From Terrabacter tumescens (GTDB taxonomy: Bacteria; Actinomycetota; Actinomycetes; Actinomycetales; Dermatophilaceae): a stretch of DNA of 64,000 nt. The notes under the pieces are model-generated. The model was not told the DNA's origin. It searched no databases and was given only the letters and a program-made list of their open reading frames with translations. The position numbers and the translations under genes are program-made. The first letter of the stretch is position 1, and each line of letters opens with the position of its first letter. The stretch lies in NCBI RefSeq assembly GCF_014646815.1, contig NZ_BMNZ01000005.1, forward strand, positions 242,394 through 306,393, written 5' to 3'. Shown here piece after piece: positions 1-64,000 of the stretch.

Positions 1-1
1 C

Positions 2-457
2 CTGCGGGCGGCCCTGCGCGCCCATGACGGGCTGCCCGACGGATCGGCCACCCTGCTGTCCGCTGCCGTCGACCTTCTCGGTCCGCCCGAGGGGTGGCCG
101 CGACTCGTCATGACCACCGCCGACGCACCCGAGCGCCTCGCGTCGGTCGCTCCGCTCGTGACGGAGGCAGCAGGCTCCGACCCCGTCGCGCAGACCCTGT
201 GCGTGCGGGCCGGGTCCGACCTCGCCGACTCGCTGCTCCGCGCCGCCGACGGGCTCGAGAGCCCGCACCTCGCCGCGACCGGCGGCCTGCTCGCCGCCAC
301 CCCCGTCGCGGACGCGCTCGACCGGCGCCTCGCCGAATGCGGCGCCCGACGCTCCCCCACCCACGGTGGGGCGCTCGACGGCGCCCTGCTCCTCGCCCGG
401 CAGCTGCGCGACACGGGGCACGTGCCCGAGCACCCGGCATACCTCCTGACGCGGTGA
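2..457 (+). CDS. BadF/BadG/BcrA/BcrD-type kinase (N-acetylglucosamine kinase-like), 3' end only
   Basis: The reading frame is open from the left edge and ends in TGA, so only the last ~151 codons are present and the true start lies outside the window. The tail is Ala/Leu/Gly-rich with the helical pattern and the segments ATGGLLAATP and THGGALDGALLLAR. These resemble the C-terminal lobe of actinobacterial ASKHA sugar kinases (N-acetylglucosamine kinase, BadF/BadG family), which phosphorylate amino sugars with ATP in the cytoplasm. The phosphate-binding N-terminal motifs are not visible, so the substrate is inferred from general similarity only. The family call is moderate; the exact sugar is uncertain. 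Confidence 0.6.
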   Translation: MRAALRAHDGLPDGSATLLSAAVDLLGPPEGWPRLVMTTADAPERLASVAPLVTEAAGSDPVAQTLCVRAGSDLADSLLRAADGLESPHLAATGGLLAATPVADALDRRLAECGARRSPTHGGALDGALLLARQLRDTGHVPEHPAYLLTR

Positions 458-617
458 ACCACGGCCAGCTCGCGCGTGGGACGGGTGGGGCGATAGGGGC
501 CCGTGGGGCCGCTGAGCGCGATACCGTCGCAGAGGTGGCGTAATGGGTGTTTTGTGCCGCGGCGACAGGGACCGCGGCTGGACCGTACGACTGCCGTGAC
601 GTTCGAGAGGTTCTGAC

Positions 618-3600
618 ATGACCGCTGCATGGTGCCGACTCACGGCTCTCGCCGGTGCTGCCGCACTGGCCCTCGGTGGCGCGACCACCGCGACGGCCGA
701 GCCGGTCACGGCCTCGGCGCCGGCCTCGGCCTCGGCCGTGCAGGCAGCGACGGCTGCTGCCCCGGCCCTCCCCGTCGGCACGCGAGCAGTGGACTACCGC
801 GGCGTCCGCGTCTCCGTCCCCGCCGACTGGCCGGTCATCGACCTCGACGCGGACCCCACGCGGTGCCTGCGGCTCGACGTCAAGGCCGTCTACCTCGGCC
901 GGCCCCGCAGCCAGCAGGACTGCCCCGCGCACAAGGTCGGGCGCACCGAGACCGTCTGGCTGCACCCCGGGACCGACCTGGCGACGGCCGCCACGACGTC
1001 GGGGACCACTTCGCTCGGCAGGCTCCGGGCGCACACCGGGTCCGACCCCGTGGCCCGCACCAAGACCGCGCGGTTCGCCGCGCAGGACGTGCAGGTCGAC
1101 GCCACGTGGGGCACCGCCGAGTCGGCCGTCGACGACGTCCTCGCCACCGCGACGACGAGCTCGACCACCAGCTCGACCGCGACCTCGCCCACGACCTCCT
1201 CCACCACCTCGTCCACGCCGGGCTCGCGCGCCGGCGCCTCCCTGACGACCGCGTCCACCGGGACCGCTGTCACGACCGCCACCACCGTCGCTGCGTCCGG
1301 CCCCCGCACCTTCACCGGCATGGGGTTCGACGCGTGCGCCGCCCCCAGCGTCTCCACCATGCAGTCCTGGCTGTCCTCCCCCTACCGCGCCGCCGGCATC
1401 TACATCGGCGGCTCGATGCGTGCCTGCCCCGACGGCAACCTGTCGTCGAGCTGGGTCAGCCAGGTCAGCACGATGGGCTGGGGCCTCATCCCGATCTACG
1501 TGGGCGTCCAGGCCCCCTGCGTCAACCAGACCGGGCTGGCCACCATCGACCCGAAGCAGGCTGCGGCCCAGGGCAAGGCGGCCGCTGCGGACGCGGCCGG
1601 CCGCGCGGCGTTCTTCGGCCTCGGCGCCGGGTCGCCGATCTACTACGACATGGAGGCCTACGCTCCGAGCGCCTCCTGCACCTCCACGGTCCTGACGTTC
1701 CTCACGGCCTGGACCCAGGAGCTGCACGCCCGCGGCTACACCTCCGGCGCGTACGGCAGCACCGGGTCGCTCATGGTCGACCTGTCCAAGGCCGTCGGCA
1801 CGACGGGCTTCACGGCGCCCGACAACGTGTGGTTCGCCAACTGGAACGGCCTGCAGACCCTGTCCGACTCGGCGAAGTACCCCGCTTTCCGGGACAACTA
1901 CTGGGCCAACGGCCAGCGGATCCACCAGTACAGCACCGGCAGCGAGACGTGGGGCGGCGTCAACATCAACATCGACGCCAACTGGGTGGGCGGCCGCGTC
2001 ACCGGCAACCCGGTGCCGATCAGCTACGGCGCCGGCATCGTCGGCCCCGGCGGCCCGTCCTTCCTCTTCACCGGCAACATGTACTACTGGAAGCCCAACC
2101 AGGGGCAGGGCCTGCAGGGCCGCGCCTACTACACGTACACCACCTACTCCGCGGACGGCAGCACCGAGGAGAACGGCGCGACGTGGTCGCCCAGCCTCTC
2201 GACGGGGTTGTATGCCGTGAGCGCCTACGTCCCGGCGACCGGAGCGACCGCCAACGCCCGCTACGCCGTCACCGACGCGACCGGCACGAAGACGACGTCC
2301 CTCGACCAGTCGACCCTCTCCGGCTGGGCTTCCCTGGGCAGCTACTTCGCCCGCAACGGCACGTCCGTCCGCGTCCACGCCAGCGACAGCAGCACCGTCT
2401 CCACGACCAAGCAGGTCGGGGTCGACGCGATGCGCTTCTCGCTCGTGGCGACGGCACCGTCCGCGCCCACCTCGGTGTCGGCGGTCCCCGACAACGGCCG
2501 GGCGACGGTCCGCTGGACCGCCGCCGCCGCCAACGGCAGCCCGGTCACGGGCTACACGGTCAAGGCGTCCCCGTCGGGCGCGACGACCACGGTGTCGGGG
2601 TCGGCCGCGTCCGTGACGATGACGGGACTGAGCAACGAGACCGCCTACACCTTCACGGTCACGGCGACCAACGTCGTGGGCCCCGGACCGGCGTCGAGCC
2701 CGTCGGCTGCCGTCCGGCCGTCGTCCTTCTCGCACGTCGTCCCTGTGGCGCCTTCACGCGTCCTCGACACGCGCTACGGAACGAAGGCCAACCCGGTGCG
2801 CACACCCATCTCGGCGGGGGCCTCCCTGCCCGTCAAGGTCGCGGGCGTTGCGGGGTCGTCCGTGCCGGCCGGAGCGACAGGCGTGATGGTCGACCTCACG
2901 GCGTCGGCACCTCAGAGGACCGGCTACCTCAGTGCAGGTTGGTCAAGCGCAAGCAACAGCTCGGTCATCGACTTCACGGCCGGCCGCGCCGTCACGAATA
3001 TGCATGTGGGTCGTCTGTCCTCCGGTGGCACCCTGACGATCGTCAACCACTCAGCGGGTACGGTGCACGTCATCGCCGACGTCACCGGCTACCTCACGAC
3101 CAGCGGGACCACCAACCGCTGGACGAGTCCCGCCCCCACGCGGATCCTCGACACGCGCTCCGGCACGGCCAGCAACCCCGTCCGCACCGCCCTCGCCGCG
3201 GGCGCCTGGCTCACCGTCAAAGTAGCCGGCGTCAGCGGGTCGCCGGTGCCCACAGGAGCAACGGCCGCAGCCGTCCACCTGACCACGACGGCGCCACAGA
3301 AGGTCGGTTACCTCAGCGTCGGGGCTACCGGTTCCAGTGCGAGCGCGGTCACAAACTTCCCGGCCAACCGCTCTGTGACGAACCTCCTCGTGAGCCGCCT
3401 GTCGTCGTCGGGGACCTTGACCATCGTCAACCACTCAGCGGGGACGGTCCACGTGCTCGCTGATGTCAGCGGCTACGTCACAGGGGCTAGCACGTCCAAC
3501 CAGTGGGCCACGACAGCGCCAACTGCCCTGCTCGACACCCGATACGGCACGAAAGCCAACCCGGTCCGCACCGCCCTCGGCGCCAATGCGTCACTGACTG

Positions 3601-3869
3601 TCAAGGTCGCTGGCGCCACCGGTTCCCCTGTGCCTGCGGGGGCCAAGAGCGCCGCAGTCAACGTCATCGCCCTGGCCCCGAGAAGCTCAGGTCGCCTCAC
3701 TGTCGACTCCATGACCGCGAGCAGTACCTCGACTGTCAGCTTCGTCGCAGGGCAGACCGCGGGAAACCTCTACGTCGGCCGTCTCTCCAGCGCCGGCACG
3801 GTCACCGTCACCAACCACTCCAGTGGCACGGTCCAGCTCGTAGCCCACGTCACCGGCTACCTGCGATGA
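618..3869 (+). CDS. Secreted DUF1906 (glycoside hydrolase-like) multidomain cell-surface protein
   Basis: A 1083-residue protein with a signal peptide (residues ~1-28, cut near TATAEP). Then comes an uncharacterised N-terminal domain (~45-170), a Ser/Thr linker (~171-228), and a DUF1906/Rv2525c-like TIM barrel (~230-455; MGFDACAAPS, YYDMEAY, HQYSTG). After that follow a Golvesin-C/CBD-like beta domain (~480-612), a fibronectin type III domain (~615-705) and three ~120-residue beta repeats (~709-829, 837-954, 965-1083), each holding LDTR near its start and a VTGYL/VSGYV-type end. DUF1906 proteins resemble glycoside hydrolases and are thought to act at the cell wall. Start: GAGAGG lies 7 nt before the ATG. 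Codon use in the C-terminal repeats is visibly less GC-biased than upstream, which fits repeat expansion or recombination. No sorting signal is seen, so the protein is probably released or wall-adsorbed. Confidence 0.85.
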   Translation: MTAAWCRLTALAGAAALALGGATTATAEPVTASAPASASAVQAATAAAPALPVGTRAVDYRGVRVSVPADWPVIDLDADPTRCLRLDVKAVYLGRPRSQQDCPAHKVGRTETVWLHPGTDLATAATTSGTTSLGRLRAHTGSDPVARTKTARFAAQDVQVDATWGTAESAVDDVLATATTSSTTSSTATSPTTSSTTSSTPGSRAGASLTTASTGTAVTTATTVAASGPRTFTGMGFDACAAPSVSTMQSWLSSPYRAAGIYIGGSMRACPDGNLSSSWVSQVSTMGWGLIPIYVGVQAPCVNQTGLATIDPKQAAAQGKAAAADAAGRAAFFGLGAGSPIYYDMEAYAPSASCTSTVLTFLTAWTQELHARGYTSGAYGSTGSLMVDLSKAVGTTGFTAPDNVWFANWNGLQTLSDSAKYPAFRDNYWANGQRIHQYSTGSETWGGVNINIDANWVGGRVTGNPVPISYGAGIVGPGGPSFLFTGNMYYWKPNQGQGLQGRAYYTYTTYSADGSTEENGATWSPSLSTGLYAVSAYVPATGATANARYAVTDATGTKTTSLDQSTLSGWASLGSYFARNGTSVRVHASDSSTVSTTKQVGVDAMRFSLVATAPSAPTSVSAVPDNGRATVRWTAAAANGSPVTGYTVKASPSGATTTVSGSAASVTMTGLSNETAYTFTVTATNVVGPGPASSPSAAVRPSSFSHVVPVAPSRVLDTRYGTKANPVRTPISAGASLPVKVAGVAGSSVPAGATGVMVDLTASAPQRTGYLSAGWSSASNSSVIDFTAGRAVTNMHVGRLSSGGTLTIVNHSAGTVHVIADVTGYLTTSGTTNRWTSPAPTRILDTRSGTASNPVRTALAAGAWLTVKVAGVSGSPVPTGATAAAVHLTTTAPQKVGYLSVGATGSSASAVTNFPANRSVTNLLVSRLSSSGTLTIVNHSAGTVHVLADVSGYVTGASTSNQWATTAPTALLDTRYGTKANPVRTALGANASLTVKVAGATGSPVPAGAKSAAVNVIALAPRSSGRLTVDSMTASSTSTVSFVAGQTAGNLYVGRLSSAGTVTVTNHSSGTVQLVAHVTGYLR

Positions 3870-3874
3870 CCGGG

Positions 3875-3932
3875 GGCGCTGGCCGGGTTCGCTGATCCGG
3901 GGCGCTGGCCGGGTTCGCTGATCCGGGGCGCT
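3875..3932. repeat. 26-bp tandem repeat, two full copies plus partial
   Basis: The unit starts GGCGCTGGCC and ends GCTGATCCGG; copies lie at 3875-3900 and 3901-3926, followed by a partial third (GGCGCTG). It starts 6 nt after the stop codon of the DUF1906 gene, before the GH13 gene. It has no clear hairpin and no T-tract. It may be slippage debris; a role is not evident. Confidence 0.9.
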
Positions 3933-4058
3933 GCGACGGGACGCCGAGCCGGTCGACGGGCTGACGGGTCGGGCGGGACGATCGGGTACGACACCCATCG
4001 GTCCCCAACCGGCCCGAGCCCGTCGGCTCGGCCGACCCCTCCCGACGTCTGGAGCCCC

Positions 4059-5828
4059 ATGTCCGAGCGCGACACCCCCCGACCCGGACTGGGCTCGATG
4101 CCGCACGAGGGCGGCACCGCCTTCCGCGTCTGGGCCCCGAACGCCGACGCCGTCGCGGTCACCGGCAGCTTCACCGACTGGTCCGAGGACGGCCACGCCA
4201 TGGTCGCCGAGGAGGACGGGCACTGGTACGCCGACGTCGAGGGCGCCGGTCCGGGCGACGAGTACCAGTTCGTCATCACCAACGGCGAGCAGCGCCTCAT
4301 GCGCATCGACCCGCGGGCCCGCGTCGTGACGAACTCGTCCGGCAACGGGGTGGTCTACGACCGCGAGGCCTTCGACTGGGAGGGTGACACCTTCGGCTGC
4401 CCGCCGCACGACGACCTCGTCATCTACGAGGCGCACATCGGCTCGTTCGTCGCAGCCGAGGGCGACGCGGGCGACCTCGGGGGCGTCGCCGGGAAGCTCG
4501 ACCACCTCTCCGACCTCGGCGTGAGCGCCGTGGAGCTCATGCCGGTCACCGAGTTCGCGGGCGACTACTCCTGGGGATACAACCCCTCCAACCCCTTCGC
4601 CGTCTCGAGCAGCTACGGCGGCCCGGACGCGCTCAAGGACTTCGTCAAGCAGGCCCACCGGCACGGCATCGCGGTGATCCTCGACGTCGTCATCAACCAC
4701 TTCGGTCCGAGCGACCTCGCGCTGTGGCAGTTCGACGGGTGGAGCGAGAACGAGAAGGGCGGCATCTACTTCTACAACGACGAGCGCTCGTCGACGCCCT
4801 GGGGCGACACCCGGCCCGACTACGGGCGCGAGGAGGTGCGCGCCTACCTGCACGACAACGTCCTGATGTGGCTCGAGGAGTTCCACCTCGACGGGCTGCG
4901 CTTCGACGCCACGCTCTACGTGCGCACCATCGACGGCCTCGGCACCGGCGACGTGCCCGAGGGCTGGGAGCTGATGCGCTCGATCACCGGGGCGGTCCGC
5001 GAGAGCCACCCCGACAAGATCCTCATCGCCGAGGACCTGCAGTCCGACCCGGCCATCACCACGGTCGACGACGACGGCGCCGGCTTCCACGCCCAGTGGG
5101 ATCCCGGCTTCGTCCACCCGGTGCGGAACGTCCTGACCGCCGTGGACGACTCCGAGCGCTCGATGTCCGAGCTCGCCGAGGCCCTGCGCGGCAACGACGA
5201 GCCGTTCCGGCGCGTCGTCTACACCGAGAGCCACGACGAGGTCGCCGAGGGCGGCCTCCGGGTGCCCGACGAGGTCGACGGCGGCGACCCCACCGGCTGG
5301 GCGGCGCAGAAGCGCGCGACCCTCGGGCTGGCCATGACGCTGACGGCTCCCGGCATCCCGATGCTGTTCCAGGGTCAGGAGTTCCTCGAGGGCGAGGAGT
5401 TCCGCGACACCGTGCCGCTCGACTGGGACCGTGCCGAGCAGTTCCGCGACCTCGTGCGCCTCACGAGTGACCTCATCCGGCTGCGCCGCGACGCCGACGG
5501 GGTCTCGCGCGGCCTGCGCGGCGAGGGCTTCGAGGTGCTGCACCTCGACGACGAGGCCAAGACCCTCTCGTGGGCCCGCCGCTCGGGCGACGACGTCGCC
5601 GTGGTCGTCGTCAACGCCTCGGCCGAGCCGCAGGACATCACGACGGGTATGCCGTCCGCCGGGCTCTGGTCGGTCCGCTTCAACTCCGACGCCGCCACCT
5701 ACAGCGCCCTCTTCGCCGGCCATGAGACGCACGACGTGGACGCCACCGACGAGCCCGTCGACGACCAGCCCGCCGGTGGCACCGTCTCCGTGGGCGCCTA
5801 CAGCCTCGTCGTGCTGACGCCGGCCTGA
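4059..5828 (+). CDS. GH13 alpha-glucan enzyme, branching-enzyme-like
   Basis: A 589-residue cytoplasmic enzyme of the alpha-amylase clan. It has an N-terminal CBM48/E-set-like domain (~15-100, FRVWAPNA), a GH13 barrel and a C-terminal beta domain. All four GH13 regions are visible: DVVINH (~209), DGLRFDA with the Asp nucleophile (~280), IAEDL with the Glu acid/base (~324) and ESHDE with the transition-state Asp (~390). The layout fits 1,4-alpha-glucan branching enzyme or maltooligosyltrehalose trehalohydrolase (GlgB/TreZ type). It is shorter than classic GlgB, and no treY/treS or glgP neighbour is present to settle the choice. Start: GGAG is 4 nt before the ATG. It converges on dadA, with a shared terminator between them. 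Confidence 0.82.
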   Translation: MSERDTPRPGLGSMPHEGGTAFRVWAPNADAVAVTGSFTDWSEDGHAMVAEEDGHWYADVEGAGPGDEYQFVITNGEQRLMRIDPRARVVTNSSGNGVVYDREAFDWEGDTFGCPPHDDLVIYEAHIGSFVAAEGDAGDLGGVAGKLDHLSDLGVSAVELMPVTEFAGDYSWGYNPSNPFAVSSSYGGPDALKDFVKQAHRHGIAVILDVVINHFGPSDLALWQFDGWSENEKGGIYFYNDERSSTPWGDTRPDYGREEVRAYLHDNVLMWLEEFHLDGLRFDATLYVRTIDGLGTGDVPEGWELMRSITGAVRESHPDKILIAEDLQSDPAITTVDDDGAGFHAQWDPGFVHPVRNVLTAVDDSERSMSELAEALRGNDEPFRRVVYTESHDEVAEGGLRVPDEVDGGDPTGWAAQKRATLGLAMTLTAPGIPMLFQGQEFLEGEEFRDTVPLDWDRAEQFRDLVRLTSDLIRLRRDADGVSRGLRGEGFEVLHLDDEAKTLSWARRSGDDVAVVVVNASAEPQDITTGMPSAGLWSVRFNSDAATYSALFAGHETHDVDATDEPVDDQPAGGTVSVGAYSLVVLTPA

Positions 5829-5980
5829 GTCACGACGTCGACATCGGTTCGGATCGGCACCCATCCGTTCCGCATGACGTCTCCGAACCCCTGTGGACGG
5901 CCGCCGCCGCACTGAGGGGTCCGGCGGTGGCCGTGCAGGGCGCCCGGTCGCCCTGCCGTTGCGCGGGGGGACGCGCACGG

Positions 5981-6012
5981 AGGCCCACCTGACGCATTCG
6001 TCAGGTGGGCCT
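5981..6012. terminator. Bidirectional hairpin terminator between GH13 gene and dadA
   Basis: A perfect 14-bp stem (AGGCCCACCTGACG with its complement) closes a CATT tetraloop. It sits between two converging genes and is symmetric enough to stop transcription both ways. The flanking T-tract is short, as is usual at this GC content. The rest of the ~290-nt gap shows no gene. Confidence 0.85.
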
Positions 6013-6121
6013 TGTGCTGCGTGCACGCCTCCGCCTGCGCCAGGGCCGGCCGGTGTGCTCCGACCGGCCGGCCCTGTCGACGGCCCTGTCGACGGCGCAT
6101 CGACGGCACGTCAGCGGCGCC

Positions 6122-7390
6122 TCAGCGCAGCGGGTTGAAGGGCGCGAGCTGCTCGGGCGCGCGGCCGGTGACCATCTGCTCGGCGAGCAGGCGGCCGGTG
6201 ACCGGGCCGAGGGTGATGCCCCACATGCCGTGACCGCCGGCGAAGAAGACCTTGGGGTTCTTCGACGCGCCGATGAGCGGCAGGCCGTCGACGGTGCAGG
6301 GGCGCGAGCCGACCCACTCGTCCTGGCGGTGGTCGAGGTCGGCGCCCTTGAGCAGCGGGCGGGCGGACTCGACGATGGCCTTGACGCGGCGGCGGTCGAG
6401 CGCGGCCTCGGGCTGGCGGAACTCCATCATGCCGGCGACGCGCAGGCGGTCACCGACCGGCGTGCAGGCCACGCGGGCGGCCGGGAAGTAGACGGGGCCG
6501 TTGGGCAGGTCCTCGACCTCGACGCTGAAGGAGTAGCCGCGGCCGGCCTGGACCACGCGCTTGACGCCGAACTCGCGGGCCAGCTTGCCCAGCCACGCGC
6601 CGGTCGCGACGACGACGGCGTCGTAGTGCTCGGCCTGGCCGAAGTCGTTGGTGACGAGGACGCCGGTCGGGGTGTCGGTGATGCGCGAGACGGCGCTGCC
6701 GGTGACGATCTTGCCGCCGCGGGCGGTGACGGAGTCGGCGAGAGCGGCGACGTAGGCGCCGGGGTTGATGAAGCGCTGGCCGTGCAGCACGATCGCGGCG
6801 CCGATCTCGTCGGACAGGGCCGGCTCGATCGCACGGGCTTCGTCGCCGGTCAGGGCGTCGAAGGTGATGTCGCCACCGGAGGCGTGGATGTGCTCGATCT
6901 CCTCGAGGAGGGTCTGGCGCTCCTCGGCGGTGCGGTAGGCCGCCGTGAACGACTTCGCCTCGTATGTCTCGGCGTCGACGCCGCCGGCCTTCAGCAGGTC
7001 GAAGCTCTGCAGCGACAGGTCGTTGACGGGCACGAGGGCGCCCATCGCCTTCTTCCACGCCGTCATCGTGCTGTGGCGGGTGAAGCCGGTGACGAACCGC
7101 AGGAAGTCGGGACGCGCGCTCGGCGGCACGTAGACGGGCGAGCTCGGGCTGAACACGGCTCGCAGGCCGTACTTGAGCACGGCGGGCTCGGGCAGCGGCG
7201 TCGCGATGCCGGGGGTCAGCCAGCCGGCGTTGCCCCAGGACGCGCCGGCGGCCACGCCGTCGCGGTCGATGACGGTGACCTCGACGCCACGCTCCTGGAG
7301 GAACCAGGCGGTCGCGAGACCGACCATGCCGGCGCCGACGACGGCGACGCGCTCGGGGACGGGGGTACCGGCGGGGGTCACGGCGGGCAT
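6122..7390 (-). CDS. dadA: D-amino acid dehydrogenase (DadA-type FAD oxidoreductase)
   Basis: A 422-residue DAO-family flavoprotein that oxidatively deaminates D-amino acids (classically D-alanine from alanine catabolism), passing electrons to the respiratory chain. The N-terminal FAD-binding motif VGAGMVG is followed by an acidic strand end (VTVIDRD). The C-terminal GGHGMWGITLGP segment is the conserved DadA FAD-contact loop. The frame is open ~67 codons further upstream, but the ATG at 7390 is preferred: AGGAG lies 8 nt ahead and homologs begin just before the Rossmann fold. It is divergent from a PucR-family regulator, which probably controls it. DadX (alanine racemase) is not adjacent. 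Confidence 0.88.
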   Translation of the reverse strand: MPAVTPAGTPVPERVAVVGAGMVGLATAWFLQERGVEVTVIDRDGVAAGASWGNAGWLTPGIATPLPEPAVLKYGLRAVFSPSSPVYVPPSARPDFLRFVTGFTRHSTMTAWKKAMGALVPVNDLSLQSFDLLKAGGVDAETYEAKSFTAAYRTAEERQTLLEEIEHIHASGGDITFDALTGDEARAIEPALSDEIGAAIVLHGQRFINPGAYVAALADSVTARGGKIVTGSAVSRITDTPTGVLVTNDFGQAEHYDAVVVATGAWLGKLAREFGVKRVVQAGRGYSFSVEVEDLPNGPVYFPAARVACTPVGDRLRVAGMMEFRQPEAALDRRRVKAIVESARPLLKGADLDHRQDEWVGSRPCTVDGLPLIGASKNPKVFFAGGHGMWGITLGPVTGRLLAEQMVTGRAPEQLAPFNPLR

Positions 7391-7530
7391 TCGATCGACT
7401 CCTGTGTCAGGTCTGGTGGGTGGCCTCGACTCCATGGTGGGGCCGACCGGACTCGCCTCCGTGGTGCTGGGCAACCAACGTCTGCCCTTGTCGTTGTGCC
7501 GAGAGCACCATCGCGGGACACAATGGTTGT
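7391..7530. promoter_or_regulatory. Divergent control region of dadA and the PucR-type regulator
   Basis: A 140-bp spacer between divergent starts must hold both promoters. It contains related boxes: CAACCAACG, its near-complement around TGGTTGT, and an ACAA-TGG-TTGT dyad (7520-7530) that abuts the regulator start codon. These are plausible PucR-family binding sites (inference). The first occurrence of the octamer GTATGCCG in this stretch (7529-7536) overlaps the start codon. Confidence 0.5.
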
Positions 7531-9165
7531 ATGCCGTCCGCCCCGCCCCGCTCGACGCGTCAGTCCGCGACCCGCACCTCCTCGACGACACCGGTCGGCC
7601 TGCCCGTCGCGCAGCTCGTGGGCACCTTGGGCGGCGGCCTGCTCACGGTCGTCGTCGACGCCGGCGGTCCGGCCGTCGACGACGTGACCCTCGCCGAGCC
7701 CGGGTCCGGCGTCTTCGGACAGGCCGGCGACCTGCTGCTCGGGGTCGGCGTCGAGCGCCCGGCGGACGCGACCGCGCTGCTGGAGGGCGCGGCCGCGGTG
7801 GACAGTGGCGCCGTGGTGCTGCGCAGGGCCGCCGCTCGCCACCGCCAGGTGAGGGCGGCGGCGGCCCGCGTCGGCGTCAGCCTCGTGGAGCTCGCCGACC
7901 ACGCGTCGTGGGCCCACGTCGTGTGGCTGCTGCGCGGTGTCCTGGACCGGGCTGCCAGCGGTCCGGCCGTGCGCGCCGAGGGGCCGGTCCTCGACGAGCT
8001 CTTCGTCCTCGCCGACGCCTGCGCGGCACTCGTCGCGGCGCCGATCACCATCGAGGACACCCAGTCGCGCGTGCTCGCCTACTCCTCGACGCAGGACGTC
8101 GCCGACCCGGCTCGCGTCTCCACGATCGTCGGGCGCCGGGTGCCCGAGGAGGTCATCGCCGGCCTGCGCGGACGCGGGGTGTTCCGGCGGCTCGCGCGGT
8201 CCGACGAGCCCTTCTTCGTCCCGGCCGGACGCGGCCTCGGCGCGCGCGTCGTCGTCCCCGTCCGCGCCGGCACCGAGTGGCTCGGCTCGATCTGGGCCGT
8301 CGTCGACGAGGAACCCCCCGAGCCGGTCATGGCCTCCCTGGCGCAGACGGCCGCGGTCGTGGCCCTGCACCTGCTGCGGATGCGGTCGCAGGCAGACCTC
8401 GCTCGCCGGGTGTCGGCGGACCGGCTCCGAGCCGTGCTGAGTGGCGACACGCACGAGGCCGAGGGCTGGCTCCCACCCGCACCCTGGCGGGTCGTGGTGC
8501 TGGCCGGCGCCCACCGCGACCGCAGTGTCGCCGCGCGCGGGGGCGCACCGCGCGATGCCGAGCGCGAGCTCGACGTCTGGGAGTCCGCCGCGCGCCGCCG
8601 GTCGTGGCGACAGCCGCTCCTCGCGATCTTCGACGGCGTGGCGCTGACCCTCGTGCGCGACGTGCCCGGAGACACCTCGCCGGGCTCGTGGGAGTGGCTG
8701 CACGGCGTCGTCGAGGAGGTCGCCGGGGTGGCCCCGACCGCCACGGCGAGTGCCGGCGGTCGGGTTTCGCGCACCGTCGACCTCGACCGGTCGCGTCGTG
8801 AGGCCACCGAGGTCCAGCGCCTGCGCGACGCAGGCCGCGTCACCGGCACGACGACCACGGTCGAGGACGCCTGGGCCGCCGTCACCAACGCCCGCGCCCT
8901 CGGCGGCATCTGGACCGAGGAGCTGCTGGGCCCCGTCGCGACCCTGCGCGAGCACGACGAGGCCCACCACACGGCATACCTCGAGACGGTGGCCGCCTGG
9001 CTCGACCACCCGGGCGACCCCCGGGCGGCGGCCGCCCGGATCCACGTGCACCCCAACACGCTCCGCTACCGCATGCAGCGCCTGTCCGACGTCGTCGAGC
9101 TCGACCTGCACGACCCCGAGACCCGCCTCGCCCTGCGGCTCCAGCTGCGCGCCCTCGGCCACTGA
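7531..9165 (+). CDS. PucR/CdaR-family transcriptional regulator
   Basis: A 544-residue cytoplasmic activator-type protein. A GAF-like/PucR N-terminal sensor region (~25-290) leads into a GGDEF-like middle domain and ends in a PucR C-terminal helix-turn-helix (HVHPNTLRYRMQRL, ~505-518), the signature of the HTH_30 family. Such proteins (PucR, CdaR, PutR) commonly switch on adjacent catabolic genes in response to their substrate. Its back-to-back position with dadA suggests control of D-alanine or related amino-acid use (inference). Start: ATG at 7531 with weak ribosome-site pairing; other starts further inside the long Ala/Arg-rich N-terminus cannot be excluded. Confidence 0.85.
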   Translation: MPSAPPRSTRQSATRTSSTTPVGLPVAQLVGTLGGGLLTVVVDAGGPAVDDVTLAEPGSGVFGQAGDLLLGVGVERPADATALLEGAAAVDSGAVVLRRAAARHRQVRAAAARVGVSLVELADHASWAHVVWLLRGVLDRAASGPAVRAEGPVLDELFVLADACAALVAAPITIEDTQSRVLAYSSTQDVADPARVSTIVGRRVPEEVIAGLRGRGVFRRLARSDEPFFVPAGRGLGARVVVPVRAGTEWLGSIWAVVDEEPPEPVMASLAQTAAVVALHLLRMRSQADLARRVSADRLRAVLSGDTHEAEGWLPPAPWRVVVLAGAHRDRSVAARGGAPRDAERELDVWESAARRRSWRQPLLAIFDGVALTLVRDVPGDTSPGSWEWLHGVVEEVAGVAPTATASAGGRVSRTVDLDRSRREATEVQRLRDAGRVTGTTTTVEDAWAAVTNARALGGIWTEELLGPVATLREHDEAHHTAYLETVAAWLDHPGDPRAAAARIHVHPNTLRYRMQRLSDVVELDLHDPETRLALRLQLRALGH

Positions 9166-9200
9166 CGCCGGCCCCGACGCCCCGTCACTAGGGTGAAAGC

Positions 9201-9863
9201 GTGTCGACGTCCGAGAAGCGACCCGCGACGCGCCCTCCGGCCGACGAGGAGCGGATGACCCAGGAGGACTTCGAGAGGGTCTACGGCCCGCTGGACCCCC
9301 TGTCCCCGAGCGAGCTGCGCGTGCTGCTCGACGGGCTGGACGTCCCGTGGTGGGTGGTCGGCGGGTGGGCCGTCGAGGCCTTCACCGGCGTGCGGCGCCA
9401 CCACGAGGACATCGACGTCGCCGTCTTCCGGCGCGACCTGCCCGCAGTGCGCGCCCATCTCGAACCCCACTTCCACCTCTGGGCGGCCGGCGACCGGGGG
9501 CTGCTCCACCTGGCGCCCGGACGCGAGATGCCGGAGGACGCGGAGCAGGTGTGGTTCCGAGAGCACGCCCTGGCGCCGTGGCGCGGCGAGGTCCTTCTCA
9601 ACCGCGACGTCGACGGACGGTGGCAGTTCAAGCGCGACCCGTCGCTCGTCCTCGACCTCGACGACGCCACGTGGCAGCGCGACGGCGTGCGCTACCTGCG
9701 CCCCGAGCTCGTCCTCGCCCACAAGGTGAGGTCGACCCGTGCCAAGGACCACGCGGACCTCGAGGCCGCACTCCCCCTGCTCGACAGCGCCCAGCGCGAA
9801 CTGCTGACGCACGTCGTGAGCCAGCACGGGGCCGACCACCCGTGGCGCGAGCGGCTGGGCTGA
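9201..9863 (+). CDS. Nucleotidyltransferase-fold protein, ANT(2'')-like
   Basis: A 220-residue protein starting with GTG. Residues ~50-78 carry the nucleotidyltransferase signature: WWVVGGWAVEAF followed by HHEDIDVAVF, giving the GG motif and the paired Asp70/Asp72 metal ligands. The same arrangement occurs in aminoglycoside 2''-adenylyltransferases and in many uncharacterised actinobacterial relatives. A later RPELVLAHKVRSTRAKDHADLE segment fits the same family (Lys and Asp in the helical half). It probably transfers a nucleotide to a small molecule; an antibiotic substrate is possible but not shown. It lies 35 nt after the PucR-type gene and may be co-transcribed. Confidence 0.75.
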   Translation: MSTSEKRPATRPPADEERMTQEDFERVYGPLDPLSPSELRVLLDGLDVPWWVVGGWAVEAFTGVRRHHEDIDVAVFRRDLPAVRAHLEPHFHLWAAGDRGLLHLAPGREMPEDAEQVWFREHALAPWRGEVLLNRDVDGRWQFKRDPSLVLDLDDATWQRDGVRYLRPELVLAHKVRSTRAKDHADLEAALPLLDSAQRELLTHVVSQHGADHPWRERLG

Positions 9864-9868
9864 GAGAC

Positions 9869-10309
9869 TCAGCTCTCTCCGAGGTGCACCGTGCCGTCGG
9901 GGTCGACGTGGAAGCTCGGGTTGTGCACGAGGTCCCAGCGGAAGCCGTCGGGGTCGGCCACGCAGGCACTGACCCCGCCCCAGTTGCGCACGGTCGGCGG
10001 CGCGACCGAGGTGGCCCCGGCGGCCAGGGCCGCGGCATACAACCGCTCGACCTCCTCGGCGGCACCGACGTTGTGACCGAGCGAGACGGGCGGGGCGGAC
10101 GGGCCGTGGGCGACGTCGCCGTACTCGCCCGGCATCTGCGTGACGTCCCACAGCGCCAGGAGCTGTCCGGGCGCGCACTGGACGAAGCTGATCTCGCCGT
10201 CGAGGTGGAGCACCGACCGGAAGCCGAGCCCGTCGACGTAGAACGCGCGCGACCGCTCCACGTCCCGGACGCCGAGGGTGATGGCGGTGATGTCGGGAGA
10301 CGTCGTCAT
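9869..10309 (-). CDS. VOC-superfamily (glyoxalase/dioxygenase-like) protein
   Basis: A 146-residue protein with two beta-alpha-beta-beta-beta modules. The N-terminal ITLGVRDVERSRAFYVDGLGF and the C-terminal ADPDGFRWDLVHNP are typical of the vicinal oxygen chelate fold (glyoxalase I, fosfomycin/bleomycin resistance, extradiol dioxygenase). Metal ligands are not fully conserved by eye, so the reaction is unknown. It converges on the nucleotidyltransferase gene with only 5 nt between the stops. Confidence 0.85.
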   Translation of the reverse strand: MTTSPDITAITLGVRDVERSRAFYVDGLGFRSVLHLDGEISFVQCAPGQLLALWDVTQMPGEYGDVAHGPSAPPVSLGHNVGAAEEVERLYAAALAAGATSVAPPTVRNWGGVSACVADPDGFRWDLVHNPSFHVDPDGTVHLGES

Positions 10310-10446
10310 CCCTCCACCGTAGGGCCGGCCACCGACGTCGCCGAGCCGTAAGGCCGAGGTAACCGCCGCGTCATGGAGTTCGCGCCCGCGGAGGACTTGA
10401 CTCGTGGACGAGCCGGTCAGGGTGATCGGCCGAAAGGTGGAAATCC

Positions 10447-10917
10447 ATGTCTCACAATCCGATTCGGTCCAGCATCCGAGCGATCGCGGTGGCCGCGGTC
10501 GGGGTCACGACCGCCCTCGCCGGCGGCGCCGCAGCCCACGCAGGCGGCGTCTCCGGGCCGGCCTTCTACGTCGACCACGAGCTCTACCGGACGGTCGCGA
10601 CGCCGACCGACCTCAGCCTCACGGGCGCCCCGGCGCAGGCGTGGGACACCATCTACAGCTTCGGCGCCGTCCAGCGCAGCGTCGCGACCGCAGCCCCGGG
10701 AGATCCCGGCTACAACGGCGGCCGCTGGCAGGTGCACGCCGTCTCACTCACGGGCACGTATGCCGCCGCCCTGGCCGCGGGCGACCACGACCGCGACGGC
10801 GTGCTCGACGCCGCGGACGAGGTGCAGGCCGCGATCGCCGCCGGCGCGCTCGTCGACGACGGCATCGTGAGGTACTTCGTCTGCACGGTCAACCCGGTCC
10901 CCCACGGCCAGGCCTGA
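10447..10917 (+). CDS. Small secreted protein with an EF-hand-like loop
   Basis: A 156-residue protein with a clear signal peptide (basic start, hydrophobic AIAVAAVGVTTALAGGAA, cut after AHA near residue 32). The mature part is ~125 residues. It contains DHDRDGVLDAADE (~115-127), spaced like a calcium-binding EF-hand/dockerin loop (Asp at 1, 3, 5, Gly 6, Asp 9, Glu near 12). I do not recognise the family further. The ribosome site AAAGGTGG is 6 nt before the ATG. It stands alone and ends at a terminator. Confidence 0.75.
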   Translation: MSHNPIRSSIRAIAVAAVGVTTALAGGAAAHAGGVSGPAFYVDHELYRTVATPTDLSLTGAPAQAWDTIYSFGAVQRSVATAAPGDPGYNGGRWQVHAVSLTGTYAAALAAGDHDRDGVLDAADEVQAAIAAGALVDDGIVRYFVCTVNPVPHGQA

Positions 10918-10956
10918 CCGCACACCCGCGCAGCCCGAACAACCGAGCCGGAAGCA

Positions 10957-10994
10957 GTCGGGGGAGGCGCACCGTGTGGCGCTCCTCCCCCGAC
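10957..10994. terminator. Hairpin terminator between the secreted-protein gene and bldC
   Basis: An 11-bp GC stem (GTCGGGGGAGG with CCTCCCCCGAC) encloses a 16-nt loop that can pair further. The two flanking genes converge, so the structure can serve both. Confidence 0.8.
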
Positions 10995-11029
10995 GTCGTG
11001 ACCGGCTACCCCCAACTGTTCGGTCTAGC

Positions 11030-11227
11030 TCAGTGCCCGCCACCCAGAAGGTCGCGAACCTCTGACTCGCGGTACCTCCGGTGCCCACCAAGGGTCCGGA
11101 TCGAAGTCAGCTTGCCTGCCTTGGCCCATCGAGTGACCGTCTTGGGGTCCACTCGGAACAGGGCCGCCACCTCGGCAGGTGTCAGCAGCTTCTCGGTCTC
11201 GTGTCGATCCTGAGTCGTCATTGTCAT
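11030..11227 (-). CDS. bldC: BldC, MerR-like DNA-binding developmental regulator
   Basis: A 65-residue protein that is almost all winged helix-turn-helix. The core LLTPAEVAALFRVDPKTV then RWAKAGKLTSIRTLGG matches Streptomyces BldC nearly residue for residue. BldC binds head-to-tail on direct repeats and controls entry into development in streptomycetes; non-sporulating actinobacteria keep it with less understood targets. Two in-frame ATGs (11227 and 11221) both sit well behind G-rich sequence (GGTGGTGGGG), so the N-terminus is uncertain by two residues. The neighbourhood bldC, DUF3073, purM, purF is the arrangement known from other actinobacteria, which supports orthology. Confidence 0.93.
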   Translation of the reverse strand: MTMTTQDRHETEKLLTPAEVAALFRVDPKTVTRWAKAGKLTSIRTLGGHRRYRESEVRDLLGGGH

Positions 11228-11652
11228 ATCCCCACCACCCTGTCGCTAGGTGCAGCGACACGCATGCGCCCCAATCGGGGCTCAGTAAAGCAAGGGTAAA
11301 GTCTCGGCCCGCCGAATGGCAGTTAAACACTGAAAAGAGTCAAATCGTCCCGGTTTCACAGGACCTGGTGTATAGGAACCCACGCCGTCGGTGGCCTCTG
11401 GACGACCTCCTGCCGGCCCGCCGTGGCCGCCGGCTCGGCAACCCGCGCGGTGGCTGTCCCGGTGGCCCCTCCGGTGGCTGCCCTGACGCCTCGGCGAGCC
11501 GTGGTCCCGCGGGCGCGGGATTTGCGCCACTCATGTAGCGTTAGGCCCACGAGAACACACACATTCCCGGGACCGCTACGCAGACATCGAAGAGCCATCC
11601 GGCACTTCGAGGGGCGATGCCGTCCCGGCACGACGCACGAGGGGGTCACGCC
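11228..11652. promoter_or_regulatory. Divergent intergenic region between bldC and DUF3073
   Basis: About 425 nt without a convincing gene. The first ~130 nt next to bldC are AT-richer than anything nearby and contain on the bldC strand TTGACT (11338-11343) and several TTTA boxes: a likely promoter zone. The bldC leader can fold two small hairpins, GTCGCT/AGCGAC (11242-11259) and GCCCC-AATC-GGGGC (11268-11281). The middle is GC-rich with CCGGTGGC-type short repeats. TAGCGTTAGG (~11536) is a candidate -10 zone for the DUF3073 transcript. Confidence 0.55.
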
Positions 11653-11847
11653 ATGGGGCGCGGCCGAGCCAAAGCCAAGCAGACCAAGGTCGCACGGCAG
11701 CTCAAGTACTACACACCCGACACGGACTTGAGCGCGCTGGAGCGTGAGCTGCACGGGCCGTCGCAACGCGACGTCTCCAACCAGCCGCGATCCGTCGACG
11801 ACGACGAGTACGACGAATACGGGAAGTGGGTCTCGGGCGAGCGCTGA
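11653..11847 (+). CDS. DUF3073 family small protein
   Basis: A 64-residue protein beginning MGRGRAKAKQTKVARQLKYY, a basic N-terminal half typical of the actinobacterial DUF3073 family, followed by a very acidic tail (DDDEYDEYGKW). The polarised charge suggests a nucleic-acid or ribosome partner, but the function is unknown. An in-frame ATG 12 codons upstream is less likely: the family always begins at MGRGRAK and a GGGGG run lies 8 nt before this ATG. It lies beside purM, as in other actinobacteria. Confidence 0.9.
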   Translation: MGRGRAKAKQTKVARQLKYYTPDTDLSALERELHGPSQRDVSNQPRSVDDDEYDEYGKWVSGER

Positions 11848-11980
11848 GCTCGTCCTCCCCCTTCCGTCTGCACCTCGTGCGTCGGGTGTTCACACCCGGC
11901 GCGCGATCGGTGCTGCCCTCGAGGCAGCTGACGCGCCGGCCAGCAGCACCGGTCCGGTCGCGTCGGAGTGACGCATCGAT

Positions 11981-12009
11981 GCCCGCGCACCCTCCTGGGG
12001 TGCGCGGGC
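11981..12009. terminator. Hairpin terminator between DUF3073 and purM
   Basis: A perfect 12-bp stem (GCCCGCGCACCC with GGGTGCGCGGGC) with a 5-nt TCCTG loop, placed between convergent genes. The remaining ~290 nt of the gap (11848-12143) holds no gene I can support; one octamer copy lies at 12025-12032. Confidence 0.85.
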
Positions 12010-12143
12010 TCGTCACACCTTCGCGTATGCCGTGTCGCCGGGTCCCGAGGGACGCGGGTCGTTGAGGGCCGGCCGAGTGCACTGGCCCCATGCGCGTGAT
12101 CGCGCCCGAGGCCGACCCCGCGGCCCCCCTCGGGGCCTGTCTG

Positions 12144-13274
12144 TCAGGCGGTCGGGTGCTCGCCGACGACCTGCACCGCGCCGCCATCGACGCCCTTGGC
12201 GCCTCGCACGATCTCGACGCCGTCCGCGACGAGTCCACCGGCGTGCGCCCGCTCCTCGGTCGCGACCTCGCCGAGCCGCCAGGCCGCGATGCCCCGGGCC
12301 TCGCTCACCTCGATGGCGCGGTCGGCCTGGTCGGCGGGCAGCACGGCGACGAAGCCGATGCCCTGGTTGAGGGTCCGCTCGATGTCCGCCTGCGGCACGC
12401 GGCCGAGGTCCTGGACCGTGCGGAAGACCGCCGGCGGGGTCCAGGTGCTGCGGTCGACGCGGGCGAACATGCCCGTGGGCAGGACGCGGGCGAGGTTGGC
12501 GGCGAGCCCACCACCGGTGACGTGGCTGAGCGCGTGCACGTCGACGCCGTCGGTCGCGATGAGCTCGAGCAGCGGCTTGGTGTAGATGCGGGTCGGCTCG
12601 AGCAGCTCCTCGCCGAGGGTGCGGCCGAAGTCCTCGACGTGCCGGTCGAGCTCCCAGCCGGCGCTCGAGACGACGCGGCGCACCAGGCTGTAGCCGTTGC
12701 TGTGCAGGCCGCTGCTTGCGAGGGCCACCACGACGTCACCGTCGGCGACGCGCTGCGGACCCAGCACCGCGGCATACTCCACGACTCCGGTCGCGGCGCC
12801 GGCCACGTCGTACTCGTCGGGGTGGAGCAGGCCCGGGTGCTCGGCGGTCTCGCCGCCGACGAGGGCGACGCCCGCCTCCTCGCAGGCGCGGGCGATGCCG
12901 CCGACGATGGCGGCGATCCGCTCGGGCACGACCTTGCCGGTGGCGATGTAGTCGGTCATGAAGAGCGGCTCGGCGCCGCACACGACGATGTCGTCGACGA
13001 CCATCCCGACGAGGTCGAAGCCGATGGTGTCGTGGACGTCGAGCGCCTGGGCGATGGCGACCTTGGTGCCGACGCCGTCGGTGCTCGTGGCGAGGATCGG
13101 GCGGGTCATCCGGGCGATGGCGCTCGCGTCGAACATCCCGGCGAAGCCGCCGAGGCCGCCGACCACCTCGGGGCGGGTCGCGCGGCGCACCGACGCCTTC
13201 ATCAGCTCGACGGCCTTGTCACCCGCCTCGACGTCGACACCGGCGGAGGCATAGGTGATGGGGGCGTCGCTCAC
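12144..13274 (-). CDS. purM: Phosphoribosylformylglycinamidine cyclo-ligase (AIR synthetase)
   Basis: A 376-residue cytoplasmic enzyme that uses ATP to close FGAM to AIR, step five of de novo purine synthesis. The PurM signatures are present: TYASAGVDVEAGD at the start, STDGVGTK, MVVDDIVVCGAEPLF, the glycine-rich GGETAEHPG loop, SSGLHSNGYSLVR and HVTGGGLAANL. Length matches the family. It lies downstream of purF on the same strand, but a YdeI-family gene on the opposite strand separates them, so it needs its own promoter in 13275-13375. Confidence 0.97.
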   Translation of the reverse strand: MSDAPITYASAGVDVEAGDKAVELMKASVRRATRPEVVGGLGGFAGMFDASAIARMTRPILATSTDGVGTKVAIAQALDVHDTIGFDLVGMVVDDIVVCGAEPLFMTDYIATGKVVPERIAAIVGGIARACEEAGVALVGGETAEHPGLLHPDEYDVAGAATGVVEYAAVLGPQRVADGDVVVALASSGLHSNGYSLVRRVVSSAGWELDRHVEDFGRTLGEELLEPTRIYTKPLLELIATDGVDVHALSHVTGGGLAANLARVLPTGMFARVDRSTWTPPAVFRTVQDLGRVPQADIERTLNQGIGFVAVLPADQADRAIEVSEARGIAAWRLGEVATEERAHAGGLVADGVEIVRGAKGVDGGAVQVVGEHPTA

Positions 13275-13375
13275 CCGCCCAGCCTACCGGCGCCACCGGA
13301 GCGCGCTCTCGTGCGGCCGGCGTGTGGCCATCGGGAGGTCATCGGGAGGTCATCGCATGGCTATCGTGAGGACCG

Positions 13376-13987
13376 ATGACCCGTACGTCGGACCTGCCGG
13401 CACCCCCGTCCCCGAACGGCCGGGAGGTGGTGGTGCCGCGCTCGCGGTCCGCGTGGCGCGCCTGGCTGGCCGAGCACCCCGACCGCAGCGAGGGCGTCTG
13501 GGTCGTCTACCGCAAGAAGTCCAGCGGGCTCGACGGGCCCACCTACGACGACCTGCTCGACGAGGCGCTCTGCCACGGGTGGATCGACAGCCGCGGCGGA
13601 CGGCTGGACGAGCACCGGATGATCCAGTGGTTCTCCCCGCGCCGTCCGGGCGGGCTGTGGTCGGCGCGCAACAAGCGGCGGATCGAGCAGCTGGTGCGCG
13701 CCGGCCTCATGGCGCCGGGCGGACAGGCCGCCATCGACCGCGCGGTGGAGGACGGGTCCTGGACCCAGGCCGACGAGGTCGAGGCGATGGTCGTCCCTGC
13801 TGACCTCGCGGCCGCGCTGGCCGAGGCTGCCGCGACCGGCGCCTACGAGGCCCTGGCCGACTCCACCAAGAGGCAGTACCTCTGGTGGGTCCACAGCGCC
13901 CGACGCCCGGCGACCCGCGCGGCGCGCATCGCCGAGACGGTGCGCCGGATGGGCACGACGGACGCGAGCGCCGACGCCGACCACTGA
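13376..13987 (+). CDS. YdeI/OmpD-associated family protein
   Basis: A 203-residue protein of the YdeI/OmpD-associated (bacteriocin-protection) family. The family motifs are visible: EGVWVVYRKKSSG, ALCHGWIDSRG, the MIQWFSPRR motif, W-S-x-x-N-K-R-R, and a C-terminal ST(K/R)RQYLWWV. The biochemical role is not known. GAGG lies 4 nt before the ATG. Upstream, an 11-bp direct repeat CATCGGGAGGT occurs twice (13329-13350). The 3' end converges on purF with an 18-nt gap and no strong hairpin. Confidence 0.85.
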   Translation: MTRTSDLPAPPSPNGREVVVPRSRSAWRAWLAEHPDRSEGVWVVYRKKSSGLDGPTYDDLLDEALCHGWIDSRGGRLDEHRMIQWFSPRRPGGLWSARNKRRIEQLVRAGLMAPGGQAAIDRAVEDGSWTQADEVEAMVVPADLAAALAEAAATGAYEALADSTKRQYLWWVHSARRPATRAARIAETVRRMGTTDASADADH

Positions 13988-14005
13988 CGGTCGACCGCCA
14001 GCGGC

Positions 14006-15568
14006 CTACGGGTGCTGGAGGGCGTTGGCCCCGCCGAGGCCGACCCCGAGGGTGACGCCCTCGACGTCGACCGAGCGGTCGTGGCCGGTGCGGACCGTGA
14101 GCGGGAGCGTCTCGAGCACGTGCTTGCCGATGAGGCCGTCCTCGGGCAGCTCGATCGGGTAGCGACCGGTGAAGCACGCCGAGCACAGCTCGTCGGCCGG
14201 CTGGTTCGTCGCGCCGATCATGCCGTCCTCGGAGATGTAGCCGAGCGAGTCGGCGCCGATCGACGCGCGGATCTCCTCGACCTTGAGGCCGGTCGCGATG
14301 AGCTCGGCGCGCGTGGCGAAGTCGATGCCGTAGAAGCAGGGCCACTGGACGGGCGGCGAGCTGATCCGCACGTGCACCTCGGCGGCGCCGGCCTCGCGGA
14401 GCATCCGGATCTGGGCGCGCTGGGTGTTGCCGCGCACGATCGAGTCGTCGACGACGACGAGGCGCTTGCCACGGATCGTGTGCTCGAGCGGGTTGAGCTT
14501 GAGCCGGATGCCGAGCTGGCGCAGCGTCTGCGACGGCTGGATGAAGGTGCGTCCGACGTAGGCGTTCTTGACGAAGCCCTGACCGAACGGGATGCCCGAC
14601 TCCTGCGAATAGCCAACCGCCGCAGGCACGCCCGACTCGGGGACGCCGATGACGAGGTCGGCGTCGACGGGGTGCTCGCGCGCGAGGACGCGGCCCATCT
14701 CGACGCGGGCCTCGTGCACGACCCGGCCGCGGATGACGGCGTCGGGGCGGGCGAGGTAGACGTACTCGAAGACGCAGCCCTTGGGCTGGGGCTCGGCGAA
14801 CTTGTGCGAGCGCAGGCCGTCCTCGTCGATGACGATGAGCTCGCCGGGCTCGACCTCGCGGATGACGGCGGCACCGATGGTCTGCAGGGCCGCGGTCTCG
14901 GACGCGACGACCCAGCCCCGCTCCAGGCGGCCGAGCGCGAGGGGACGCACACCCCAGGGGTCGCGGGCGGCATACAACGTCGTCTCGTCCATGAAGACGA
15001 AGGAGAAGGCGCCCTTGAGCTTGGGCAGCAGCTCGAGGGCGGCCTGCTCGGGCGTGCGGTCCTCGTCGGCCGCGAGCAGCGTCGTGACGAGCGCGGTGTC
15101 GGACGTGTTGCCTCGGGCGAGCTCGCCGGTGATGCGGGTGCCGCCGAAGTGCTCGTCGACGAGGGCCTTGAGCTCGACGGTGTTGATGAGATTGCCGTTG
15201 TGGGCGAGGGCCAGCGTGCTGCGGCCGGCGCCGCCGAGGGTCGGCTGGGCGTTCTCCCACGTGGAGCCGCCGGTCGTGGAGTAGCGCGTGTGCCCGATCG
15301 CGATGTGGCCGCGGAGCGAGCTGAGCGCGGTCTCGTCGAAGACCTGCGAGACGAGGCCCATGTCCTTGTAGACGAGGATCTTCTCGCCGTCACCGGTCGC
15401 GATGCCGGCCGACTCCTGACCGCGGTGCTGCAGCGCATAGAGCCCGAAGTACGTCAGCTTGGCGACGTCCTCTCCGGGAGCCCAGACGCCGAAGACCCCG
15501 CAGGCGTCCTGCGGGCCCTTCTCGCCGGGGATGAGGTCATGGTTCAAACGACCGTCGCCACGTGCCAC
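14006..15568 (-). CDS. purF: Amidophosphoribosyltransferase
   Basis: A 520-residue enzyme for the committed step of purine synthesis: PRPP plus glutamine to phosphoribosylamine. An N-terminal Ntn glutaminase domain has its nucleophile Cys23 (DACGVFG), so a 22-residue propeptide must be removed. A C-terminal PRTase domain shows VVDDSIVRGNT. Cys residues in GCVFEY, PCFYGID and CSACF match the 4Fe-4S ligands of the Bacillus-type enzyme. The GTG start at 15568 is chosen because homologs begin with (M/V)ARGDGRLNHD and GGGAG lies ~9 nt upstream; the longer open frame codes for Arg/Pro-rich sequence without family support. Confidence 0.96.
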   Translation of the reverse strand: MARGDGRLNHDLIPGEKGPQDACGVFGVWAPGEDVAKLTYFGLYALQHRGQESAGIATGDGEKILVYKDMGLVSQVFDETALSSLRGHIAIGHTRYSTTGGSTWENAQPTLGGAGRSTLALAHNGNLINTVELKALVDEHFGGTRITGELARGNTSDTALVTTLLAADEDRTPEQAALELLPKLKGAFSFVFMDETTLYAARDPWGVRPLALGRLERGWVVASETAALQTIGAAVIREVEPGELIVIDEDGLRSHKFAEPQPKGCVFEYVYLARPDAVIRGRVVHEARVEMGRVLAREHPVDADLVIGVPESGVPAAVGYSQESGIPFGQGFVKNAYVGRTFIQPSQTLRQLGIRLKLNPLEHTIRGKRLVVVDDSIVRGNTQRAQIRMLREAGAAEVHVRISSPPVQWPCFYGIDFATRAELIATGLKVEEIRASIGADSLGYISEDGMIGATNQPADELCSACFTGRYPIELPEDGLIGKHVLETLPLTVRTGHDRSVDVEGVTLGVGLGGANALQHP

Positions 15569-15594
15569 TCGCCCAGTCTCCCACACCGGTGCGG

Positions 15595-16173
15595 TCAGTC
15601 CGTCCGCGGTGGACGCGAGCGCAGGGGCAGCTCGGCGAGCACCTCGTAGCGGGGCCGGCGCCCGCGGCCCTCGCCGAGGTGGGATTCGACGAGCGCGAGC
15701 TCCCCGACCCGCCACGCCGGGCCCTCCCACGCGTCGAGGGCCCGGATCCACCGGGTGGCCTCGGTCGGCCGGTGGAAGCGCCCGAGCGTCAGGTGCGCCT
15801 GGAAGCGGGTCCCGTCGGGTGTCGCTCCTGCCGAGGTCGAGGCATTGCGTATGCCGCCCGCCACCGCCGAGAGGTCACCGCGCACCTGCTCGACGCCCGC
15901 CCACAGGACGCGGGCGGCATACGGGTTCGGGAAGGCGCCGGCCCCGGCGAGGCGCAGCACGAGCGGGTCGCGCTTGGCGGCGGAGCGGGCGAGGGCCTCG
16001 GTGAGGTCGTCGAGGCGGCGTTCGGGCACGTCGCCGAGGAAGGCGAGCGTGACGTGCCACTGGTTGCGGTCGGTCCAGCGGATCTCGGGTCCGGCCTCCC
16101 GGCGTGGCTCGAGGTGCTCCTCGAGGTCGTCGAGCACGTCGTCGGGCGGGACGACGGCGACGAAGAGCCTCAT
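15595..16173 (-). CDS. thpR: RNA 2',3'-cyclic phosphodiesterase (ThpR, 2H family)
   Basis: A 192-residue member of the two-histidine phosphoesterase family (LigT/ThpR). The two catalytic motifs are intact, H40-V-T and H127-L-T, in a duplicated fold beginning MRLFVAVVPP. The enzyme opens 2',3'-cyclic phosphates on RNA ends; the older name is 2'-5' RNA ligase. Its start overlaps the stop of the upstream racemase gene by 4 bp (ATGA), so it is the last gene of a coupled four-gene unit. Confidence 0.9.
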   Translation of the reverse strand: MRLFVAVVPPDDVLDDLEEHLEPRREAGPEIRWTDRNQWHVTLAFLGDVPERRLDDLTEALARSAAKRDPLVLRLAGAGAFPNPYAARVLWAGVEQVRGDLSAVAGGIRNASTSAGATPDGTRFQAHLTLGRFHRPTEATRWIRALDAWEGPAWRVGELALVESHLGEGRGRRPRYEVLAELPLRSRPPRTD

Positions 16174-17348
16174 GGCCCGTCGGAGGGGGCGGACGCGGCC
16201 CCGGAGGTGAGGAGCGCATCGACGTCGTCGATTCCCCACGCCGACAAGGCCGCTCGCGTGTCGGCCCCAGGGGCCGACGGTGGCGTGCCGAGGACGGTCG
16301 GGGTGCGCGAGAAGCGGGGCGCCGGCGCGGGCTGGACGACGCCGTGGTGCTCGACGTAGGTGCCGCGGGCCGCGAGGTGCGGGTGGCCGGGGGCCTCGGA
16401 GTAGCTGAGGACCGGCGCGACGCAGGCGTCGGTGCCCTCGAGCAGCGCCGTCCACTCGTCGCGGGTCCGCGTGCGGAAGGTGTCGGCCAGCAGGCTGCGC
16501 AGGGCCGGCCACCGGCTGGGGTCGAGCCGGTCGGGGGCGGTGTCCGTGAGGTCGAGCAGGCGCAGCAGCTCGGCGTAGAAGGCCGGCTCGAGGGGTCCGA
16601 CCGCGAGCCAGCCGCCGTCGCTCGTCTCGTAGACGTCGTAGAACGGGGCGCCGGTGTCGAGCAGGTTGGTGCCGCGCCGGTCGGACCAGAGGCCGGCGGC
16701 GTGCAGGCCGAGGACGAGCGAGGAGAGGTGGGCGGTGCCGTCGACGATGGCGGCGTCGATCACCTGGCCACGACCGCTGGTGCGCGCCTCGAGGAGCGCT
16801 GCGAGCACGCCGACGACGAGGTAGAGCGCCCCGCCGCCGAAGTCGCCGACGAGGTTGACCGGGACCTGGGGTGGTCCGCCGGCCCGGCCGATCGCGTGCA
16901 GCGCCCCCGTGACGGCGACGTAGCCGATGTCGTGCCCCGCGGACTGGGCCAGCGGCCCGTCCTGGCCCCAGCCGGTCATCCGGCCGTAGACGAGCCGCGG
17001 GTTGCGGGCGAGGCAGTCGTCGGGGCCGAGGCCGAGCCGCTCAGCGACGCCGGGGCGGTAGCCCTCGACGAGGACGTCGGCCCGCTCGACGAGCGCCAGC
17101 GCCGTTGCGAGCCCGTCGGGGTGCTTGAGGTCGAGCGAGACGGACGGGCGACCCCGCCGGAGGAGGTCGGCTTGCGGCGGCAATGGAATCGGCAGCGACG
17201 GCTCACCCGGCCGGTCGACGCGGATGACGTCCGCACCGAGGTCGGCCAGCAGCATCGCCGCGAACGGCGCAGGCCCGATGCCGGCGAGCTCGACGACCCG
17301 GACGCCCGCCAGCGGGCCCGACGAGCCGTCGCCGGCCGGCGAGGTCAC
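16170..17348 (-). CDS. Class III CoA-transferase family, alpha-methylacyl-CoA racemase-like
   Basis: A 392-residue CaiB/BaiF-fold protein. It begins GPLAGVRVVELAGIGPAPF, and the racemase-type residues are visible: SAGHDI (catalytic His), NLVGDFGGG (catalytic Asp) and a conserved downstream Glu region (FYDVYETSDG). This pattern fits AMACR/Mcr, which epimerises 2-methylacyl-CoA during branched-chain or sterol side-chain breakdown, better than a formyl- or carnitine-CoA transferase. It overlaps both neighbours by 4 bp, in an operon with an SCP-like protein, which fits lipid handling (inference). Confidence 0.85.
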   Translation of the reverse strand: MTSPAGDGSSGPLAGVRVVELAGIGPAPFAAMLLADLGADVIRVDRPGEPSLPIPLPPQADLLRRGRPSVSLDLKHPDGLATALALVERADVLVEGYRPGVAERLGLGPDDCLARNPRLVYGRMTGWGQDGPLAQSAGHDIGYVAVTGALHAIGRAGGPPQVPVNLVGDFGGGALYLVVGVLAALLEARTSGRGQVIDAAIVDGTAHLSSLVLGLHAAGLWSDRRGTNLLDTGAPFYDVYETSDGGWLAVGPLEPAFYAELLRLLDLTDTAPDRLDPSRWPALRSLLADTFRTRTRDEWTALLEGTDACVAPVLSYSEAPGHPHLAARGTYVEHHGVVQPAPAPRFSRTPTVLGTPPSAPGADTRAALSAWGIDDVDALLTSGAASAPSDGP

Positions 17349-17605
17349 GACTGGTCGCGACCGGACCGGTCAAGGAGGATGCCGATGATCCCGGCGACGC
17401 CGGTGCCGATGAAGGCACCGAAGGCGCCGATGTAGAGCGCACCGGTGGTCGTCGTGTAGCCCTGCACCTCGTCACCCATGATCGAGATGACGGCGCCCAC
17501 GATGAAGCCCAGGACGGCGCCCGTGATGAGGAAGCGCTTGAAGTTCGGGATGCGGGGCCGCTCGGGACGCGTGCGCGGCTGGGTGTTCGGCGAGGGCTGG
17601 GTCAC
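17345..17605 (-). CDS. Small two-helix membrane protein
   Basis: An 86-residue protein with a basic, Pro/Arg-rich cytoplasmic N-terminus (~1-22) and two hydrophobic segments (~24-44, [17 protein letters not shown]; ~57-79, [20 protein letters not shown]). The second is Gly-rich, as in helix-packing small membrane proteins. Function unknown; similar short proteins are common in Micrococcales. GTG start. It overlaps the SCP-like gene upstream and the racemase gene downstream by 4 bp each. Confidence 0.75.
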
Positions 17606-17982
17606 GGGTCAAGCCTAAGCGAGGAGAGCGGGAGAAGGCCGTCGAGGTGTGCGCGCTGGCCGCTGGCCCGCACGCGCGCGCCGTCGACCGCGGACTCCCA
17701 CGTCAGGTCGCCGACGGCCAGACGCAGCCAGGTGGCCGCGTCGGTCTCGATGACGTTGGGCGGGGTGCCACGGGTGTGGACCGGCCCCTCGATGCACTGG
17801 ACTGCGCCGTGCGGCGGGACCCGCACCTCGACGGTGCGGCCGGGGGCTACCGTCGCGAGCTCCTCGAGGGTGTAGCGGACGGCCGTGGCGGTGGTCCGGC
17901 GGTCGGCGGCCCAGTCGGCCTCACGGCAGGCGAGGAGAGCAGCGTGTCCCTCGGCGACAGGCGTACGGCGGCGGGGCGGCAT
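17602..17982 (-). CDS. SCP-like (bacterial sterol-carrier-type) protein
   Basis: A ~126-residue protein with the segment [17 protein letters not shown] followed by [13 protein letters not shown] and TWLRLA. This is the hallmark of the actinobacterial sterol-carrier-like family found beside purF in mycobacteria and relatives. It is predicted to bind a hydrophobic ligand; no substrate is known. The ATG at 17982 (MPPRRRT) is preferred because relatives start this way, although its GAGG is very close; an in-frame GTG at 18006 is the alternative. First gene of the coupled unit SCP, membrane protein, racemase, ThpR. Confidence 0.8.
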
Positions 17983-18093
17983 ACCTCGCAGGCTATCCGC
18001 GCCCACCGACGCCGCGTCTCTGGGCCCTCAGACCACGACAGCTCCACCTCGGCGGAGAAGCCGCAACGGATCAGGGCCCCGCGGTCGCCACCG

Positions 18094-18975
18094 TCAGCGC
18101 AGGCGTGGGATGACGTCGGCGACGACCTCGTCGAGGACGTCGAGGGTGCCGAGGAACGGCTCGGTCGTGCGCGGCCAGTGCGTGATGACGTCGGTGAAGC
18201 CGAGCTCGGCGGCGCGACCGACGGCGTCCTCGAAGGCCGCGGCGCTGCTCAGCGAGAACGTGGGGGCCGAGTCGAGGTTGAGGTAGCGGCCGAAGCCGGC
18301 GCCGTCACGAGCTGCCTCAGCCAACGTGTCGTCGACCCGGCGCCCCAGGCCTGCGACGAGGGCCCACCACTCGTCGTCGGTTTCGGCGTTGCCGCCGTAG
18401 GTCATCCAGCCGTCGCCGCGCTCGACCGCGAGCCGGACCGCCTTGGGCCCGTTGGCCGCGACGACGAGGGGCACGCGGTTGCCGGTGCCGGCACCACGAA
18501 CGGGTCCGGGCAGCGTGCGCACGTCGCGCGCCGAGTAGAAGCGACCGTCGGCGTCGACGTGGTCGTCGGTCAGCAGCCGGTCGAGCAGGTCGGTGAACTC
18601 GTGGAAGCGGGCGACCCGGTCACGCAGCGGCAGGTCCTCGCCCATGATCCTCGAGTCGAGGTCGCCGCCCGTGCCGATGCCGAGGAGGAAGCGCCCGCCG
18701 GAGATGTCGTCGAGGGCGAGCACCTCGCGCATGAACTGCACCGGGTGGTGGTTGTTGGGCGACGACACGAAGGTGCCGAGCCCGATGCGCTCGGTCACCG
18801 CGGCGGCCGCGGCCAGGGTCGGCACGGCACCGAACCACGGCGACTCGGGCAGGCCGCCCCAGACGACGTGGTCGAAGGTCCAGGCGTGGTCGAATCCCAT
18901 CCGCTCGGCCTCGCGCCACATCGGCGCTGCCTCGGACCAGGGGTGCTCGGGGAGGATGGTGAGTCCGAAGCGCAT
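18094..18975 (-). CDS. LLM-class (F420-dependent type) oxidoreductase
   Basis: A 293-residue luciferase-like monooxygenase-fold enzyme. Visible features: MRFGLTILPE start, the barrel segment DHAWTFDHVVW, RIGLGTFVSSPNNHHPVQ, the family-wide GGRFLLGIGTGG and PLVVAANGPKAVRLA. In actinobacteria this class usually uses coenzyme F420 rather than FMN; the substrate cannot be read from sequence. The ATG at 18975 fits the family start. It is divergent from a GNAT gene with only 23 nt between the starts. Confidence 0.85.
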   Translation of the reverse strand: MRFGLTILPEHPWSEAAPMWREAERMGFDHAWTFDHVVWGGLPESPWFGAVPTLAAAAAVTERIGLGTFVSSPNNHHPVQFMREVLALDDISGGRFLLGIGTGGDLDSRIMGEDLPLRDRVARFHEFTDLLDRLLTDDHVDADGRFYSARDVRTLPGPVRGAGTGNRVPLVVAANGPKAVRLAVERGDGWMTYGGNAETDDEWWALVAGLGRRVDDTLAEAARDGAGFGRYLNLDSAPTFSLSSAAAFEDAVGRAAELGFTDVITHWPRTTEPFLGTLDVLDEVVADVIPRLR

Positions 18976-18998
18976 ACCTGCGACCGTAGCCTGTCGGG

Positions 18999-19835
18999 GT
19001 GACACCTCACTCCCCCGAAAGCTCGGCGCCCACGTCCCGCGCGCAGTGGGACGCAGCCGCCGTGCTCGCCGCCTCGGACGCCTGGTCGTGGGTGCCCGAC
19101 GAGGCTCGCGTGCACCGGACCGACGAGCTCCTCGTCGTCGCCTACCCCGACTACGTGGGCACGCCGACCGTGGCCCGCAGCCTCGGGAACGCGAGAGACG
19201 CCGCCGCGCTCGTCGACGAGGCCCACGAGGCGGCGCGCGCCTTCGGGCGTGACCGCGTGTGGTGGAACGTGACCGGCAGCCGCGGGCCGGAGGGCCTCGA
19301 GGACGAGCTGCTCTCCCGGGGCGGCGAGGTCGTGCAGCGGATGGACGTGCTCGCGCTGCCGCTCGGCGACGGCGCCCCGGACCTCGGCGTCCCGCGTGGC
19401 GTCCCACACGGCGTCACCACGAGGCGTGTCGTCGACGCCGAGTCCCTCCGCGAGGCGCTGGAGGTCAGCCGGGTCGCCTTCGACGACCCTCCGGTGACCG
19501 ACGACATGGTCGCCGACCACCTCGCGGAGGTGCAGCGCACGGTCGAGGCCGACGCAGGTGCCCGGGTCGTCGCCTACGTCGACGGCCGTCCCGCCTCGAC
19601 CGGCGGCTTCACCCTCGCCGGCGACGTGGCTCGGCTGTGGGGCGGCGGCACCCACCCCGACCTGCGAGGACGCGGCGCCTACCGCGCCTCCCTGGCCGCG
19701 CGGCTGCAGCTCGCCGCCGGCATGGGCGCGACCCTCGCGCTGACGCACGGCCGCATCGACACCTCGTCACCGATCCTCCAGCGGCTCGGCTTCACCCGCT
19801 ACGGCGAGCAGCGCCAGCTCGTCCTCGACCTGTGA
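18999..19835 (+). CDS. GNAT-family N-acetyltransferase
   Basis: A 278-residue protein with a C-terminal acetyl-CoA-binding GNAT core. ARVVAYVDGRPASTGGFTL is beta4, and GGGTHPDLRGRGAYRASLAARL carries motif A with the R-G-x-G-x-Y pyrophosphate loop. The N-terminal half is probably a degenerate second GNAT repeat. The acceptor substrate is unknown. GTG start. Its stop overlaps the GTG start of the spermidine-synthase-like gene (GTGA), so the two are translated together. Confidence 0.82.
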   Translation: MTPHSPESSAPTSRAQWDAAAVLAASDAWSWVPDEARVHRTDELLVVAYPDYVGTPTVARSLGNARDAAALVDEAHEAARAFGRDRVWWNVTGSRGPEGLEDELLSRGGEVVQRMDVLALPLGDGAPDLGVPRGVPHGVTTRRVVDAESLREALEVSRVAFDDPPVTDDMVADHLAEVQRTVEADAGARVVAYVDGRPASTGGFTLAGDVARLWGGGTHPDLRGRGAYRASLAARLQLAAGMGATLALTHGRIDTSSPILQRLGFTRYGEQRQLVLDL

Positions 19836-20632
19836 GCGAGCACGTCTCGCTCGAGTGGGACGAGCGCGGCGGCGTCACCGTCCACATGGACGGCTCGCCC
19901 CAGTCGCACGTCCAGCCCGACGACCCGACGATCCTCGTCTTCGAGTACGTGCAGCACCTCGCCCTCGCCATCGACGCGCTGCCGCCGGGACCGCTCGGCG
20001 TCACGCACGTCGGGGGCGCGGGCCTGACCCTGCCGCGCTGGGTCGAGGCGACCAGGCCGGGCTCGCCCCAGATCGTGCTCGAGCCGGACGAGGCCCTGAC
20101 CGAGCTCGTGCGCCGGGAGGTCCCGCTCCCGCGGCGCCACCGGATCCGGGTCCGCCCGGTCGACGGGCTCACCGGGGTGCGGGCACTCAAGGACGACTCC
20201 GCCGACGTCGTCGTGACGGACGCCTACGCGGGAGGGCGCGTGCCTGCGGAGCTCGTCGGGACGGCATACGCCCGCGAGGTCGCACGGGTCCTCAAGCCCA
20301 CCGGGCTGGCGCTGTGGAACCTTGCCGACGAGCCCGGGATGCGTTGGGTCGCAAGGGTGGTCGCCACGATGTCCGCCGCGCTGCCCCACGTCGCCGTCAT
20401 CGCGACGCACGAGGTGCTCAAGGGGCGCCGCTTCGGCAACTCGGTGCTGCTCGCCAGCGCGTCACCGCTGCCGGTCGAGACGCTGCGTCGCGAGGTCGCC
20501 CGCGCCCACCTCCCCACCGGAATGCGCGAGGACACCGCTCTCACGAAACTGGTGGCTGGAGCAAAACCCTTCGAAGAGAAGGGAATGCAGAGCCCGCCAC
20601 CCCCCGAGACCGGGAAGTGGCGGGCGCGCTGA
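19832..20632 (+). CDS. Spermidine synthase-like (class I methyltransferase-fold) protein
   Basis: A 266-residue Rossmann-fold protein. GVTHVGGAGLTLPRWVEATRPG, then IVLEPDEALTELVR, and later DVVVTDAYAG match the nucleotide-binding and Asp motifs of the spermine/spermidine synthase family as found next to purL in many actinobacteria. Key polyamine-binding acidic residues of true SpeE are not evident, so aminopropyl transfer is doubtful; function is open. Translationally coupled to the upstream GNAT gene. Its 3' coding end contains a hairpin that may terminate against convergent purL. Confidence 0.78.
   Translation: MSEHVSLEWDERGGVTVHMDGSPQSHVQPDDPTILVFEYVQHLALAIDALPPGPLGVTHVGGAGLTLPRWVEATRPGSPQIVLEPDEALTELVRREVPLPRRHRIRVRPVDGLTGVRALKDDSADVVVTDAYAGGRVPAELVGTAYAREVARVLKPTGLALWNLADEPGMRWVARVVATMSAALPHVAVIATHEVLKGRRFGNSVLLASASPLPVETLRREVARAHLPTGMREDTALTKLVAGAKPFEEKGMQSPPPPETGKWRAR
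20592..20625. terminator. Possible terminator overlapping the end of the spermidine synthase-like gene
   Basis: A 9-bp stem (GCCCGCCAC with GTGGCGGGC) with a 16-nt loop spans the last codons. It is the only strong inverted repeat between this gene and convergent purL, whose stop is 10 nt away. No T-tract. Confidence 0.45.
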
Positions 20633-20642
20633 GCCGTTCGGG

Positions 20643-22967
20643 TCAGCCCCCGAAGACCGCCGGCAGCGTGAACTCGTTCGCCGACTTCAGCTCGGCGACC
20701 GACACGGAGAAGTGGCCGACGACGTCGAGGTCGCGACCGCCGGTGACGCCGATGCGCACGTGCGGGACGTCGCCGAGCAAAGCCTCGAACTCCGCGGCGT
20801 GACCCGCCGGGACCGCCACGAGGGCGCGGGCGCTCGACTCGGAGAAGAGCGCCGTGAACGCGTCGAGCGGGTTGCCCTCGCCATCGACGCCGACGTGGTC
20901 GAGGCCGTCGACGGTCACGCCGACGCCGTGGCGCATGCACGCCTCGGCGAGCGCGATCGCGAGACCGCCCTCGGACAGGTCGTGCGCTGCCTCGACGAGA
21001 CCCGTGCCGGCCGCCTCGACGAGCACGCGCCCCAGCGCCTGCTCGGCGGCGAGGTCGACCTTCGGAGGCACGCCGCCGAGGTGCTTGTGCACGACGTGCG
21101 CCCACTCGGAGCCGTCGAGCTCGTCTCGGGTCGTGCCGAGGAGGTAGACGTGGGCGTCGTCGGTGCGGAAGCCGGAGCCGGAGCGCTTGGACACGTCGTC
21201 CATGACGCCGAGCACACCGATGACCGGGGTCGGGTGGATCGGGACGTCGCCGGTCTGGTTGTAGAACGACACGTTGCCGCCAGTGACCGGGATGCCGAGG
21301 AACTTGCACCCCTCGGCGATGCCGCGGATCGACTCGCGGAACTGCCACATGACGCCCGGGTCCTCGGGCGAGCCGAAGTTGAGGCAGTCGGTGACGGCGA
21401 GCGGGGCGGCCCCGGCCGTCGCCACGTTGCGGTAGGCCTCGGCGAGCGCGAGCTGCGCACCGGCATACGGGTCGAGCTTGGTGAAGCGGCTGTTGCAGTC
21501 GGTCGAGATCGCGACGCCACGGCCCGTCTCCTCGTCGACGCGGACGACGCCCGAGTCGTCGGGCTGCGCGAGCGCGGTGTTGCCGAGGACGTAGCGGTCG
21601 TACTGGTCGGTGATCCACGACTTGTCGCAGAGGTTGGGCGAGCCGAGCAGCGTCAGCAGCTGGGCCCGGATCTCCTCACCCGTCTCGGGCTTCGCGAGCG
21701 CAGCCGCGCCCGAGGCGTTCAGCTCGTCGAGGTATGCCGGCCGGGCCAGCGGGCGGTCGTACGTCGGGCCCTCGTGCGCGACCGAGCGCGGCGGCACGTC
21801 GACGATGGTCTCGCCGTGCCAGGTGATGACGAGGTGGTCGCCGTCGGTGACCTCACCGATGACGGTCGCCTCGACGTCCCACTTGTCGGTGATCGCCATG
21901 AACTGCTCGAGGTGCTTCGGCTCGACGACCGCCATCATGCGTTCCTGCGACTCGGACATGAGGATCTCCTGCGGCTGCAGGCTCGCGTCACGGAGCGGGA
22001 CGAGGTCGAGCTCGACCTGCATGCCGCCGTCGCCGTTGGAGGCGAGCTCGCTGGTGGCACAGGAGAGCCCGGCGCCGCCGAGGTCCTGGATGCCGTCGAC
22101 GACACCCGCGGCGTAGAGGTCGAGGCAGCACTCGATGAGCACCTTCTCGGCGAACGGGTCGCCGACCTGGACGGCGGGGCGCTTGGTCGGGCCGCCCTCG
22201 TCGAAGGTCTCGGACGCGAGCACCGAGACACCGCCGATGCCGTCGCCACCCGTGCGGGCGCCGAAGAGGATGACCTTGTTGCCGACGCCGGACGCCTTGG
22301 CGAGGTGGATGTCCTCGACGCGCATGGCGCCGACGCACAGGGCGTTGACGAGCGGGTTGCCCTGGTAGCAGTCGTCGAAGACGACCTCGCCGCCGATGTT
22401 GGGCAGACCGATGCAGTTGCCGTAGCCGCCGACACCGGCGACGACACCGGGCAGGACGCGCTGGGTGTCGGGGTGGTGGAGGTTGCCGAAGCGGAGCGGG
22501 TCCATGACGGCGATCGGGCGCGCGCCCATCGACATGATGTCGCGGATGATGCCGCCGACGCCGGTCGCGGCCCCCTGGTAGGGCTCGATGTAGGACGGGT
22601 GGTTGTGGGACTCGACCTTGAAGGTCACGGCCCAGCCGTCGCCGATGTCGACGACGCCGGCGTTCTCACCGATGCCGACGAGGAGCTTCTCGCGCATCTC
22701 GTCGGTGGTGTTCTCGCCCCACAGCTTGAAGTGGATCTTGCTCGACTTGTAGGAGCAGTGCTCGCTCCACATGACGGAGTACATCGCGAGCTCGGCGATG
22801 GTCGGGCGCCGGCCGATGATCTCGCGGATGTTGGCGTACTCGTCGGGCTTGAGCCCCAGCTCGGCCCAGGGCTGCTCGACCTCGGGCGTCGAGGCGGCGT
22901 GCTCGACGGTGTCGAGGACCGGCTGCGCCGCCGTCGGCTCGTGCGGTGCGGTCTGGGTGTCGCTCAT
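20643..22967 (-). CDS. purL: Phosphoribosylformylglycinamidine synthase subunit PurL
   Basis: A 774-residue small-type PurL. It is the synthetase subunit that, with PurQ and PurS, converts FGAR to FGAM using ATP and ammonia. Signatures seen: [35 protein letters not shown], [11 protein letters not shown], [13 protein letters not shown], and the C-terminal [10 protein letters not shown] and FSESSAR. Length fits the multi-subunit form, not the ~1300-residue fused form. The start overlaps the stop of purQ (ATGA). Upstream codons in the same frame belong to purQ shadow sequence. Confidence 0.97.
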
Positions 22968-23659
22968 GCGGTGGCTGCGCTCTCGAGGGTCTGCTTGATG
23001 ATCGAGGTGAAGAAGCCGCGCCCGTCGAGGCTCGGGCCGTAGCCCTCCTCGACCGCGTGCTCCGGGTGCGGCATGAGTCCGACGACGTTGCCACGCTCGT
23101 TGGTGATGCCGGCGATGTGACGGTAGGAGCCGTTGGGGTTGCGACCCTCGGCGTCGGGGACGTAGCGGAAGACGACCCGCCCCTCGCCCTCGAGCATGTC
23201 GAGCGTCTTCTCGTCGGCGACGAAGCCGCCCTCGCCGTTCTTGAGGACGATGGTGATCTCCTGGCCGGCCTCGAAGTCGGAGGTCCAGGCGGTGGAGGCG
23301 TTCTCGACGACGAGCCTCTGGTCGACGCAGTTGAACTTGCGGTGGTCGTTGCGGATCAGCGCGCCGGGGAGCAGGTGGCTCTCGGTGAGCACCTGGAAGC
23401 CGTTGCAGATGCCGAGGACCGGCAGGCCGCCCTGGGCGGCGGGCACGAGCGCGTCCATGACCGGCGCGAAGCGGGCGATGGCGCCGCAGCGGAGGTAGTC
23501 GCCGTAGGAGAACCCGCCCGGCAGGATGACCGCGTCGACGCCCTTGAGGTCGTCGTCGCCGTGCCAGAGCGGGACGGCCTCGCCGCCGCACTCGCGGACG
23601 GCGCGCGCCGCGTCACGGTCGTCGAGGGAGCCGGGGAACGTGACGACGCCGACCCTCAC
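22964..23659 (-). CDS. purQ: Phosphoribosylformylglycinamidine synthase glutaminase subunit PurQ
   Basis: A 231-residue class I glutamine amidotransferase. The nucleophile Cys lies in LGICNGFQ and the His-x-Glu partner in [26 protein letters not shown] is the conserved oxyanion-side segment. It releases ammonia for PurL. It overlaps purS upstream and purL downstream by 4 bp each, the usual purS-purQ-purL order. Confidence 0.97.
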
Positions 23660-23967
23660 TGCTCGCCGTCCTCCGACGCGGCCGCGTCCGACTCGGCCGA
23701 GTCCTGCTCGGCCGAGTCCTGCTCGAGCACGTGGACCGACACGACGTCCTCGATGACGGGGTTGGAGAGCAGCTTCTCGGCGGCCTCCTGAGCCGCGCCG
23801 AGGTGCTCGTCCGTGACGTCACCGTCGACGGTGAGCACGAAGCGCTTGCCCTGGCGGACGTCGGTGAACCCGTCGAACCCGAGCCGCGGCAGGGCGCCGG
23901 CGACGGCCTGTCCCTGGGGGTCGAGGATCTCGGGCTTGAGCATGACGTCGACGACGATGCTTCCCAT
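23656..23967 (-). CDS. purS: Phosphoribosylformylglycinamidine synthase subunit PurS
   Basis: A 103-residue protein. Residues ~1-80 are the PurS fold ([22 protein letters not shown], then a VRQGKRF strand), the small subunit that bridges PurQ and PurL. The family usually ends near residue 80-85. Here an acidic Glu/Asp/Ser/Ala tail of ~20 residues follows, partly built from a duplicated EQDSA unit. First gene of the coupled purS-purQ-purL operon; its promoter should lie in 23968-24061. Confidence 0.95.
23692..23721. repeat. 15-bp tandem duplication inside the purS tail
   Basis: CTCGGCCGAGTCCTG occurs twice back to back. It encodes the repeated EQDSA in the acidic C-terminal tail of PurS. In-frame unit length means copy-number change would lengthen the tail without a frameshift. 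Confidence 0.9.
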
Positions 23968-24061
23968 CGGTGGTCGTTCTCCCTGCGCTGGATGGGCGGT
24001 GGCGGCGTCCCGAGGGACGGCCCGAGTCTATCGGGCGCCGCGCGAGCCCCCGGACAGCGTC

Positions 24062-24679
24062 TCAGCGTGACTGGAGGGCGTCGAGCGCGACGGCCATCGC
24101 CAGGCCCACGCGCCAGTCGATCGGCCGTCCGTCCGCGAGCGGCGGCAGGCTCACGTGGTAGACGTCCTTGACACTCGCCTTCTTCGTCGAGCTGAGCGCG
24201 AGCGACCCGTCGGGAGCAGCGAAGTCGAAGTGGAAGAGGAACGGCACCGGGATGTCCCCGACGACGGGCACGATCTCCCAGAGGCGCCGGGCGACGGCGA
24301 CCTTGGTGTTGCGCTCCGCGCCGACGAACTCTCGCCCGTCGGGCAGTCCGAGGGTCCAGGTCGAGCTGACGAGCGAGGCCTTGAAGTGCTTCTTGAACCA
24401 GCCGATCGGCCGCCCCTGGCCGTCGGTGACGTCGTAGGTGGAGCCGAGGTCGAGACGCTTGCGGGCCTTGAAGCCGAAGAGCGGGTGCGCCTTGGCCGAG
24501 TCGGTGTAGAAGGTGACCTGCTCCTTGGCCGCCATCCGCTTCTGCTCGGCGAAGCACAGCACGCCGAGCTCCCTGCCGTTCTCGTCGGCGCGCAGGATCT
24601 CGTAGCGGTTGACCATCATGGTCAGCTTCTGGCGCAGCACGTAGCGCTCGGCAGGGGCGTCGGCGACGGGCTCGGTCAT
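24062..24679 (-). CDS. LURP-one/scramblase-like fold protein
   Basis: A 205-residue protein. RYVLRQKLTMMVNRYEIL, FAEQKRMAAKEQVTFYTD, FGFKARKRLDLGSTYDVTD and GWFKKHFKASLVSSTW form the repeated beta strands typical of the LURP-one-related/phospholipid scramblase-like superfamily seen in many actinobacteria. Members bind membranes or small ligands in other organisms; the bacterial role is unknown. ATG at 24679. It sits upstream of purS on the same strand with a ~94-nt gap. Confidence 0.7.
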   Translation of the reverse strand: MTEPVADAPAERYVLRQKLTMMVNRYEILRADENGRELGVLCFAEQKRMAAKEQVTFYTDSAKAHPLFGFKARKRLDLGSTYDVTDGQGRPIGWFKKHFKASLVSSTWTLGLPDGREFVGAERNTKVAVARRLWEIVPVVGDIPVPFLFHFDFAAPDGSLALSSTKKASVKDVYHVSLPPLADGRPIDWRVGLAMAVALDALQSR

Positions 24680-24830
24680 GCGGCCAGCGTCCCACAGCCG
24701 CAGGCACGAACCGATGGCGTATGCCGTGCGCTCCGGGCCGCGTGACGGTGCGACCGCGCGCCGCCCGGCCACACCGCATACGACCGGAAACGCCTGCGAC
24801 AGGGACGTCCACGGCTGACAGGGTGGGCGC

Positions 24831-26114
24831 ATGCTCCCCGACGTGCGCCCCGCCAGCCCACGCGACCTCGAGCACCTGCCCACTCTCGAGGCGGCGGCCG
24901 ACGCGCTCTTCGCGGCCGCCGGCATCGGGCCGCTCCCGCCGGGCGTCGGCTCCGTGGAGGAGCTCGCCGGGGCGGCTGCCGTCCTCGTCGTCGGTGACCC
25001 GGTCGTCGGCTTCGCCCGGCTCGAGCGCGTCGACGGGCAGGCCCATCTCGAGCAGCTGTCGGTGCACCCGTCGGCCGCCCGGCGCGGCGTCGGGGCGGCC
25101 CTGCTGGAGGCCGCCGCCGGGTGGGCGGCACGCAGCGGCCACGACGCGCTGACGCTGTGCACGTTCGCCGACGTGCCGTGGAACGCCCCGTTCTACGCCC
25201 GGCACGGCTTCGTCGAGCTGACCGACCTCGGTCCCGGCCTTCGACTGCTGCGCGAGACGGAGCGCCGGCTGGGGCTGGACGCGCTCGGCCGGCGCGTCGT
25301 CCTGCGCCGAGGCGTGGGCCCGGAGGCGGTGCTCGCCGACCTCGCCGCGGGGCTCGGGGCGGCCCTGGGTGACGACCTCCTCGGGCTCTACACGCACGGG
25401 TCGCTCGTCGCCGGCGACTTCGCCCCGTCACGGAGCGACCTCGACGTGCTCGCCGTCGTCGCCCGGGCGCCGGACGACGCGATGCTGGCGGCCGTCGCGC
25501 CGGTGCACACCGCGCTGGCGGAGCGTCACCCCGGGTGGCGCGGGCGGGTGGAGGTGGAGACTGTGGCGCGGTCCACGGTGGAGGCCTACGCCGGTCGGCA
25601 CGTCGATGCCGCGGCTCGGCGGGAGGACCCCATCATGCGGATCAGCCCGGGAGAGGCCCTCCACCTCCTGCCGGCGTCGAACCACCGGGTCCTCACGTGG
25701 GCGACGGTGCGCGCGACCGGTCGGGTGCTGTCGGGAGCGCCGGCCGCCGAGGTGCTGCCGGCGTGGCCCGAGCACGTCGTCGAGGAGGCCCTGCTCGACC
25801 ACGTCCGGGACTGGCCCGACTGGGTCGAGACCATGACGACAGTTGGGGCGCAGGCGTACTCAGTGCTCTCGGTGTGCCGGGCCTGGTGCGCGACAGTCGG
25901 GCGTGAGCGGCTGTCGAAGCGGGCGGCCGCCGACCGTTTCGTCGGCGACCACCCGCAGGACGCCGACCTCGTCGTCTGGGCGCGGGACTGGTGGTACTCG
26001 GACGGCCCGGACACCGAGCCGAGCCGCTACGACGAGGTGCGGGACTTCGTCGTGCGCACGACCCGGAGCGTCGTGGACGCCAGTCAGAAGGCCTCGCCGG
26101 TCAGCCGCTCGTAG
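24831..26114 (+). CDS. GNAT acetyltransferase fused to a nucleotidyltransferase (AadA-like) domain
   Basis: A 427-residue two-domain protein. Residues ~1-145 are a GNAT fold: strand LEQLSVHP followed by ARRGVGAALL (acetyl-CoA loop, 76-92) and NAPFYARHGF. Residues ~160-427 are a nucleotidyltransferase: LYTHGSLVAGDF with Gly-Ser at 190-191 and Asp203/Asp205 in SRSDLDVLAVV, followed by an all-helical C-terminal half as in AadA/ANT(3'') enzymes (AYSVLSVCRAWCATVGRERLSKRAA). Both folds modify small molecules, including aminoglycosides, but the substrate is unknown. The 3' end overlaps convergent purC by 31 nt. Confidence 0.82.
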   Translation: MLPDVRPASPRDLEHLPTLEAAADALFAAAGIGPLPPGVGSVEELAGAAAVLVVGDPVVGFARLERVDGQAHLEQLSVHPSAARRGVGAALLEAAAGWAARSGHDALTLCTFADVPWNAPFYARHGFVELTDLGPGLRLLRETERRLGLDALGRRVVLRRGVGPEAVLADLAAGLGAALGDDLLGLYTHGSLVAGDFAPSRSDLDVLAVVARAPDDAMLAAVAPVHTALAERHPGWRGRVEVETVARSTVEAYAGRHVDAAARREDPIMRISPGEALHLLPASNHRVLTWATVRATGRVLSGAPAAEVLPAWPEHVVEEALLDHVRDWPDWVETMTTVGAQAYSVLSVCRAWCATVGRERLSKRAAADRFVGDHPQDADLVVWARDWWYSDGPDTEPSRYDEVRDFVVRTTRSVVDASQKASPVSRS

Positions 26115-26983
26115 GCCTCGACGTACTTCGCGCGGGTCTGCTCGACCACGTGCGCGGGCAGCTCGGGCGGCGGACCGCCGGCCTTGCGGTCCCAGCCGGA
26201 CTCGGACGAGGTGAGCCAGTCGCGCACGAACTGCTTGTCGTAGGACGGCCGCGGGTGCCCGGGCTCCCAGAGCTCGGCCGGCCAGAAGCGCGACGAGTCG
26301 GGTGTCAGCACCTCGTCGGCGAGGACGAGCCCGCCGGAGCCGTCGGGCGCGACCCCGAACTCGACCTTGGTGTCGGCGATGAGGATGCCGCGCTCGGCGG
26401 CGATCTCGTTGCCCCGCGCCAGGATCGCGCGGGTCAGCCGCGAGACCTCGGCCGCGACGTCGGCGCCGAGCTCGGCGTCGACCTCGTCGGGCGACATCGG
26501 CAGGTCGTGCTCCCCCACCGGCGCCTTGGTCGTGGGGGTGAAGACCGGCTCGTGCAGCTTCGAGCCGTCGACGAGGCCCTCGGGCAGCGCGACGCCGGAG
26601 ACGGACCCCTTGTCGCGGTACTCCTCCAGGCCGCCGCCCGTGAGGTACGCCCGGGCGATGGCCTCGACCTTGAGCATGTCGAGCTTGCGCACGAGCACGG
26701 CCCGGCCGGCCACGGCGTCGGGCACGTCGGTCGAGACGACGTGGTTGGGCACCAGGTCGCGGAGCTGGTCGAACCACCACAGCGACAGCCGAGTCAGCAC
26801 GGCGCCCTTGTCGGGGATCTCGGGCGACATCATCCAGTCGTAGGCGGAGAGCCGGTTCGAGGCGACGAGGAGCAGCTGGTCGGGGACGACCTCGCCCGTG
26901 GCGTCGAGCGGCGCGTAGAGGTCGCGCACCTTGCCGGAGTAGACGTGCTCGTAGCCCGGAAGGTCAAGCGGTAGATCGGTCAC
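26084..26983 (-). CDS. purC: Phosphoribosylaminoimidazole-succinocarboxamide synthase
   Basis: A ~299-residue SAICAR synthetase joining CAIR and aspartate with ATP. Signatures: YSGKVRDLYA (ATP loop), LLVASNRLSAYDW, VVRKLDMLKVEAIARAYLTG-type central segment, IADTKVEFG and LTPDSSRFWP. The GTG at 26983 (VTDLPLDLPGYEHV) is the family-like start. The frame also continues upstream to an ATG at 27061 that overlaps the stop of the ECF sigma gene (ATGA), which would add 26 residues rich in Pro and Arg; see findings. The 3' end overlaps the convergent GNAT-nucleotidyltransferase gene. Confidence 0.95.
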   Translation of the reverse strand: MTDLPLDLPGYEHVYSGKVRDLYAPLDATGEVVPDQLLLVASNRLSAYDWMMSPEIPDKGAVLTRLSLWWFDQLRDLVPNHVVSTDVPDAVAGRAVLVRKLDMLKVEAIARAYLTGGGLEEYRDKGSVSGVALPEGLVDGSKLHEPVFTPTTKAPVGEHDLPMSPDEVDAELGADVAAEVSRLTRAILARGNEIAAERGILIADTKVEFGVAPDGSGGLVLADEVLTPDSSRFWPAELWEPGHPRPSYDKQFVRDWLTSSESGWDRKAGGPPPELPAHVVEQTRAKYVEAYERLTGEAF

Positions 26984-27057
26984 GCGCACAGCCTGCCATC
27001 TCCGCAGACGATCGGGCACGGCGCGTTCGGGTGGGGTGGGCAGTGGTGTGGGCAGGG

Positions 27058-27705
27058 TCATGACAGGTCCTCCTCCAGGGCGTCGATCTCGATCACGTCG
27101 GTCAGGCTCCTGCGAGCCCGGTGCAGACGGGACTTCACGGTCCCGACGGAGACGCCGAGCGCGTCCGCTGCCTCGGCGAGGGAGCAGTGCGACCAGACGA
27201 CCAGCTCGATCGCCTCGCGCTGCACTGCGGGGATCCGCTGGAGCGCGCGGCGCACCTCGCTCATCTGCCGCTCGTCGTCGACGCGGGCGGCCGTGGAGGC
27301 CGCGTGGTCGGCGGAGACGGCGCCGCCGGCGTCCGCCTCGATGCGCCCCCGCAGCAGCCGCTGGCGTCGGGCCGTGCGCGCCACGTTGGCGCACTCCTGG
27401 CCGGCCATCACGAGCAGCACGGCGCGCGCCGTCTCGGCCCGCAGCGGGTCCACCGAGCCGGTGCGGGCCCGTCGCCACACGGCGGTGAACGTCGCCTGGA
27501 CGACGTCCTCCGCCGCCGCCCAGGACGCGGTGCGCCGGAACGCGAAGTTGTGGACGGCGTCGCAGTGCCGCCGGTAGAGCGCCGTCAGGGCCGTGCCGTC
27601 GGCCTCGGCCAGCCGGGACCACAGCCACCGGTCGTCCGGCTCTCCGCCGGGCTCTCCGCCGGGCTGAGCCACCGGGTCTCCTCGGGTCGCAGTCAGGGTG
27701 CTCAT
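27058..27705 (-). CDS. ECF-type RNA polymerase sigma factor
   Basis: A 215-residue sigma-70 family protein with region 2 (~28-95; LYRRHCDAVHNFAFRRT, AEDVVQATFTAVWR) and region 4 (~150-205; IPAVQREAIELVVWSH, AEAADALGVSVGTVKSRLHRAR). Regions 1 and 3 are missing, as in ECF sigmas. No anti-sigma gene is adjacent: the neighbours are purD 36 nt upstream and purC downstream, all on one strand. The N-terminus contains a GGEP repeat. Its stop overlaps an ATG in frame with purC. The trigger and regulon cannot be told. Confidence 0.88.
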   Translation of the reverse strand: MSTLTATRGDPVAQPGGEPGGEPDDRWLWSRLAEADGTALTALYRRHCDAVHNFAFRRTASWAAAEDVVQATFTAVWRRARTGSVDPLRAETARAVLLVMAGQECANVARTARRQRLLRGRIEADAGGAVSADHAASTAARVDDERQMSEVRRALQRIPAVQREAIELVVWSHCSLAEAADALGVSVGTVKSRLHRARRSLTDVIEIDALEEDLS

Positions 27706-27741
27706 GCCCGGAAGAGTCCGGCTCGGCCCTGAGGGTTCGCC

Positions 27742-29019
27742 TCAGGAGGCGGTGATCTCCCCGCGCTCGGCGCGCAGCGCGATGTCGGTGCGGTGGTGCG
27801 AGCCGTCGAGCTCGATCACGGCGACCGCGTCATACGCCGCCTGGCGGGCCTTGGCGAGCGAGGGCGCCACCGCGACGACGTCGAGCACGCGCCCGCCGGC
27901 GGAGACGAGCGCGCCCGAGCCGTCGAGGGCGGTGCCGGCGTGCAGCACCGTGACACCCGGCACCTCGGCCCCGGCGTCGAGGCCCGTGATCGGGTCGCCG
28001 GTGCGCGGCGACGCCGGGTAGCCCGCCGAGGCCACGACGACGACGACGGCGTGGTCGTCGGACCACCTGAGCCGGCCGAACTCGGCGAGGCCCCCGGTGG
28101 CGGCGGCGAGGAGCAGCTGGGCGAACGGCGTCTCGAGCCGGGCGATCGAGGCCTGGCCGTCCGGGTCGCCGAAGCGCACGTTGAACTCGATGACCTTGGG
28201 CCCGCGCGAGGTCAGCGCCAGGCCGACGTAGAGGGCCCCGACGAACGGCGTCCCCCGACGGCGCATCTCGTCGACCGTCGGCTGGGCGACGCGGCGCACG
28301 ATGTCGTCGGCCAGGCCTTCGGGCGCCCACTCGAGCGGCGAGTACGCCCCCATGCCGCCGGTGTTGGGGCCGGCGTCGTCGTCGCCGACGCGCTTGAAGT
28401 CCTGGGCCGGTGACAGCGCGACGACCGTCTCGCCGTCGCTGATGCAGAAGACCGACACCTCCGGCCCGTCGAGGAACTCCTCGACGACGAGCCGCCCGTC
28501 GGGCTTGGCGAGGCAGGCCCGCGCGTGCTCGACGGCGGCCTCCCGCGAGTCGGTGACGACGACGCCCTTGCCGGCGGCGAGACCGTCGTCCTTGACGACG
28601 TGCGGGGCACCGAGCGCGTCGAGCGCCGCCTCCACCTCGTCCATCGTCGTGCACACGTGGGCGAGCGCCGTCGGCACGTCGGCGCAGGCCATGACCTCCT
28701 TGGCGAAGGACTTGCTGCCCTCGAGACGCGCGGCCGCCGCGGACGGGCCGAAGACGGCGAACCCGGCCTCACGGCATACGTCAGCGACACCCGCGACGAG
28801 GGGCGCCTCGGGACCCACGACGACGAGGTCGACCTCGTGCTCGCGCGCGACCGCGGCGACCGCGGCGCCGTCGAGGATGTCGACGGGCACGCACAGCGCG
28901 GTCGCGTCGATGCCCGGGTTGCCGGGCGCGGCGATGACCGCGTCCACCTCGGGATCGGCCGCGACGGCCTTGACGAGAGCGTGTTCACGGGCACCGGTAC
29001 CGAGCACGAGGACCTTCAC
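27742..29019 (-). CDS. purD: Phosphoribosylamine-glycine ligase
   Basis: A 425-residue ATP-grasp enzyme making GAR from phosphoribosylamine and glycine. Seen in order: MKVLVLGTGAREHALV, APGNPGI, VVGPEAPLVAGV, GSKSFAKEVM, the ATP-grasp KDDGLAAGKGV, SPAQDFKRVGD(D)DAGPNTGGMGAYSP, and FNVRFGDPDGQ with the metal-binding Glu/Asn. Length matches GARS alone, not the eukaryotic fusion. It is co-directional with the ECF sigma gene and purC downstream. Confidence 0.97.
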   Translation of the reverse strand: MKVLVLGTGAREHALVKAVAADPEVDAVIAAPGNPGIDATALCVPVDILDGAAVAAVAREHEVDLVVVGPEAPLVAGVADVCREAGFAVFGPSAAAARLEGSKSFAKEVMACADVPTALAHVCTTMDEVEAALDALGAPHVVKDDGLAAGKGVVVTDSREAAVEHARACLAKPDGRLVVEEFLDGPEVSVFCISDGETVVALSPAQDFKRVGDDDAGPNTGGMGAYSPLEWAPEGLADDIVRRVAQPTVDEMRRRGTPFVGALYVGLALTSRGPKVIEFNVRFGDPDGQASIARLETPFAQLLLAAATGGLAEFGRLRWSDDHAVVVVVASAGYPASPRTGDPITGLDAGAEVPGVTVLHAGTALDGSGALVSAGGRVLDVVAVAPSLAKARQAAYDAVAVIELDGSHHRTDIALRAERGEITAS

Positions 29020-29029
29020 GCCGGTCAGC

Positions 29030-29668
29030 CTAGGGGGCGTCGAGGCGCGCGAGCAGGCCTGCCCGGACCGTGGGCCACTCGTCGACGAGGACCGAGTGCA
29101 CGGCCGTGTCGCGCCACGTGCCGTCGGCCCGGCGCACGTCGCGCCGCGTGATGCCCTCGAAGACCGCCCCCAGCTTGAGGATCGCCGCCCGCGACCGCGC
29201 GTTGACGACGTCCGTCTGGATCTTGACCCGGCCGAAGCCGCACGTCTCGAACGCGTGCGCGAGGAGGAGGAACTTGGCCTCGGGGTTGACCTGCGTGCCC
29301 CACCAGCGCGAGCCGTACATCGTCCAGCCGAGGTGCACGTGCTCTCGCGTGGTGTCGACGTCGCCGAGCGAGCTCGACCCGACCACGGTCCCGGCCGGGC
29401 CGAGGTCGCCGTCGGCGACGAGCCTGATCGTGTATGCCGTCCGGCCCGTCCCGTCGTCCGCGCGGGCCGCGACCGCCGCCTCGACGAGCGCCTCGGTGTC
29501 GGCCGGGGTCCGGTGGGGACGCATCATCGCGAAACCTTGTTCGTAGCAGCCCGGGTCGGAGTAGACGGCGAACAGGCCGGGGGCGTCATCGGCGGTCGTC
29601 ACGTCGAGTCGGACGTGGCGGCCGACGAGCGGCACGCCGGTTGGCGGGACACAGACCTCTCTGGGCAT
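29030..29668 (-). CDS. GNAT-family acetyltransferase (RimJ/RimL-like)
   Basis: A ~212-residue protein of the Acetyltransf_3 (RimL-like) type. It starts with VPLVGRHVRLDVTTADDAPGLF, has the central strand VGSSSLGDVD, and ends with the acetyl-CoA region around GWTMYGSRWWGT, VNPEAKFLLLAHAFE and VKIQTDVVNARSRAAILKLGAVFEG. Such enzymes acetylate protein N-termini or small amines. The ATG at 29668 is chosen because upstream codons look non-coding; no strong ribosome site, so a leaderless mRNA is possible. It ends 10 nt before the purD start on the same strand, so co-transcription with purD is likely. Confidence 0.82.
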   Translation of the reverse strand: MPREVCVPPTGVPLVGRHVRLDVTTADDAPGLFAVYSDPGCYEQGFAMMRPHRTPADTEALVEAAVAARADDGTGRTAYTIRLVADGDLGPAGTVVGSSSLGDVDTTREHVHLGWTMYGSRWWGTQVNPEAKFLLLAHAFETCGFGRVKIQTDVVNARSRAAILKLGAVFEGITRRDVRRADGTWRDTAVHSVLVDEWPTVRAGLLARLDAP

Positions 29669-29727
29669 GGAGTGACAGTAGACTTGATGGTTCCCGCGCC
29701 GCCCGAGGCGTCCCTCAGAGTCCTTGG

Positions 29728-32046
29728 ATGTCAGTGAGCACTTCGAACGCATCGTCACAGCGGAGCAGCGCGCCCGGATCCCGCGGCGCGTCGCCGGTGT
29801 CGACCAAGAGCATCCCCGACGAGCTCGCCCGCGAGATCGCCGTCGAGCAGGCGCACGTCGACCGCGTGCACGAGGAGCTGGAGAAGGCCGGCGTGCGCGC
29901 CGACAGCGTCCAGGCCGAGGGCCTCGCCCGCAGCCAGTTCGGCCGCCAGGTCGAGGTCGGCGACGCCGAGGGAGCGGCCCTCTTCGAGCGCGACGCCCTG
30001 ATGTTCCACGCGGCCAAGCGGCGCACCGCCCTCGACACGCAGTACGAGGGGCTCGTCTTCGGGCGCCTCGACATCGACCACGCCATGCTGCGCGCGGCCG
30101 CCGCCGAGTCCAACGGCAACGGCCACCGTCCGGCCGACGGGTCGTCGGGCGGCGACCGCGAGATCCGCTACATCGGTCGTCTCGGCGTCCGCGACGACGA
30201 CTACGAGCCGCTCGTCATCGACTGGCGCGCGCCGGCGGCCTCCGCCTTCTACCGGGCCACGCCCACGCAGCCGATGGGCGTGCTCCGGCGTCGCGTGCTC
30301 CGCAGCCGCGGCACCACCGTCATCGGCATCGAGGACGACCTCATGGTGCCGGAGGCGCCCGACGACCTCGTCGTCGTCGGTGACGGCGCCCTCATGGCGG
30401 CCCTGACCCGCAGCCGCGGCGGCACGATGCGCGACATCGTCGCGACGATCCAGGCCCACCAGGACGAAGCGATCCGCGCCAGCGCCCGCGGCATCACCGA
30501 GATCACCGGAGGGCCCGGCACCGGCAAGACCGTCGTCGCCCTGCACCGCGCCGCCTACCTGCTCTACTCCGACCGGCGCCGCTTCGAGTCCGGCGGCATC
30601 CTCGTCGTCGGCCCCTCGGGTGCCTACACGGCCTACATCGAGCGCGTGCTGCCCTCGCTCGGCGAGGACAGCGTCATCCTCCGCGCCCTCGGCGACGTCC
30701 TCGACGTCGTGCACACCGAGCGGCTCGACTCCCCCGCCGTCGCTCGCACCAAGGGCTCGACCCGCATCCGCACGCTGCTCGGTGCGGCCGCTCGTGGCCG
30801 CGTGCCCGGCACGCCGACCGAGTTCCGCGCGATGGTCGCCGGCCGTCCGGTCCGGCTCGAGGCGCGTGACCTCGACCGCGTGCGCTCGCAGGTGCTGCGC
30901 CAGCACCAGCGCAACACGGCCACCGCCGCCGCCCAGGACGCCCTCGGCGAGGTCGCGTGGTCCTCGCTCGGCATCACCGGCGACCGCGACGCGAGGGCCG
31001 AGTTCCTCGACAAGTGGGAGGACCACCTCGACGTCGAGGCGTTCATGCAGGTCTGGTGGCCGCAGGTCGACCCGCGCGAGGTCCTGCTCTGGCTCGCCGA
31101 CCCCGAGCTCGTGCGCCGCCACGCGCGCGGGTCCCTGCGCGAGGACGAGATCGAGCCGCTGGCCGCGTCCTTCCGTCTCGCCCTCGAGACCGGCACGTGG
31201 TCGGTGGCCGACGTCGCGCTCATCGACGACATCTCGGCGCGGGTGGGGCCGGTGCAGGAGGCGCCCAAGGAGGAGCGCGGCTTCTACGAGATCGAGGAGC
31301 TCGAGGACCTCAGCCAGTACGGCGTGACCGAGGTGCAGCCCGTGGTCAGCGCCGCCCGCGACGCCGGCGCGCCCGTCGTGCTGACCGACCCGCACGAGAA
31401 GCTGCTGGCCGGCCGCATCGGCAAGCCCGACGAGTACGCCCACGTCCTCGTCGACGAGGCCCAGGACCTCTCCCCCATGCAGTGGCGCATGATCGGTCGC
31501 CGCGGGAGGTATGCGTCGTGGACGGTCGTCGGTGACGCCGCCCAGGCGTCGTGGCCCGACGCCGCAGAGGCCACGGCCGCGCGCGAGGAGGCGTTCGGCT
31601 CGCAGGCGCGCCAGCTCTTCCACATGAACACCAACTACCGCAACGCGCGCGAGATCTTCGACTACGCCGCCGAGGTCGTGCGCCGCCAGGTCCCCGACGC
31701 GGACATCCCGCAGGCGGTCCGCGAGACGGGCGTCGAGCCGGTCGAGGCCGACCTCGGACCCGATGTCCTGTCGGCCGTCCGGCAGTCCGTCGAGTCGCTG
31801 TTGGGCCAGGTCGAGGGGGCCATCGCCGTCATCACGCCGTCGACCCACGCCGACCTGCTCGCGCCCGTCGCCGAGCTCGGTGAGGGCCGCGTCCAGGTCA
31901 TCGACCCGATGTCGACCAAGGGGCTCGAGTACGACGCCACCGTCGTCGTGGACCCCGAGGAGATCACCCGGGAGTCCCCCGGCGGCGTCCGCGTGCTCTA
32001 CGTCGCGCTGACCCGCGCGGCGCACCGGATGACCGTCCTGTCCTGA
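29728..32046 (+). CDS. helD: HelD-like superfamily I helicase/RNA polymerase-associated ATPase
   Basis: A 772-residue UvrD-like ATPase. Walker A is GGPGTGKT (261-268), motif II is VDEAQDLSPMQ (~576), motif III GDAAQASWPD, with NTNYRNAREI and LYVALTRAAHRM near the C-terminus. The N-terminal ~130 residues form an acidic/basic helical arm (ELAREIAVEQAHVDRVHEELEKAG) as in HelD, which reaches into RNA polymerase and clears stalled complexes. Length fits actinobacterial HelD rather than UvrD or PcrA. The ATG at 29728 has weak ribosome pairing; a GTG two codons later is possible. Divergent from a GNAT gene with ~60 nt between starts. Confidence 0.87.
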   Translation: MSVSTSNASSQRSSAPGSRGASPVSTKSIPDELAREIAVEQAHVDRVHEELEKAGVRADSVQAEGLARSQFGRQVEVGDAEGAALFERDALMFHAAKRRTALDTQYEGLVFGRLDIDHAMLRAAAAESNGNGHRPADGSSGGDREIRYIGRLGVRDDDYEPLVIDWRAPAASAFYRATPTQPMGVLRRRVLRSRGTTVIGIEDDLMVPEAPDDLVVVGDGALMAALTRSRGGTMRDIVATIQAHQDEAIRASARGITEITGGPGTGKTVVALHRAAYLLYSDRRRFESGGILVVGPSGAYTAYIERVLPSLGEDSVILRALGDVLDVVHTERLDSPAVARTKGSTRIRTLLGAAARGRVPGTPTEFRAMVAGRPVRLEARDLDRVRSQVLRQHQRNTATAAAQDALGEVAWSSLGITGDRDARAEFLDKWEDHLDVEAFMQVWWPQVDPREVLLWLADPELVRRHARGSLREDEIEPLAASFRLALETGTWSVADVALIDDISARVGPVQEAPKEERGFYEIEELEDLSQYGVTEVQPVVSAARDAGAPVVLTDPHEKLLAGRIGKPDEYAHVLVDEAQDLSPMQWRMIGRRGRYASWTVVGDAAQASWPDAAEATAAREEAFGSQARQLFHMNTNYRNAREIFDYAAEVVRRQVPDADIPQAVRETGVEPVEADLGPDVLSAVRQSVESLLGQVEGAIAVITPSTHADLLAPVAELGEGRVQVIDPMSTKGLEYDATVVVDPEEITRESPGGVRVLYVALTRAAHRMTVLS

Positions 32047-32124
32047 CATCTCGGGCGGGGACGCGCCCGTGGTGGCTCGTGTCGCGACGCGCAGGATGGG
32101 CGAGTTCGGCCTGCTTTCGGCAAG

Positions 32125-32420
32125 GTAAAGACTTGTTCAAGGATTCGGTGAAGCATCGACTCACCCCCGAACCGGAGGGATGATTACTCCAACGTCAAGG
32201 CGCGCGACACCACCCTCCCCGCCGTCTCCTCCCCCCTGAGACCCTTGACGGTCCGGCGAGGTCCCGCCCCCCAATGTGGAGCTCGCTCCGGGCGAGGGAC
32301 GAGATGCAACCCCCCTGCATCTCGCCCCTCGCCCGTTCCCATGTCCGGGCTTGTTCCGCGGGCCTGATCTCGGTCCTGGTTGCGGGCCGGCTTGGGCGAT
32401 CCGTAAAAAGTTGTTCAAGC
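32125..32420 (+). repeat. Pair of 18-bp boxes in the M4 protease upstream region
   Basis: Two related 18-mers, at 32125-32142 (contains CTTGTTCAAG, a perfect 10-bp palindrome) and 32403-32420 (contains GTTGTTCAAG), match at 15 of 18 positions. They are the most AT-rich spots in the ~480-nt gap between helD and the metalloprotease gene and begin GTAAA. They could be operator or promoter elements bracketing the leader. Confidence 0.6.
32289..32334 (+). other. Long hairpin in the M4 protease leader
   Basis: A 19-bp stem with one unpaired A: outer 10 bp CGGGCGAGGG/CCCTCGCCCG, inner 9 bp CGAGATGCA/TGCATCTCG, with a 7-nt loop. No T-tract follows. It may terminate helD transcripts, stabilise the protease mRNA or form part of a regulatory leader. 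An inverted pair CGTCAAGG (32193-32200) and CCTTGACG (32243-32250) lies just upstream. Confidence 0.75.
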
Positions 32421-32440
32421 CGGGGCAAACATTGCCCCGG
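32420..32440 (+). terminator. Terminator-like hairpin 88 nt before the M4 protease start
   Basis: A perfect 9-bp stem (CCGGGGCAA with TTGCCCCGG), 3-nt loop, followed by TTCTCT. This is the form of an intrinsic terminator, yet it sits inside the upstream region of the protease gene, after the second 18-bp box. It may be an attenuator or a stop for upstream transcription. Confidence 0.6.
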
Positions 32441-32528
32441 TTCTCTGGCGTCGCCTCGCGGGACCGACCACTGTTGCCGCAGGTCGTCCGACCGCCCTCG
32501 GGGGCACCTCGGTAGCCAGGAGAACGCC

Positions 32529-34106
32529 TTGAAGAAGAGCTTCATCACGACGTCGGTCGCCACCGCAGCGATCGCCGCCACTGCACTCGCGACGATCGCC
32601 ACGAGCACCGCGCAGGCAGCCACCACAGCGGCCTCGGGAGCCGGTCTCGACCGGGCCGTCGCCGCCGCCAAGGCCCACGGCGCGGCCTTCGGCCTCGACC
32701 AGGACCAGGGTCTCACCACCCGCAGCGTCGCCACCGACAAGGACGGCACCACGCACGTGCGCTTCGACCGCACCTTCAAGGGCCTGCCGGTCGTCGGCGG
32801 TGACCTCGTCGTGCACACCGACAAGGCCGGTGGCTGGAAGGGCGTGAACGCCGCCTCCACGTCGGTCCGGGTCGCCTCGACGACGCCGACCGTCGCGCCG
32901 GCGACCGCGGCCGCCACGGCCGCGCGCTCGGTCGACTACACGGTCAGCACGAGCAAGCCCACCCTCGCGGTCTACGCGATGTCGGGTCCGGCCCGCCTCG
33001 TGTGGAAGACCCAGGTCGACGGCGTCGGCCCCCACGGCGAGCCGGCCGGCACGGTCGTCTTCGTCGACGCGCGCTCCGGCTCGGTCGTCGACTCGTGGGC
33101 CACCGAGATCAACGACGCAGGCACGGGCGCGAGCCTCTACCTCGGCACCGTCACGCTGCAGACGACGCTGTCGGGCGGCAGCTACCAGATGATCGATGCG
33201 ACGCGCGGTGGCGCCCGCACCGAGGACGGCAACAACGGCTCGACCTCCTCGACGACCGGGACGCTCTTCACCGACGCCGACAACGCCTGGGGCACCGGCT
33301 CCAACACCAACCGCCAGACGGCTGCCGTCGACGCGGACTTCGGCGTCGGCGCGACGTGGGACTTCTACAAGAACACCTTCGGCCGCAACGGCATCAAGAA
33401 CGACGGCAAGGGCGCCCGCAGCCTCGTCCACGTCGGCACCAACTGGGTCAACGCCTCGTGGAGCGACACGTGCTTCTGCATGCGCTACGGCGACGGTGAC
33501 GGCGTCAGCTACGGCCCGCTCGTCTCGCTCGACGTGGCCGGGCACGAGATGACGCACGGCGTCACGTCGGCCACGGCCGGCCTCGCCTACCGCCGCGAGT
33601 CCGGTGGCCTCAACGAGTCCACGTCCGACGTCATGGGCACCATGGTCGAGTTCACGGCCAACACGACCGGCGACCCGGGCGACTACCTCATCGGCGAGAC
33701 CTTCGCGCTGAAGTCGACGGTCAAGCCGCTGCGCTACATGGACCAGCCGAGCAAGGACGGCGCATCGGCCAACTGCTGGAGCAAGACCGTCGGCAGCCTC
33801 GACGTGCACTACTCCTCGGGCGTGGGCAACCACCTCTTCTACCTGCTGTCCGAGGGCAGCGGCGCCAAGACGATCAACGGCGTCAGCTACAACAGCCCGA
33901 CGTGCAACGGCAGCAGCGTGACCGGCATCGGCCGCGACGCCGCCGCCGCGATCTGGTACCGCGCCCTGACGACGTACTGGACCTCGTCGACGAACTACGC
34001 CGGTGCGCGCACCGGGATGCTCTCGGCGGCCAAGGACCTCTACGGCGCCGGCAGCACGCAGTACAACGCGACCGCCTCCGCCTGGTCCGCCGTCAACGTC
34101 AACTGA
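32529..34106 (+). CDS. Secreted M4-family (thermolysin-like) metallopeptidase
   Basis: A 525-residue preproenzyme. Signal peptide ~1-31 (KKSF, hydrophobic core, AQA), then a pro-region with an FTP-like domain (TTHVRFDRTFKGLPVVGGDLVVH) and a PepSY-like domain (RLVWKTQVDG). The catalytic domain has zinc motif HEMTH (339-343) and the third ligand Glu363 in GGLNESTSD, exactly 20 residues after the second His as in thermolysin. Processing would yield an extracellular protease. The start is TTG at 32529, with AGGAG 6 nt upstream; TTG is rare here and may keep translation low. The long structured leader suggests regulation. Confidence 0.92.
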   Translation: MKKSFITTSVATAAIAATALATIATSTAQAATTAASGAGLDRAVAAAKAHGAAFGLDQDQGLTTRSVATDKDGTTHVRFDRTFKGLPVVGGDLVVHTDKAGGWKGVNAASTSVRVASTTPTVAPATAAATAARSVDYTVSTSKPTLAVYAMSGPARLVWKTQVDGVGPHGEPAGTVVFVDARSGSVVDSWATEINDAGTGASLYLGTVTLQTTLSGGSYQMIDATRGGARTEDGNNGSTSSTTGTLFTDADNAWGTGSNTNRQTAAVDADFGVGATWDFYKNTFGRNGIKNDGKGARSLVHVGTNWVNASWSDTCFCMRYGDGDGVSYGPLVSLDVAGHEMTHGVTSATAGLAYRRESGGLNESTSDVMGTMVEFTANTTGDPGDYLIGETFALKSTVKPLRYMDQPSKDGASANCWSKTVGSLDVHYSSGVGNHLFYLLSEGSGAKTINGVSYNSPTCNGSSVTGIGRDAAAAIWYRALTTYWTSSTNYAGARTGMLSAAKDLYGAGSTQYNATASAWSAVNVN

Positions 34107-34123
34107 CCCACAGGCCTGACGCG

Positions 34124-34163
34124 CGAAAGTGCCCACTCGACTCCCGTCGAGTGGGCACTTTCG
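34124..34163. terminator. Strong bidirectional terminator between M4 protease and lysS
   Basis: A perfect 17-bp stem (CGAAAGTGCCCACTCGA and its complement) with a 6-nt loop between convergent genes. The A-tract (GAAAG) and T-tract (CTTTC) lie in the outer stem, allowing function in both directions. Confidence 0.92.
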
Positions 34164-34182
34164 TTCAGAAGCTAGGCGCTCG

Positions 34183-35958
34183 TCAGTGACCGACGAGGGT
34201 GCGGACGCGGTCGGCACCCACGGCGAGCAGCAGCGTCGGCAGGCGCGGGCCGGTGTCTTTGGACACGAGCAGGCGGTAGACGAGGACGAAGAACGCGCGC
34301 TGGGCCGCCGAGAGCTCGGGGTCCTTGACCTTGGCCTCGGGGTCGATGCCGCGCTGGATCTTCGGCACGCCGTAGACGAGGTGCGTCAGCCCGTCGAGCG
34401 ACCAGTGCTCGTCGAGGCCGTCGGCGAGCAGTCGCAGCGACTCCTGCTGCGACTCGTCGAGGCTGCCGAGCAGCTCCGTGTCGGGCTCGGTGCGCACGAT
34501 CGTGCGGTCCTCGGCCGGGACGTAGCCGAGCATCCAGCGCTCGGCGCAGTCGAGGCGCGGACGCAGGTCGTCGGTCGAGGCGACGGGGTTGTCGGGCTCG
34601 AGCTCGCTGAGGATCCGGACGGCCTGCTCCTCGTCGCCCTGCGTCACGTCGATGACCGACGCGATGGTGCGGAACGGCATCGGACGAGGCGTCGTGGGCA
34701 GCGGACCCCTGGCGGTCGAGGTCGCGCGCAGGTGCGCGGCCAGGTCGCCGGCCTGGGCTGAGCCGTCGGCGACCTTGCGGCCCAGGGCATCCCACTCGTC
34801 GTAGAGACGCTGGAGCTCGGGGCCGAAGGCGACGTCGAAGCTCTGGTTGGGCCGGCGGCGGGCGTAGAGCCAGCGCAGCACCGGCGCCTCCATGACCTCG
34901 AGCGCGTCGGTCGGGATCGGCACGCCGCCCTTGCTCGAGCTCATCTTGGCCATGCCGGCGATGCCGACGAAGGCGTACATCGGCCCGACCGGGCGCTCCC
35001 AGCCGAAGATCGGCGCGAGGTCCTTGCCGACGACGAAGCTGCTCCCGGGGCTCTGGTGATCGACGCCGGAGGGCTCGAAGAGCACGTGCTCGTGGCCCCA
35101 GCGCATCGGCCAGTCGACCTTCCACACGAGCTTGCCGTTGGTGAAGGTGTCGAGGTCGACGGTCTCGGAGTGGCCGCACTTCGTGCAGTCGTAGGTCAGC
35201 TCGTGACTGTCGTCGTCGTAGGCGGTGACGGTCGTGAAGTCCGTGCCGCACGAGGAGCAGAACGGCTTGAACGGGTAGTAGCCCGCCTTGCCCTCGCTGC
35301 CGTCGTCCTCGCTCGCCGCGCCCGAGCCGCGCTCGGCCCCGGTGGCCGCGGCGGCCTGCTCCTCGGTGAGCTTCGCGGCCTTCTGCTGCTGGCCCTTGCC
35401 CTTGCCGCTCGACTTCTGGCGCGCGGCCTCGACGGCCTCGAGCGTGCGGTACTGGTCGAGCACCTTGTCGATGGCGAGACGCTCACGCATCGCGAGCAGC
35501 ACCTGGTCGCGGTAGACGCCCGCGCGGTACTGCTCCGTCTGGCTGATCTGGCGCACCTCGATGCCGGTGGCCTCCATGGCCTCGATGAGCGGCGCCTTGA
35601 AGTGGTCGGCCCAGCTCGCGTGCGGCGAGCCGGCGGGCGGCGGCACCGCGGTCAGCGGCATACCGATGTACTGCTCCCACGAGTCGTCCACTCCCGCAAG
35701 GTTCTTCGGCACGCGACGGAAGCGGTCGAAGTCGTCCCAGCTGAGGATGTGCTCGCAGTCGATGCCGCGGCGCTTGATCTCGTCGGCGACGAGGTGCGGC
35801 GTGATGAGCTCGCGGAAGTTGCCGAGGTGGATCGGGCCCGAGGGGCTAATGCCCGACGCGCAGACGATCGTCTCGCCGGGGTTGCGCTGCTGCGCCTCGG
35901 CGATCACGTCGTCGGCCAGACGCGTGACCCAGTCGATCGGGGTGACCTCTTCAGTCAT
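34183..35958 (-). CDS. lysS: Lysyl-tRNA synthetase, class I
   Basis: A 591-residue class I aminoacyl-tRNA synthetase charging tRNA-Lys. HIGH-type motif PIHLGN (42-47) and KMSKS-type KMSSSKGG (~337) define the class; the more common bacterial enzyme is class II, so this is the archaeal-type form used by some actinobacteria. Between ~172 and 235 there is a Lys/Gln/Ala/Glu-rich low-complexity stretch, followed by a four-Cys zinc ribbon (FCSSC ... DCTKC). ATG start 60 nt downstream of purA; probably co-transcribed with it. Confidence 0.95.
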   Translation of the reverse strand: MTEEVTPIDWVTRLADDVIAEAQQRNPGETIVCASGISPSGPIHLGNFRELITPHLVADEIKRRGIDCEHILSWDDFDRFRRVPKNLAGVDDSWEQYIGMPLTAVPPPAGSPHASWADHFKAPLIEAMEATGIEVRQISQTEQYRAGVYRDQVLLAMRERLAIDKVLDQYRTLEAVEAARQKSSGKGKGQQQKAAKLTEEQAAAATGAERGSGAASEDDGSEGKAGYYPFKPFCSSCGTDFTTVTAYDDDSHELTYDCTKCGHSETVDLDTFTNGKLVWKVDWPMRWGHEHVLFEPSGVDHQSPGSSFVVGKDLAPIFGWERPVGPMYAFVGIAGMAKMSSSKGGVPIPTDALEVMEAPVLRWLYARRRPNQSFDVAFGPELQRLYDEWDALGRKVADGSAQAGDLAAHLRATSTARGPLPTTPRPMPFRTIASVIDVTQGDEEQAVRILSELEPDNPVASTDDLRPRLDCAERWMLGYVPAEDRTIVRTEPDTELLGSLDESQQESLRLLADGLDEHWSLDGLTHLVYGVPKIQRGIDPEAKVKDPELSAAQRAFFVLVYRLLVSKDTGPRLPTLLLAVGADRVRTLVGH

Positions 35959-36018
35959 GGGTTTCCTTCAGTTCCAGACGCTTTCGTATGCCGTGTGCTC
36001 GGGTGACGCGTGGATGCG

Positions 36019-37350
<1,332 letters not shown>

Positions 37351-37389
37351 TCAAAGCCAACCGCAAGGTTATCGGTTCGAGACCGATGC

Positions 37390-37540
37390 CCCGGACCCGG
37401 CTTCTCCGCCCCGGCAGAGTTGTGGCGGCAGATCGGGCCCCCCGCCCCCGATTCCTCCGCCCCGGCGGAGAAGGTGAGGCGGATCAGGCCACCCGACCCG
37501 GGATTGCTCCGCCCCGGCGGAGTTGTGGTGGCGACGATCG
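37390..37540 (-). repeat. Three ~52-bp imperfect repeats with hairpins in the purA leader
   Basis: Each repeat contains CTCCGCCCCGGCRGAG, a 6-bp stem with a CCCG loop, at 37404-37419 (one mismatch), 37455-37470 and 37507-37522, spaced 51 and 52 nt. Flanks are also related: TTGTGGCGGC / AGGTGAGGCG / TTGTGGTGGC after the hairpin and an ATCRGGCC-like block. They lie between the stop of the HAD gene and the start of purA. No gene is visible in this 271-nt gap. Confidence 0.85.
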
Positions 37541-37600
37541 CCTCGCCACCCATCGTGCAGTGCGCAAGCGACGAGCCGATGCGGTCCAGGTGCGCAGCGG

Positions 37601-38404
37601 TCAGTGCGAGGCGAGCCAGTCCTCGAGGTACTCCGCGACGCCGTCCTCGCGGTGGTGGCCCGTGACGACGTGCGCGGCATCGAGCGCCGGCTCGACCGCG
37701 TTGGAGACGGCCACCGCCGTGCCGGCCACCTCGAACGCCGAGACGTCGTTGTGGTTGTCGCCGAAGAAGACCGTGTCGGCGAGGTCGATGCCGAGCTCGT
37801 CGGCGAGGGCCTGCAGCCCGTCGCCCTTGGAGCAGGCGGCGTTGGCGATCTCGAGGTAGGTCGGCTTGGACCGGTAGGTGACCATGCCGGGGCGTCCGGC
37901 GAGTGCCGCCTCGAGCTCGTCGACGAGCGCCGGCTCCCCCATCGCCATGACCTTGTGCGGCGGGTGCGTGTCGACGCGCCCGCTCGAGACGTAGTCGTGC
38001 GCCGACTCGAGGCTCGGGTCGACCGCCGTGATCGTCGCCTCGCGCTCGGTCCACTCGTCGGGCCCCCAGGCGTACCAGTCGTCACCGGCGAAGAAGCTCG
38101 CGTGCAGTCCGAGACGCGAGCACACGGCATACGCCTCCCGGGCATCGCCCGGCGTGATGGGAACGTCGGTCACGACGGTGCGGTCGGCGCGCAGCACGAG
38201 ACCGCCGTTGTATGCGATGAGCGGGGTCGGCTCGACGCCGCAGAGCCGCTCGAGCCCCTCCAGGGACGCCGGCATGCGCGAGCTGCACAGCACGAACGTG
38301 TGCCCCGCCGACCGCACCGCCCGGATGGCGGCGACGGTGCGGTCGGAGAGGGTGCGTCGGTGGTCGAGCAGCGTGCCGTCGACGTCGGAGCAGAAGAGCG
38401 TCAT
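37601..38404 (-). CDS. HAD-superfamily hydrolase, Cof-type
   Basis: A 267-residue phosphatase. Motif I is CSDVDGTLLD (5-14), motif II CSSR, motif III the Lys in ACSKGDGLQAL, and motif IV FFGDNHNDVSAF. The large C2-type cap between II and III makes it a Cof/YidA-like sugar-phosphate or nucleotide phosphatase. Substrate unknown. It lies 17 nt after the DUF3151 gene on the same strand and upstream of purA. Confidence 0.9.
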   Translation of the reverse strand: MTLFCSDVDGTLLDHRRTLSDRTVAAIRAVRSAGHTFVLCSSRMPASLEGLERLCGVEPTPLIAYNGGLVLRADRTVVTDVPITPGDAREAYAVCSRLGLHASFFAGDDWYAWGPDEWTEREATITAVDPSLESAHDYVSSGRVDTHPPHKVMAMGEPALVDELEAALAGRPGMVTYRSKPTYLEIANAACSKGDGLQALADELGIDLADTVFFGDNHNDVSAFEVAGTAVAVSNAVEPALDAAHVVTGHHREDGVAEYLEDWLASH

Positions 38405-38420
38405 GCGGTCGTGCGAGCCC

Positions 38421-38828
38421 TCAGAGACCGAGCTCGCGCGCACCCTCGGCCGAGCTGTCGCGCAGGAACTGCGTGCAGCGGGCCTCCTCGTCGCTCTCGC
38501 CGATGGCTCGCGCCGCACGGGCGAGCGCCGCGAGCGCGCGGAGGAAGCCACGGTTGGGCTCGTGCGACCACGGCACCGGGCCCTGGCCGCGCCAGCCGGA
38601 CTTGCGCAGGCTGTCGAGCGCGCGGTGGTAGCCGGTGCGGGCGTACGCGTAGGCCTCGACATCGCGGTCACCGTCGGCGAGCGCGTCCTCGGCGAGGACC
38701 GCCCAGGCGAGCGAGCTCGCGGGGTAGGCGGCCGCCACCTGGACGGGGTCGACGCCGGCGTCGAGCTTCTCGGCCGCCGGGTCGACCGCGAGGCGCGTCT
38801 CGGGGATGCCGAGCAGGTTGTCGCTCAC
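38421..38828 (-). CDS. DUF3151 family protein
   Basis: A 135-residue protein of the actinobacterial DUF3151 family: NLLGIPETRL start, SSLAWAVLAEDAL, AYAYARTGYHRALDSLR and the highly conserved W(R)GQGPVPWSHEPNRGFLRAL. Helical, probably tetratricopeptide-like packing, function unknown. Its GTG start overlaps the stop of fba (GTGA), and the same pairing with fba is known in other actinobacteria, hinting at a link to central carbon metabolism. Confidence 0.9.
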   Translation of the reverse strand: MSDNLLGIPETRLAVDPAAEKLDAGVDPVQVAAAYPASSLAWAVLAEDALADGDRDVEAYAYARTGYHRALDSLRKSGWRGQGPVPWSHEPNRGFLRALAALARAARAIGESDEEARCTQFLRDSSAEGARELGL

Positions 38829-39853
38829 TGGTGCGTGCCTGCCGAGCGCAGCGCGGTGCAGGCCTCGACGATGCGCACCGCCATGGCCTCCTCGGCCGCC
38901 TTGCCCCAGGCGCGCGGGTCGTACTGCTTCTTGTTGCCGACCTCGCCGTCGACCTTGAGCACGCCGGCGTAGCCGGAGATCATCCAGTCGGCGATGCGAC
39001 GGGTGAAGGCGTACTGCGTGTCGGTGTCGACGTTCATCTTGACGACGCCGTTGTCGACGGCGGCCGAGATCTCCTCGGGCAGCGAGCCGGACCCTCCGTG
39101 GAAGACGAGGTCGAAGGGGCGCGCGTCGTCGGACAGGCCGAGCTCCTTGGCGGCGGCCTGCTGGGCCTGCAGGAGGATCTCGGGGCGCAGCTTGACGTTG
39201 CCGGGCTTGTAGACGCCGTGGACGTTGCCGAACGTCAGGGCCGTCAGGTAGCGACCGTTCTCGCCGGCACCGAGCGCCTTGATCGTGGCGATGGCGTCCT
39301 CGGGCGTGGAGTAGAGCTTCTCGTCAATGGCGCCCTCCACGCCGTCCTCCTCGCCGCCGACGACGCCGACCTCGATCTCGAGGATGACGTTGGCGGCCTT
39401 GGCCAGGGCGAGCAGCTCCTGCGCGATCGACAGGTTCTCGTCGAGCGGCACGGCCGAGCCGTCCCACATGTGCGACTGGAACCACGGCGTGCCACCGGCC
39501 TGGACGCGCTCGGTGCTCGCCGCGAGGAGCGGACGCACGAAGCCGTCGAGCTTGTCCTTGGGGCAGTGGTCGGTGTGCAGCGCGATGTTGACGGGGTAGT
39601 TCTTGGCCACCTCGTGCGCGTAGGCGGCGAACGCGAGCGAGCCGCTCACCATGTTCTTGATGCTCGGGCCGGAGAGGTAGTCCGCGCCGCCGGTCGAGAC
39701 CTGGATGATGCCGTCGGAGCCGGCGTCGGCGAAGCCCTTGAGCGCGGCGTTCAGCGTCTGCGAGCTCGAGACGTTGATGGCGGGGTACGCGAAGGAGCCG
39801 GCCTTCGCGCGGTCGAGCATGTCGGCATACACCTCGGGTGTGGCGATGGGCAT
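38825..39853 (-). CDS. fba: Fructose-bisphosphate aldolase, class II
   Basis: A 342-residue zinc-dependent aldolase of glycolysis and gluconeogenesis. Zinc and substrate motifs: ALHTDHCPKDK with ligand His, EIEVGVVGGEEDGVE, TFGNVHGVYKPG with a ligand His, FHGGSGS, and VVKMNVDTDTQYAF. The ATG at 39853 has AGGAG 6 nt before it. Followed by the coupled DUF3151 gene. One octamer copy lies inside the gene near its start and one in the upstream region. Confidence 0.97.
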   Translation of the reverse strand: MPIATPEVYADMLDRAKAGSFAYPAINVSSSQTLNAALKGFADAGSDGIIQVSTGGADYLSGPSIKNMVSGSLAFAAYAHEVAKNYPVNIALHTDHCPKDKLDGFVRPLLAASTERVQAGGTPWFQSHMWDGSAVPLDENLSIAQELLALAKAANVILEIEVGVVGGEEDGVEGAIDEKLYSTPEDAIATIKALGAGENGRYLTALTFGNVHGVYKPGNVKLRPEILLQAQQAAAKELGLSDDARPFDLVFHGGSGSLPEEISAAVDNGVVKMNVDTDTQYAFTRRIADWMISGYAGVLKVDGEVGNKKQYDPRAWGKAAEEAMAVRIVEACTALRSAGTHQ

Positions 39854-39956
39854 TGCTACTCCTGCAGTCTCGTGTGCGGCTTTGAAGATCCGTCGGAAAT
39901 CCTGCCACGTATGCCGTCCGGTGCCCACGGGTGCCCACCCATCGGTGAGCGACCGC

Positions 39957-40784
39957 TCAGAGCAGGCGCGCGACGAGCACGGCGAGAGCCCGCTGCTGCT
40001 CCCCCTTCTCCCAGCCGCTCCCGTCGAGGGCGGCCCACACGAGGTGCGGGCCGCGGCGCAGCAGGACGACCTCGGCCGAGCCCGCGCCGTACTCCGAGCG
40101 CACCGTCCCGACCAGGGCTCCGACGCCTGCGACGGTGCTCGGGGTGGCCTTCGCGCAGGCCCGGAAGGCGACGTCGAGGTGGTCGACGAGACCGCCGGGG
40201 TCGCCCGCCACGAGGTCGACGAGGCTGAAGGTCACGACCTTGGTGCCCGCGGAGCTCTCGGGCGGGGCCTGGTTGCCGGCCTGCTTCGGCATCGTGAGGA
40301 GGTAGCCCCCGACGATGCGCCGCGCCCCGCTCGCGGGGACGAACTCGTCCGGGAGCAGGTCGGTCCAGGGCACGAGGCCGTCGCAGTGCGGCTCGGCCGG
40401 CAGCTCGCCGGGGCAGCGGGTCCGGTCGGCCGCGTCGGGACCCGGCACCGTCTCCTTCGGGTCGGACGTCGCGCTCGTCTCGGCGCCGGGGAAGACGGCG
40501 TCGAGCGGCACCTCGCCCTTGCCGGTGAGTCGGCGCGTCGTGGTGCACCGCGCCGCCGCCTCGATCGGGGTCATCCCCGGGTCGGGCTGGGCCGTGGAGG
40601 CGCCCGAGCCCAGGGCGGTGGGCGCGGACGCCGTGGATCCTCCCGCGACCGGGTCGAGGGTCTCCGAGGTGCAGGCGCCGAGCGCCGAGGCAGCCAGCGC
40701 CAGGGCGGCCAGGGCGGGGACGGTGCGCAGACGTCGTGCCCGCGTCGCCGGTCCTCGACGCGGCACCCTCTTCCCCCTCGTCAC
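39957..40784 (-). CDS. Putative lipoprotein, function unknown
   Basis: A 275-residue exported protein. Basic N-terminus (~1-20), hydrophobic core and a lipobox ASALGAC with the lipidated Cys near residue 38, then a disordered Ser/Thr/Pro stretch. The mature domain (~75-275) has four further Cys (ARCTTT, TRCPGE, EPHCDG, FRACAK), which could form two disulfides outside the cell, and CPGELPAEPHCDGLVPWTDLLP resembles lipoproteins of the actinobacterial surface. I do not recognise a family. GTG start. Its stop lies 103 nt upstream of fba on the same strand, so co-transcription is possible. Confidence 0.7.
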   Translation of the reverse strand: MTRGKRVPRRGPATRARRLRTVPALAALALAASALGACTSETLDPVAGGSTASAPTALGSGASTAQPDPGMTPIEAAARCTTTRRLTGKGEVPLDAVFPGAETSATSDPKETVPGPDAADRTRCPGELPAEPHCDGLVPWTDLLPDEFVPASGARRIVGGYLLTMPKQAGNQAPPESSAGTKVVTFSLVDLVAGDPGGLVDHLDVAFRACAKATPSTVAGVGALVGTVRSEYGAGSAEVVLLRRGPHLVWAALDGSGWEKGEQQRALAVLVARLL

Positions 40785-40805
40785 CTCAGGAGTGTCGCAC
40801 TGGGC

Positions 40806-41639
40806 TCAGAGAGCGGGGTCGAAGACGTAGGGCGTCGTCGTCGCGACGCGGTGCAGCCCGAGCCGGCGCAGGATCGGCTCGGAGTCCGGCGAGGCGTCGA
40901 CGCGGACGTGGTCCTTGCCGCGCGCGAGACCGAGGCGGGCGCGGTGGAGCAGCGTCGCCCGGTAGAGGCCGCGGCCGCGCCACTCCGGCAGCGTCGACCC
41001 GCCCCACAGGCCGCTGAAGCCGCTCTCGTCGTACTCCGCGCGGGCGGCGCAGAGCACCGGCCCCGTGCGGGACTCCTCGACGACCACGACGTCCATCGAC
41101 GACGGGTCGGTGCGCCACCGGGGCAGCAGGGACTCCACCACCCAGGACTGCGGCTCGTCCCAGACGAGCTCCAGCATCTCGGCCATCCGCACGAAGTCCT
41201 CGTCGGAGTCCGCGGCGCGCACGACCACGCCGTCGGGGAGGTCGAGGTCCTGGGCCGCGAGAGGCGCGGCTTCACCGAGGATGAGGGCCTCGTCGTCCTC
41301 CTTGACGAAGCCCGCCCTCAGGAGGCGCTCGCCGAGGTCGGCCGGCTCGTCGTAGTCGTAGGTCTTCCACTCGACGCGCAGGCCGAGACCGGCGAAGAAG
41401 TCACGCTGTCGCGCGATGACGGCGTCCCACTCGTCCGGGTCGGGACCGAGGCCGTCGGGGCTCTCGATCATGTTCCAGTGGCCGCCGTCGATCTCGTACT
41501 CGCGCCGCACGAGGCCGTCGAGCTCGATGGGGCGCTGCGAGGTGCCGAGCCGGATCGGCGCGCGGGTCTCGTCGTGGAACACCTGCAGCAGTCTCTGGGC
41601 CACGGACTCTGGATCGCTCTGGAACGAAGAGGGGTTCAC
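40806..41639 (-). CDS. GNAT-family N-acetyltransferase
   Basis: A 277-residue protein with the GNAT core in the C-terminal half: SGLWGGSTLPEWRGRGLYRATLLHRA supplies the R-G-x-G acetyl-CoA loop and RVDASPDSEPILRRLGLHRV the last helix-strand. The N-terminal ~130 residues (VRREYEIDGGHWNMIESP and EWKTYDYDEPADL) are family-specific and probably shape the acceptor site. Substrate unknown. Divergent from the FAD oxidoreductase gene with 35 nt between them. Confidence 0.85.
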   Translation of the reverse strand: MNPSSFQSDPESVAQRLLQVFHDETRAPIRLGTSQRPIELDGLVRREYEIDGGHWNMIESPDGLGPDPDEWDAVIARQRDFFAGLGLRVEWKTYDYDEPADLGERLLRAGFVKEDDEALILGEAAPLAAQDLDLPDGVVVRAADSDEDFVRMAEMLELVWDEPQSWVVESLLPRWRTDPSSMDVVVVEESRTGPVLCAARAEYDESGFSGLWGGSTLPEWRGRGLYRATLLHRARLGLARGKDHVRVDASPDSEPILRRLGLHRVATTTPYVFDPAL

Positions 41640-41674
41640 AGGCAGCAGCCAAGCATGGTCTGATCCGTCTCGTC

Positions 41675-43087
41675 ATGCCTGTTTTCCCGCTCTCGCCCCG
41701 CGCCGCCGCCGCGCTCGCCGACGCCCGCCCCGTCCCGTTCTGGACCGACCGGCCGGAGCGCCCCGACCCGCGCGCGGCCCTGACCGGCGCCGCGCCCCGC
41801 ACCGACCTGCTCGTCGTCGGCGGCGGGTTCACCGGGCTCTGGGCGGCGATCCAGGCCAAGGAGGCCGACCCCTCGCGCGACGTCGTCGTCGTCGAGGCGG
41901 GACGCCTGGCCGACGGCGCGTCCGGTCGCAACGGCGGCTTCATGGCGCCGTCCCTCACGCACGGTCTCGCCCAGGGCGTCTCGTGCTGGCCCGACGAGAT
42001 GGAGACGCTCGAGCGCCTCGCGGCGGAGAACTTCGCGGCCATCCAGAGGTCGGTCACGGCATACGGCATCGACGCTGACCTCCACGTGCCCGGCGAGCTG
42101 ACCCTCGCCCTGACCGAGCACCAGATCCCCTCTGTCCGTGAGTCGTTCGAGCTGCACCGCTCGCACGGGGTGCCGGTCGAGCTGCTGGACGCGGACCAGG
42201 CCCGCGCCCGGGTCGACTCGCCGCGCTACCTCGCCGGCATGTACGACCCGGAGGTCGCGCTCGTCGACCCGGCCCGGCTCGTCTGGGGTCTCGCGCGCGC
42301 CGCGGAGTCGCTCGGCGTCCGGCTCCACGAGCACACGCGCGCAACGGGATTCGACTCCGAGGGTGATGGCGTGCGGGTCACCCTCGACGCGGGCTCGATC
42401 CATGCGCGACGCGTCGTCATCGGCACGAACGCATCCCAGGGCGTGCTCAAGCGCTTCAGCGCCTGGGTGTTGCCGGTCTACGACCACGTCCTCATGACCG
42501 AGCCGCTGACGCCCGCTCAGCTCGATGCCATCGGGTGGCGCGGCCGCGAGGGACTCACGGACGCGGGCAACCAGTTCCACTACTACAGAAGGACGCTCGA
42601 CGACCGAGTGCTCTTCGGCGGCTACGACGCCAACTACCACTTCCCGGGACGCATCGACCCGGCGCTCGAGCAGAACGACGCGTCGCACGGCCTGCTCGCG
42701 GACCACTTCCTCGACCTCTTCCCGCAGCTCGAGGGCATCCGCTTCACCCACCGGTGGGCCGGCGTCATCGACACGACCTCACGCTTCACGCCCGTCTTCG
42801 GCACCGCCCTCGGCGGACGGATGGCGTATGCCGTGGGCTACACCGGACTGGGCGTCGCCTCGACCCGCTTCGGTGCGGCCGTCGCTCTCGACCTCGTCGA
42901 CGGCAAGGACACCGAGCTGACCCGGCTGGGGATGGTTCGGCACAAGCCGATCCCCTTCCCTCCCGAGCCGATCCGGTATGCCGCGGTGCGGGCCACGCGG
43001 TCCTCGCTCGCTGCCGAGGACCGCACCGGCAAACGGAACGTGTGGCTGCGCACGCTCGACCGGATGGGCGTCGGCTTCGACTCCTGA
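41675..43087 (+). CDS. FAD-dependent oxidoreductase (DAO family)
   Basis: A 470-residue flavoprotein. The FAD P-loop is DLLVVGGGFTGLWAAIQAK (~44-62) ending in VVVEAG; ADGASGRNGGFMAPSL is the conserved DAO loop; the C-terminal GYTGLGVASTRFGA contacts FAD. This layout is that of gamma-glutamylputrescine oxidase/sarcosine-oxidase-like enzymes acting on secondary amines. No dedicated neighbours reveal the substrate. It is not identical in layout to the dadA above, having a ~40-residue N-terminal extension. Start ATG at 41675. Confidence 0.87.
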   Translation: MPVFPLSPRAAAALADARPVPFWTDRPERPDPRAALTGAAPRTDLLVVGGGFTGLWAAIQAKEADPSRDVVVVEAGRLADGASGRNGGFMAPSLTHGLAQGVSCWPDEMETLERLAAENFAAIQRSVTAYGIDADLHVPGELTLALTEHQIPSVRESFELHRSHGVPVELLDADQARARVDSPRYLAGMYDPEVALVDPARLVWGLARAAESLGVRLHEHTRATGFDSEGDGVRVTLDAGSIHARRVVIGTNASQGVLKRFSAWVLPVYDHVLMTEPLTPAQLDAIGWRGREGLTDAGNQFHYYRRTLDDRVLFGGYDANYHFPGRIDPALEQNDASHGLLADHFLDLFPQLEGIRFTHRWAGVIDTTSRFTPVFGTALGGRMAYAVGYTGLGVASTRFGAAVALDLVDGKDTELTRLGMVRHKPIPFPPEPIRYAAVRATRSSLAAEDRTGKRNVWLRTLDRMGVGFDS

Positions 43088-43096
43088 CGCCGGTCG

Positions 43097-43184
43097 GTGT
43101 GACGACGGGGCCACTCGACGGGCGTTGGGGGTCGGTGAGTGTGACGACGGGGCCACTCGAGCGTGTGACGACGGGGCCACTCGA
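43097..43184. repeat. 22-bp repeat, three copies, between converging genes
   Basis: GTGTGACGACGGGGCCACTCGA occurs perfectly at 43097-43118, 43139-43160 and 43163-43184 (spacers 20 and 2 nt). It fills the gap between the FAD oxidoreductase gene and the convergent M24 peptidase gene. The unit has no strong hairpin and the region has no other terminator. Confidence 0.93.
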
Positions 43185-43212
43185 GGGTGACGAAGGCGGG
43201 GGGGTCCTCGGG

Positions 43213-44340
<1,128 letters not shown>

Positions 44341-44419
44341 GGGGCCGACCGTACCGCCGACGCCGGCTCCCCCTCGAGGGGGAGCCGCACCGCCGGCCGG
44401 CCTGCCTAGGGTGGAGCCC

Positions 44420-45856
44420 ATGGACGGCCGGTGGACTGCCCTCGTGGCGCGGGTGCAGACGTACTTCGGCGTCGACACCGACTGGGAACGCGTGCCGGCC
44501 GACCGCGCCCACGTGCGGCGGGTCGACGCGTGGCTCGCCCTCGCCTTCCTCGTCACCGGGTCTCTGGGGGTCGAACTGCTGCGCAGCATCGACGCCCTCG
44601 GCTCGTTCCAGGACTCGTGGCTGTGGCCGCACCTCGTGGTCCTCGCCGGCACGGTGCCTCTCGTCTGGCGGCGGCGCTGGCCGCTCGCCGTGGCCGCCGG
44701 CCTGTCGCTTCACTTCTTCGGGGTCGGCATCGTCATGCCGGGCGTCGCGGCGTCGGTGCCGATGCAGGTCGTCTACTTCGTCGCGATCTTCACCGGCGTC
44801 GCCTGGGCGCGCGACCGGCGCCTCATGATCGGTGTCGTCGTCGGGATCGTGCTGCTGATGTTCGGCTGGCTCACCTGGCAGTTCGCCGTGGGTTCGGGCA
44901 TCGAGCAGGCTCTCAGCCACGACGGCCGGATGCCCGAGCGGCAGGGCCTGTTCGGGCCGGCCACCGCCTACGTCGTCTACAGCCTGCTCATCAACGCCTT
45001 CTACTTCGGCGGCGCCATCGTCGGGGGCCAGGCGGCCTGGCGCTCGGCGCTGCGCCGCGACCGGATGGCCGACCAGGCCCGGACCATCGAGACCCAGGCG
45101 ACGAGCCTGCGCCGGCAGGCGGTGGTCGAGGAGCGCCTCCGCATCGCCCGCGAGCTGCACGACGTCGTCGCCCACCACATCTCCGTCATCGGCATCCAGG
45201 CAGCCGCGGCGCGCCGGGTGCTGCGCCGCGACGCCGACGCGGCCGAGGGCGCCCTCCGCTCGGTCGAGACCTCCTCGCGCGACGCCGTCGCCCAGATGCG
45301 CGGCCTGCTCGGCACCCTGCGCACGGACGACACCGAGTCCTCGGGAGGTCCTTCCGGCGGGCCGTCCGACGGCTCCTCCGACGATCCCGCCGGCAGCGGC
45401 TCCGTCCCGCAGCCACGCTCCAGGGCTCCCGAGCCCGTGCTCGCAGACGTGCCGGCGCTCGCAGAGGAAGCCGCAGCGCACGGCCTCGACGTCCGGTGCC
45501 ACGTGGTCGAGGACTCCGTCGGCGCCGTGACGTCCGTGCCCGCACCGCTGGGCCTCTCGCTCTACCGCACCGCCCAGGAGGCGCTCGCGAACGTCCGCCG
45601 GCACTCGACGGCGTCGTCGGCGACCGTCTTCGTCCGCGTGGACCGACGGCCCGAGCACGGCTTCGCGCACGGCTACGCCGAGGTCGAGGTGCTCGACACC
45701 GGGCGGCCCCGCTCGGGCACGTCGGGCACCGGGCTGGGCCTGCTCGGGGTCCGCGAGCGCCTCGCGACCCACGGCGGCGTCAGCGAGATCGGCCCGCGCG
45801 TCACCGGCGGCTACCGTGTCCGGGTGCGTATGCCGCTGCCCGAGGACGCGTCGTGA
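44420..45856 (+). CDS. Two-component sensor histidine kinase (NarL-partner type)
   Basis: A 478-residue membrane kinase. Five to six hydrophobic helices (~35-200) form the sensor; an HisKA_3 dimerisation helix carries the phosphoacceptor His247 (RELHDVVAHH); the HATPase domain shows the N-box EALANVRRH and G-box GTGLGLLGVRERL. A Ser/Gly/Pro-rich linker (~305-340) is unusual inside the catalytic part. GGAG is 4 nt before the ATG. Its stop overlaps the GTG start of the response regulator. The ABC exporter downstream is the likely target. Confidence 0.9.
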   Translation: MDGRWTALVARVQTYFGVDTDWERVPADRAHVRRVDAWLALAFLVTGSLGVELLRSIDALGSFQDSWLWPHLVVLAGTVPLVWRRRWPLAVAAGLSLHFFGVGIVMPGVAASVPMQVVYFVAIFTGVAWARDRRLMIGVVVGIVLLMFGWLTWQFAVGSGIEQALSHDGRMPERQGLFGPATAYVVYSLLINAFYFGGAIVGGQAAWRSALRRDRMADQARTIETQATSLRRQAVVEERLRIARELHDVVAHHISVIGIQAAAARRVLRRDADAAEGALRSVETSSRDAVAQMRGLLGTLRTDDTESSGGPSGGPSDGSSDDPAGSGSVPQPRSRAPEPVLADVPALAEEAAAHGLDVRCHVVEDSVGAVTSVPAPLGLSLYRTAQEALANVRRHSTASSATVFVRVDRRPEHGFAHGYAEVEVLDTGRPRSGTSGTGLGLLGVRERLATHGGVSEIGPRVTGGYRVRVRMPLPEDAS

Positions 45857-46563
45857 CGCCGCCCACCCGCGTGCTCCTCGTCGACGACCACCGCCTCGTG
45901 CGCTCCGGCTTCTCGCTCATCCTCTCCGTCGAGGAGGACCTCGAGGTCGTAGGCGAGGCCAGCGACGGGGCCGAGGCCGTCCGGCTGACGCACGAGCTGC
46001 GCCCCGACGTCGTTCTCATGGACGTGCAGATGCCGGTCATGGACGGCATCGAGGCCACCCGCCGGATCGTGGCCGACGACCTCGCCAAGGTCGTCATCCT
46101 CACGACGTTCGACCAGGACGACTACGTGTTCGCGGGTCTCGGGGCGGGGGCCAGCGGCTTCCTGCTCAAGAACTCCGATGCCGAGCAGCTCGTCCAGGCG
46201 GTGCGCGCCGTCGCCGGCGGTCACGCGCTGCTCGCGCCGGAGGTCACGCGGCGCGTCATCGCGCAGATGGCCGCCGCGCCGGTGCCGGCGGCCCGTCCCG
46301 GCGTCCCCGGTCGGCAGGACCAGCGCGACCCGCGGCTCGACGAGCTGACCCCGCGCGAGCTCGAGGTGCTGGGCCTGGTGGGTCGAGGGCTGTCCAACGC
46401 CGAGGTCGCCGCCCACCTCTTCGTCGGCGAGGCCACCGTCAAGACCCACCTGTCCAACGTCTTCGCCAAGCTGCACCTGCGCGACCGGGTCCAGGCCGTC
46501 GTCCTCGCCTACGAGGCCGGGCTCATCCTGCCGGGGGACGTCGCGGATCCCCCGCGCGACTGA
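45853..46563 (+). CDS. NarL/FixJ-family response regulator
   Basis: A 236-residue regulator. The receiver domain begins VLLVDDHRLVRSG, with phospho-acceptor Asp57 in VVLMDVQMP and the conserved Thr and Lys in ILTTFD and FLLKN. A Pro/Ala linker (~150-175) leads to a LuxR-type helix-turn-helix (LTPRELEVLGLVGRGLSNAEVA, VKTHLSNVFAKL). Coupled to the kinase gene through a GTGA overlap and followed after 36 nt by an ABC transporter pair, suggesting a four-gene envelope- or drug-response unit. Confidence 0.93.
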   Translation: MTPPTRVLLVDDHRLVRSGFSLILSVEEDLEVVGEASDGAEAVRLTHELRPDVVLMDVQMPVMDGIEATRRIVADDLAKVVILTTFDQDDYVFAGLGAGASGFLLKNSDAEQLVQAVRAVAGGHALLAPEVTRRVIAQMAAAPVPAARPGVPGRQDQRDPRLDELTPRELEVLGLVGRGLSNAEVAAHLFVGEATVKTHLSNVFAKLHLRDRVQAVVLAYEAGLILPGDVADPPRD

Positions 46564-46599
46564 TCCGCCGGACGCCCGTCCACGCCTAGCGTGGGGCGC

Positions 46600-47526
46600 A
46601 TGAGCGCATCCGGGGAACGACTCACCAGACCACGAGCCACGGCCGACATCGAGCTGCGGCACCTCTCCCGCACGTTCGGCGAGATCCGCGCCGTCGACGA
46701 CGTCAGCTTCGACGTGCCGGCAGGACTGCTCACCGGCTTCGTCGGCGGCAACGGCGCAGGCAAGACGACGACGATGCGGATGCTCATGGGGGTCCTGTCC
46801 GCCACGGCGGGCGAGGTGCTCTGGGACGGCCGGCCCATCACCCAGCTCGACCGCCGCAGCTTCGGCTACATGCCCGAGGAGCGCGGTCTCTACCCGAAGC
46901 AGGCCGTGCTCGACCAGCTCGTCTACCTCGGCCGGCTGCGCGGGCTCTCCGCCGCCGCGGCCCGTGCCTCGGTGACGAGCCACCTCGAGCGCCTCGGCCT
47001 CGCCGACCGCGCCAAGGACCACGTCGAGAAGCTCTCGCTCGGCAACCAGCAGCGCGTGCAGATCGTCGCCGCGCTGATGGGTCACCCACGCGCCCTCGTG
47101 CTCGACGAGCCGTTCAGCGGGCTCGACCCGGCAGCTGTCGACAACATGGCCGACCTGCTGCGCGAGCACACCGCCCGCGGCGTCCCGGTGCTCTTCTCCT
47201 CCCACCAGCTCGACCTCGTCGAGCGGCTCTGCGAGCGTCTCGTGGTCCTGGCCCGCGGCCGCGTGGTCGCGTCCGGCACCCCCGAGGACCTGCGCTCGCA
47301 CTCCGTCGCCCGGCACCGTCTCGTGCTGTCCGGCGACGCGGGCTGGGTGCGCGGGGTCCCCGGCATCCACGCCGTCGACGTCGAGGGCTCGACCGCCCTG
47401 CTCGAGGTCGTCGAGCACGGCGCCGAGCGGCGCCTGCTCGAGGAGGCGCTGCGCCGCGGCGAGGTGCACGAGTTCTCACCCCAGCGACCGAGCCTGGCCC
47501 AGATCTACCGTGAGGTGACGGCATGA
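46600..47526 (+). CDS. ABC transporter ATP-binding protein (NatA-like)
   Basis: A 308-residue ATPase: Walker A GGNGAGKTT (~49-57), Q-loop region YMPEERGLYP, signature LSLGNQQR (~146-153, a variant of LSGGQ), Walker B LVLDEPFSGLDP, and H-loop SSHQ. The C-terminal ~80 residues form the regulatory extension seen in ABC-2 exporters of the NatA/DrrA group. The variant signature LSLGNQQR is common in NatA-type proteins. Start ATG at 46600; a GTG three codons upstream is possible. The next gene starts inside its stop (ATGA). Confidence 0.92.
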   Translation: MSASGERLTRPRATADIELRHLSRTFGEIRAVDDVSFDVPAGLLTGFVGGNGAGKTTTMRMLMGVLSATAGEVLWDGRPITQLDRRSFGYMPEERGLYPKQAVLDQLVYLGRLRGLSAAAARASVTSHLERLGLADRAKDHVEKLSLGNQQRVQIVAALMGHPRALVLDEPFSGLDPAAVDNMADLLREHTARGVPVLFSSHQLDLVERLCERLVVLARGRVVASGTPEDLRSHSVARHRLVLSGDAGWVRGVPGIHAVDVEGSTALLEVVEHGAERRLLEEALRRGEVHEFSPQRPSLAQIYREVTA

Positions 47527-48776
47527 CCACCACCGACCAGCGCCCCACCGACCGCGAGCGCGGCCCCGTCGCGGAGACCGCGCTCGCCGACACCACCGAC
47601 ACGGCGGCAGGCGGGCGCGCCTGGGCCGTCGTGGCGGCGCGCGAGATCGTCGTGCGCTTGACGAACCGCGCGTTCCTCGTCTCGACCCTCATCACGCTCG
47701 TCTTCATCGCCGGTTTCGGTGCCTTCTCGGTGTGGGAGGGCAGCAGGACGACGACCTACACCGTGGCCGTGGCCGGCTCCGACGGCCGTGCACTCGTCGA
47801 GCGAGCCGCGGTGTCGGCGCGGCAGGACGACGACAAGGTGTCGGTCGTCGCGACGTCCGTGTCGGGCGAGCCCGCGGCGCGCACCCTTGTCGACGAGGGG
47901 TCGGCCGACGCCTGGCTGCACGAGACGGGCACCGGTTGGACGCTGACGTCGGCCGACGACGCCGACCTCGCCCTGCGCACCGCCGTCGAGAGCGCGTTGC
48001 GGAGCACTGCCCTCGAACGCAACGCCGCTGCGGCCGGCACGACCGTCCAGGCCCTCGAGCAGGGCACGACGCTGACGACGACCCGCTTCGACGGCCAGGT
48101 CGGCAACAGCGGCTTCGTCAAGGGGGCGACGTTCGCCTTCGCGCTGCTCTTCTTCATGGCGGCGATGATGTTCGGCCAGCAGATCTCGGCGAGCGTCGTG
48201 GAGGAGAAGCAGTCCCGCCTCGTCGAGATCCTGGCGACCGCGATCCCCTTGCGGCAGCTGCTCGCCGGCAAGATCCTCGGCAACTCGGTCATCGCGCTGG
48301 GCCAGGTGGTGCTCTTCGCCGCCGTCGGCCTCGTGGCCGTGTCGTTCACCGACCTCTCGACGCTGCTGCCGAGCCTGTCGACGGCCGTCGTGTGGTTCGT
48401 GCTCTTCTTCGCGGTCGGCTTCTTCGCCCTCGCGTGCCTCTACGCCGTCGCCGGCGCCCTCGCGTCGCGCACCGAGGACCTTCAGTCGACGACGGCACCG
48501 ATGACGACGATCCTCATGGCCGTCTACGTCGCGAGCTTCGGACTGTCGGGCAAGGCGCTCGAGGTGGCCTCCTTCGTGCCGATCGCGTCGGTCGTGTCGA
48601 TGCCGGGGCGCCTGCTCGCCGGTGACGCGGCCTGGTGGGAGCCGGTGGTCGCCCTCCTGCTCATGGCCGGCTTCTCGGCGGTGACCGTCGTCGTCGGCGA
48701 GCGGATCTACCGTCGCTCGCTCATGCAGTCCGGGGGCCGCGTCTCGTGGAAGCAGGCGCTCACGGCTCAGGACTGA
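47523..48776 (+). CDS. ABC-2 family transporter permease (NatB-like)
   Basis: A 417-residue membrane protein. One helix near the N-terminus (~50-70), a ~130-residue extracytoplasmic domain (YTVAVAGSDGRALVE onward), then five helices (~205-400) with the ABC-2/NatB marker EEKQSRLVEILATAIP. With the ATPase it forms an exporter; NatAB extrudes sodium and relatives export drugs or peptides. Substrate unknown. Its last 17 nt overlap the convergent MFS gene. Confidence 0.9.
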   Translation: MTTTDQRPTDRERGPVAETALADTTDTAAGGRAWAVVAAREIVVRLTNRAFLVSTLITLVFIAGFGAFSVWEGSRTTTYTVAVAGSDGRALVERAAVSARQDDDKVSVVATSVSGEPAARTLVDEGSADAWLHETGTGWTLTSADDADLALRTAVESALRSTALERNAAAAGTTVQALEQGTTLTTTRFDGQVGNSGFVKGATFAFALLFFMAAMMFGQQISASVVEEKQSRLVEILATAIPLRQLLAGKILGNSVIALGQVVLFAAVGLVAVSFTDLSTLLPSLSTAVVWFVLFFAVGFFALACLYAVAGALASRTEDLQSTTAPMTTILMAVYVASFGLSGKALEVASFVPIASVVSMPGRLLAGDAAWWEPVVALLLMAGFSAVTVVVGERIYRRSLMQSGGRVSWKQALTAQD

Positions 48777-50037
48777 CCGGGGCGGCTGCTCCTCCCCGCT
48801 GGTGCTCGCCCTCGCCCGTCACGTGACGGTAGGGCGAGCACCAGAGGATGAGCGCCGACGCGGCGAGCCCGACGACGGCCGCCGCGATGGCGGTTCGATT
48901 GCCCCACGTGGCCGCCACCCAGCCGCCGAGTGGGGCGGCCACCGCGATGGACCCCCAGTTGAACGAGCGGATCGTGGCGTTCATCCGTCCTCGCAGCCGG
49001 TCGGGTGTCACGAGGTTGCGATAGCTCATCTCGAGCGGCCCGCGGACGCCCATCGCGAGTCCGAAGAGCGCGTTGGCGACCAGTGGCCAGAGGAGCGCTG
49101 ACGGCCCTGGCTGCGCGAGCAGCAGGAGGGCGTATGCCGTGGGGCTCAGCCACTCGGTCGTCGTGACCACCCGCCCGGTCCCGAAGCGCCGTCCGAGGCG
49201 CGGGGCGAGCCCGGCGCCGACGACACCGGTGACCCCGGTCGCGGCGAGGACGAGCCCGACCGCGATCGGGCCCAGCCGCAGCTCGGTCGTCGCGAAGTAG
49301 ACGAGCACCGTCGTCACCATGGCGTTGGCGAAGAACCACAGGTGCAGGGCGATCGCGTACGGCCCGAGGGTGACGTGGCGATAGACCCACGCCGCTCCCT
49401 CGCGCAGCTCGCTCCGGAGGTGCCGCTCGGCGGACGGCTCCGGCCTCGCCTCCTCGACACGGAGCGTCGCGAGCACGACGGCCGACACGGCATACGACAT
49501 CGCGTCGACGAGGATGGCCACGGGCGCGGAGAGCAGTCGCACGAGAGTCCCACCGACGAGCGGCCCGAGGGACTGCGTCGCCGAATACGTCTGTGCCAGG
49601 CGGGCATTCGCCGATGCGAGTCCGGGCGCTGGGACGATCGTCGGCAGCAGTGACAGGTGGGCAGCGGTGAAGAACATCGACGCCGAGCCGGTTGCGAAGA
49701 CGAGGACGGCGAGGATCGGCACCGTCAGGTGGCCGGTCAGCGCGAGCACTCCCACCGCCCCGAGCAGCACGGCGCACAGCACGTCGACCACGACGAGGAG
49801 CGGACGCCGGCGCATCCGGTCGACGACGACGCCGGCGAGCAGGCCGAAGAGCAGGTAGGGCAGCCACTGCGCGGACCGCACGATCCCGAGCGCCGTCTGG
49901 TCGGCGTGCAGCGTCTCGATGAGGAGCAGCTGCAGGGCCAGCGTCGAGACGAAGGTCCCGAGGTTCGAGACGGCGTCGGCGATCCAGAAACGGACGAAAG
50001 CCCCGGACCGGGACGTATCGACCGTCGATCGGGACAC
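48760..50037 (-). CDS. MFS transporter
   Basis: A 425-residue major facilitator with about 12 hydrophobic helices. The motif-A-like loop DRMRRRPLLVVVD follows helix 2. It has the layout of the enterobactin-exporter-like/MFS_3 group (FVRFWIADAVSNLGTFVSTLALQ start; RGPLEMSYRNLVTPDRLRGRMNAT in the central loop). Efflux of a small molecule is likely. GTG start with a near-perfect AAGGAGG 8 nt upstream, the strongest ribosome site in the window. The 3' end overlaps the convergent permease gene by 17 nt. Confidence 0.9.
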   Translation of the reverse strand: MSRSTVDTSRSGAFVRFWIADAVSNLGTFVSTLALQLLLIETLHADQTALGIVRSAQWLPYLLFGLLAGVVVDRMRRRPLLVVVDVLCAVLLGAVGVLALTGHLTVPILAVLVFATGSASMFFTAAHLSLLPTIVPAPGLASANARLAQTYSATQSLGPLVGGTLVRLLSAPVAILVDAMSYAVSAVVLATLRVEEARPEPSAERHLRSELREGAAWVYRHVTLGPYAIALHLWFFANAMVTTVLVYFATTELRLGPIAVGLVLAATGVTGVVGAGLAPRLGRRFGTGRVVTTTEWLSPTAYALLLLAQPGPSALLWPLVANALFGLAMGVRGPLEMSYRNLVTPDRLRGRMNATIRSFNWGSIAVAAPLGGWVAATWGNRTAIAAAVVGLAASALILWCSPYRHVTGEGEHQRGGAAAPVSPEP

Positions 50038-50172
50038 GCGTGCCCCCTCCTTACGTGCAGCCGACGATTCCTTGACACCACCTTGTCGAGTTCTGACCTG
50101 AACGTCGACCCGACGCGTCGGATCTGCCCTACCGTGGACGTGACGTTCGGAGGGCTCCGGGCGACGAAACCA

Positions 50173-50238
50173 GCGACCGGATGCTCCCCCGGTCGCGCCG
50201 AGCAGGCCCCGGCAACCGGATGCGTCGGGGCCTGCTCG
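50173..50238 (-). terminator. Tandem hairpins after the citrate synthase gene
   Basis: Two neighbouring stems: GCGACCGG/CCGGTCGC (50173-50196, 8 bp) and CGAGCAGGCCCCG/CGGGGCCTGCTCG (50199-50238, 13 bp, 14-nt loop). They lie just downstream of the citrate synthase stop and are its likely terminator. The rest of 50038-50172 is the 5' side of the MFS gene and contains AT-richer promoter-like sequence (TTGACA at 50073-50078). Confidence 0.8.
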
Positions 50239-50262
50239 ATGCCCTCTCCCGGGCGCGGCGAC

Positions 50263-51435
50263 TCAGGCCGGCAGCGGCGTGCGCGTGCCGGTCGGCACGG
50301 GCTGGGGCGGCGGCGGTCCCACGTAGCGCGCGGCGGGCCGGATGATCTTCGGGTCGCGGCTCTGCTCCAGGACGTTCGCCGTCCAGCCGACGACCCGCGC
50401 GACGCAGAACGTCGGCGTGAACATCGACGGGTCGAGCCCTGCCAGCTTCATGACGACGCCGGCGTAGAACTCGACGTTGGCGTGCAGCTCGCGACCGGGC
50501 TTGAGGTCGGCCAGCGCCTGCTCGATGGCGTCCTCCACCCCGACGGCGAGGTCGACGAGCGGGTCGTCCCAGCCGCGGGCGACCGTCTTGAGCATCTCCG
50601 AGCGCGGGTCGCGGGTGCGGTAGACGGCGTGGCCGAACCCCATGATCCGGGCGCCCGACGCGATGCGCTCGCGCACCCAGCCGTCGGCCCGGTCCAGCGT
50701 GCCGATCTCGTCGAGCGCCTCGAGCGCGCGGCTCGGGGCGCCTCCGTGCAGCGGCCCGGAGAACGAGCCGATGGCCCCGACGAGGCAGGCCGCGAGGTCG
50801 GCGCCGGTGCTCGCGATGACCCGGGCCGTGAAGGTCGAGGCGTTGAAGCCGTGGTCCATCGTCGCGACGAGGTACTGCTCGACGGCCCGGGCGTCGCCCG
50901 CGGCGGGCAGCCGTCCGGTCACCATGCGCAGGTAGTCCTCGGCGTGGCCGAGGCTCGGGTCCGCGGGGATGGGCTCGAGGCCCTGGTGCAGCCGGTGGGC
51001 CGCAGCCAGGATCGTCGGCGTGATCGCGACCGAGGCCATCGCGGCGGCGAGCTTCTCGTCCTCGTCGCAGTCGTAGAGGGGCCGCAGGCCGGCGATGCCG
51101 CCCCACGCCGACAGTGCCGTGCGCAGCACCTGGAGCGAGTCGGTCGTCGTCGCGCAGATGGCCGGCAGCAGGTCGGCTAGCGCGGCCGGAAGGACGCGCA
51201 GCCGGCCGATCTCGGCCGTGAACGTCGCGAGCTCGTCGGCGTCCGGGAGGTGGCCGCGCTCGAGCAGGTGCCAGGCCTGCTCGAAGCCGACCTTCTCGGC
51301 CAGCTCGACGGCGGAGTACTGCCGGTAGTGGAAGAAGCCCTCGTCGCCGCGGACGTCGCCGAGCTCGGTGTCGGTGACGACGACCTTGGCCAGGCCCTTC
51401 GGGACGGTGATGAAACCGGTGGGGTTGGTGGACAT
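50263..51435 (-). CDS. citA: Citrate synthase-family protein (CitA-like)
   Basis: A 390-residue enzyme condensing acetyl-CoA with oxaloacetate. Substrate and catalytic positions: DHGFNAST (His195), GPLHGGAP (His230), GFGHAVY (His269) and NVEFYAG (Glu322, where the classic enzyme has the catalytic Asp). An Arg in TRDPR follows. The Glu for Asp change is shared with some actinobacterial second citrate synthases, which may be slower or use other keto acids. RBS GAGGAG before ATG. Divergent from an HTH-citrate synthase fusion, with shared operator dyads between them. Confidence 0.9.
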   Translation of the reverse strand: MSTNPTGFITVPKGLAKVVVTDTELGDVRGDEGFFHYRQYSAVELAEKVGFEQAWHLLERGHLPDADELATFTAEIGRLRVLPAALADLLPAICATTTDSLQVLRTALSAWGGIAGLRPLYDCDEDEKLAAAMASVAITPTILAAAHRLHQGLEPIPADPSLGHAEDYLRMVTGRLPAAGDARAVEQYLVATMDHGFNASTFTARVIASTGADLAACLVGAIGSFSGPLHGGAPSRALEALDEIGTLDRADGWVRERIASGARIMGFGHAVYRTRDPRSEMLKTVARGWDDPLVDLAVGVEDAIEQALADLKPGRELHANVEFYAGVVMKLAGLDPSMFTPTFCVARVVGWTANVLEQSRDPKIIRPAARYVGPPPPQPVPTGTRTPLPA

Positions 51436-51535
51436 GGGGTGCTCCTCTCGGGTTCACTCGTCACTCTCAGCGATGTTGATCAACACCGTCAATGTTGATC
51501 GCGTCAACTGTTGACCCGATCAACCCGGAGGCGAC
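51436..51535. promoter_or_regulatory. Divergent promoter/operator of the citrate synthase pair, three GTTGA/TCAAC dyads
   Basis: The 100-bp spacer contains the 12-bp perfect palindrome TGTTGATCAACA (51474-51485), then GTTGA-N5-TCAAC (51494-51508) and GTTGA-N5-TCAAC (51510-51524), all with the same half-sites. Centres are 22 and 16 bp apart, mostly one to two helical turns, so a dimer could bind two or three sites cooperatively. It is far more AT-rich than its surroundings. This is a strong candidate binding site for the helix-turn-helix domain encoded alongside. Confidence 0.85.
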
Positions 51536-52699
51536 ATGGCGATGACGTCAGGCACGTGGATCACGACGACGGAGGCTGCCCAGCGGCTCGGCGTCAAGCG
51601 CGCGACCCTCTACGCCTACGTCAGCCGTGGGCTGCTCCGCAGCGAGCGCCGACCCGGCCAGCAGGAGAGCCTCTTCGACCGCGCCCAGATCGACGCCATG
51701 GCTTCGGCCACCCGGCCGCCGGGAGGTCCGCAGCCGGTCCTGCGCTTCCGCAGCATCGCGACGTCGGTGAGCAGCCAGACCGAGGGCGACCTGCTCTATC
51801 GCGGGCACCCCCTGTCGGAGGTCGTGTCCCTCGGGTCGCTCGAGGAGGCGGCTGCCATCGTGCTGGGATCCGCTGTGGCGCAGGGAGTTCCGGGCCCGGA
51901 CCCCTCGGTGCCGGCCGGTGTCGACCTCTCGAGCCTGCCGCTCGAGCGCCGGATGCCGGTCGCGGTGCAGCTGCTCGCCGCGGCCGACCCGTTCGCGTCC
52001 GACACCGACCCCGCACGGGTCAGGGCCGCGGCCGTGCCGACGCTGCGCGCTGCGTTGACGCTGCTCGCCGGGGGTCAGGGCCAGTCGGACCTGGCGGCGC
52101 TCGCGCTGGCGGCACTGGGCGGGTCACCCTCGGCACGCGCCGACGTCGCGGCGCTCCGGGTCCTGCTCGTCGCCCTCCTCGACCACGGCCTGACGGCCTC
52201 GACGGTGGCGGCCCGCGTCACCGCCTCGACGCGCGCGGGACTCCACGACTGCCTCTGCGCCGCGTATGCCGCGATGGCCGGGCCGCTCCACGGTGCGGCG
52301 CCGGTCGCCGCCCACGCCCTGCTCACGGACGGCGTCGACCCGGCTGTCCTCGTCGCGCGCTCGCTGCGCGAGCGTGGTGCGGTGGCCGGCTTCGGCCACT
52401 TCCTCTACCCCGACGGCGACCCGCGCGCCGACGTCGTCCTCGAAGCCCTGTGGCGCCGACGCGGCACCACCCGGCTGCGGCGCCGCGTCGAGAGCCTCGC
52501 CGCTCTCGTCGCCGAGCGCACCGGCGCGCTGCCCAACATCGACCTCGCGAGCGCGGCCGTGCTGCACGCGTTGGGCCTGCCTGCCGAGTCCGGCGAGGTC
52601 GTCTTCCAGGTGGCCCGCACCGTCGGCGTCGCCGCGCACGTCGCGGAGGAGTATGCCGAGGAGCCGCTGCGCTGGCGGGGCCGCGACCCGCAGGGCTGA
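51536..52699 (+). CDS. Helix-turn-helix/citrate synthase-domain fusion protein
   Basis: A 387-residue protein. Residues ~8-60 are a MerR/excisionase-type helix-turn-helix (WITTTEAAQRLGVKRATLYAYVSRGLL); ~68-380 is a citrate synthase fold. His217 (LDHGLTAST), His252 (GPLHGAAP), His288 (GFGHFLY) and Asp336 (NIDLASA) line up with substrate and catalytic residues, so it may still bind oxaloacetate or acyl-CoA, or be active. The fusion plus the operator-rich spacer suggests a metabolite-sensing regulator of citA and itself (inference). GGAGG is 6 nt before the ATG. Similar pairs are known in Streptomyces, but I know of no proven role. Confidence 0.88.
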   Translation: MAMTSGTWITTTEAAQRLGVKRATLYAYVSRGLLRSERRPGQQESLFDRAQIDAMASATRPPGGPQPVLRFRSIATSVSSQTEGDLLYRGHPLSEVVSLGSLEEAAAIVLGSAVAQGVPGPDPSVPAGVDLSSLPLERRMPVAVQLLAAADPFASDTDPARVRAAAVPTLRAALTLLAGGQGQSDLAALALAALGGSPSARADVAALRVLLVALLDHGLTASTVAARVTASTRAGLHDCLCAAYAAMAGPLHGAAPVAAHALLTDGVDPAVLVARSLRERGAVAGFGHFLYPDGDPRADVVLEALWRRRGTTRLRRRVESLAALVAERTGALPNIDLASAAVLHALGLPAESGEVVFQVARTVGVAAHVAEEYAEEPLRWRGRDPQG

Positions 52700-52732
52700 G
52701 CCAGCGGCCGGCGACCGGCGGCCGGCGACCGG

Positions 52733-53347
52733 CTAGACGTGCTGGTCGAACACGTGCCGACGCACCCACGCGTGCATCGCCACCGCCGCGGCCGCTCCGG
52801 CGTTGATCGAGCGGGTCGAGCCGAACTGCTCGATGTGCAGCACGGCAGCGCACTCGGCGCGCATCGGCTCCGAGAGGCCCGGCCCCTCCTGCCCGAAGAC
52901 GAGGACGCACCGGCGCGGCAGGTCGAAGGTCTCGAGCGGCACCGAGCCGGGCAGGTTGTCGATGCCGATGACGACCAGTCCCTCGGCAGCCGCCCAGGCC
53001 GCGAGCGCCGCGGCGTCCGGGTGGTGGTGCTCGTGCTGGTAGCGGTCGGTGACCATCGCCCCGCGGCGGTTCCACCGGCGCCTGCCGACGATGTGGAAGG
53101 CCTGCGCGCCCATGGCGTTGGCCGTGCGGATGACCGAGCCGATGTTGAAGTCGTGGCCCCAGTTCTCGACGGCGACGTGGAAGTCGTGCCGCCGGGTGTC
53201 GAGGTCGGCGACGATCGCGTCGTGCCGCCAGTAGCGGTACGCGTCGACGACGTTGCGCCGGTCACCGTGCTCGAGCAGCTCGGGGTCCCAGTGGTCGCCG
53301 TCGGGCCAGGGGCCCGGCCACGGTCCGACGCCCACCTCTGGTTCCAC
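52733..53347 (-). CDS. TrmH/SpoU-family RNA 2'-O-methyltransferase
   Basis: A ~204-residue SPOUT enzyme. Motif 1 NWGHDFNIGSVIRTANAMGA, motif 2 VFGQEGPGLSEPM and motif 3 LHIEQFGSTRSINAGAAAAVAMHAW form the trefoil knot that binds S-adenosylmethionine; the Ser-x-Asn in motif 3 is typical. Target (tRNA or rRNA ribose) unknown. The GTG at 53347 gives a family-like N-terminus; the longer frame upstream reads as non-coding Pro/Arg-rich sequence. Confidence 0.88.
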   Translation of the reverse strand: MEPEVGVGPWPGPWPDGDHWDPELLEHGDRRNVVDAYRYWRHDAIVADLDTRRHDFHVAVENWGHDFNIGSVIRTANAMGAQAFHIVGRRRWNRRGAMVTDRYQHEHHHPDAAALAAWAAAEGLVVIGIDNLPGSVPLETFDLPRRCVLVFGQEGPGLSEPMRAECAAVLHIEQFGSTRSINAGAAAAVAMHAWVRRHVFDQHV

Positions 53348-53695
53348 GCGCCGAAGTCTACGGAGGCGAGGACCCGAGGCGAGGACAGGTGGACCGCGGG
53401 AGGACCAGGAGGAGGACGGCACGTCCGCCGTCGCGCCCGCCGGAGCGGGGGCGACCCCGAGGTCCCGGCGCGTCGCCGGCCTCCTCCTGCGCTCCCTGAG
53501 CTCATGGTGGCCCGGCCCGGCCCACGGACGGAAGGGACGCCCCCACGATCGATACGTCTTCGAGACCTGCGCTGGGAAGTGGCTGGGAGGCCGGTGGGGA
53601 GGCGCTGCGGACCCGCCGGGGAGCCGCTGGACACCCACAGCCCACGGACAGCGAGGATTCAGGGGTTCCCGGGCACACGGCATACCCTGTGACCC
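53348..53695. other. Gene-free spacer before the DedA gene
   Basis: About 350 nt of very GC-rich sequence between the divergent TrmH-type and DedA genes. I see no gene, RNA or strong hairpin. The only notable element is one octamer copy (CGGCATAC, 53678-53685), centred 14 nt before the DedA start where a -10 element might lie. Confidence 0.5.
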
Positions 53696-54421
53696 ATGCA
53701 CCTACTCGCCGCCCTGCCGGCCGTCGCTCCGGCCCTCGGCCCGAAGTGGATGGACCCCACCTACCTGCTGGAGCAGTACCAGGGGGCGTTCTTCGTCATC
53801 GCCCTGGTCATCGTCTTCGTCGAGTGCGGTCTGCTCTTCCCGATCCTGCCCGGCGACTCGCTGCTCTTCGCGGTCGGCCTCTTCATCGCCACGGGCCAGA
53901 TCGACCTCAACCTCGGGCTCGCCATGGCGGCGCTGACGCTCGCGGCCTTCCTCGGCAACGTCGTCGGCTACGAGATCGGCCGGGCGGTGGGCAAGCCGCT
54001 CTACAAGCGGCAGGGGCGGTTCATCAACACCGCCAACTTCGACAAGACCAACGCGTTCTTCGACAAGTACGGCAACCGCGCGCTCGTGCTCGGCCGCTTC
54101 GTGCCGATCGTGCGCACCTTCATCACCGTCGTGGCCGGCATCGGCCGCATGCACCGCCAGCGCTTCTTCGGCTGGAGCGCCGTGGGCGCCGTGGCGTGGG
54201 TCGTCGGCGTCACCCTGCTCGGCTACTTCCTCGGCCAGGCGTTCCCCGGCCTGACGAAGAACATCGAGTACGCCATCCTCCTCGTCGTGCTCGTCTCCCT
54301 CCTGCCGATGGTCTACGAGTTCGTCAAGCACCGTCGCGAGGCCAAGGCGATCGCCGCCGAGACCGCCGACGCCGTGGGCGACATCGCCGAGAACGCGACG
54401 GGCACCGACCGCCGCTCCTGA
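53696..54421 (+). CDS. DedA-family (VTT domain) membrane protein
   Basis: A 241-residue integral membrane protein with a VTT domain: the conserved ECGLLFPILPGDSLLFAVG, NVVGYEIGRAVG and RFVPIVRTFITVVAGIGRMHRQRF are DedA hallmarks, with the acidic and Arg residues thought to carry proton coupling. Members flip undecaprenyl phosphate or phospholipids and maintain envelope homeostasis. The C-terminus is a charged cytoplasmic tail (~205-241). Confidence 0.92.
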   Translation: MHLLAALPAVAPALGPKWMDPTYLLEQYQGAFFVIALVIVFVECGLLFPILPGDSLLFAVGLFIATGQIDLNLGLAMAALTLAAFLGNVVGYEIGRAVGKPLYKRQGRFINTANFDKTNAFFDKYGNRALVLGRFVPIVRTFITVVAGIGRMHRQRFFGWSAVGAVAWVVGVTLLGYFLGQAFPGLTKNIEYAILLVVLVSLLPMVYEFVKHRREAKAIAAETADAVGDIAENATGTDRRS

Positions 54422-54530
54422 GCCGCCACTCCTGAGCCACTGCTCCCGACCCCACCACTTGCGGCGATGCCGTGACGCCGCACCCGCCACCGGCGCACAC
54501 TGGTGGGTGCAGGGGTGATGGGAGGACGTC

Positions 54531-55481
54531 GTGGAGACAGGCACCAGGGCCCGGCAGACCGGCCCCGACCTCGGCGAGAGCTACCGCCGGAGCGTGCAGT
54601 GGTGGGTCCAGCAGGTGCACGGCGTCGCCGACGACCAGTGGGACCTGCCGACGCCGTGCAGCGACTGGACGGTGCGTGACCTCGTCAACCACGTCGCGGG
54701 CGAGGACCTCTGGACCGCTCCCCTGATGCACGGACGCACCATCGCCGACGTGGGCTCGCGCCTCGACGGCGACCTCCTCGGTGAGGACCCGCGCGGCGCT
54801 GCCGCATCGGCGGCGACCGAGGCGGTGGGCGTCGTCGACGAGACGCTCCCCACGCACGGAGCCGTGCAGCTCTCCTACGGCGAGGAGTCGATGGACGAGT
54901 ACGTCCGCCAGCTCGTCGCCGACCACCTCGTGCACGGCTGGGACCTCGCCGTCGCGACCGGCCGCGCCCGCGACCTCGACCCCGCGCTCGTCGCCGACGT
55001 GGCCGCCTGGTTCGACGGGACGGAGGACGCCTACCGCTCCGGCGGGGCCGTCGGAGCGCGTATGCCGTCCGGCGGCGACCCACAGACCGACCTGCTCGCG
55101 CGCTTCGGCCGGGACGCGGCCTGGGGACCGACGCACGCCGGCTTCGCGCAGTTCGTCGCGGCGTTCGGGCGCGGCGACGTCGAGGCGATCATGGCGCTGA
55201 TGACCGACGACTGCGTCTTCGAGGCCACGGGGCCAGCGCCGGACGGCATGCGCCACGAGGGCGCGGCAGACGTGCGCTCGGTGTGGGAGTCGCTCTTCAC
55301 CGAGACAGGCAGCCCCGCCTTCACGGCCGAGGAGTCGTTCGTGGCGGGCGACCGGGGCGTGCTGCGCTGGCGCTTCGACTGGGTGGCCCCCGACGGCTCG
55401 CCCGGTCACGTCCGCGGCGTCGACGTCGTGCGCCTGCGAGACGGCAAGGTCAGCGAGAAGCTGTCCTACGTCAAGGGCTGA
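54531..55481 (+). CDS. Mycothiol maleylpyruvate isomerase-like (DinB-type) protein fused to SnoaL-like domain
   Basis: A 316-residue protein. Residues ~12-200 match the TIGR03086/MDMPI N-terminal helical bundle with metal-type His in DWTVRDLVNHVAG and DHLVHGWDLA. Residues ~205-316 form a SnoaL/NTF2-like cone (FVAAFGRGDVEAIMALMTDDCVFEATG ... VDVVRLRDGKVSEKLSY). The N-terminal module in actinobacteria often works with mycothiol; the SnoaL part suggests binding of a small hydrophobic compound. GTG start. Substrate unknown. It ends 4 nt before the convergent CDF transporter stop. Confidence 0.8.
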   Translation: METGTRARQTGPDLGESYRRSVQWWVQQVHGVADDQWDLPTPCSDWTVRDLVNHVAGEDLWTAPLMHGRTIADVGSRLDGDLLGEDPRGAAASAATEAVGVVDETLPTHGAVQLSYGEESMDEYVRQLVADHLVHGWDLAVATGRARDLDPALVADVAAWFDGTEDAYRSGGAVGARMPSGGDPQTDLLARFGRDAAWGPTHAGFAQFVAAFGRGDVEAIMALMTDDCVFEATGPAPDGMRHEGAADVRSVWESLFTETGSPAFTAEESFVAGDRGVLRWRFDWVAPDGSPGHVRGVDVVRLRDGKVSEKLSYVKG

Positions 55482-55485
55482 GCGG

Positions 55486-56202
55486 TCAGCCGGCGCAGCA
55501 GCTGCATCCCGGACCGCACGAGGTGCAGGAGAGGTGCGGGGCACCCTGTCCGGCCGGCACATCGGCGCGTGGGACGTTGGGGGCGCAGCAGGCGTCTCCG
55601 CGCCAGGCGTCGAGTCCCTCGCGCGCAGCGATGGCGGCGATACCCAGGGCCGCGACCGGATCGGCCCATGACCACTCGAACCAGGCGTTCACGGCGAGAC
55701 CGACGAGGAGCACCGCCGACAGGTAGGTGCACAGCAGAGTCTGCTTCGAGTCGGCGACCGCCGAGGCCGAGCCGAGCTCGCGTCCGGCACGTCGTTGCGC
55801 CCACGACAGCACCGGCATGACCGCGAGGCTGACCGCGGCGAGCACGAGGCCGACCATCGAGTGCTGCGCCTCGCCGGCGCCGGCCAGGCTGCGCACGGCG
55901 TCGACCGTCACGACTGCGGCGAGGGCGAAGAAGGAGCACGCGATGGCCCGCAGCGCTGGCTTCTCCCGCGCCTCCGGGTCGCTGCCTGCGAACTGCCACG
56001 CCACGACGGCCGCCGACGACACCTCGATCACCGAGTCGAGCCCGAAGCCCAGGAGCGCCGAGGAGGAGGCTGCTGCTCCCGCACTCAGGGCGATGACGGC
56101 CTCGAGCACGTTGTAGGTGATGGTCGCCGCGACGAAGAGCCGGATGCGCCGCGACAGGATCGCCCGTCGGGCGGGGGACGGCCCCAGCGACAGGGCCGTC
56201 AC
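55486..56202 (-). CDS. Cation diffusion facilitator-like transporter with Cys-rich tail
   Basis: A 238-residue membrane protein of the CDF superfamily: Asp56 in GLDSVIE and Asp151 in DSKQT occupy the metal-site positions, with six hydrophobic helices. The C-terminal tail carries seven cysteines (CC at 205-206; 226, 229, 233, 235, 236), an unusual soft-metal trap. It overlaps the CmtR-like regulator gene by 4 bp (GTGA), so the pair forms a metal-sensing and efflux operon, probably for Cd(II)/Pb(II) or Zn(II) (inference). Confidence 0.87.
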   Translation of the reverse strand: MTALSLGPSPARRAILSRRIRLFVAATITYNVLEAVIALSAGAAASSSALLGFGLDSVIEVSSAAVVAWQFAGSDPEAREKPALRAIACSFFALAAVVTVDAVRSLAGAGEAQHSMVGLVLAAVSLAVMPVLSWAQRRAGRELGSASAVADSKQTLLCTYLSAVLLVGLAVNAWFEWSWADPVAALGIAAIAAREGLDAWRGDACCAPNVPRADVPAGQGAPHLSCTSCGPGCSCCAG

Positions 56203-56546
56203 GGTCGCACCGCCTCGCGAGCGGCCCCGGCCACGGAGACACCGCCGCAGCAGTCCGGGTCGACCACCAGGACCAGGTCGATGAGGTCACCGAGGGCGTG
56301 GCCGATCTGTGCGTCGGTCAGCTCGTACAGCGCCCGCCGGCCCTCGGGGCGGGCGACGACGAGTCCGCACCCGCGCAGGCAGGACAGGTGGTTCGACAGC
56401 GACTGGCGTGAGACGCCCAGCGTCTCGGCGAGGTCCGCCGGGTAGGCCGGGCCGTCCTTGAGGGCCAGCAGGACCCGCACCCTCGTGGCGTCGGAGAGCG
56501 CGTGTCCGAACCGGGCCAGCGCGTGCGTCGGCGTCGCGGTGATCAT
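56199..56546 (-). CDS. CmtR-like ArsR/SmtB metal sensor
   Basis: A 115-residue winged-helix repressor. VSRQSLSNHLSCLRGCGLVVARPEGRRALYEL contains Cys56 and Cys60 in the recognition-helix region, and Cys99/Cys100 near the C-terminus, matching the Cys57/Cys61/Cys102 ligand set of Mycobacterium CmtR (Cd(II)/Pb(II)). On metal binding it should release DNA and allow expression of the CDF gene. The ATG at 56546 lies only ~7 nt after a -10-like element, so the mRNA may be nearly leaderless. Confidence 0.92.
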   Translation of the reverse strand: MITATPTHALARFGHALSDATRVRVLLALKDGPAYPADLAETLGVSRQSLSNHLSCLRGCGLVVARPEGRRALYELTDAQIGHALGDLIDLVLVVDPDCCGGVSVAGAAREAVRP

Positions 56547-56580
56547 GCGGTTGATGATACACGCGACGATGTATCCACCC
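56547..56580 (-). promoter_or_regulatory. Promoter/operator of the cmtR-CDF operon
   Basis: On the coding strand, TATCAT (56554-56559) fits a -10 hexamer just upstream of the ATG. An inverted repeat GATACA-N8-TGTATC (56556-56575) overlaps it, a natural place for a metal-released repressor to block RNA polymerase. The hairpin at 56609 belongs to lemA. Confidence 0.65.
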
Positions 56581-56608
56581 CAGACTGAACCAGACGCCGG
56601 AGAGGCAC

Positions 56609-56650
56609 GCAGCAGGACGCCCCGAGCGGTGGCTGGGGGCGTCCTGCTGC
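56609..56650 (-). terminator. Terminator of lemA
   Basis: A perfect 15-bp stem (GCAGCAGGACGCCCC with its complement) and a 12-nt loop, directly downstream of the lemA stop codon. Confidence 0.88.
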
Positions 56651-56681
56651 CATGACGGCCCTCGTCGGCCGCGCAGGCGGG

Positions 56682-57422
56682 TCAGGCGTTGGGCGTGCCC
56701 TGCCCGGGAGCGGAGTCGGTGGTCGGGTCGGGCTGGGCCGCACCGGGCGCCTGGGCCTGCGGGAGCGCGCCGGGCGCGGCGCCGGGCTGGGTCGACGGGC
56801 CGCCGACGGCGCCGGGCTGGGTCGAGGGTGCGACGGCCGGCGAGCCCGAGCCGCCGACCGCGTCGCCGCCGAAGCTGACGTTGGGGACGACGGCCTCGGT
56901 GGCCGGGGCCTCGAAGTACTCGGCCCGCTTGACGCCGGCCATGTTGGCGACGATGTTCGAGGGCACCGACTCGACCTTGGTGTTGAGCTCGCGCACGAGC
57001 GCGTTGTAGTAGCGACGCGAGCTCGCGATGCGGTCCTCGGTGCTCGTCAGCTCCTGCTGGAGGGCGAGGAAGTTCTGGTTGGCCTTGAGGTCGGGGTAGG
57101 CCTCGGCGACGGCCATGAGGCGACCGAGCGCCTGGCTCAGCTGGCCCTCGGCCTGGGCCGCGGCGGCCGGGGTCGACGCGCCGGACATGGCCGCGGACCG
57201 GGCCTGCATGACCTCCTCGAGGGTGCCTCGCTCGTGGGAGGCGTAGCCCTTGACCGTCTCGACGAGGTTGGGGATGAGGTCGTGGCGGCGCTTGAGCTCG
57301 ACGTCGATCTGGCGCCAGCCCTCCTCGACCTTGTTGCGCAGGCCGATCAGGCCGTTGTACATGACGACGCCCACGACGGCGAGGAGCACGACGAGGCCGA
57401 GCAGGATCCAGACGATGATCAT
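56682..57422 (-). CDS. lemA: LemA family protein
   Basis: A 246-residue membrane-anchored protein. One N-terminal helix (~3-22) is followed by the LemA domain (~28-180): YNGLIGLRNKVEEGWRQIDVELKRRHDLIPNLVETVKGYA is the family hallmark. The last ~55 residues are a Pro/Gly/Ala/Gln tail with repeated STQPGA. LemA proteins are widespread and of unknown function. Divergent from the DUF1905 gene; no repeated partner such as a TPM/YgcG gene is adjacent. Confidence 0.9.
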   Translation of the reverse strand: MIIVWILLGLVVLLAVVGVVMYNGLIGLRNKVEEGWRQIDVELKRRHDLIPNLVETVKGYASHERGTLEEVMQARSAAMSGASTPAAAAQAEGQLSQALGRLMAVAEAYPDLKANQNFLALQQELTSTEDRIASSRRYYNALVRELNTKVESVPSNIVANMAGVKRAEYFEAPATEAVVPNVSFGGDAVGGSGSPAVAPSTQPGAVGGPSTQPGAAPGALPQAQAPGAAQPDPTTDSAPGQGTPNA

Positions 57423-57553
57423 GGGTTCTCCCGAGAGCAGGGCGGTCAGTGTGCCGATCCTAGTGCGGGCGACGCACGTGCGGACCGGGCCGCTGGTGCG
57501 ACGACGACGCCGCTCTCCCGGTTCCTGTCGGTGCCCAGCCCTACGGTGGGTGC

Positions 57554-57847
57554 ATGACGACCCTCCGCTTCACCGCCGACCTCTGGCGGTGGGAGGCGCA
57601 GACCGGCTGGTTCTTCGTGACCGTCGCACCGGACGCGTCGGCGCGCATCCGTGAGGTCCCCAGGCCGCCCCGCGGCTTCGGGTCGGTCCGGGTCCGCGCC
57701 ACCGTCGGCGGCACGTCGTGGACGACGTCCGTCTTCCCGGACGCCTCGCGCGGCGCCTACGTGCTGCCGGTCAAGAAGGCGGTCCGTCAGGCCGAGGGCC
57801 TCGGCGAGGGCGACCCCGCCGACGTGCGCCTCGAGGTGCTCGAGTGA
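57554..57847 (+). CDS. DUF1905 family protein
   Basis: A 97-residue protein with the DUF1905 fold: WFFVTVAPDASARI, then RVRATVGGTSWTTSVFPD and YVLPVKKAVRQAEGLGEGD, a small beta barrel. Function unknown; DUF1905 often sits near or is fused to YdeI-like domains. GTGA overlap with the downstream gene shows co-translation. Confidence 0.9.
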   Translation: MTTLRFTADLWRWEAQTGWFFVTVAPDASARIREVPRPPRGFGSVRVRATVGGTSWTTSVFPDASRGAYVLPVKKAVRQAEGLGEGDPADVRLEVLE

Positions 57848-58551
57848 GTGCTCCCAGCGGTCCCGCGCGCAACCGGGTCGACCCGTTCGGCGACGTCGTG
57901 GCCGCGCCGGGCCTCGGTGCGTGGATGGGCAACCGCGGACGCCTCCACGACGGGGCCGGCAGCCGCGACGTGCGCCGGCACCACGTCGGCCGGGCCTGGA
58001 TCACGTGCGCCCTCAACTTCCGCGGGCGCAGGGTGCGCCAGTGGGACCCCGGCCACTACACCCCGCTCTTCTTCCTCGACGAGGCGACCGCCCTCGCCGC
58101 GGGCCACCGTCCGTGCGCCGAGTGCCGTCGCGCCGACTACACCCGCTTCCGCGACCTCGTCGCGGCCGCGCACCGCACGACCCACCTGCCGGCGACAGGG
58201 CTCGACCGCCTGCTCCACGAGGAGCGCTGGGACACCCGTCGACGCACCCGCCGGCTGCACGCGTACGCGTGGGGTGACCTCCCCGACGCCACCTTCGTGC
58301 TGCTGGCGTCGGGTCCGGCCGTCGTCCGGGGCGACGACCTGCTCGCCTGGCAGCCCGACAACACGTATGCCGCGTCCGCCCTCGAGCGGCCGCGCGCCGG
58401 GACCGCGAGCGTCATCACGCCGCCGTCGTCGGTCGAGGCCCTGCGCGCCGGCTACCCCGTGCAGGTGGGGCCGTTCTCTCCGGTCGGCCAGACCGGCGCC
58501 GGCCCGGGCGGGGCTCAGGCGAGCCCGAGCTCCTCGAGGGAGAAGGCGTAG
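57844..58551 (+). CDS. Uncharacterised protein with a Cys-x2-Cys motif
   Basis: A 235-residue protein I cannot assign to a named pathway. It contains GNRGRLHD, RRHHVGRAWITCALNFRGRRV, and RPCAECRRADYTRFRD (a possible zinc site with His and Cys). The region resembles the zinc-binding part of Ada-like proteins only loosely. GTG start overlapping the stop of the DUF1905 gene. Its last 37 nt overlap the convergent pyrE, leaving no room for a separate terminator. Confidence 0.7.
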   Translation: MSAPSGPARNRVDPFGDVVAAPGLGAWMGNRGRLHDGAGSRDVRRHHVGRAWITCALNFRGRRVRQWDPGHYTPLFFLDEATALAAGHRPCAECRRADYTRFRDLVAAAHRTTHLPATGLDRLLHEERWDTRRRTRRLHAYAWGDLPDATFVLLASGPAVVRGDDLLAWQPDNTYAASALERPRAGTASVITPPSSVEALRAGYPVQVGPFSPVGQTGAGPGGAQASPSSSREKA

Positions 58552-59078
58552 CGGTACTCCACGCCGGCCTCGGCGGTGATCTTGTCGCCGGCGCCGGTCG
58601 CCCGGTCGGCGATCGTCGCGACGGCGACGACCTCGGCGCCGTCCTCGCGAGCGGCCTCGACGGCGGCGAGCGGCGAGGCGCCGGTCGTCGTGGTGTCCTC
58701 GACGACGAGCACCTGGCGGCCCTTGATGGACGGGCCCTCGATGCGCTGCTGGAGGCCGTGCGCCTTGCCGGCCTTGCGCACGACGAACGCGTCGAGGCGC
58801 TCCCCGGCGGCCGCGGCGGCGTGCAGCATGGAGGTCGCGACGGGGTCGGCGCCGAGCGTCAGGCCACCGACGGCGGCATACGTCAGGTCCTTGGTCAGCT
58901 CACGCATGACGATCCCGACGAGCGGGGCGGCCTCGCCGTCGAGGGAGATGCGGCGCAGGTCGACGTAGTAGTCGGCCTCCTTGCCGGAGCTCAGGGTCAC
59001 GCGACCGTGGACGATCGCCTTGTCCTTGATGATCTCGAGCAGGCGGGCACGGGCGGCGGAGGCGTCGATGGTGGTCAC
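58515..59078 (-). CDS. pyrE: Orotate phosphoribosyltransferase
   Basis: A 187-residue type I PRTase that makes OMP from orotate and PRPP. The PRPP loop VLVVEDTTTTGASPLAAVEA and VRKAGKAHGLQQRIEG are characteristic, as is SGKEADYYVDLR near the start. GTG start at 59078, with GGAG 4 nt upstream. The shorter length fits actinobacterial PyrE. Its 3' end overlaps the convergent Cys-motif gene. Confidence 0.96.
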   Translation of the reverse strand: MTTIDASAARARLLEIIKDKAIVHGRVTLSSGKEADYYVDLRRISLDGEAAPLVGIVMRELTKDLTYAAVGGLTLGADPVATSMLHAAAAAGERLDAFVVRKAGKAHGLQQRIEGPSIKGRQVLVVEDTTTTGASPLAAVEAAREDGAEVVAVATIADRATGAGDKITAEAGVEYRYAFSLEELGLA

Positions 59079-59103
59079 GAGGCTCCATCGTAGGGCGCGG
59101 GCG

Positions 59104-59143
59104 CCGGGCGTCCCACCGGTGTGCGCACCGGTGGGACGCCCGG
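59104..59143 (-). terminator. Strong terminator between adh and pyrE
   Basis: An 18-bp perfect stem (CCGGGCGTCCCACCGGTG with its complement) with a 4-nt TGCG loop, immediately after the alcohol dehydrogenase stop codon and ahead of pyrE on the same strand. It isolates pyrE from adh read-through. Confidence 0.93.
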
Positions 59144-59148
59144 GTGGC

Positions 59149-60189
59149 TCACGACAGGGTCGAGGCGTCGATGACGAAGCGGTAGCGCACGTCGGAGGCG
59201 AGCACGCGCTCGTAGGCCTCGTTGACCTTCTCGGCCGGGATGACCTCGACCTCGGCACCGATGTGGTGCTCGGCGCAGAAGTCGAGCATCTCCTGGGTCA
59301 GGGCGATGCCGCCGATCATCGAGCCGGCGAACGAGCGACGGCCGCCGATGAGCGAGAAGACGTTGACGTCGAGCGGCTCGGCCGGGGCACCGACGTTGAC
59401 GAGCGTCCCGTCGACGGCGAGCAGGCCGAGGTAGGCGTCGAGGTCGATCTTCGCGCTCACCGTGTTGACGATGAGGTCGAAACGGCCGGCGAGCGTCTCG
59501 AAGGCGCCCGGGTCTGACGTCGCGAAGTAGTGGTCGGCGCCGAGCCGCAGGCCGTCCTCCTGCTTCTTCAGCGACTGCGACAGCACGGTCACCTCGGCGC
59601 CGAGGGCGTGCGCGATCTTGACGGCCATGTGGCCGAGACCGCCGAGGCCGACGACCGCGACCTTCTTGCCGGGGCCGGCCTCCCACTTGCGCAGCGGCGC
59701 GTAGGTCGTGATGCCGGCGCACAGCAGCGGCGCCGCCGCGGCGGGGTCGATGCCGTCCGGGACCGTCAGGACGTAGTCGGCGTCGACGACGACGTGGGTC
59801 GAGTAGCCGCCCTGGGTCGTCGTGCCGTCGCGGTCCGTCGCGGCATACGTGCCGACCATGCCCTGGGCGCAGTACTGCTCGTCGCCGTTGCGGCAGTTGG
59901 TGCACTCGCCGCACGAGTTCACCATGCAGCCGACCCCGACGCGGTCACCGACCGAGTGCCGGCTGACGTCGGCGCCGACCTCCGTGACGCGGCCGACGAT
60001 CTCGTGACCCGGCACGACCGGGAAGGGCTGCGGGCCCCAGTCCCCGTTGACCGTGTGGATGTCGGAGTGGCAGATGCCGGCGAACTCGATCTCGATGAGG
60101 ACGTCGTTCGGGCCGACGGCCCGGCGCTCGATCGTGGTGGGAGCCAGCGGCTCTCCGGCGGCGGGGGCGGCGTAGGCGTTGACCTTCAT
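59149..60189 (-). CDS. Zinc-dependent NAD(P) alcohol dehydrogenase (YahK/CAD type)
   Basis: A 346-residue medium-chain dehydrogenase. Catalytic zinc: Cys in GICHSD and GHE; structural zinc: [15 protein letters not shown]; nucleotide motif [13 protein letters not shown]. The sequence resembles the YahK/cinnamyl-alcohol-dehydrogenase group that reduces aldehydes. It follows a cupin gene after 58 nt, downstream of a MerR regulator, a common aldehyde-response arrangement (inference). Confidence 0.92.
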
Positions 60190-60247
60190 GGGTTCTCCTT
60201 CTGGGAGGTGGGTCGTGCGTTTCTGGAGGTGGGTCTGGGGAGGCGGC

Positions 60248-60664
60248 TCAGCCCTGGGCGGGTGCCGCGGCGTACTCCTCGTCGGTCACCGGCTCGAGCC
60301 AGTGCACGACGTCGTGGTCCTCGTCGCCCTCGTTGACGGCGAGGTGGACCATGAGCCGGTTCGGGGCCGCGCCGTGCCAGTGCTCCTCGTCGGCCTCGAA
60401 GAGGACGCGGTCGCCGGGGCGGATGACCTCGACGGGGCCGCCGCGGCGCTGGCAGAGCCCGATGCCCTCGGTGACGAAGACGGTCTGGCTCAGGGGGTGG
60501 CGGTGCCAGTGCGTGCGGGCGCCGGGCATGAAGTGCACGAGGTTGGCCGAGAGCCTCGACGGGGCGGGGGCGGCGGCCACGGCATCGATGTAGACGTCGC
60601 CGGTGAACCAGTCGGCCGGTCCCTTGATGGTGCCGGTCTCGGTGGTGCTGCGGGTGATCTGCAC
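60248..60664 (-). CDS. Cupin-domain protein
   Basis: A 138-residue single-domain cupin. Motif 1 is [21 protein letters not shown] (metal His-x-His) and motif 2 around [17 protein letters not shown]. The order cupin, alcohol dehydrogenase under a MerR regulator is frequent in actinobacteria; function unknown. The tandem 12-bp repeat array lies in its upstream region. Confidence 0.9.
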
Positions 60665-60739
60665 GCTCGTCCTCCTCGGTCGGTGTGCGGGGGTGCTGGT
60701 GAGGCATGGCGCAGCGCAGGGCGGCGGGAGCCACGCCGG

Positions 60740-60825
60740 GGTGGAGCAGCAGGGCGGAGCAGCAGGTGGAGCAGCGGGTGGAGCAGCGGGTGGAGCAGCG
60801 GGTGGAACTGCGGGGTGGAGCTGTG
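60740..60825. repeat. Array of ~7 copies of a 12-bp GGTGGAGCAGCR unit
   Basis: Seven near-identical 12-bp units (consensus GGTGGAGCAGCG; last two diverged) between the merR stop and the cupin start. Unit length is a multiple of three and short, so polymerase slippage could vary the copy number. The array lies in the spacer that must carry the cupin-adh promoter, or the read-through from merR. Confidence 0.9.
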
Positions 60826-60834
60826 GGCCGGGGG

Positions 60835-61296
60835 CTACTGCGGCCGGACCCGCCTCAGGGCGTCGGCGAGCGCCCGGGCCTGCTCCGAGAGCAGCTCGGC
60901 GCGCTCGGGGTCACCGGCGGCGACCGCGTGCCAGTAGTCGACCTTGATCCGCACGTAGCGCTGGCGCAGGGCGACCTGCTCTGCCTCTGCCGCGAGCCGG
61001 CGCTGCTGCTCGGTGAGCAGCCGGATCTGCTCGTCGGCCCGCTGGGCGCCGAGCGGTCCGTTGGCGACGTAGCTGCGCATGTCGGCGACGGACATGCCGG
61101 TCGCGGCGAGACACGCGACCCACATCAGCTGGTCGAGGTCGCTCTCGTCGTAGACCCGGTGGCCGCTGCTCGCGCCGCGGCTGACGGGGGCGATGACGCC
61201 GATGGTCTCGTAGTAGCGCAGCGTGCTGGCCGGCAGCCCGGTCAGGGCCGCGGCCTCCTTGATCGTGTAGGTGTGTCCGGTCGTCGGTGCGCTCAC
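60835..61296 (-). CDS. MerR-family transcriptional regulator
   Basis: A 153-residue regulator: MerR helix-turn-helix (~8-75; YTIKEAAALTGLPASTLRYYETIGVIAP, HRVYDESDLDQL) and a C-terminal coiled coil (~95-150). No metal-binding Cys cluster is seen, so it probably senses an aldehyde or redox signal (inference, as for NmlR-like proteins). GTG start predicted to sit at or next to the transcription start, so the mRNA is probably leaderless. Confidence 0.92.
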   Translation of the reverse strand: MSAPTTGHTYTIKEAAALTGLPASTLRYYETIGVIAPVSRGASSGHRVYDESDLDQLMWVACLAATGMSVADMRSYVANGPLGAQRADEQIRLLTEQQRRLAAEAEQVALRQRYVRIKVDYWHAVAAGDPERAELLSEQARALADALRRVRPQ

Positions 61297-61303
61297 CCCT
61301 ACG

Positions 61304-61333
61304 ACGGTAGGAACTTCAAGTACTCGAAGTCAA
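61304..61333 (-). promoter_or_regulatory. MerR-type promoter/operator of the MerR gene
   Basis: On the coding strand: -35 TTGACT (61328-61333), 18-nt spacer, -10 TACCGT (61304-61309), and an imperfect palindrome CTTCRAGTACTYGAAG centred in the spacer. This over-long spacer with a dyad is the classic MerR activator architecture. Start would fall at about 61297, so the GTG start at 61296 is essentially leaderless. Confidence 0.75.
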
Positions 61334-61426
61334 AGGCCGCGCGGGACATCCGGGGTCGCCTGCTGCGGCGCGGGTCAGACAGGTCGGTCAGGGCGCGGGC
61401 ACGGTCAGGGCACAGTCAGGGCGCGG

Positions 61427-62203
61427 TCAGCGGCGGACGAGGCGCGCCCGGCTGCGCACCAGCGAGCGCGGGACGACCCGCAGCAGGCCGACGATCGCCT
61501 TGTACTGCAGGCCGGGCACCGACAGGACCCGGCCCTTGCCGACGTCGTCGAGGCAGTCGGAGACGAGCCTCGTCGGGTCGAGCCACATGAAGTCGGGTCC
61601 GGGCTTGCTGATGCCGGCCCGCTGCTGGAACTCGGTGTTGGTGAAGCCGGGGCACAGGGCCGTCACCGTGACGCCCGAGCCGGCGAGCTCGCTCGCGAGG
61701 CCCTCGCTGAAGGTCGTCACCCAGGCCTTGGCGGCGGAGTAGGACCCCGAGGCGATGAAGCCCGCCACCGACGAGACGTTGACGATGCGCCCGCGGCCGC
61801 GCTCGCGCATCGCGACCCCGGCCGCGTGGGACAGCACGAGCACTGCACGGGTGAGCACGTCGAACGCCGCCTCCTCGACCGCGACGTCGTTGCGCAGGAA
61901 GCTGCGGCGCTGGCCGTAGCCGGCGTTGTTGACGACCACGTCGACAGGCCGGTTCGGGTCGGCCACCCGGTCGGCGACCGACTGCAGCGCCGCCCGGTCG
62001 GAGAGGTCGGCGACGAGCACCTCGGCCGACACGGCATACCTGCTCGTCAGCTCTGCGGCCACGGCGTCGAGGCGCGCGCGGTCGCGGGCGACGAGCACGA
62101 GGTCGTGCCCGCGGGCCGCGAGCTGCCGCGCGAACTCGTGGCCGATGCCGGCGCTGGCGCCCGTGACGAGGGCCATGGGTCGCGTCGCGCGCTCTGCAGT
62201 CAT
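61427..62203 (-). CDS. Short-chain dehydrogenase/reductase
   Basis: A 258-residue classical SDR: NAD(P) motif VTGASAGIGHEFA, NNAGYG, catalytic Ser in NVSSVAGF and Tyr-x-x-x-Lys in SYSAAKAWV. The C-terminal tail (PRSLVRSRARLVRR) is basic. Substrate unknown; relatives act on fatty or steroid-like alcohols. Divergent from xth. Confidence 0.92.
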   Translation of the reverse strand: MTAERATRPMALVTGASAGIGHEFARQLAARGHDLVLVARDRARLDAVAAELTSRYAVSAEVLVADLSDRAALQSVADRVADPNRPVDVVVNNAGYGQRRSFLRNDVAVEEAAFDVLTRAVLVLSHAAGVAMRERGRGRIVNVSSVAGFIASGSYSAAKAWVTTFSEGLASELAGSGVTVTALCPGFTNTEFQQRAGISKPGPDFMWLDPTRLVSDCLDDVGKGRVLSVPGLQYKAIVGLLRVVPRSLVRSRARLVRR

Positions 62204-62255
62204 GCGGCTCACCCTAGGCACACGGCGTCGGCGCGGCGGTCTAGGGTGGCCGACT

Positions 62256-63065
62256 GTGCGCATCGCCACCTGGAACGTCAACTCCATCCGGTCCCGCATC
62301 GACCGCGTCGCCGCCTGGCTCGAGCGCAGCGACGTCGACGTGCTCGCGATCCAGGAGACCAAGGCCCGCGAGGACCAGTTCCCCCTCGAGCGGTTCGAGG
62401 CCCTCGGCTACGAGGTGGCCCACCACGGCCTCAGCCAGTGGAACGGCGTCGCCGTCGTCTCGCGCGTCGGCCTCGAGGACGTCCGCGTCGGCTTCGACGG
62501 CCAGCCCGGCTGGGGCGAGCCGGCCGCGCCCGAGGCCCGCGCCATCGGGGCGCTGTGCAACGGCGTACGCGTGTGGTCCCTCTACGTGCCCAACGGCCGG
62601 GCGCTCGACGACCCGCACCTCGGCTACAAGCTGAGCTGGCTCGAGGCCCTCGCGGCTGCCGGCCGGGGCTGGCTCGCCGACGACCCCGACGCGCAGATCG
62701 CGCTGCTCGGCGACTGGAACATCGCACCGACCGACGCCGACGTGTGGAGCGTGCCCTACTACGAGGGCCGCACGCACACCTCGCCCGGCGAGCGGGCCGC
62801 TTTCCAGGCCGTCGTCGACGCGGGCTACAGCGACGTCGTGCGCCCGCACACGAGCGAGCCGGGCACCTTCACCTACTGGGACTACACCCAGCTGCGCTTC
62901 CAGAAGCGCCAGGGCATGCGCATCGACTTCGCGCTGTGCTCCCCCGCCCTCGCCCAGCGCGTCGTCGGCGCCGCCATCGACCGCGAGGAGCGCAAGGGCA
63001 AGGGCGCGTCGGACCACGCCCCGGTCGTGTTCCAGGTCGGCGAGGCGTCGGGGTCCGACGCGTGA
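62256..63065 (+). CDS. xth: Exodeoxyribonuclease III (AP endonuclease)
   Basis: A 269-residue ExoIII/EEP enzyme for base-excision repair. Catalytic elements are intact: RIATWNVNSI, IQETK (Glu), LLGDWNIAPTDAD, and SDHAPV (Asp-His). GTG start, with the next gene beginning inside its stop (GTGA). Confidence 0.95.
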   Translation: MRIATWNVNSIRSRIDRVAAWLERSDVDVLAIQETKAREDQFPLERFEALGYEVAHHGLSQWNGVAVVSRVGLEDVRVGFDGQPGWGEPAAPEARAIGALCNGVRVWSLYVPNGRALDDPHLGYKLSWLEALAAAGRGWLADDPDAQIALLGDWNIAPTDADVWSVPYYEGRTHTSPGERAAFQAVVDAGYSDVVRPHTSEPGTFTYWDYTQLRFQKRQGMRIDFALCSPALAQRVVGAAIDREERKGKGASDHAPVVFQVGEASGSDA

Positions 63066-63953
63066 GGCGCCACGACCGCCGCGGCATCGTCACGCCCGAC
63101 GGGGCGATCCTGTCCGTCCACACCCACGTCGACCCCGAGCTGCCGCCGGACGCACCGACGCTCGTGCTGGCCCACGGGTGGGCCGTCAACCACGAGAGCT
63201 GGCTCCCGGTCGTCGAGAAGCTGGCCGGCGAGCCGGTCCGGATCGTGCTGTGGGACCAGCGTGGGCACGGACGCTTGACGATCGGGCTGCGCCGGACCGA
63301 GATCGCCTCGGTGTCGGTCGAGCACACCGGGCGCGACCTCGACGTCGTGCTGCGCAGCGTCGTGCCGCCGTCGTCCCCCGTGCTGCTGGCCGGGCACTCG
63401 ATGGGCGGCATGACGGTCATGGCGCTCGCGGAGCAGCGGCCCGACCTCTTCGGCTCCCGGGTGCGGGCGGCGCTCCTCGTCGCGACGGCGTCATCCCATG
63501 TCGCCCTCGGCGAGCGCACCGGCGAGGCGGCCGTCATGCGCCTGGCCGCCAAGGGCCTGCCGCTGCCCCCCGGGCGGCAACGGCCGGATCCGCGCCCTCG
63601 TGCGCGGTCTCTTCGGCGACGGCGCCGACCCGGCGGACGTCGAGGCCGCGTGCGAGCAGGTCGCCGCGACCAAGCTGACGACCTTCGCTGCCTTCTACGG
63701 TGCGCTGCTCGGCGTCGACCAGCGCGCCGGCTTCCCCGCGCTCGAACGTGTCCGGGTCTCCATCGTGGCCGGCCGCCTGGACTCGCTCATGCCGGTGACG
63801 CGAGCGCGCGCGCTGCGTGTCGCCCTGCCGCACGCGACCTTCGTCGACATCGCCCGCAGCGGCCACATGCTGCCGTGGGAGGCCACCGACGTCCTCGCCG
63901 AAGAGGTGCGCGGTCTGCTCGCCGAGATGCGCGCCGGCACCTCGACCGCCTGA
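63062..63953 (+). pseudogene. Alpha/beta hydrolase gene with a frameshift at a C6 run
   Basis: The GTG at 63062 opens VRRHDRRGIVTPDG with LVLAHGWAVNHESW and the nucleophile elbow AGHSMGG; the frame goes wrong at six C residues (63566-63571). Downstream, the +1 frame continues sensibly (GGNGRIRALVRGLFG to IARSGHMLPWEATDVLAEEVR, with the catalytic His in GHMLPW) to TGA at 63953. Removing one C would restore a ~296-residue hydrolase. It could be a sequencing or assembly error, a real pseudogene, or slippage-switched expression. Confidence 0.85.
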
Positions 63954-64000
63954 GCGGCCCGACCCCGCAACACACCGAGCAGGCGCCAACCGTGACGGCT

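Follow-up and report, generated by a model that had tools for sequence, protein, structure and literature searches.

Local control of a minor citrate synthase gene is known from Bacillus subtilis, where the gene of a LysR-type repressor, citR, lies divergent from citA, and regulators derived from enzymes are known as 'trigger enzymes', PutA being one example. In Streptomyces coelicolor, according to the part of the report available to us, gel shifts show MtrA bound to the SCO5831-SCO5832 region, and an mtrA mutant has raised levels of both genes at late time points (PMC12323332). The accessible part of a review describes GlnR as exerting negative control over citA and citA4 in Saccharopolyspora erythraea (PMC10704036). 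A paper on Caulobacter, which uses the term 'trigger enzymes', reports in its available sections that growth of an E. coli gltA mutant is restored by CitB and not by the adjacent CitC (PMC7083601); we infer that CitC is an HTH fusion. Our searches for the pair, the fusion and related terms, in literature largely outside subscription journals, returned no regulatory role for an HTH-citrate synthase fusion and no citrate synthase among the trigger enzymes.

Here we describe a 64,000-nucleotide stretch of DNA from Terrabacter tumescens (the window) in which a CitA-type citrate synthase gene (50263-51435, reverse strand, 390 aa; Citrate_synt 344.3 bits) stands head to head with a gene for an HTH-citrate synthase fusion (51536-52699, forward strand, 387 aa), which was recognized by Pfam and a structure model. 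A check of the open reading frames agreed with the earlier note on this DNA in the two genes, their strands and the 100-bp spacer between them (51436-51535). We propose that the fusion is the regulator and the paired citA its target: the fusion probably binds an operator over the -35 element of citA, represses the gene and uses its citrate synthase fold to sense oxaloacetate, citrate or acyl-CoA, a reading that rests on sequence comparison.

The paired citA is an additional synthase, as the genome holds four Citrate_synt genes, scoring 470.8, 296.8, 344.3 (paired citA) and 151.8 bits (the fusion), and the separate citrate synthase gene at 470.8 bits scores higher than the 344.3 bits of citA. 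In the paired CitA, Glu replaces the catalytic Asp (NVEFYAG), as it does in 39/39 aligned partners and in B. subtilis citrate synthase 1 (2c6x), the best match among solved structures.

The spacer and the predicted citA promoter

The spacer contains a putative operator array of seven TTGA/TCAA half-sites (51474-51524; first bases at 51476, 51480, 51489, 51495, 51504, 51511 and 51520) that is conserved in relatives. The earlier note had described three GTTGA/TCAAC dyads, one of them a perfect 12-mer, and these are present: the 12-mer TGTTGATCAACA (51474-51485), a GTTGA-N5-TCAAC dyad at 51494-51508 and a third of the same type, GTTGACCCGATCAAC (51510-51524). Reading the spacer added two dyads missing from that account, TCAATGTTGA (51489-51498) and GTCAACTGTTGAC (51503-51515), which brings the total to five. 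The stretch conserved in relatives is a core of three half-sites, TCAATGTTGATCGCGTCAA (51489-51507). Chance dyads are excluded by shuffling and by the count in the organism's own genome: seven half-sites compare with a shuffle mean of 1.07 and five dyads with a mean of 0.02, neither number being reached in 5000 shuffles, while the 4.7-Mb genome has a single copy of the 12-mer (four more places match with one mismatch) and TCAAYNTTGA-N4..7-TCAA has a single match there, the spacer of the window.

On the strand of citA we predict a -35 element, TTGACG (51487-51492), where relatives have the consensus TTGAC(A/G), and, 18 bp away, a -10 element, GAGAGT (51463-51468), where they have a weak consensus, rACrGT, at an equal distance; AGAGGAG (51442-51448, same strand) is the likely ribosome-binding site. 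The conserved core overlaps the predicted -35, and the 12-mer lies within the predicted 18-bp spacer between the two elements, an extra dyad found in the lineage of the window (L006-L010; L and G numbers are our handles for loci and genomes) and absent from Streptomyces spacers.

Because the core covers the predicted -35 and this lineage's extra dyad fills the space between -35 and -10, a bound protein would hinder RNA polymerase, which favours repression; we consider it likely, about four times as likely as activation. The opposite arrangement, in which the same fusion at the same site activates citA when ligand-bound, by a MerR-like realignment of the promoter or a class-II-like contact with RNA polymerase, seems unlikely to us. 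It would suit a MerR-like HTH, a 12-mer situated between -35 and -10, and a core just upstream of and over the -35, a position also used by activators. However, classical MerR promoters have a spacer of 19-20 bp compared to the 18 bp predicted here, the half-sites cover the -35 itself, and the extra spacer dyad is confined to close relatives of the window and is not seen in Streptomyces.

Conservation and placement of the site across genomes

In a first set of 46 loci, 32 had citA head to head with the fusion, L046 and L052 with no more of it than a 5' remnant of 29 and 40 codons, L063 being left out for its broken partner; TCAAYRTTGA is in the spacer of 30/32, and a third TCAA follows 3-9 bases beyond it in 29/32. 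A further set of named loci was head to head in 76/80. Together the two sets gave 96 distinct divergent spacers, after omission of L063, three duplicates and 13 of the 80 named loci (nine divergent ones with a truncated, distant or extended partner or a projected spacer below 10 bp, and four without a partner). TCAAYNTTGA is present in 86/96 of these spacers (shuffles: mean 0.27, maximum 2) and is joined by the third TCAA in 80/96 (shuffle maximum 1), related genomes among the compared loci being dependent rows in these counts. The ten misses are of two kinds, with the site or its start just outside the excised region in L071, L075, L078 and L087, and close variants in L057, L059, L072, L077, L079 and L080.

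The site extends to another phylum. Bradyrhizobium, Mesorhizobium, Tepidicaulis and two unclassified Rhizobiales carry TCAAT(C/A)TTGATT followed by TCAAT, and among 240 alphaproteobacterial genomes 20 match the fusion profile; TCAA-N2-TTGA lies within 70 bp upstream of 18/19 alphaproteobacterial fusions with an HTH start (19 of the 20 loci, as L291 lacks such a start; L272 and L115 come from one genome). A phylum-wide search placed the site near the fusion start in 23/26 distinct loci, the window included, with L224-L228 repeating genomes of L198-L218; L281 and L219 have variant sites. The consensus of 84 mostly actinobacterial sites, read towards citA, is ATTGATYNRATCAAYATTGACA, in which the TCAA and TTGA columns are fixed by the anchoring and uninformative alone; its last six bases resemble a -35, and a weak -10-like rACrGT follows 18 bp further on. 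The conserved stretch is not simply a -35 hexamer, since the TCAA and the third half-site fall outside it and since Alphaproteobacteria retain these two half-sites but not the TTGAC form. An absence of the dyads upstream of orthologous pairs, which the earlier note had named as grounds for dropping its proposal, is thus not what the comparison across genomes revealed, as the site is widely conserved (86/96 and 18/19 in the sets above).

Loci in which the two genes no longer share a spacer indicate which gene the site accompanies. In nine tail-to-tail pairs, no dyad of either kind was found in the 300 bp ahead of the fusion gene (0/9), and TTGA-N5-TCAA lies just upstream of citA in 7/9; in L180 it differs by one mismatch, and in L177 there is no more than a trace of the site, again upstream of citA. 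A citA that has moved or been duplicated has the site as well. G262 has an intact citA 20 kb from the fusion with an identical 19-mer at both places, L129 has fusion and citA 4 kb apart with one site each, L220 has the site beside citA, 1.1 kb from the fusion, and G027 has a broken second citA with its own copy of the site; L058 has lost the site along with the neighbouring citA. Approached from the side of the enzyme, 296 genomes of the class gave 47 close citA matches, and 31/47 have the exact site no more than 400 bp upstream among the sites listed, a comparison that used 48 of those listed sites and left out mainly small AT-rich genomes. Sixteen matches are without the exact site: the ten of these that were read each have TTGA-N6-TCAA beside citA, and the others comprise the variants L057 and L059 (G246 and G199), the 3' parts of split citA genes in G157 and G262, L038 (G327) with TCAACGTTGA, and G278 at a contig start.

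A control of the fusion over its own gene only, with citA affected passively through the common spacer, could account for the majority of loci, in which one spacer is common to both genes, but tail-to-tail and separated loci have the site at citA and mostly not at the fusion, making this explanation very improbable. The earlier note's description of a shared operator is refined by this: the operator would belong mainly to the citA promoter, whose predicted -35 it holds, and would be common to both genes in head-to-head pairs only.

The site is also kept where the enzyme has been exchanged. In L186 (G065) and L187 (G142) the gene across the site from the fusion encodes an HMGL-type enzyme (412 and 409 aa) whose best model is the homocitrate synthase NifV, at 248.2 and 233.5 bits and thus below the cut-off of 462.9; an 82%-identical HMGL-type enzyme occupies the same place in L198 (G361) and a more distant one (30%) in L223 (G421), and all four genomes also carry one or more further citrate synthase genes (417-476 bits). 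The partner is GltA-type in L106 and L276 and a third synthase type in L067, where it groups with the 296.8-bit synthase of the Terrabacter genome. Since a tree of 67 citrate synthase domains places the 36 fusions in it on one side of a branch (support 100/96), these partners point to a single regulator lineage with a single kind of site, combined with four or more kinds of condensing enzyme. Taken together, the tail-to-tail, relocated and enzyme-swapped loci indicate that the site follows the condensing enzyme's promoter, as would suit a regulator that acts on citA. As far as sequence comparison can tell, a conserved candidate operator lies at the promoter of the predicted target and moves with it, as is expected of a local regulator, and the suggestion of an enzyme-derived regulator that tunes the paired citA gains support from the conserved site and from the rearranged and swapped loci alike.

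In 46 fusion-bearing genomes, 42/47 exact sites are at fusion or citA loci by position, and a control with the reversed pattern gave 2 sites. The remaining five (one each in G040, G315 and G279, two in G172) are too few for a large regulon; searches at the G040 site (L151) and at one of the G172 sites (L165) found no citrate synthase. The bare pattern alone is unspecific: it occurs in 86/296 genomes of the class, many of them small and also matched by the reversed pattern; among the sites listed for 18 named genomes, 11/26 are outside pair loci by position (control 3); and at 17/59 site loci searched there was neither a fusion nor a citrate synthase. Because the pattern also occurs elsewhere, it is the place of the site, and not its mere presence, that constitutes evidence. 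Individual loci depart from the rule as well. For the fusions of L110, L112 and L121 neither a partner nor a site was found, L037 has no partner and no exact TCAAYRTTGA, with one looser dyad near the fusion, and the neighbours of these four show no common target; L074 has no site at fusion or citA, and in L222, L273 and L285 a site is present with no condensing enzyme found beside it.

The fusion protein and its proposed mode of action

The fusion begins with an HTH domain (residues 8-57; 51557-51706, forward strand), identified by HTH_17 (33 bits, cut-off 27) and MerR_1 (26 bits, cut-off 21.6), whereas PF00376 MerR, at 25.7 bits, stays below its cut-off of 28.2. A citrate synthase fold follows from about residue 70 to 387 (51743-52696, forward strand), with PF00285 Citrate_synt matching residues 140-375 at 159.9 bits (cut-off 27; 151.8 bits in the count of the genome's Citrate_synt genes); in an NCBIfam profile search the protein reached no equivalog or subfamily cut-off. 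The structure model (mean pLDDT 90.7, pTM 0.83) consists of the HTH, a low-confidence linker at about residues 60-70 and a complete citrate synthase fold, which has Z-scores of about 29-34 to citrate and methylcitrate synthases in a search whose matches are dominated by citrate synthases and barely sample the HTH. The dimerisation helix and short effector domain that follow the HTH in MerR proteins are absent from the model, the citrate synthase fold being there instead. Compared alone with solved structures, the HTH is weakly closest to SoxR (E 0.017).

His252, His288 and Asp336, to which the earlier note had pointed, are kept in the fusion and fall in the alignment on the motifs LHG, GFGH and PN(V/I)D of citrate synthases, as the catalytic residues. 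By alignment and by the numbering of the pig and E. coli enzymes, which also give the catalytic roles, His217, Arg297, Arg361 and Arg381 would contact oxaloacetate. All four ligand positions are invariant in two alignments of fusions (63/63 and 46/46), as are Y26, Y28, S30, R31 and G32 of the predicted recognition region, and T24 is kept in 63/63 and 45/46, with Ser in L010. The catalytic triad is retained by most fusions and has lost residues in L106 (H288), L112 (H252 and D336), and L060 and L062 (H288). Mean identities over 37 genomes (666 pairs) are 57% for the HTH, 46% for the citrate synthase domain of the fusion and 62% for the partner; the fusion domain is the less conserved against the partner in 663/666 pairs and against the HTH in 649/666, a pattern expected of a sensor under weaker catalytic constraint.

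As most fusions keep the triad, the protein may possibly still be enzymatically active. That it is mainly an enzyme, a citrate or methylcitrate synthase, next to a site that serves a different regulator, for instance MtrA or GlnR, is a quite improbable reading, although it would agree with the retained catalytic residues, with the gel shifts of the SCO5831-SCO5832 spacer with MtrA (PMC12323332, seen in part) and with the negative control of citA and citA4 by GlnR in Saccharopolyspora erythraea (PMC10704036, seen in part). Against it, the site stays by the fusion even where the partner enzyme is of another type, and the HTH as well as the site is conserved from Actinomycetota to Alphaproteobacteria. 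Furthermore, the MtrA site given in the available part of the former paper resembles the predicted -10 stretch and not the core, in a comparison with spacers of Streptomyces other than S. coelicolor.

In the preferred reading, the fusion is a one-component transcriptional regulator that senses by means of a former citrate synthase. The MerR-type HTH of the fusion would bind the TTGA/TCAA half-sites in the citA promoter, where the core site, TTGAY-N..-RTCAA-YR-TTGAC towards citA, overlaps the predicted -35, and the bound protein would most likely repress citA and, where the genes are head to head, its own gene too. Citrate synthase dimers close on oxaloacetate, as is established for the family, and a dimer that presents two HTHs would thereby make a natural switch: binding of oxaloacetate and/or acyl-CoA, or of citrate, may close the subunits, alter the spacing of the HTHs and lift repression, such that citA would be made once its substrates accumulate.

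A broader reading, which we offer tentatively as a possibility, is that of an old cross-phylum family of transcription factors with a substrate-binding and mostly possibly still catalytic citrate synthase sensor, which would control whichever enzyme condensing acyl-CoA and 2-oxo acids sits alongside and would read the supply of oxaloacetate and acyl-CoA through the domain closure that serves catalysis in the enzyme. The slot for the neighbouring enzyme in such a family is taken by CitA-type, GltA-type, third-type and unrelated HMGL-type enzymes.

Significance and comparison with known systems

If the proposal is true, the citrate synthase fold joins the short list of enzyme-derived transcription factors, and the seemingly redundant citrate synthase gene pair in many Actinomycetota and Alphaproteobacteria is explained. 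Some genes annotated as citrate synthases, including one of SCO5831/SCO5832 and perhaps Caulobacter citC, would then be regulators, and the sensor would be usable as a biosensor for oxaloacetate or acyl-CoA. It also becomes possible to test directly whether entry into the TCA cycle is under local control.

The locus resembles citR-citA of B. subtilis in its CitA-type enzyme, whose best solved match is 2c6x, and in the predicted control from a divergent neighbour, and it differs in the regulator, which is a LysR protein there and an HTH joined to a citrate synthase fold here. With the MerR family, of which SoxR is the nearest solved HTH by a weak match, the fusion has in common an N-terminal MerR-type HTH and a candidate dyad operator near the promoter core; unlike in that family, a citrate synthase domain replaces the short effector, the operator is mainly over and upstream of the -35, and the predicted spacer is 18 bp. 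The resemblance to trigger enzymes such as PutA lies in a single chain that combines an enzyme fold with a DNA-binding domain and is encoded beside genes of the same pathway. SCO5831/SCO5832 (citA3/citA4) of S. coelicolor, judging from annotation and from similar Streptomyces loci, is likewise a divergent citrate synthase pair, published as MtrA targets in a paper whose available part gives neither protein a regulatory role (PMC12323332). The citB/citC genes of Caulobacter crescentus (CCNA_03757/CCNA_03758), described in the available part of PMC7083601, are similar in being neighbouring citrate synthase paralogues.

Broken and apparently extended copies of citA

In the window, the pair made up of citA and the HTH-citrate synthase fusion, the predicted regulator, is flanked by an MFS transporter gene (48760-50037, minus strand) and a SpoU-type RNA methylase gene (52733-53701, minus strand), and we saw no connection between the pair and these two flanking genes. 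Among the loci of related genomes that we compared, citA is broken near codons 35-40 in three from Streptomyces (L046, L052 and L135) and in regions L258-L261 of genomes G262 and G157. A 5' piece of 29-40 codons still adjoins the fusion, while the remainder of the split gene lies about 115 kb away in G262 and approximately 164 kb away in G157. ORFs that we read from their sequence as ParA-like and transposase-like lie close to the two ends of the split citA in G262, and a second, intact citA with its own TTGA/TCAA dyad site, the putative operator, is located between the two ends. This arrangement suggests an insertion or rearrangement event at citA.

In four loci from Acidimicrobiales and other MAGs (L076, L078, L095 and L105), the partner citA is seemingly extended at its N-terminus, almost to the site; its citrate synthase match begins 380-470 bp from the fusion.

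Fusions lacking the upstream site

A DnaA-box-like motif, TTRTCCACA, occurs near the fusion start in 8 of the 10 loci that have no TTGA/TCAA site upstream of the fusion (L013, L014, L015, L016, L018, L019, L021 and L058). The loci outside this group of 10 hold a single match in 1.10 Mb. The motif lies at most 72 bp upstream of the fusion start in seven of the eight positive loci and at +58 in L016, where the start may be set too early. The divergent gene at several of these loci appears, on its sequence alone, to resemble a Ser/Thr kinase.

Other neighbours of the fusion

Two alphaproteobacterial fusions carry the site with no synthase beside it: the neighbour is a divergent, putatively methyltransferase-like gene at L285 and a same-strand, putatively response-regulator-like gene at L273. 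In genomes G065 and G142, the position of citA is instead occupied by HMGL-type enzymes (L186:4002-5240 and L187:3953-5182, respectively). Both are NifV-like, with matches below the cut-off; each may be a homocitrate synthase, a citrate synthase or a relative of these.
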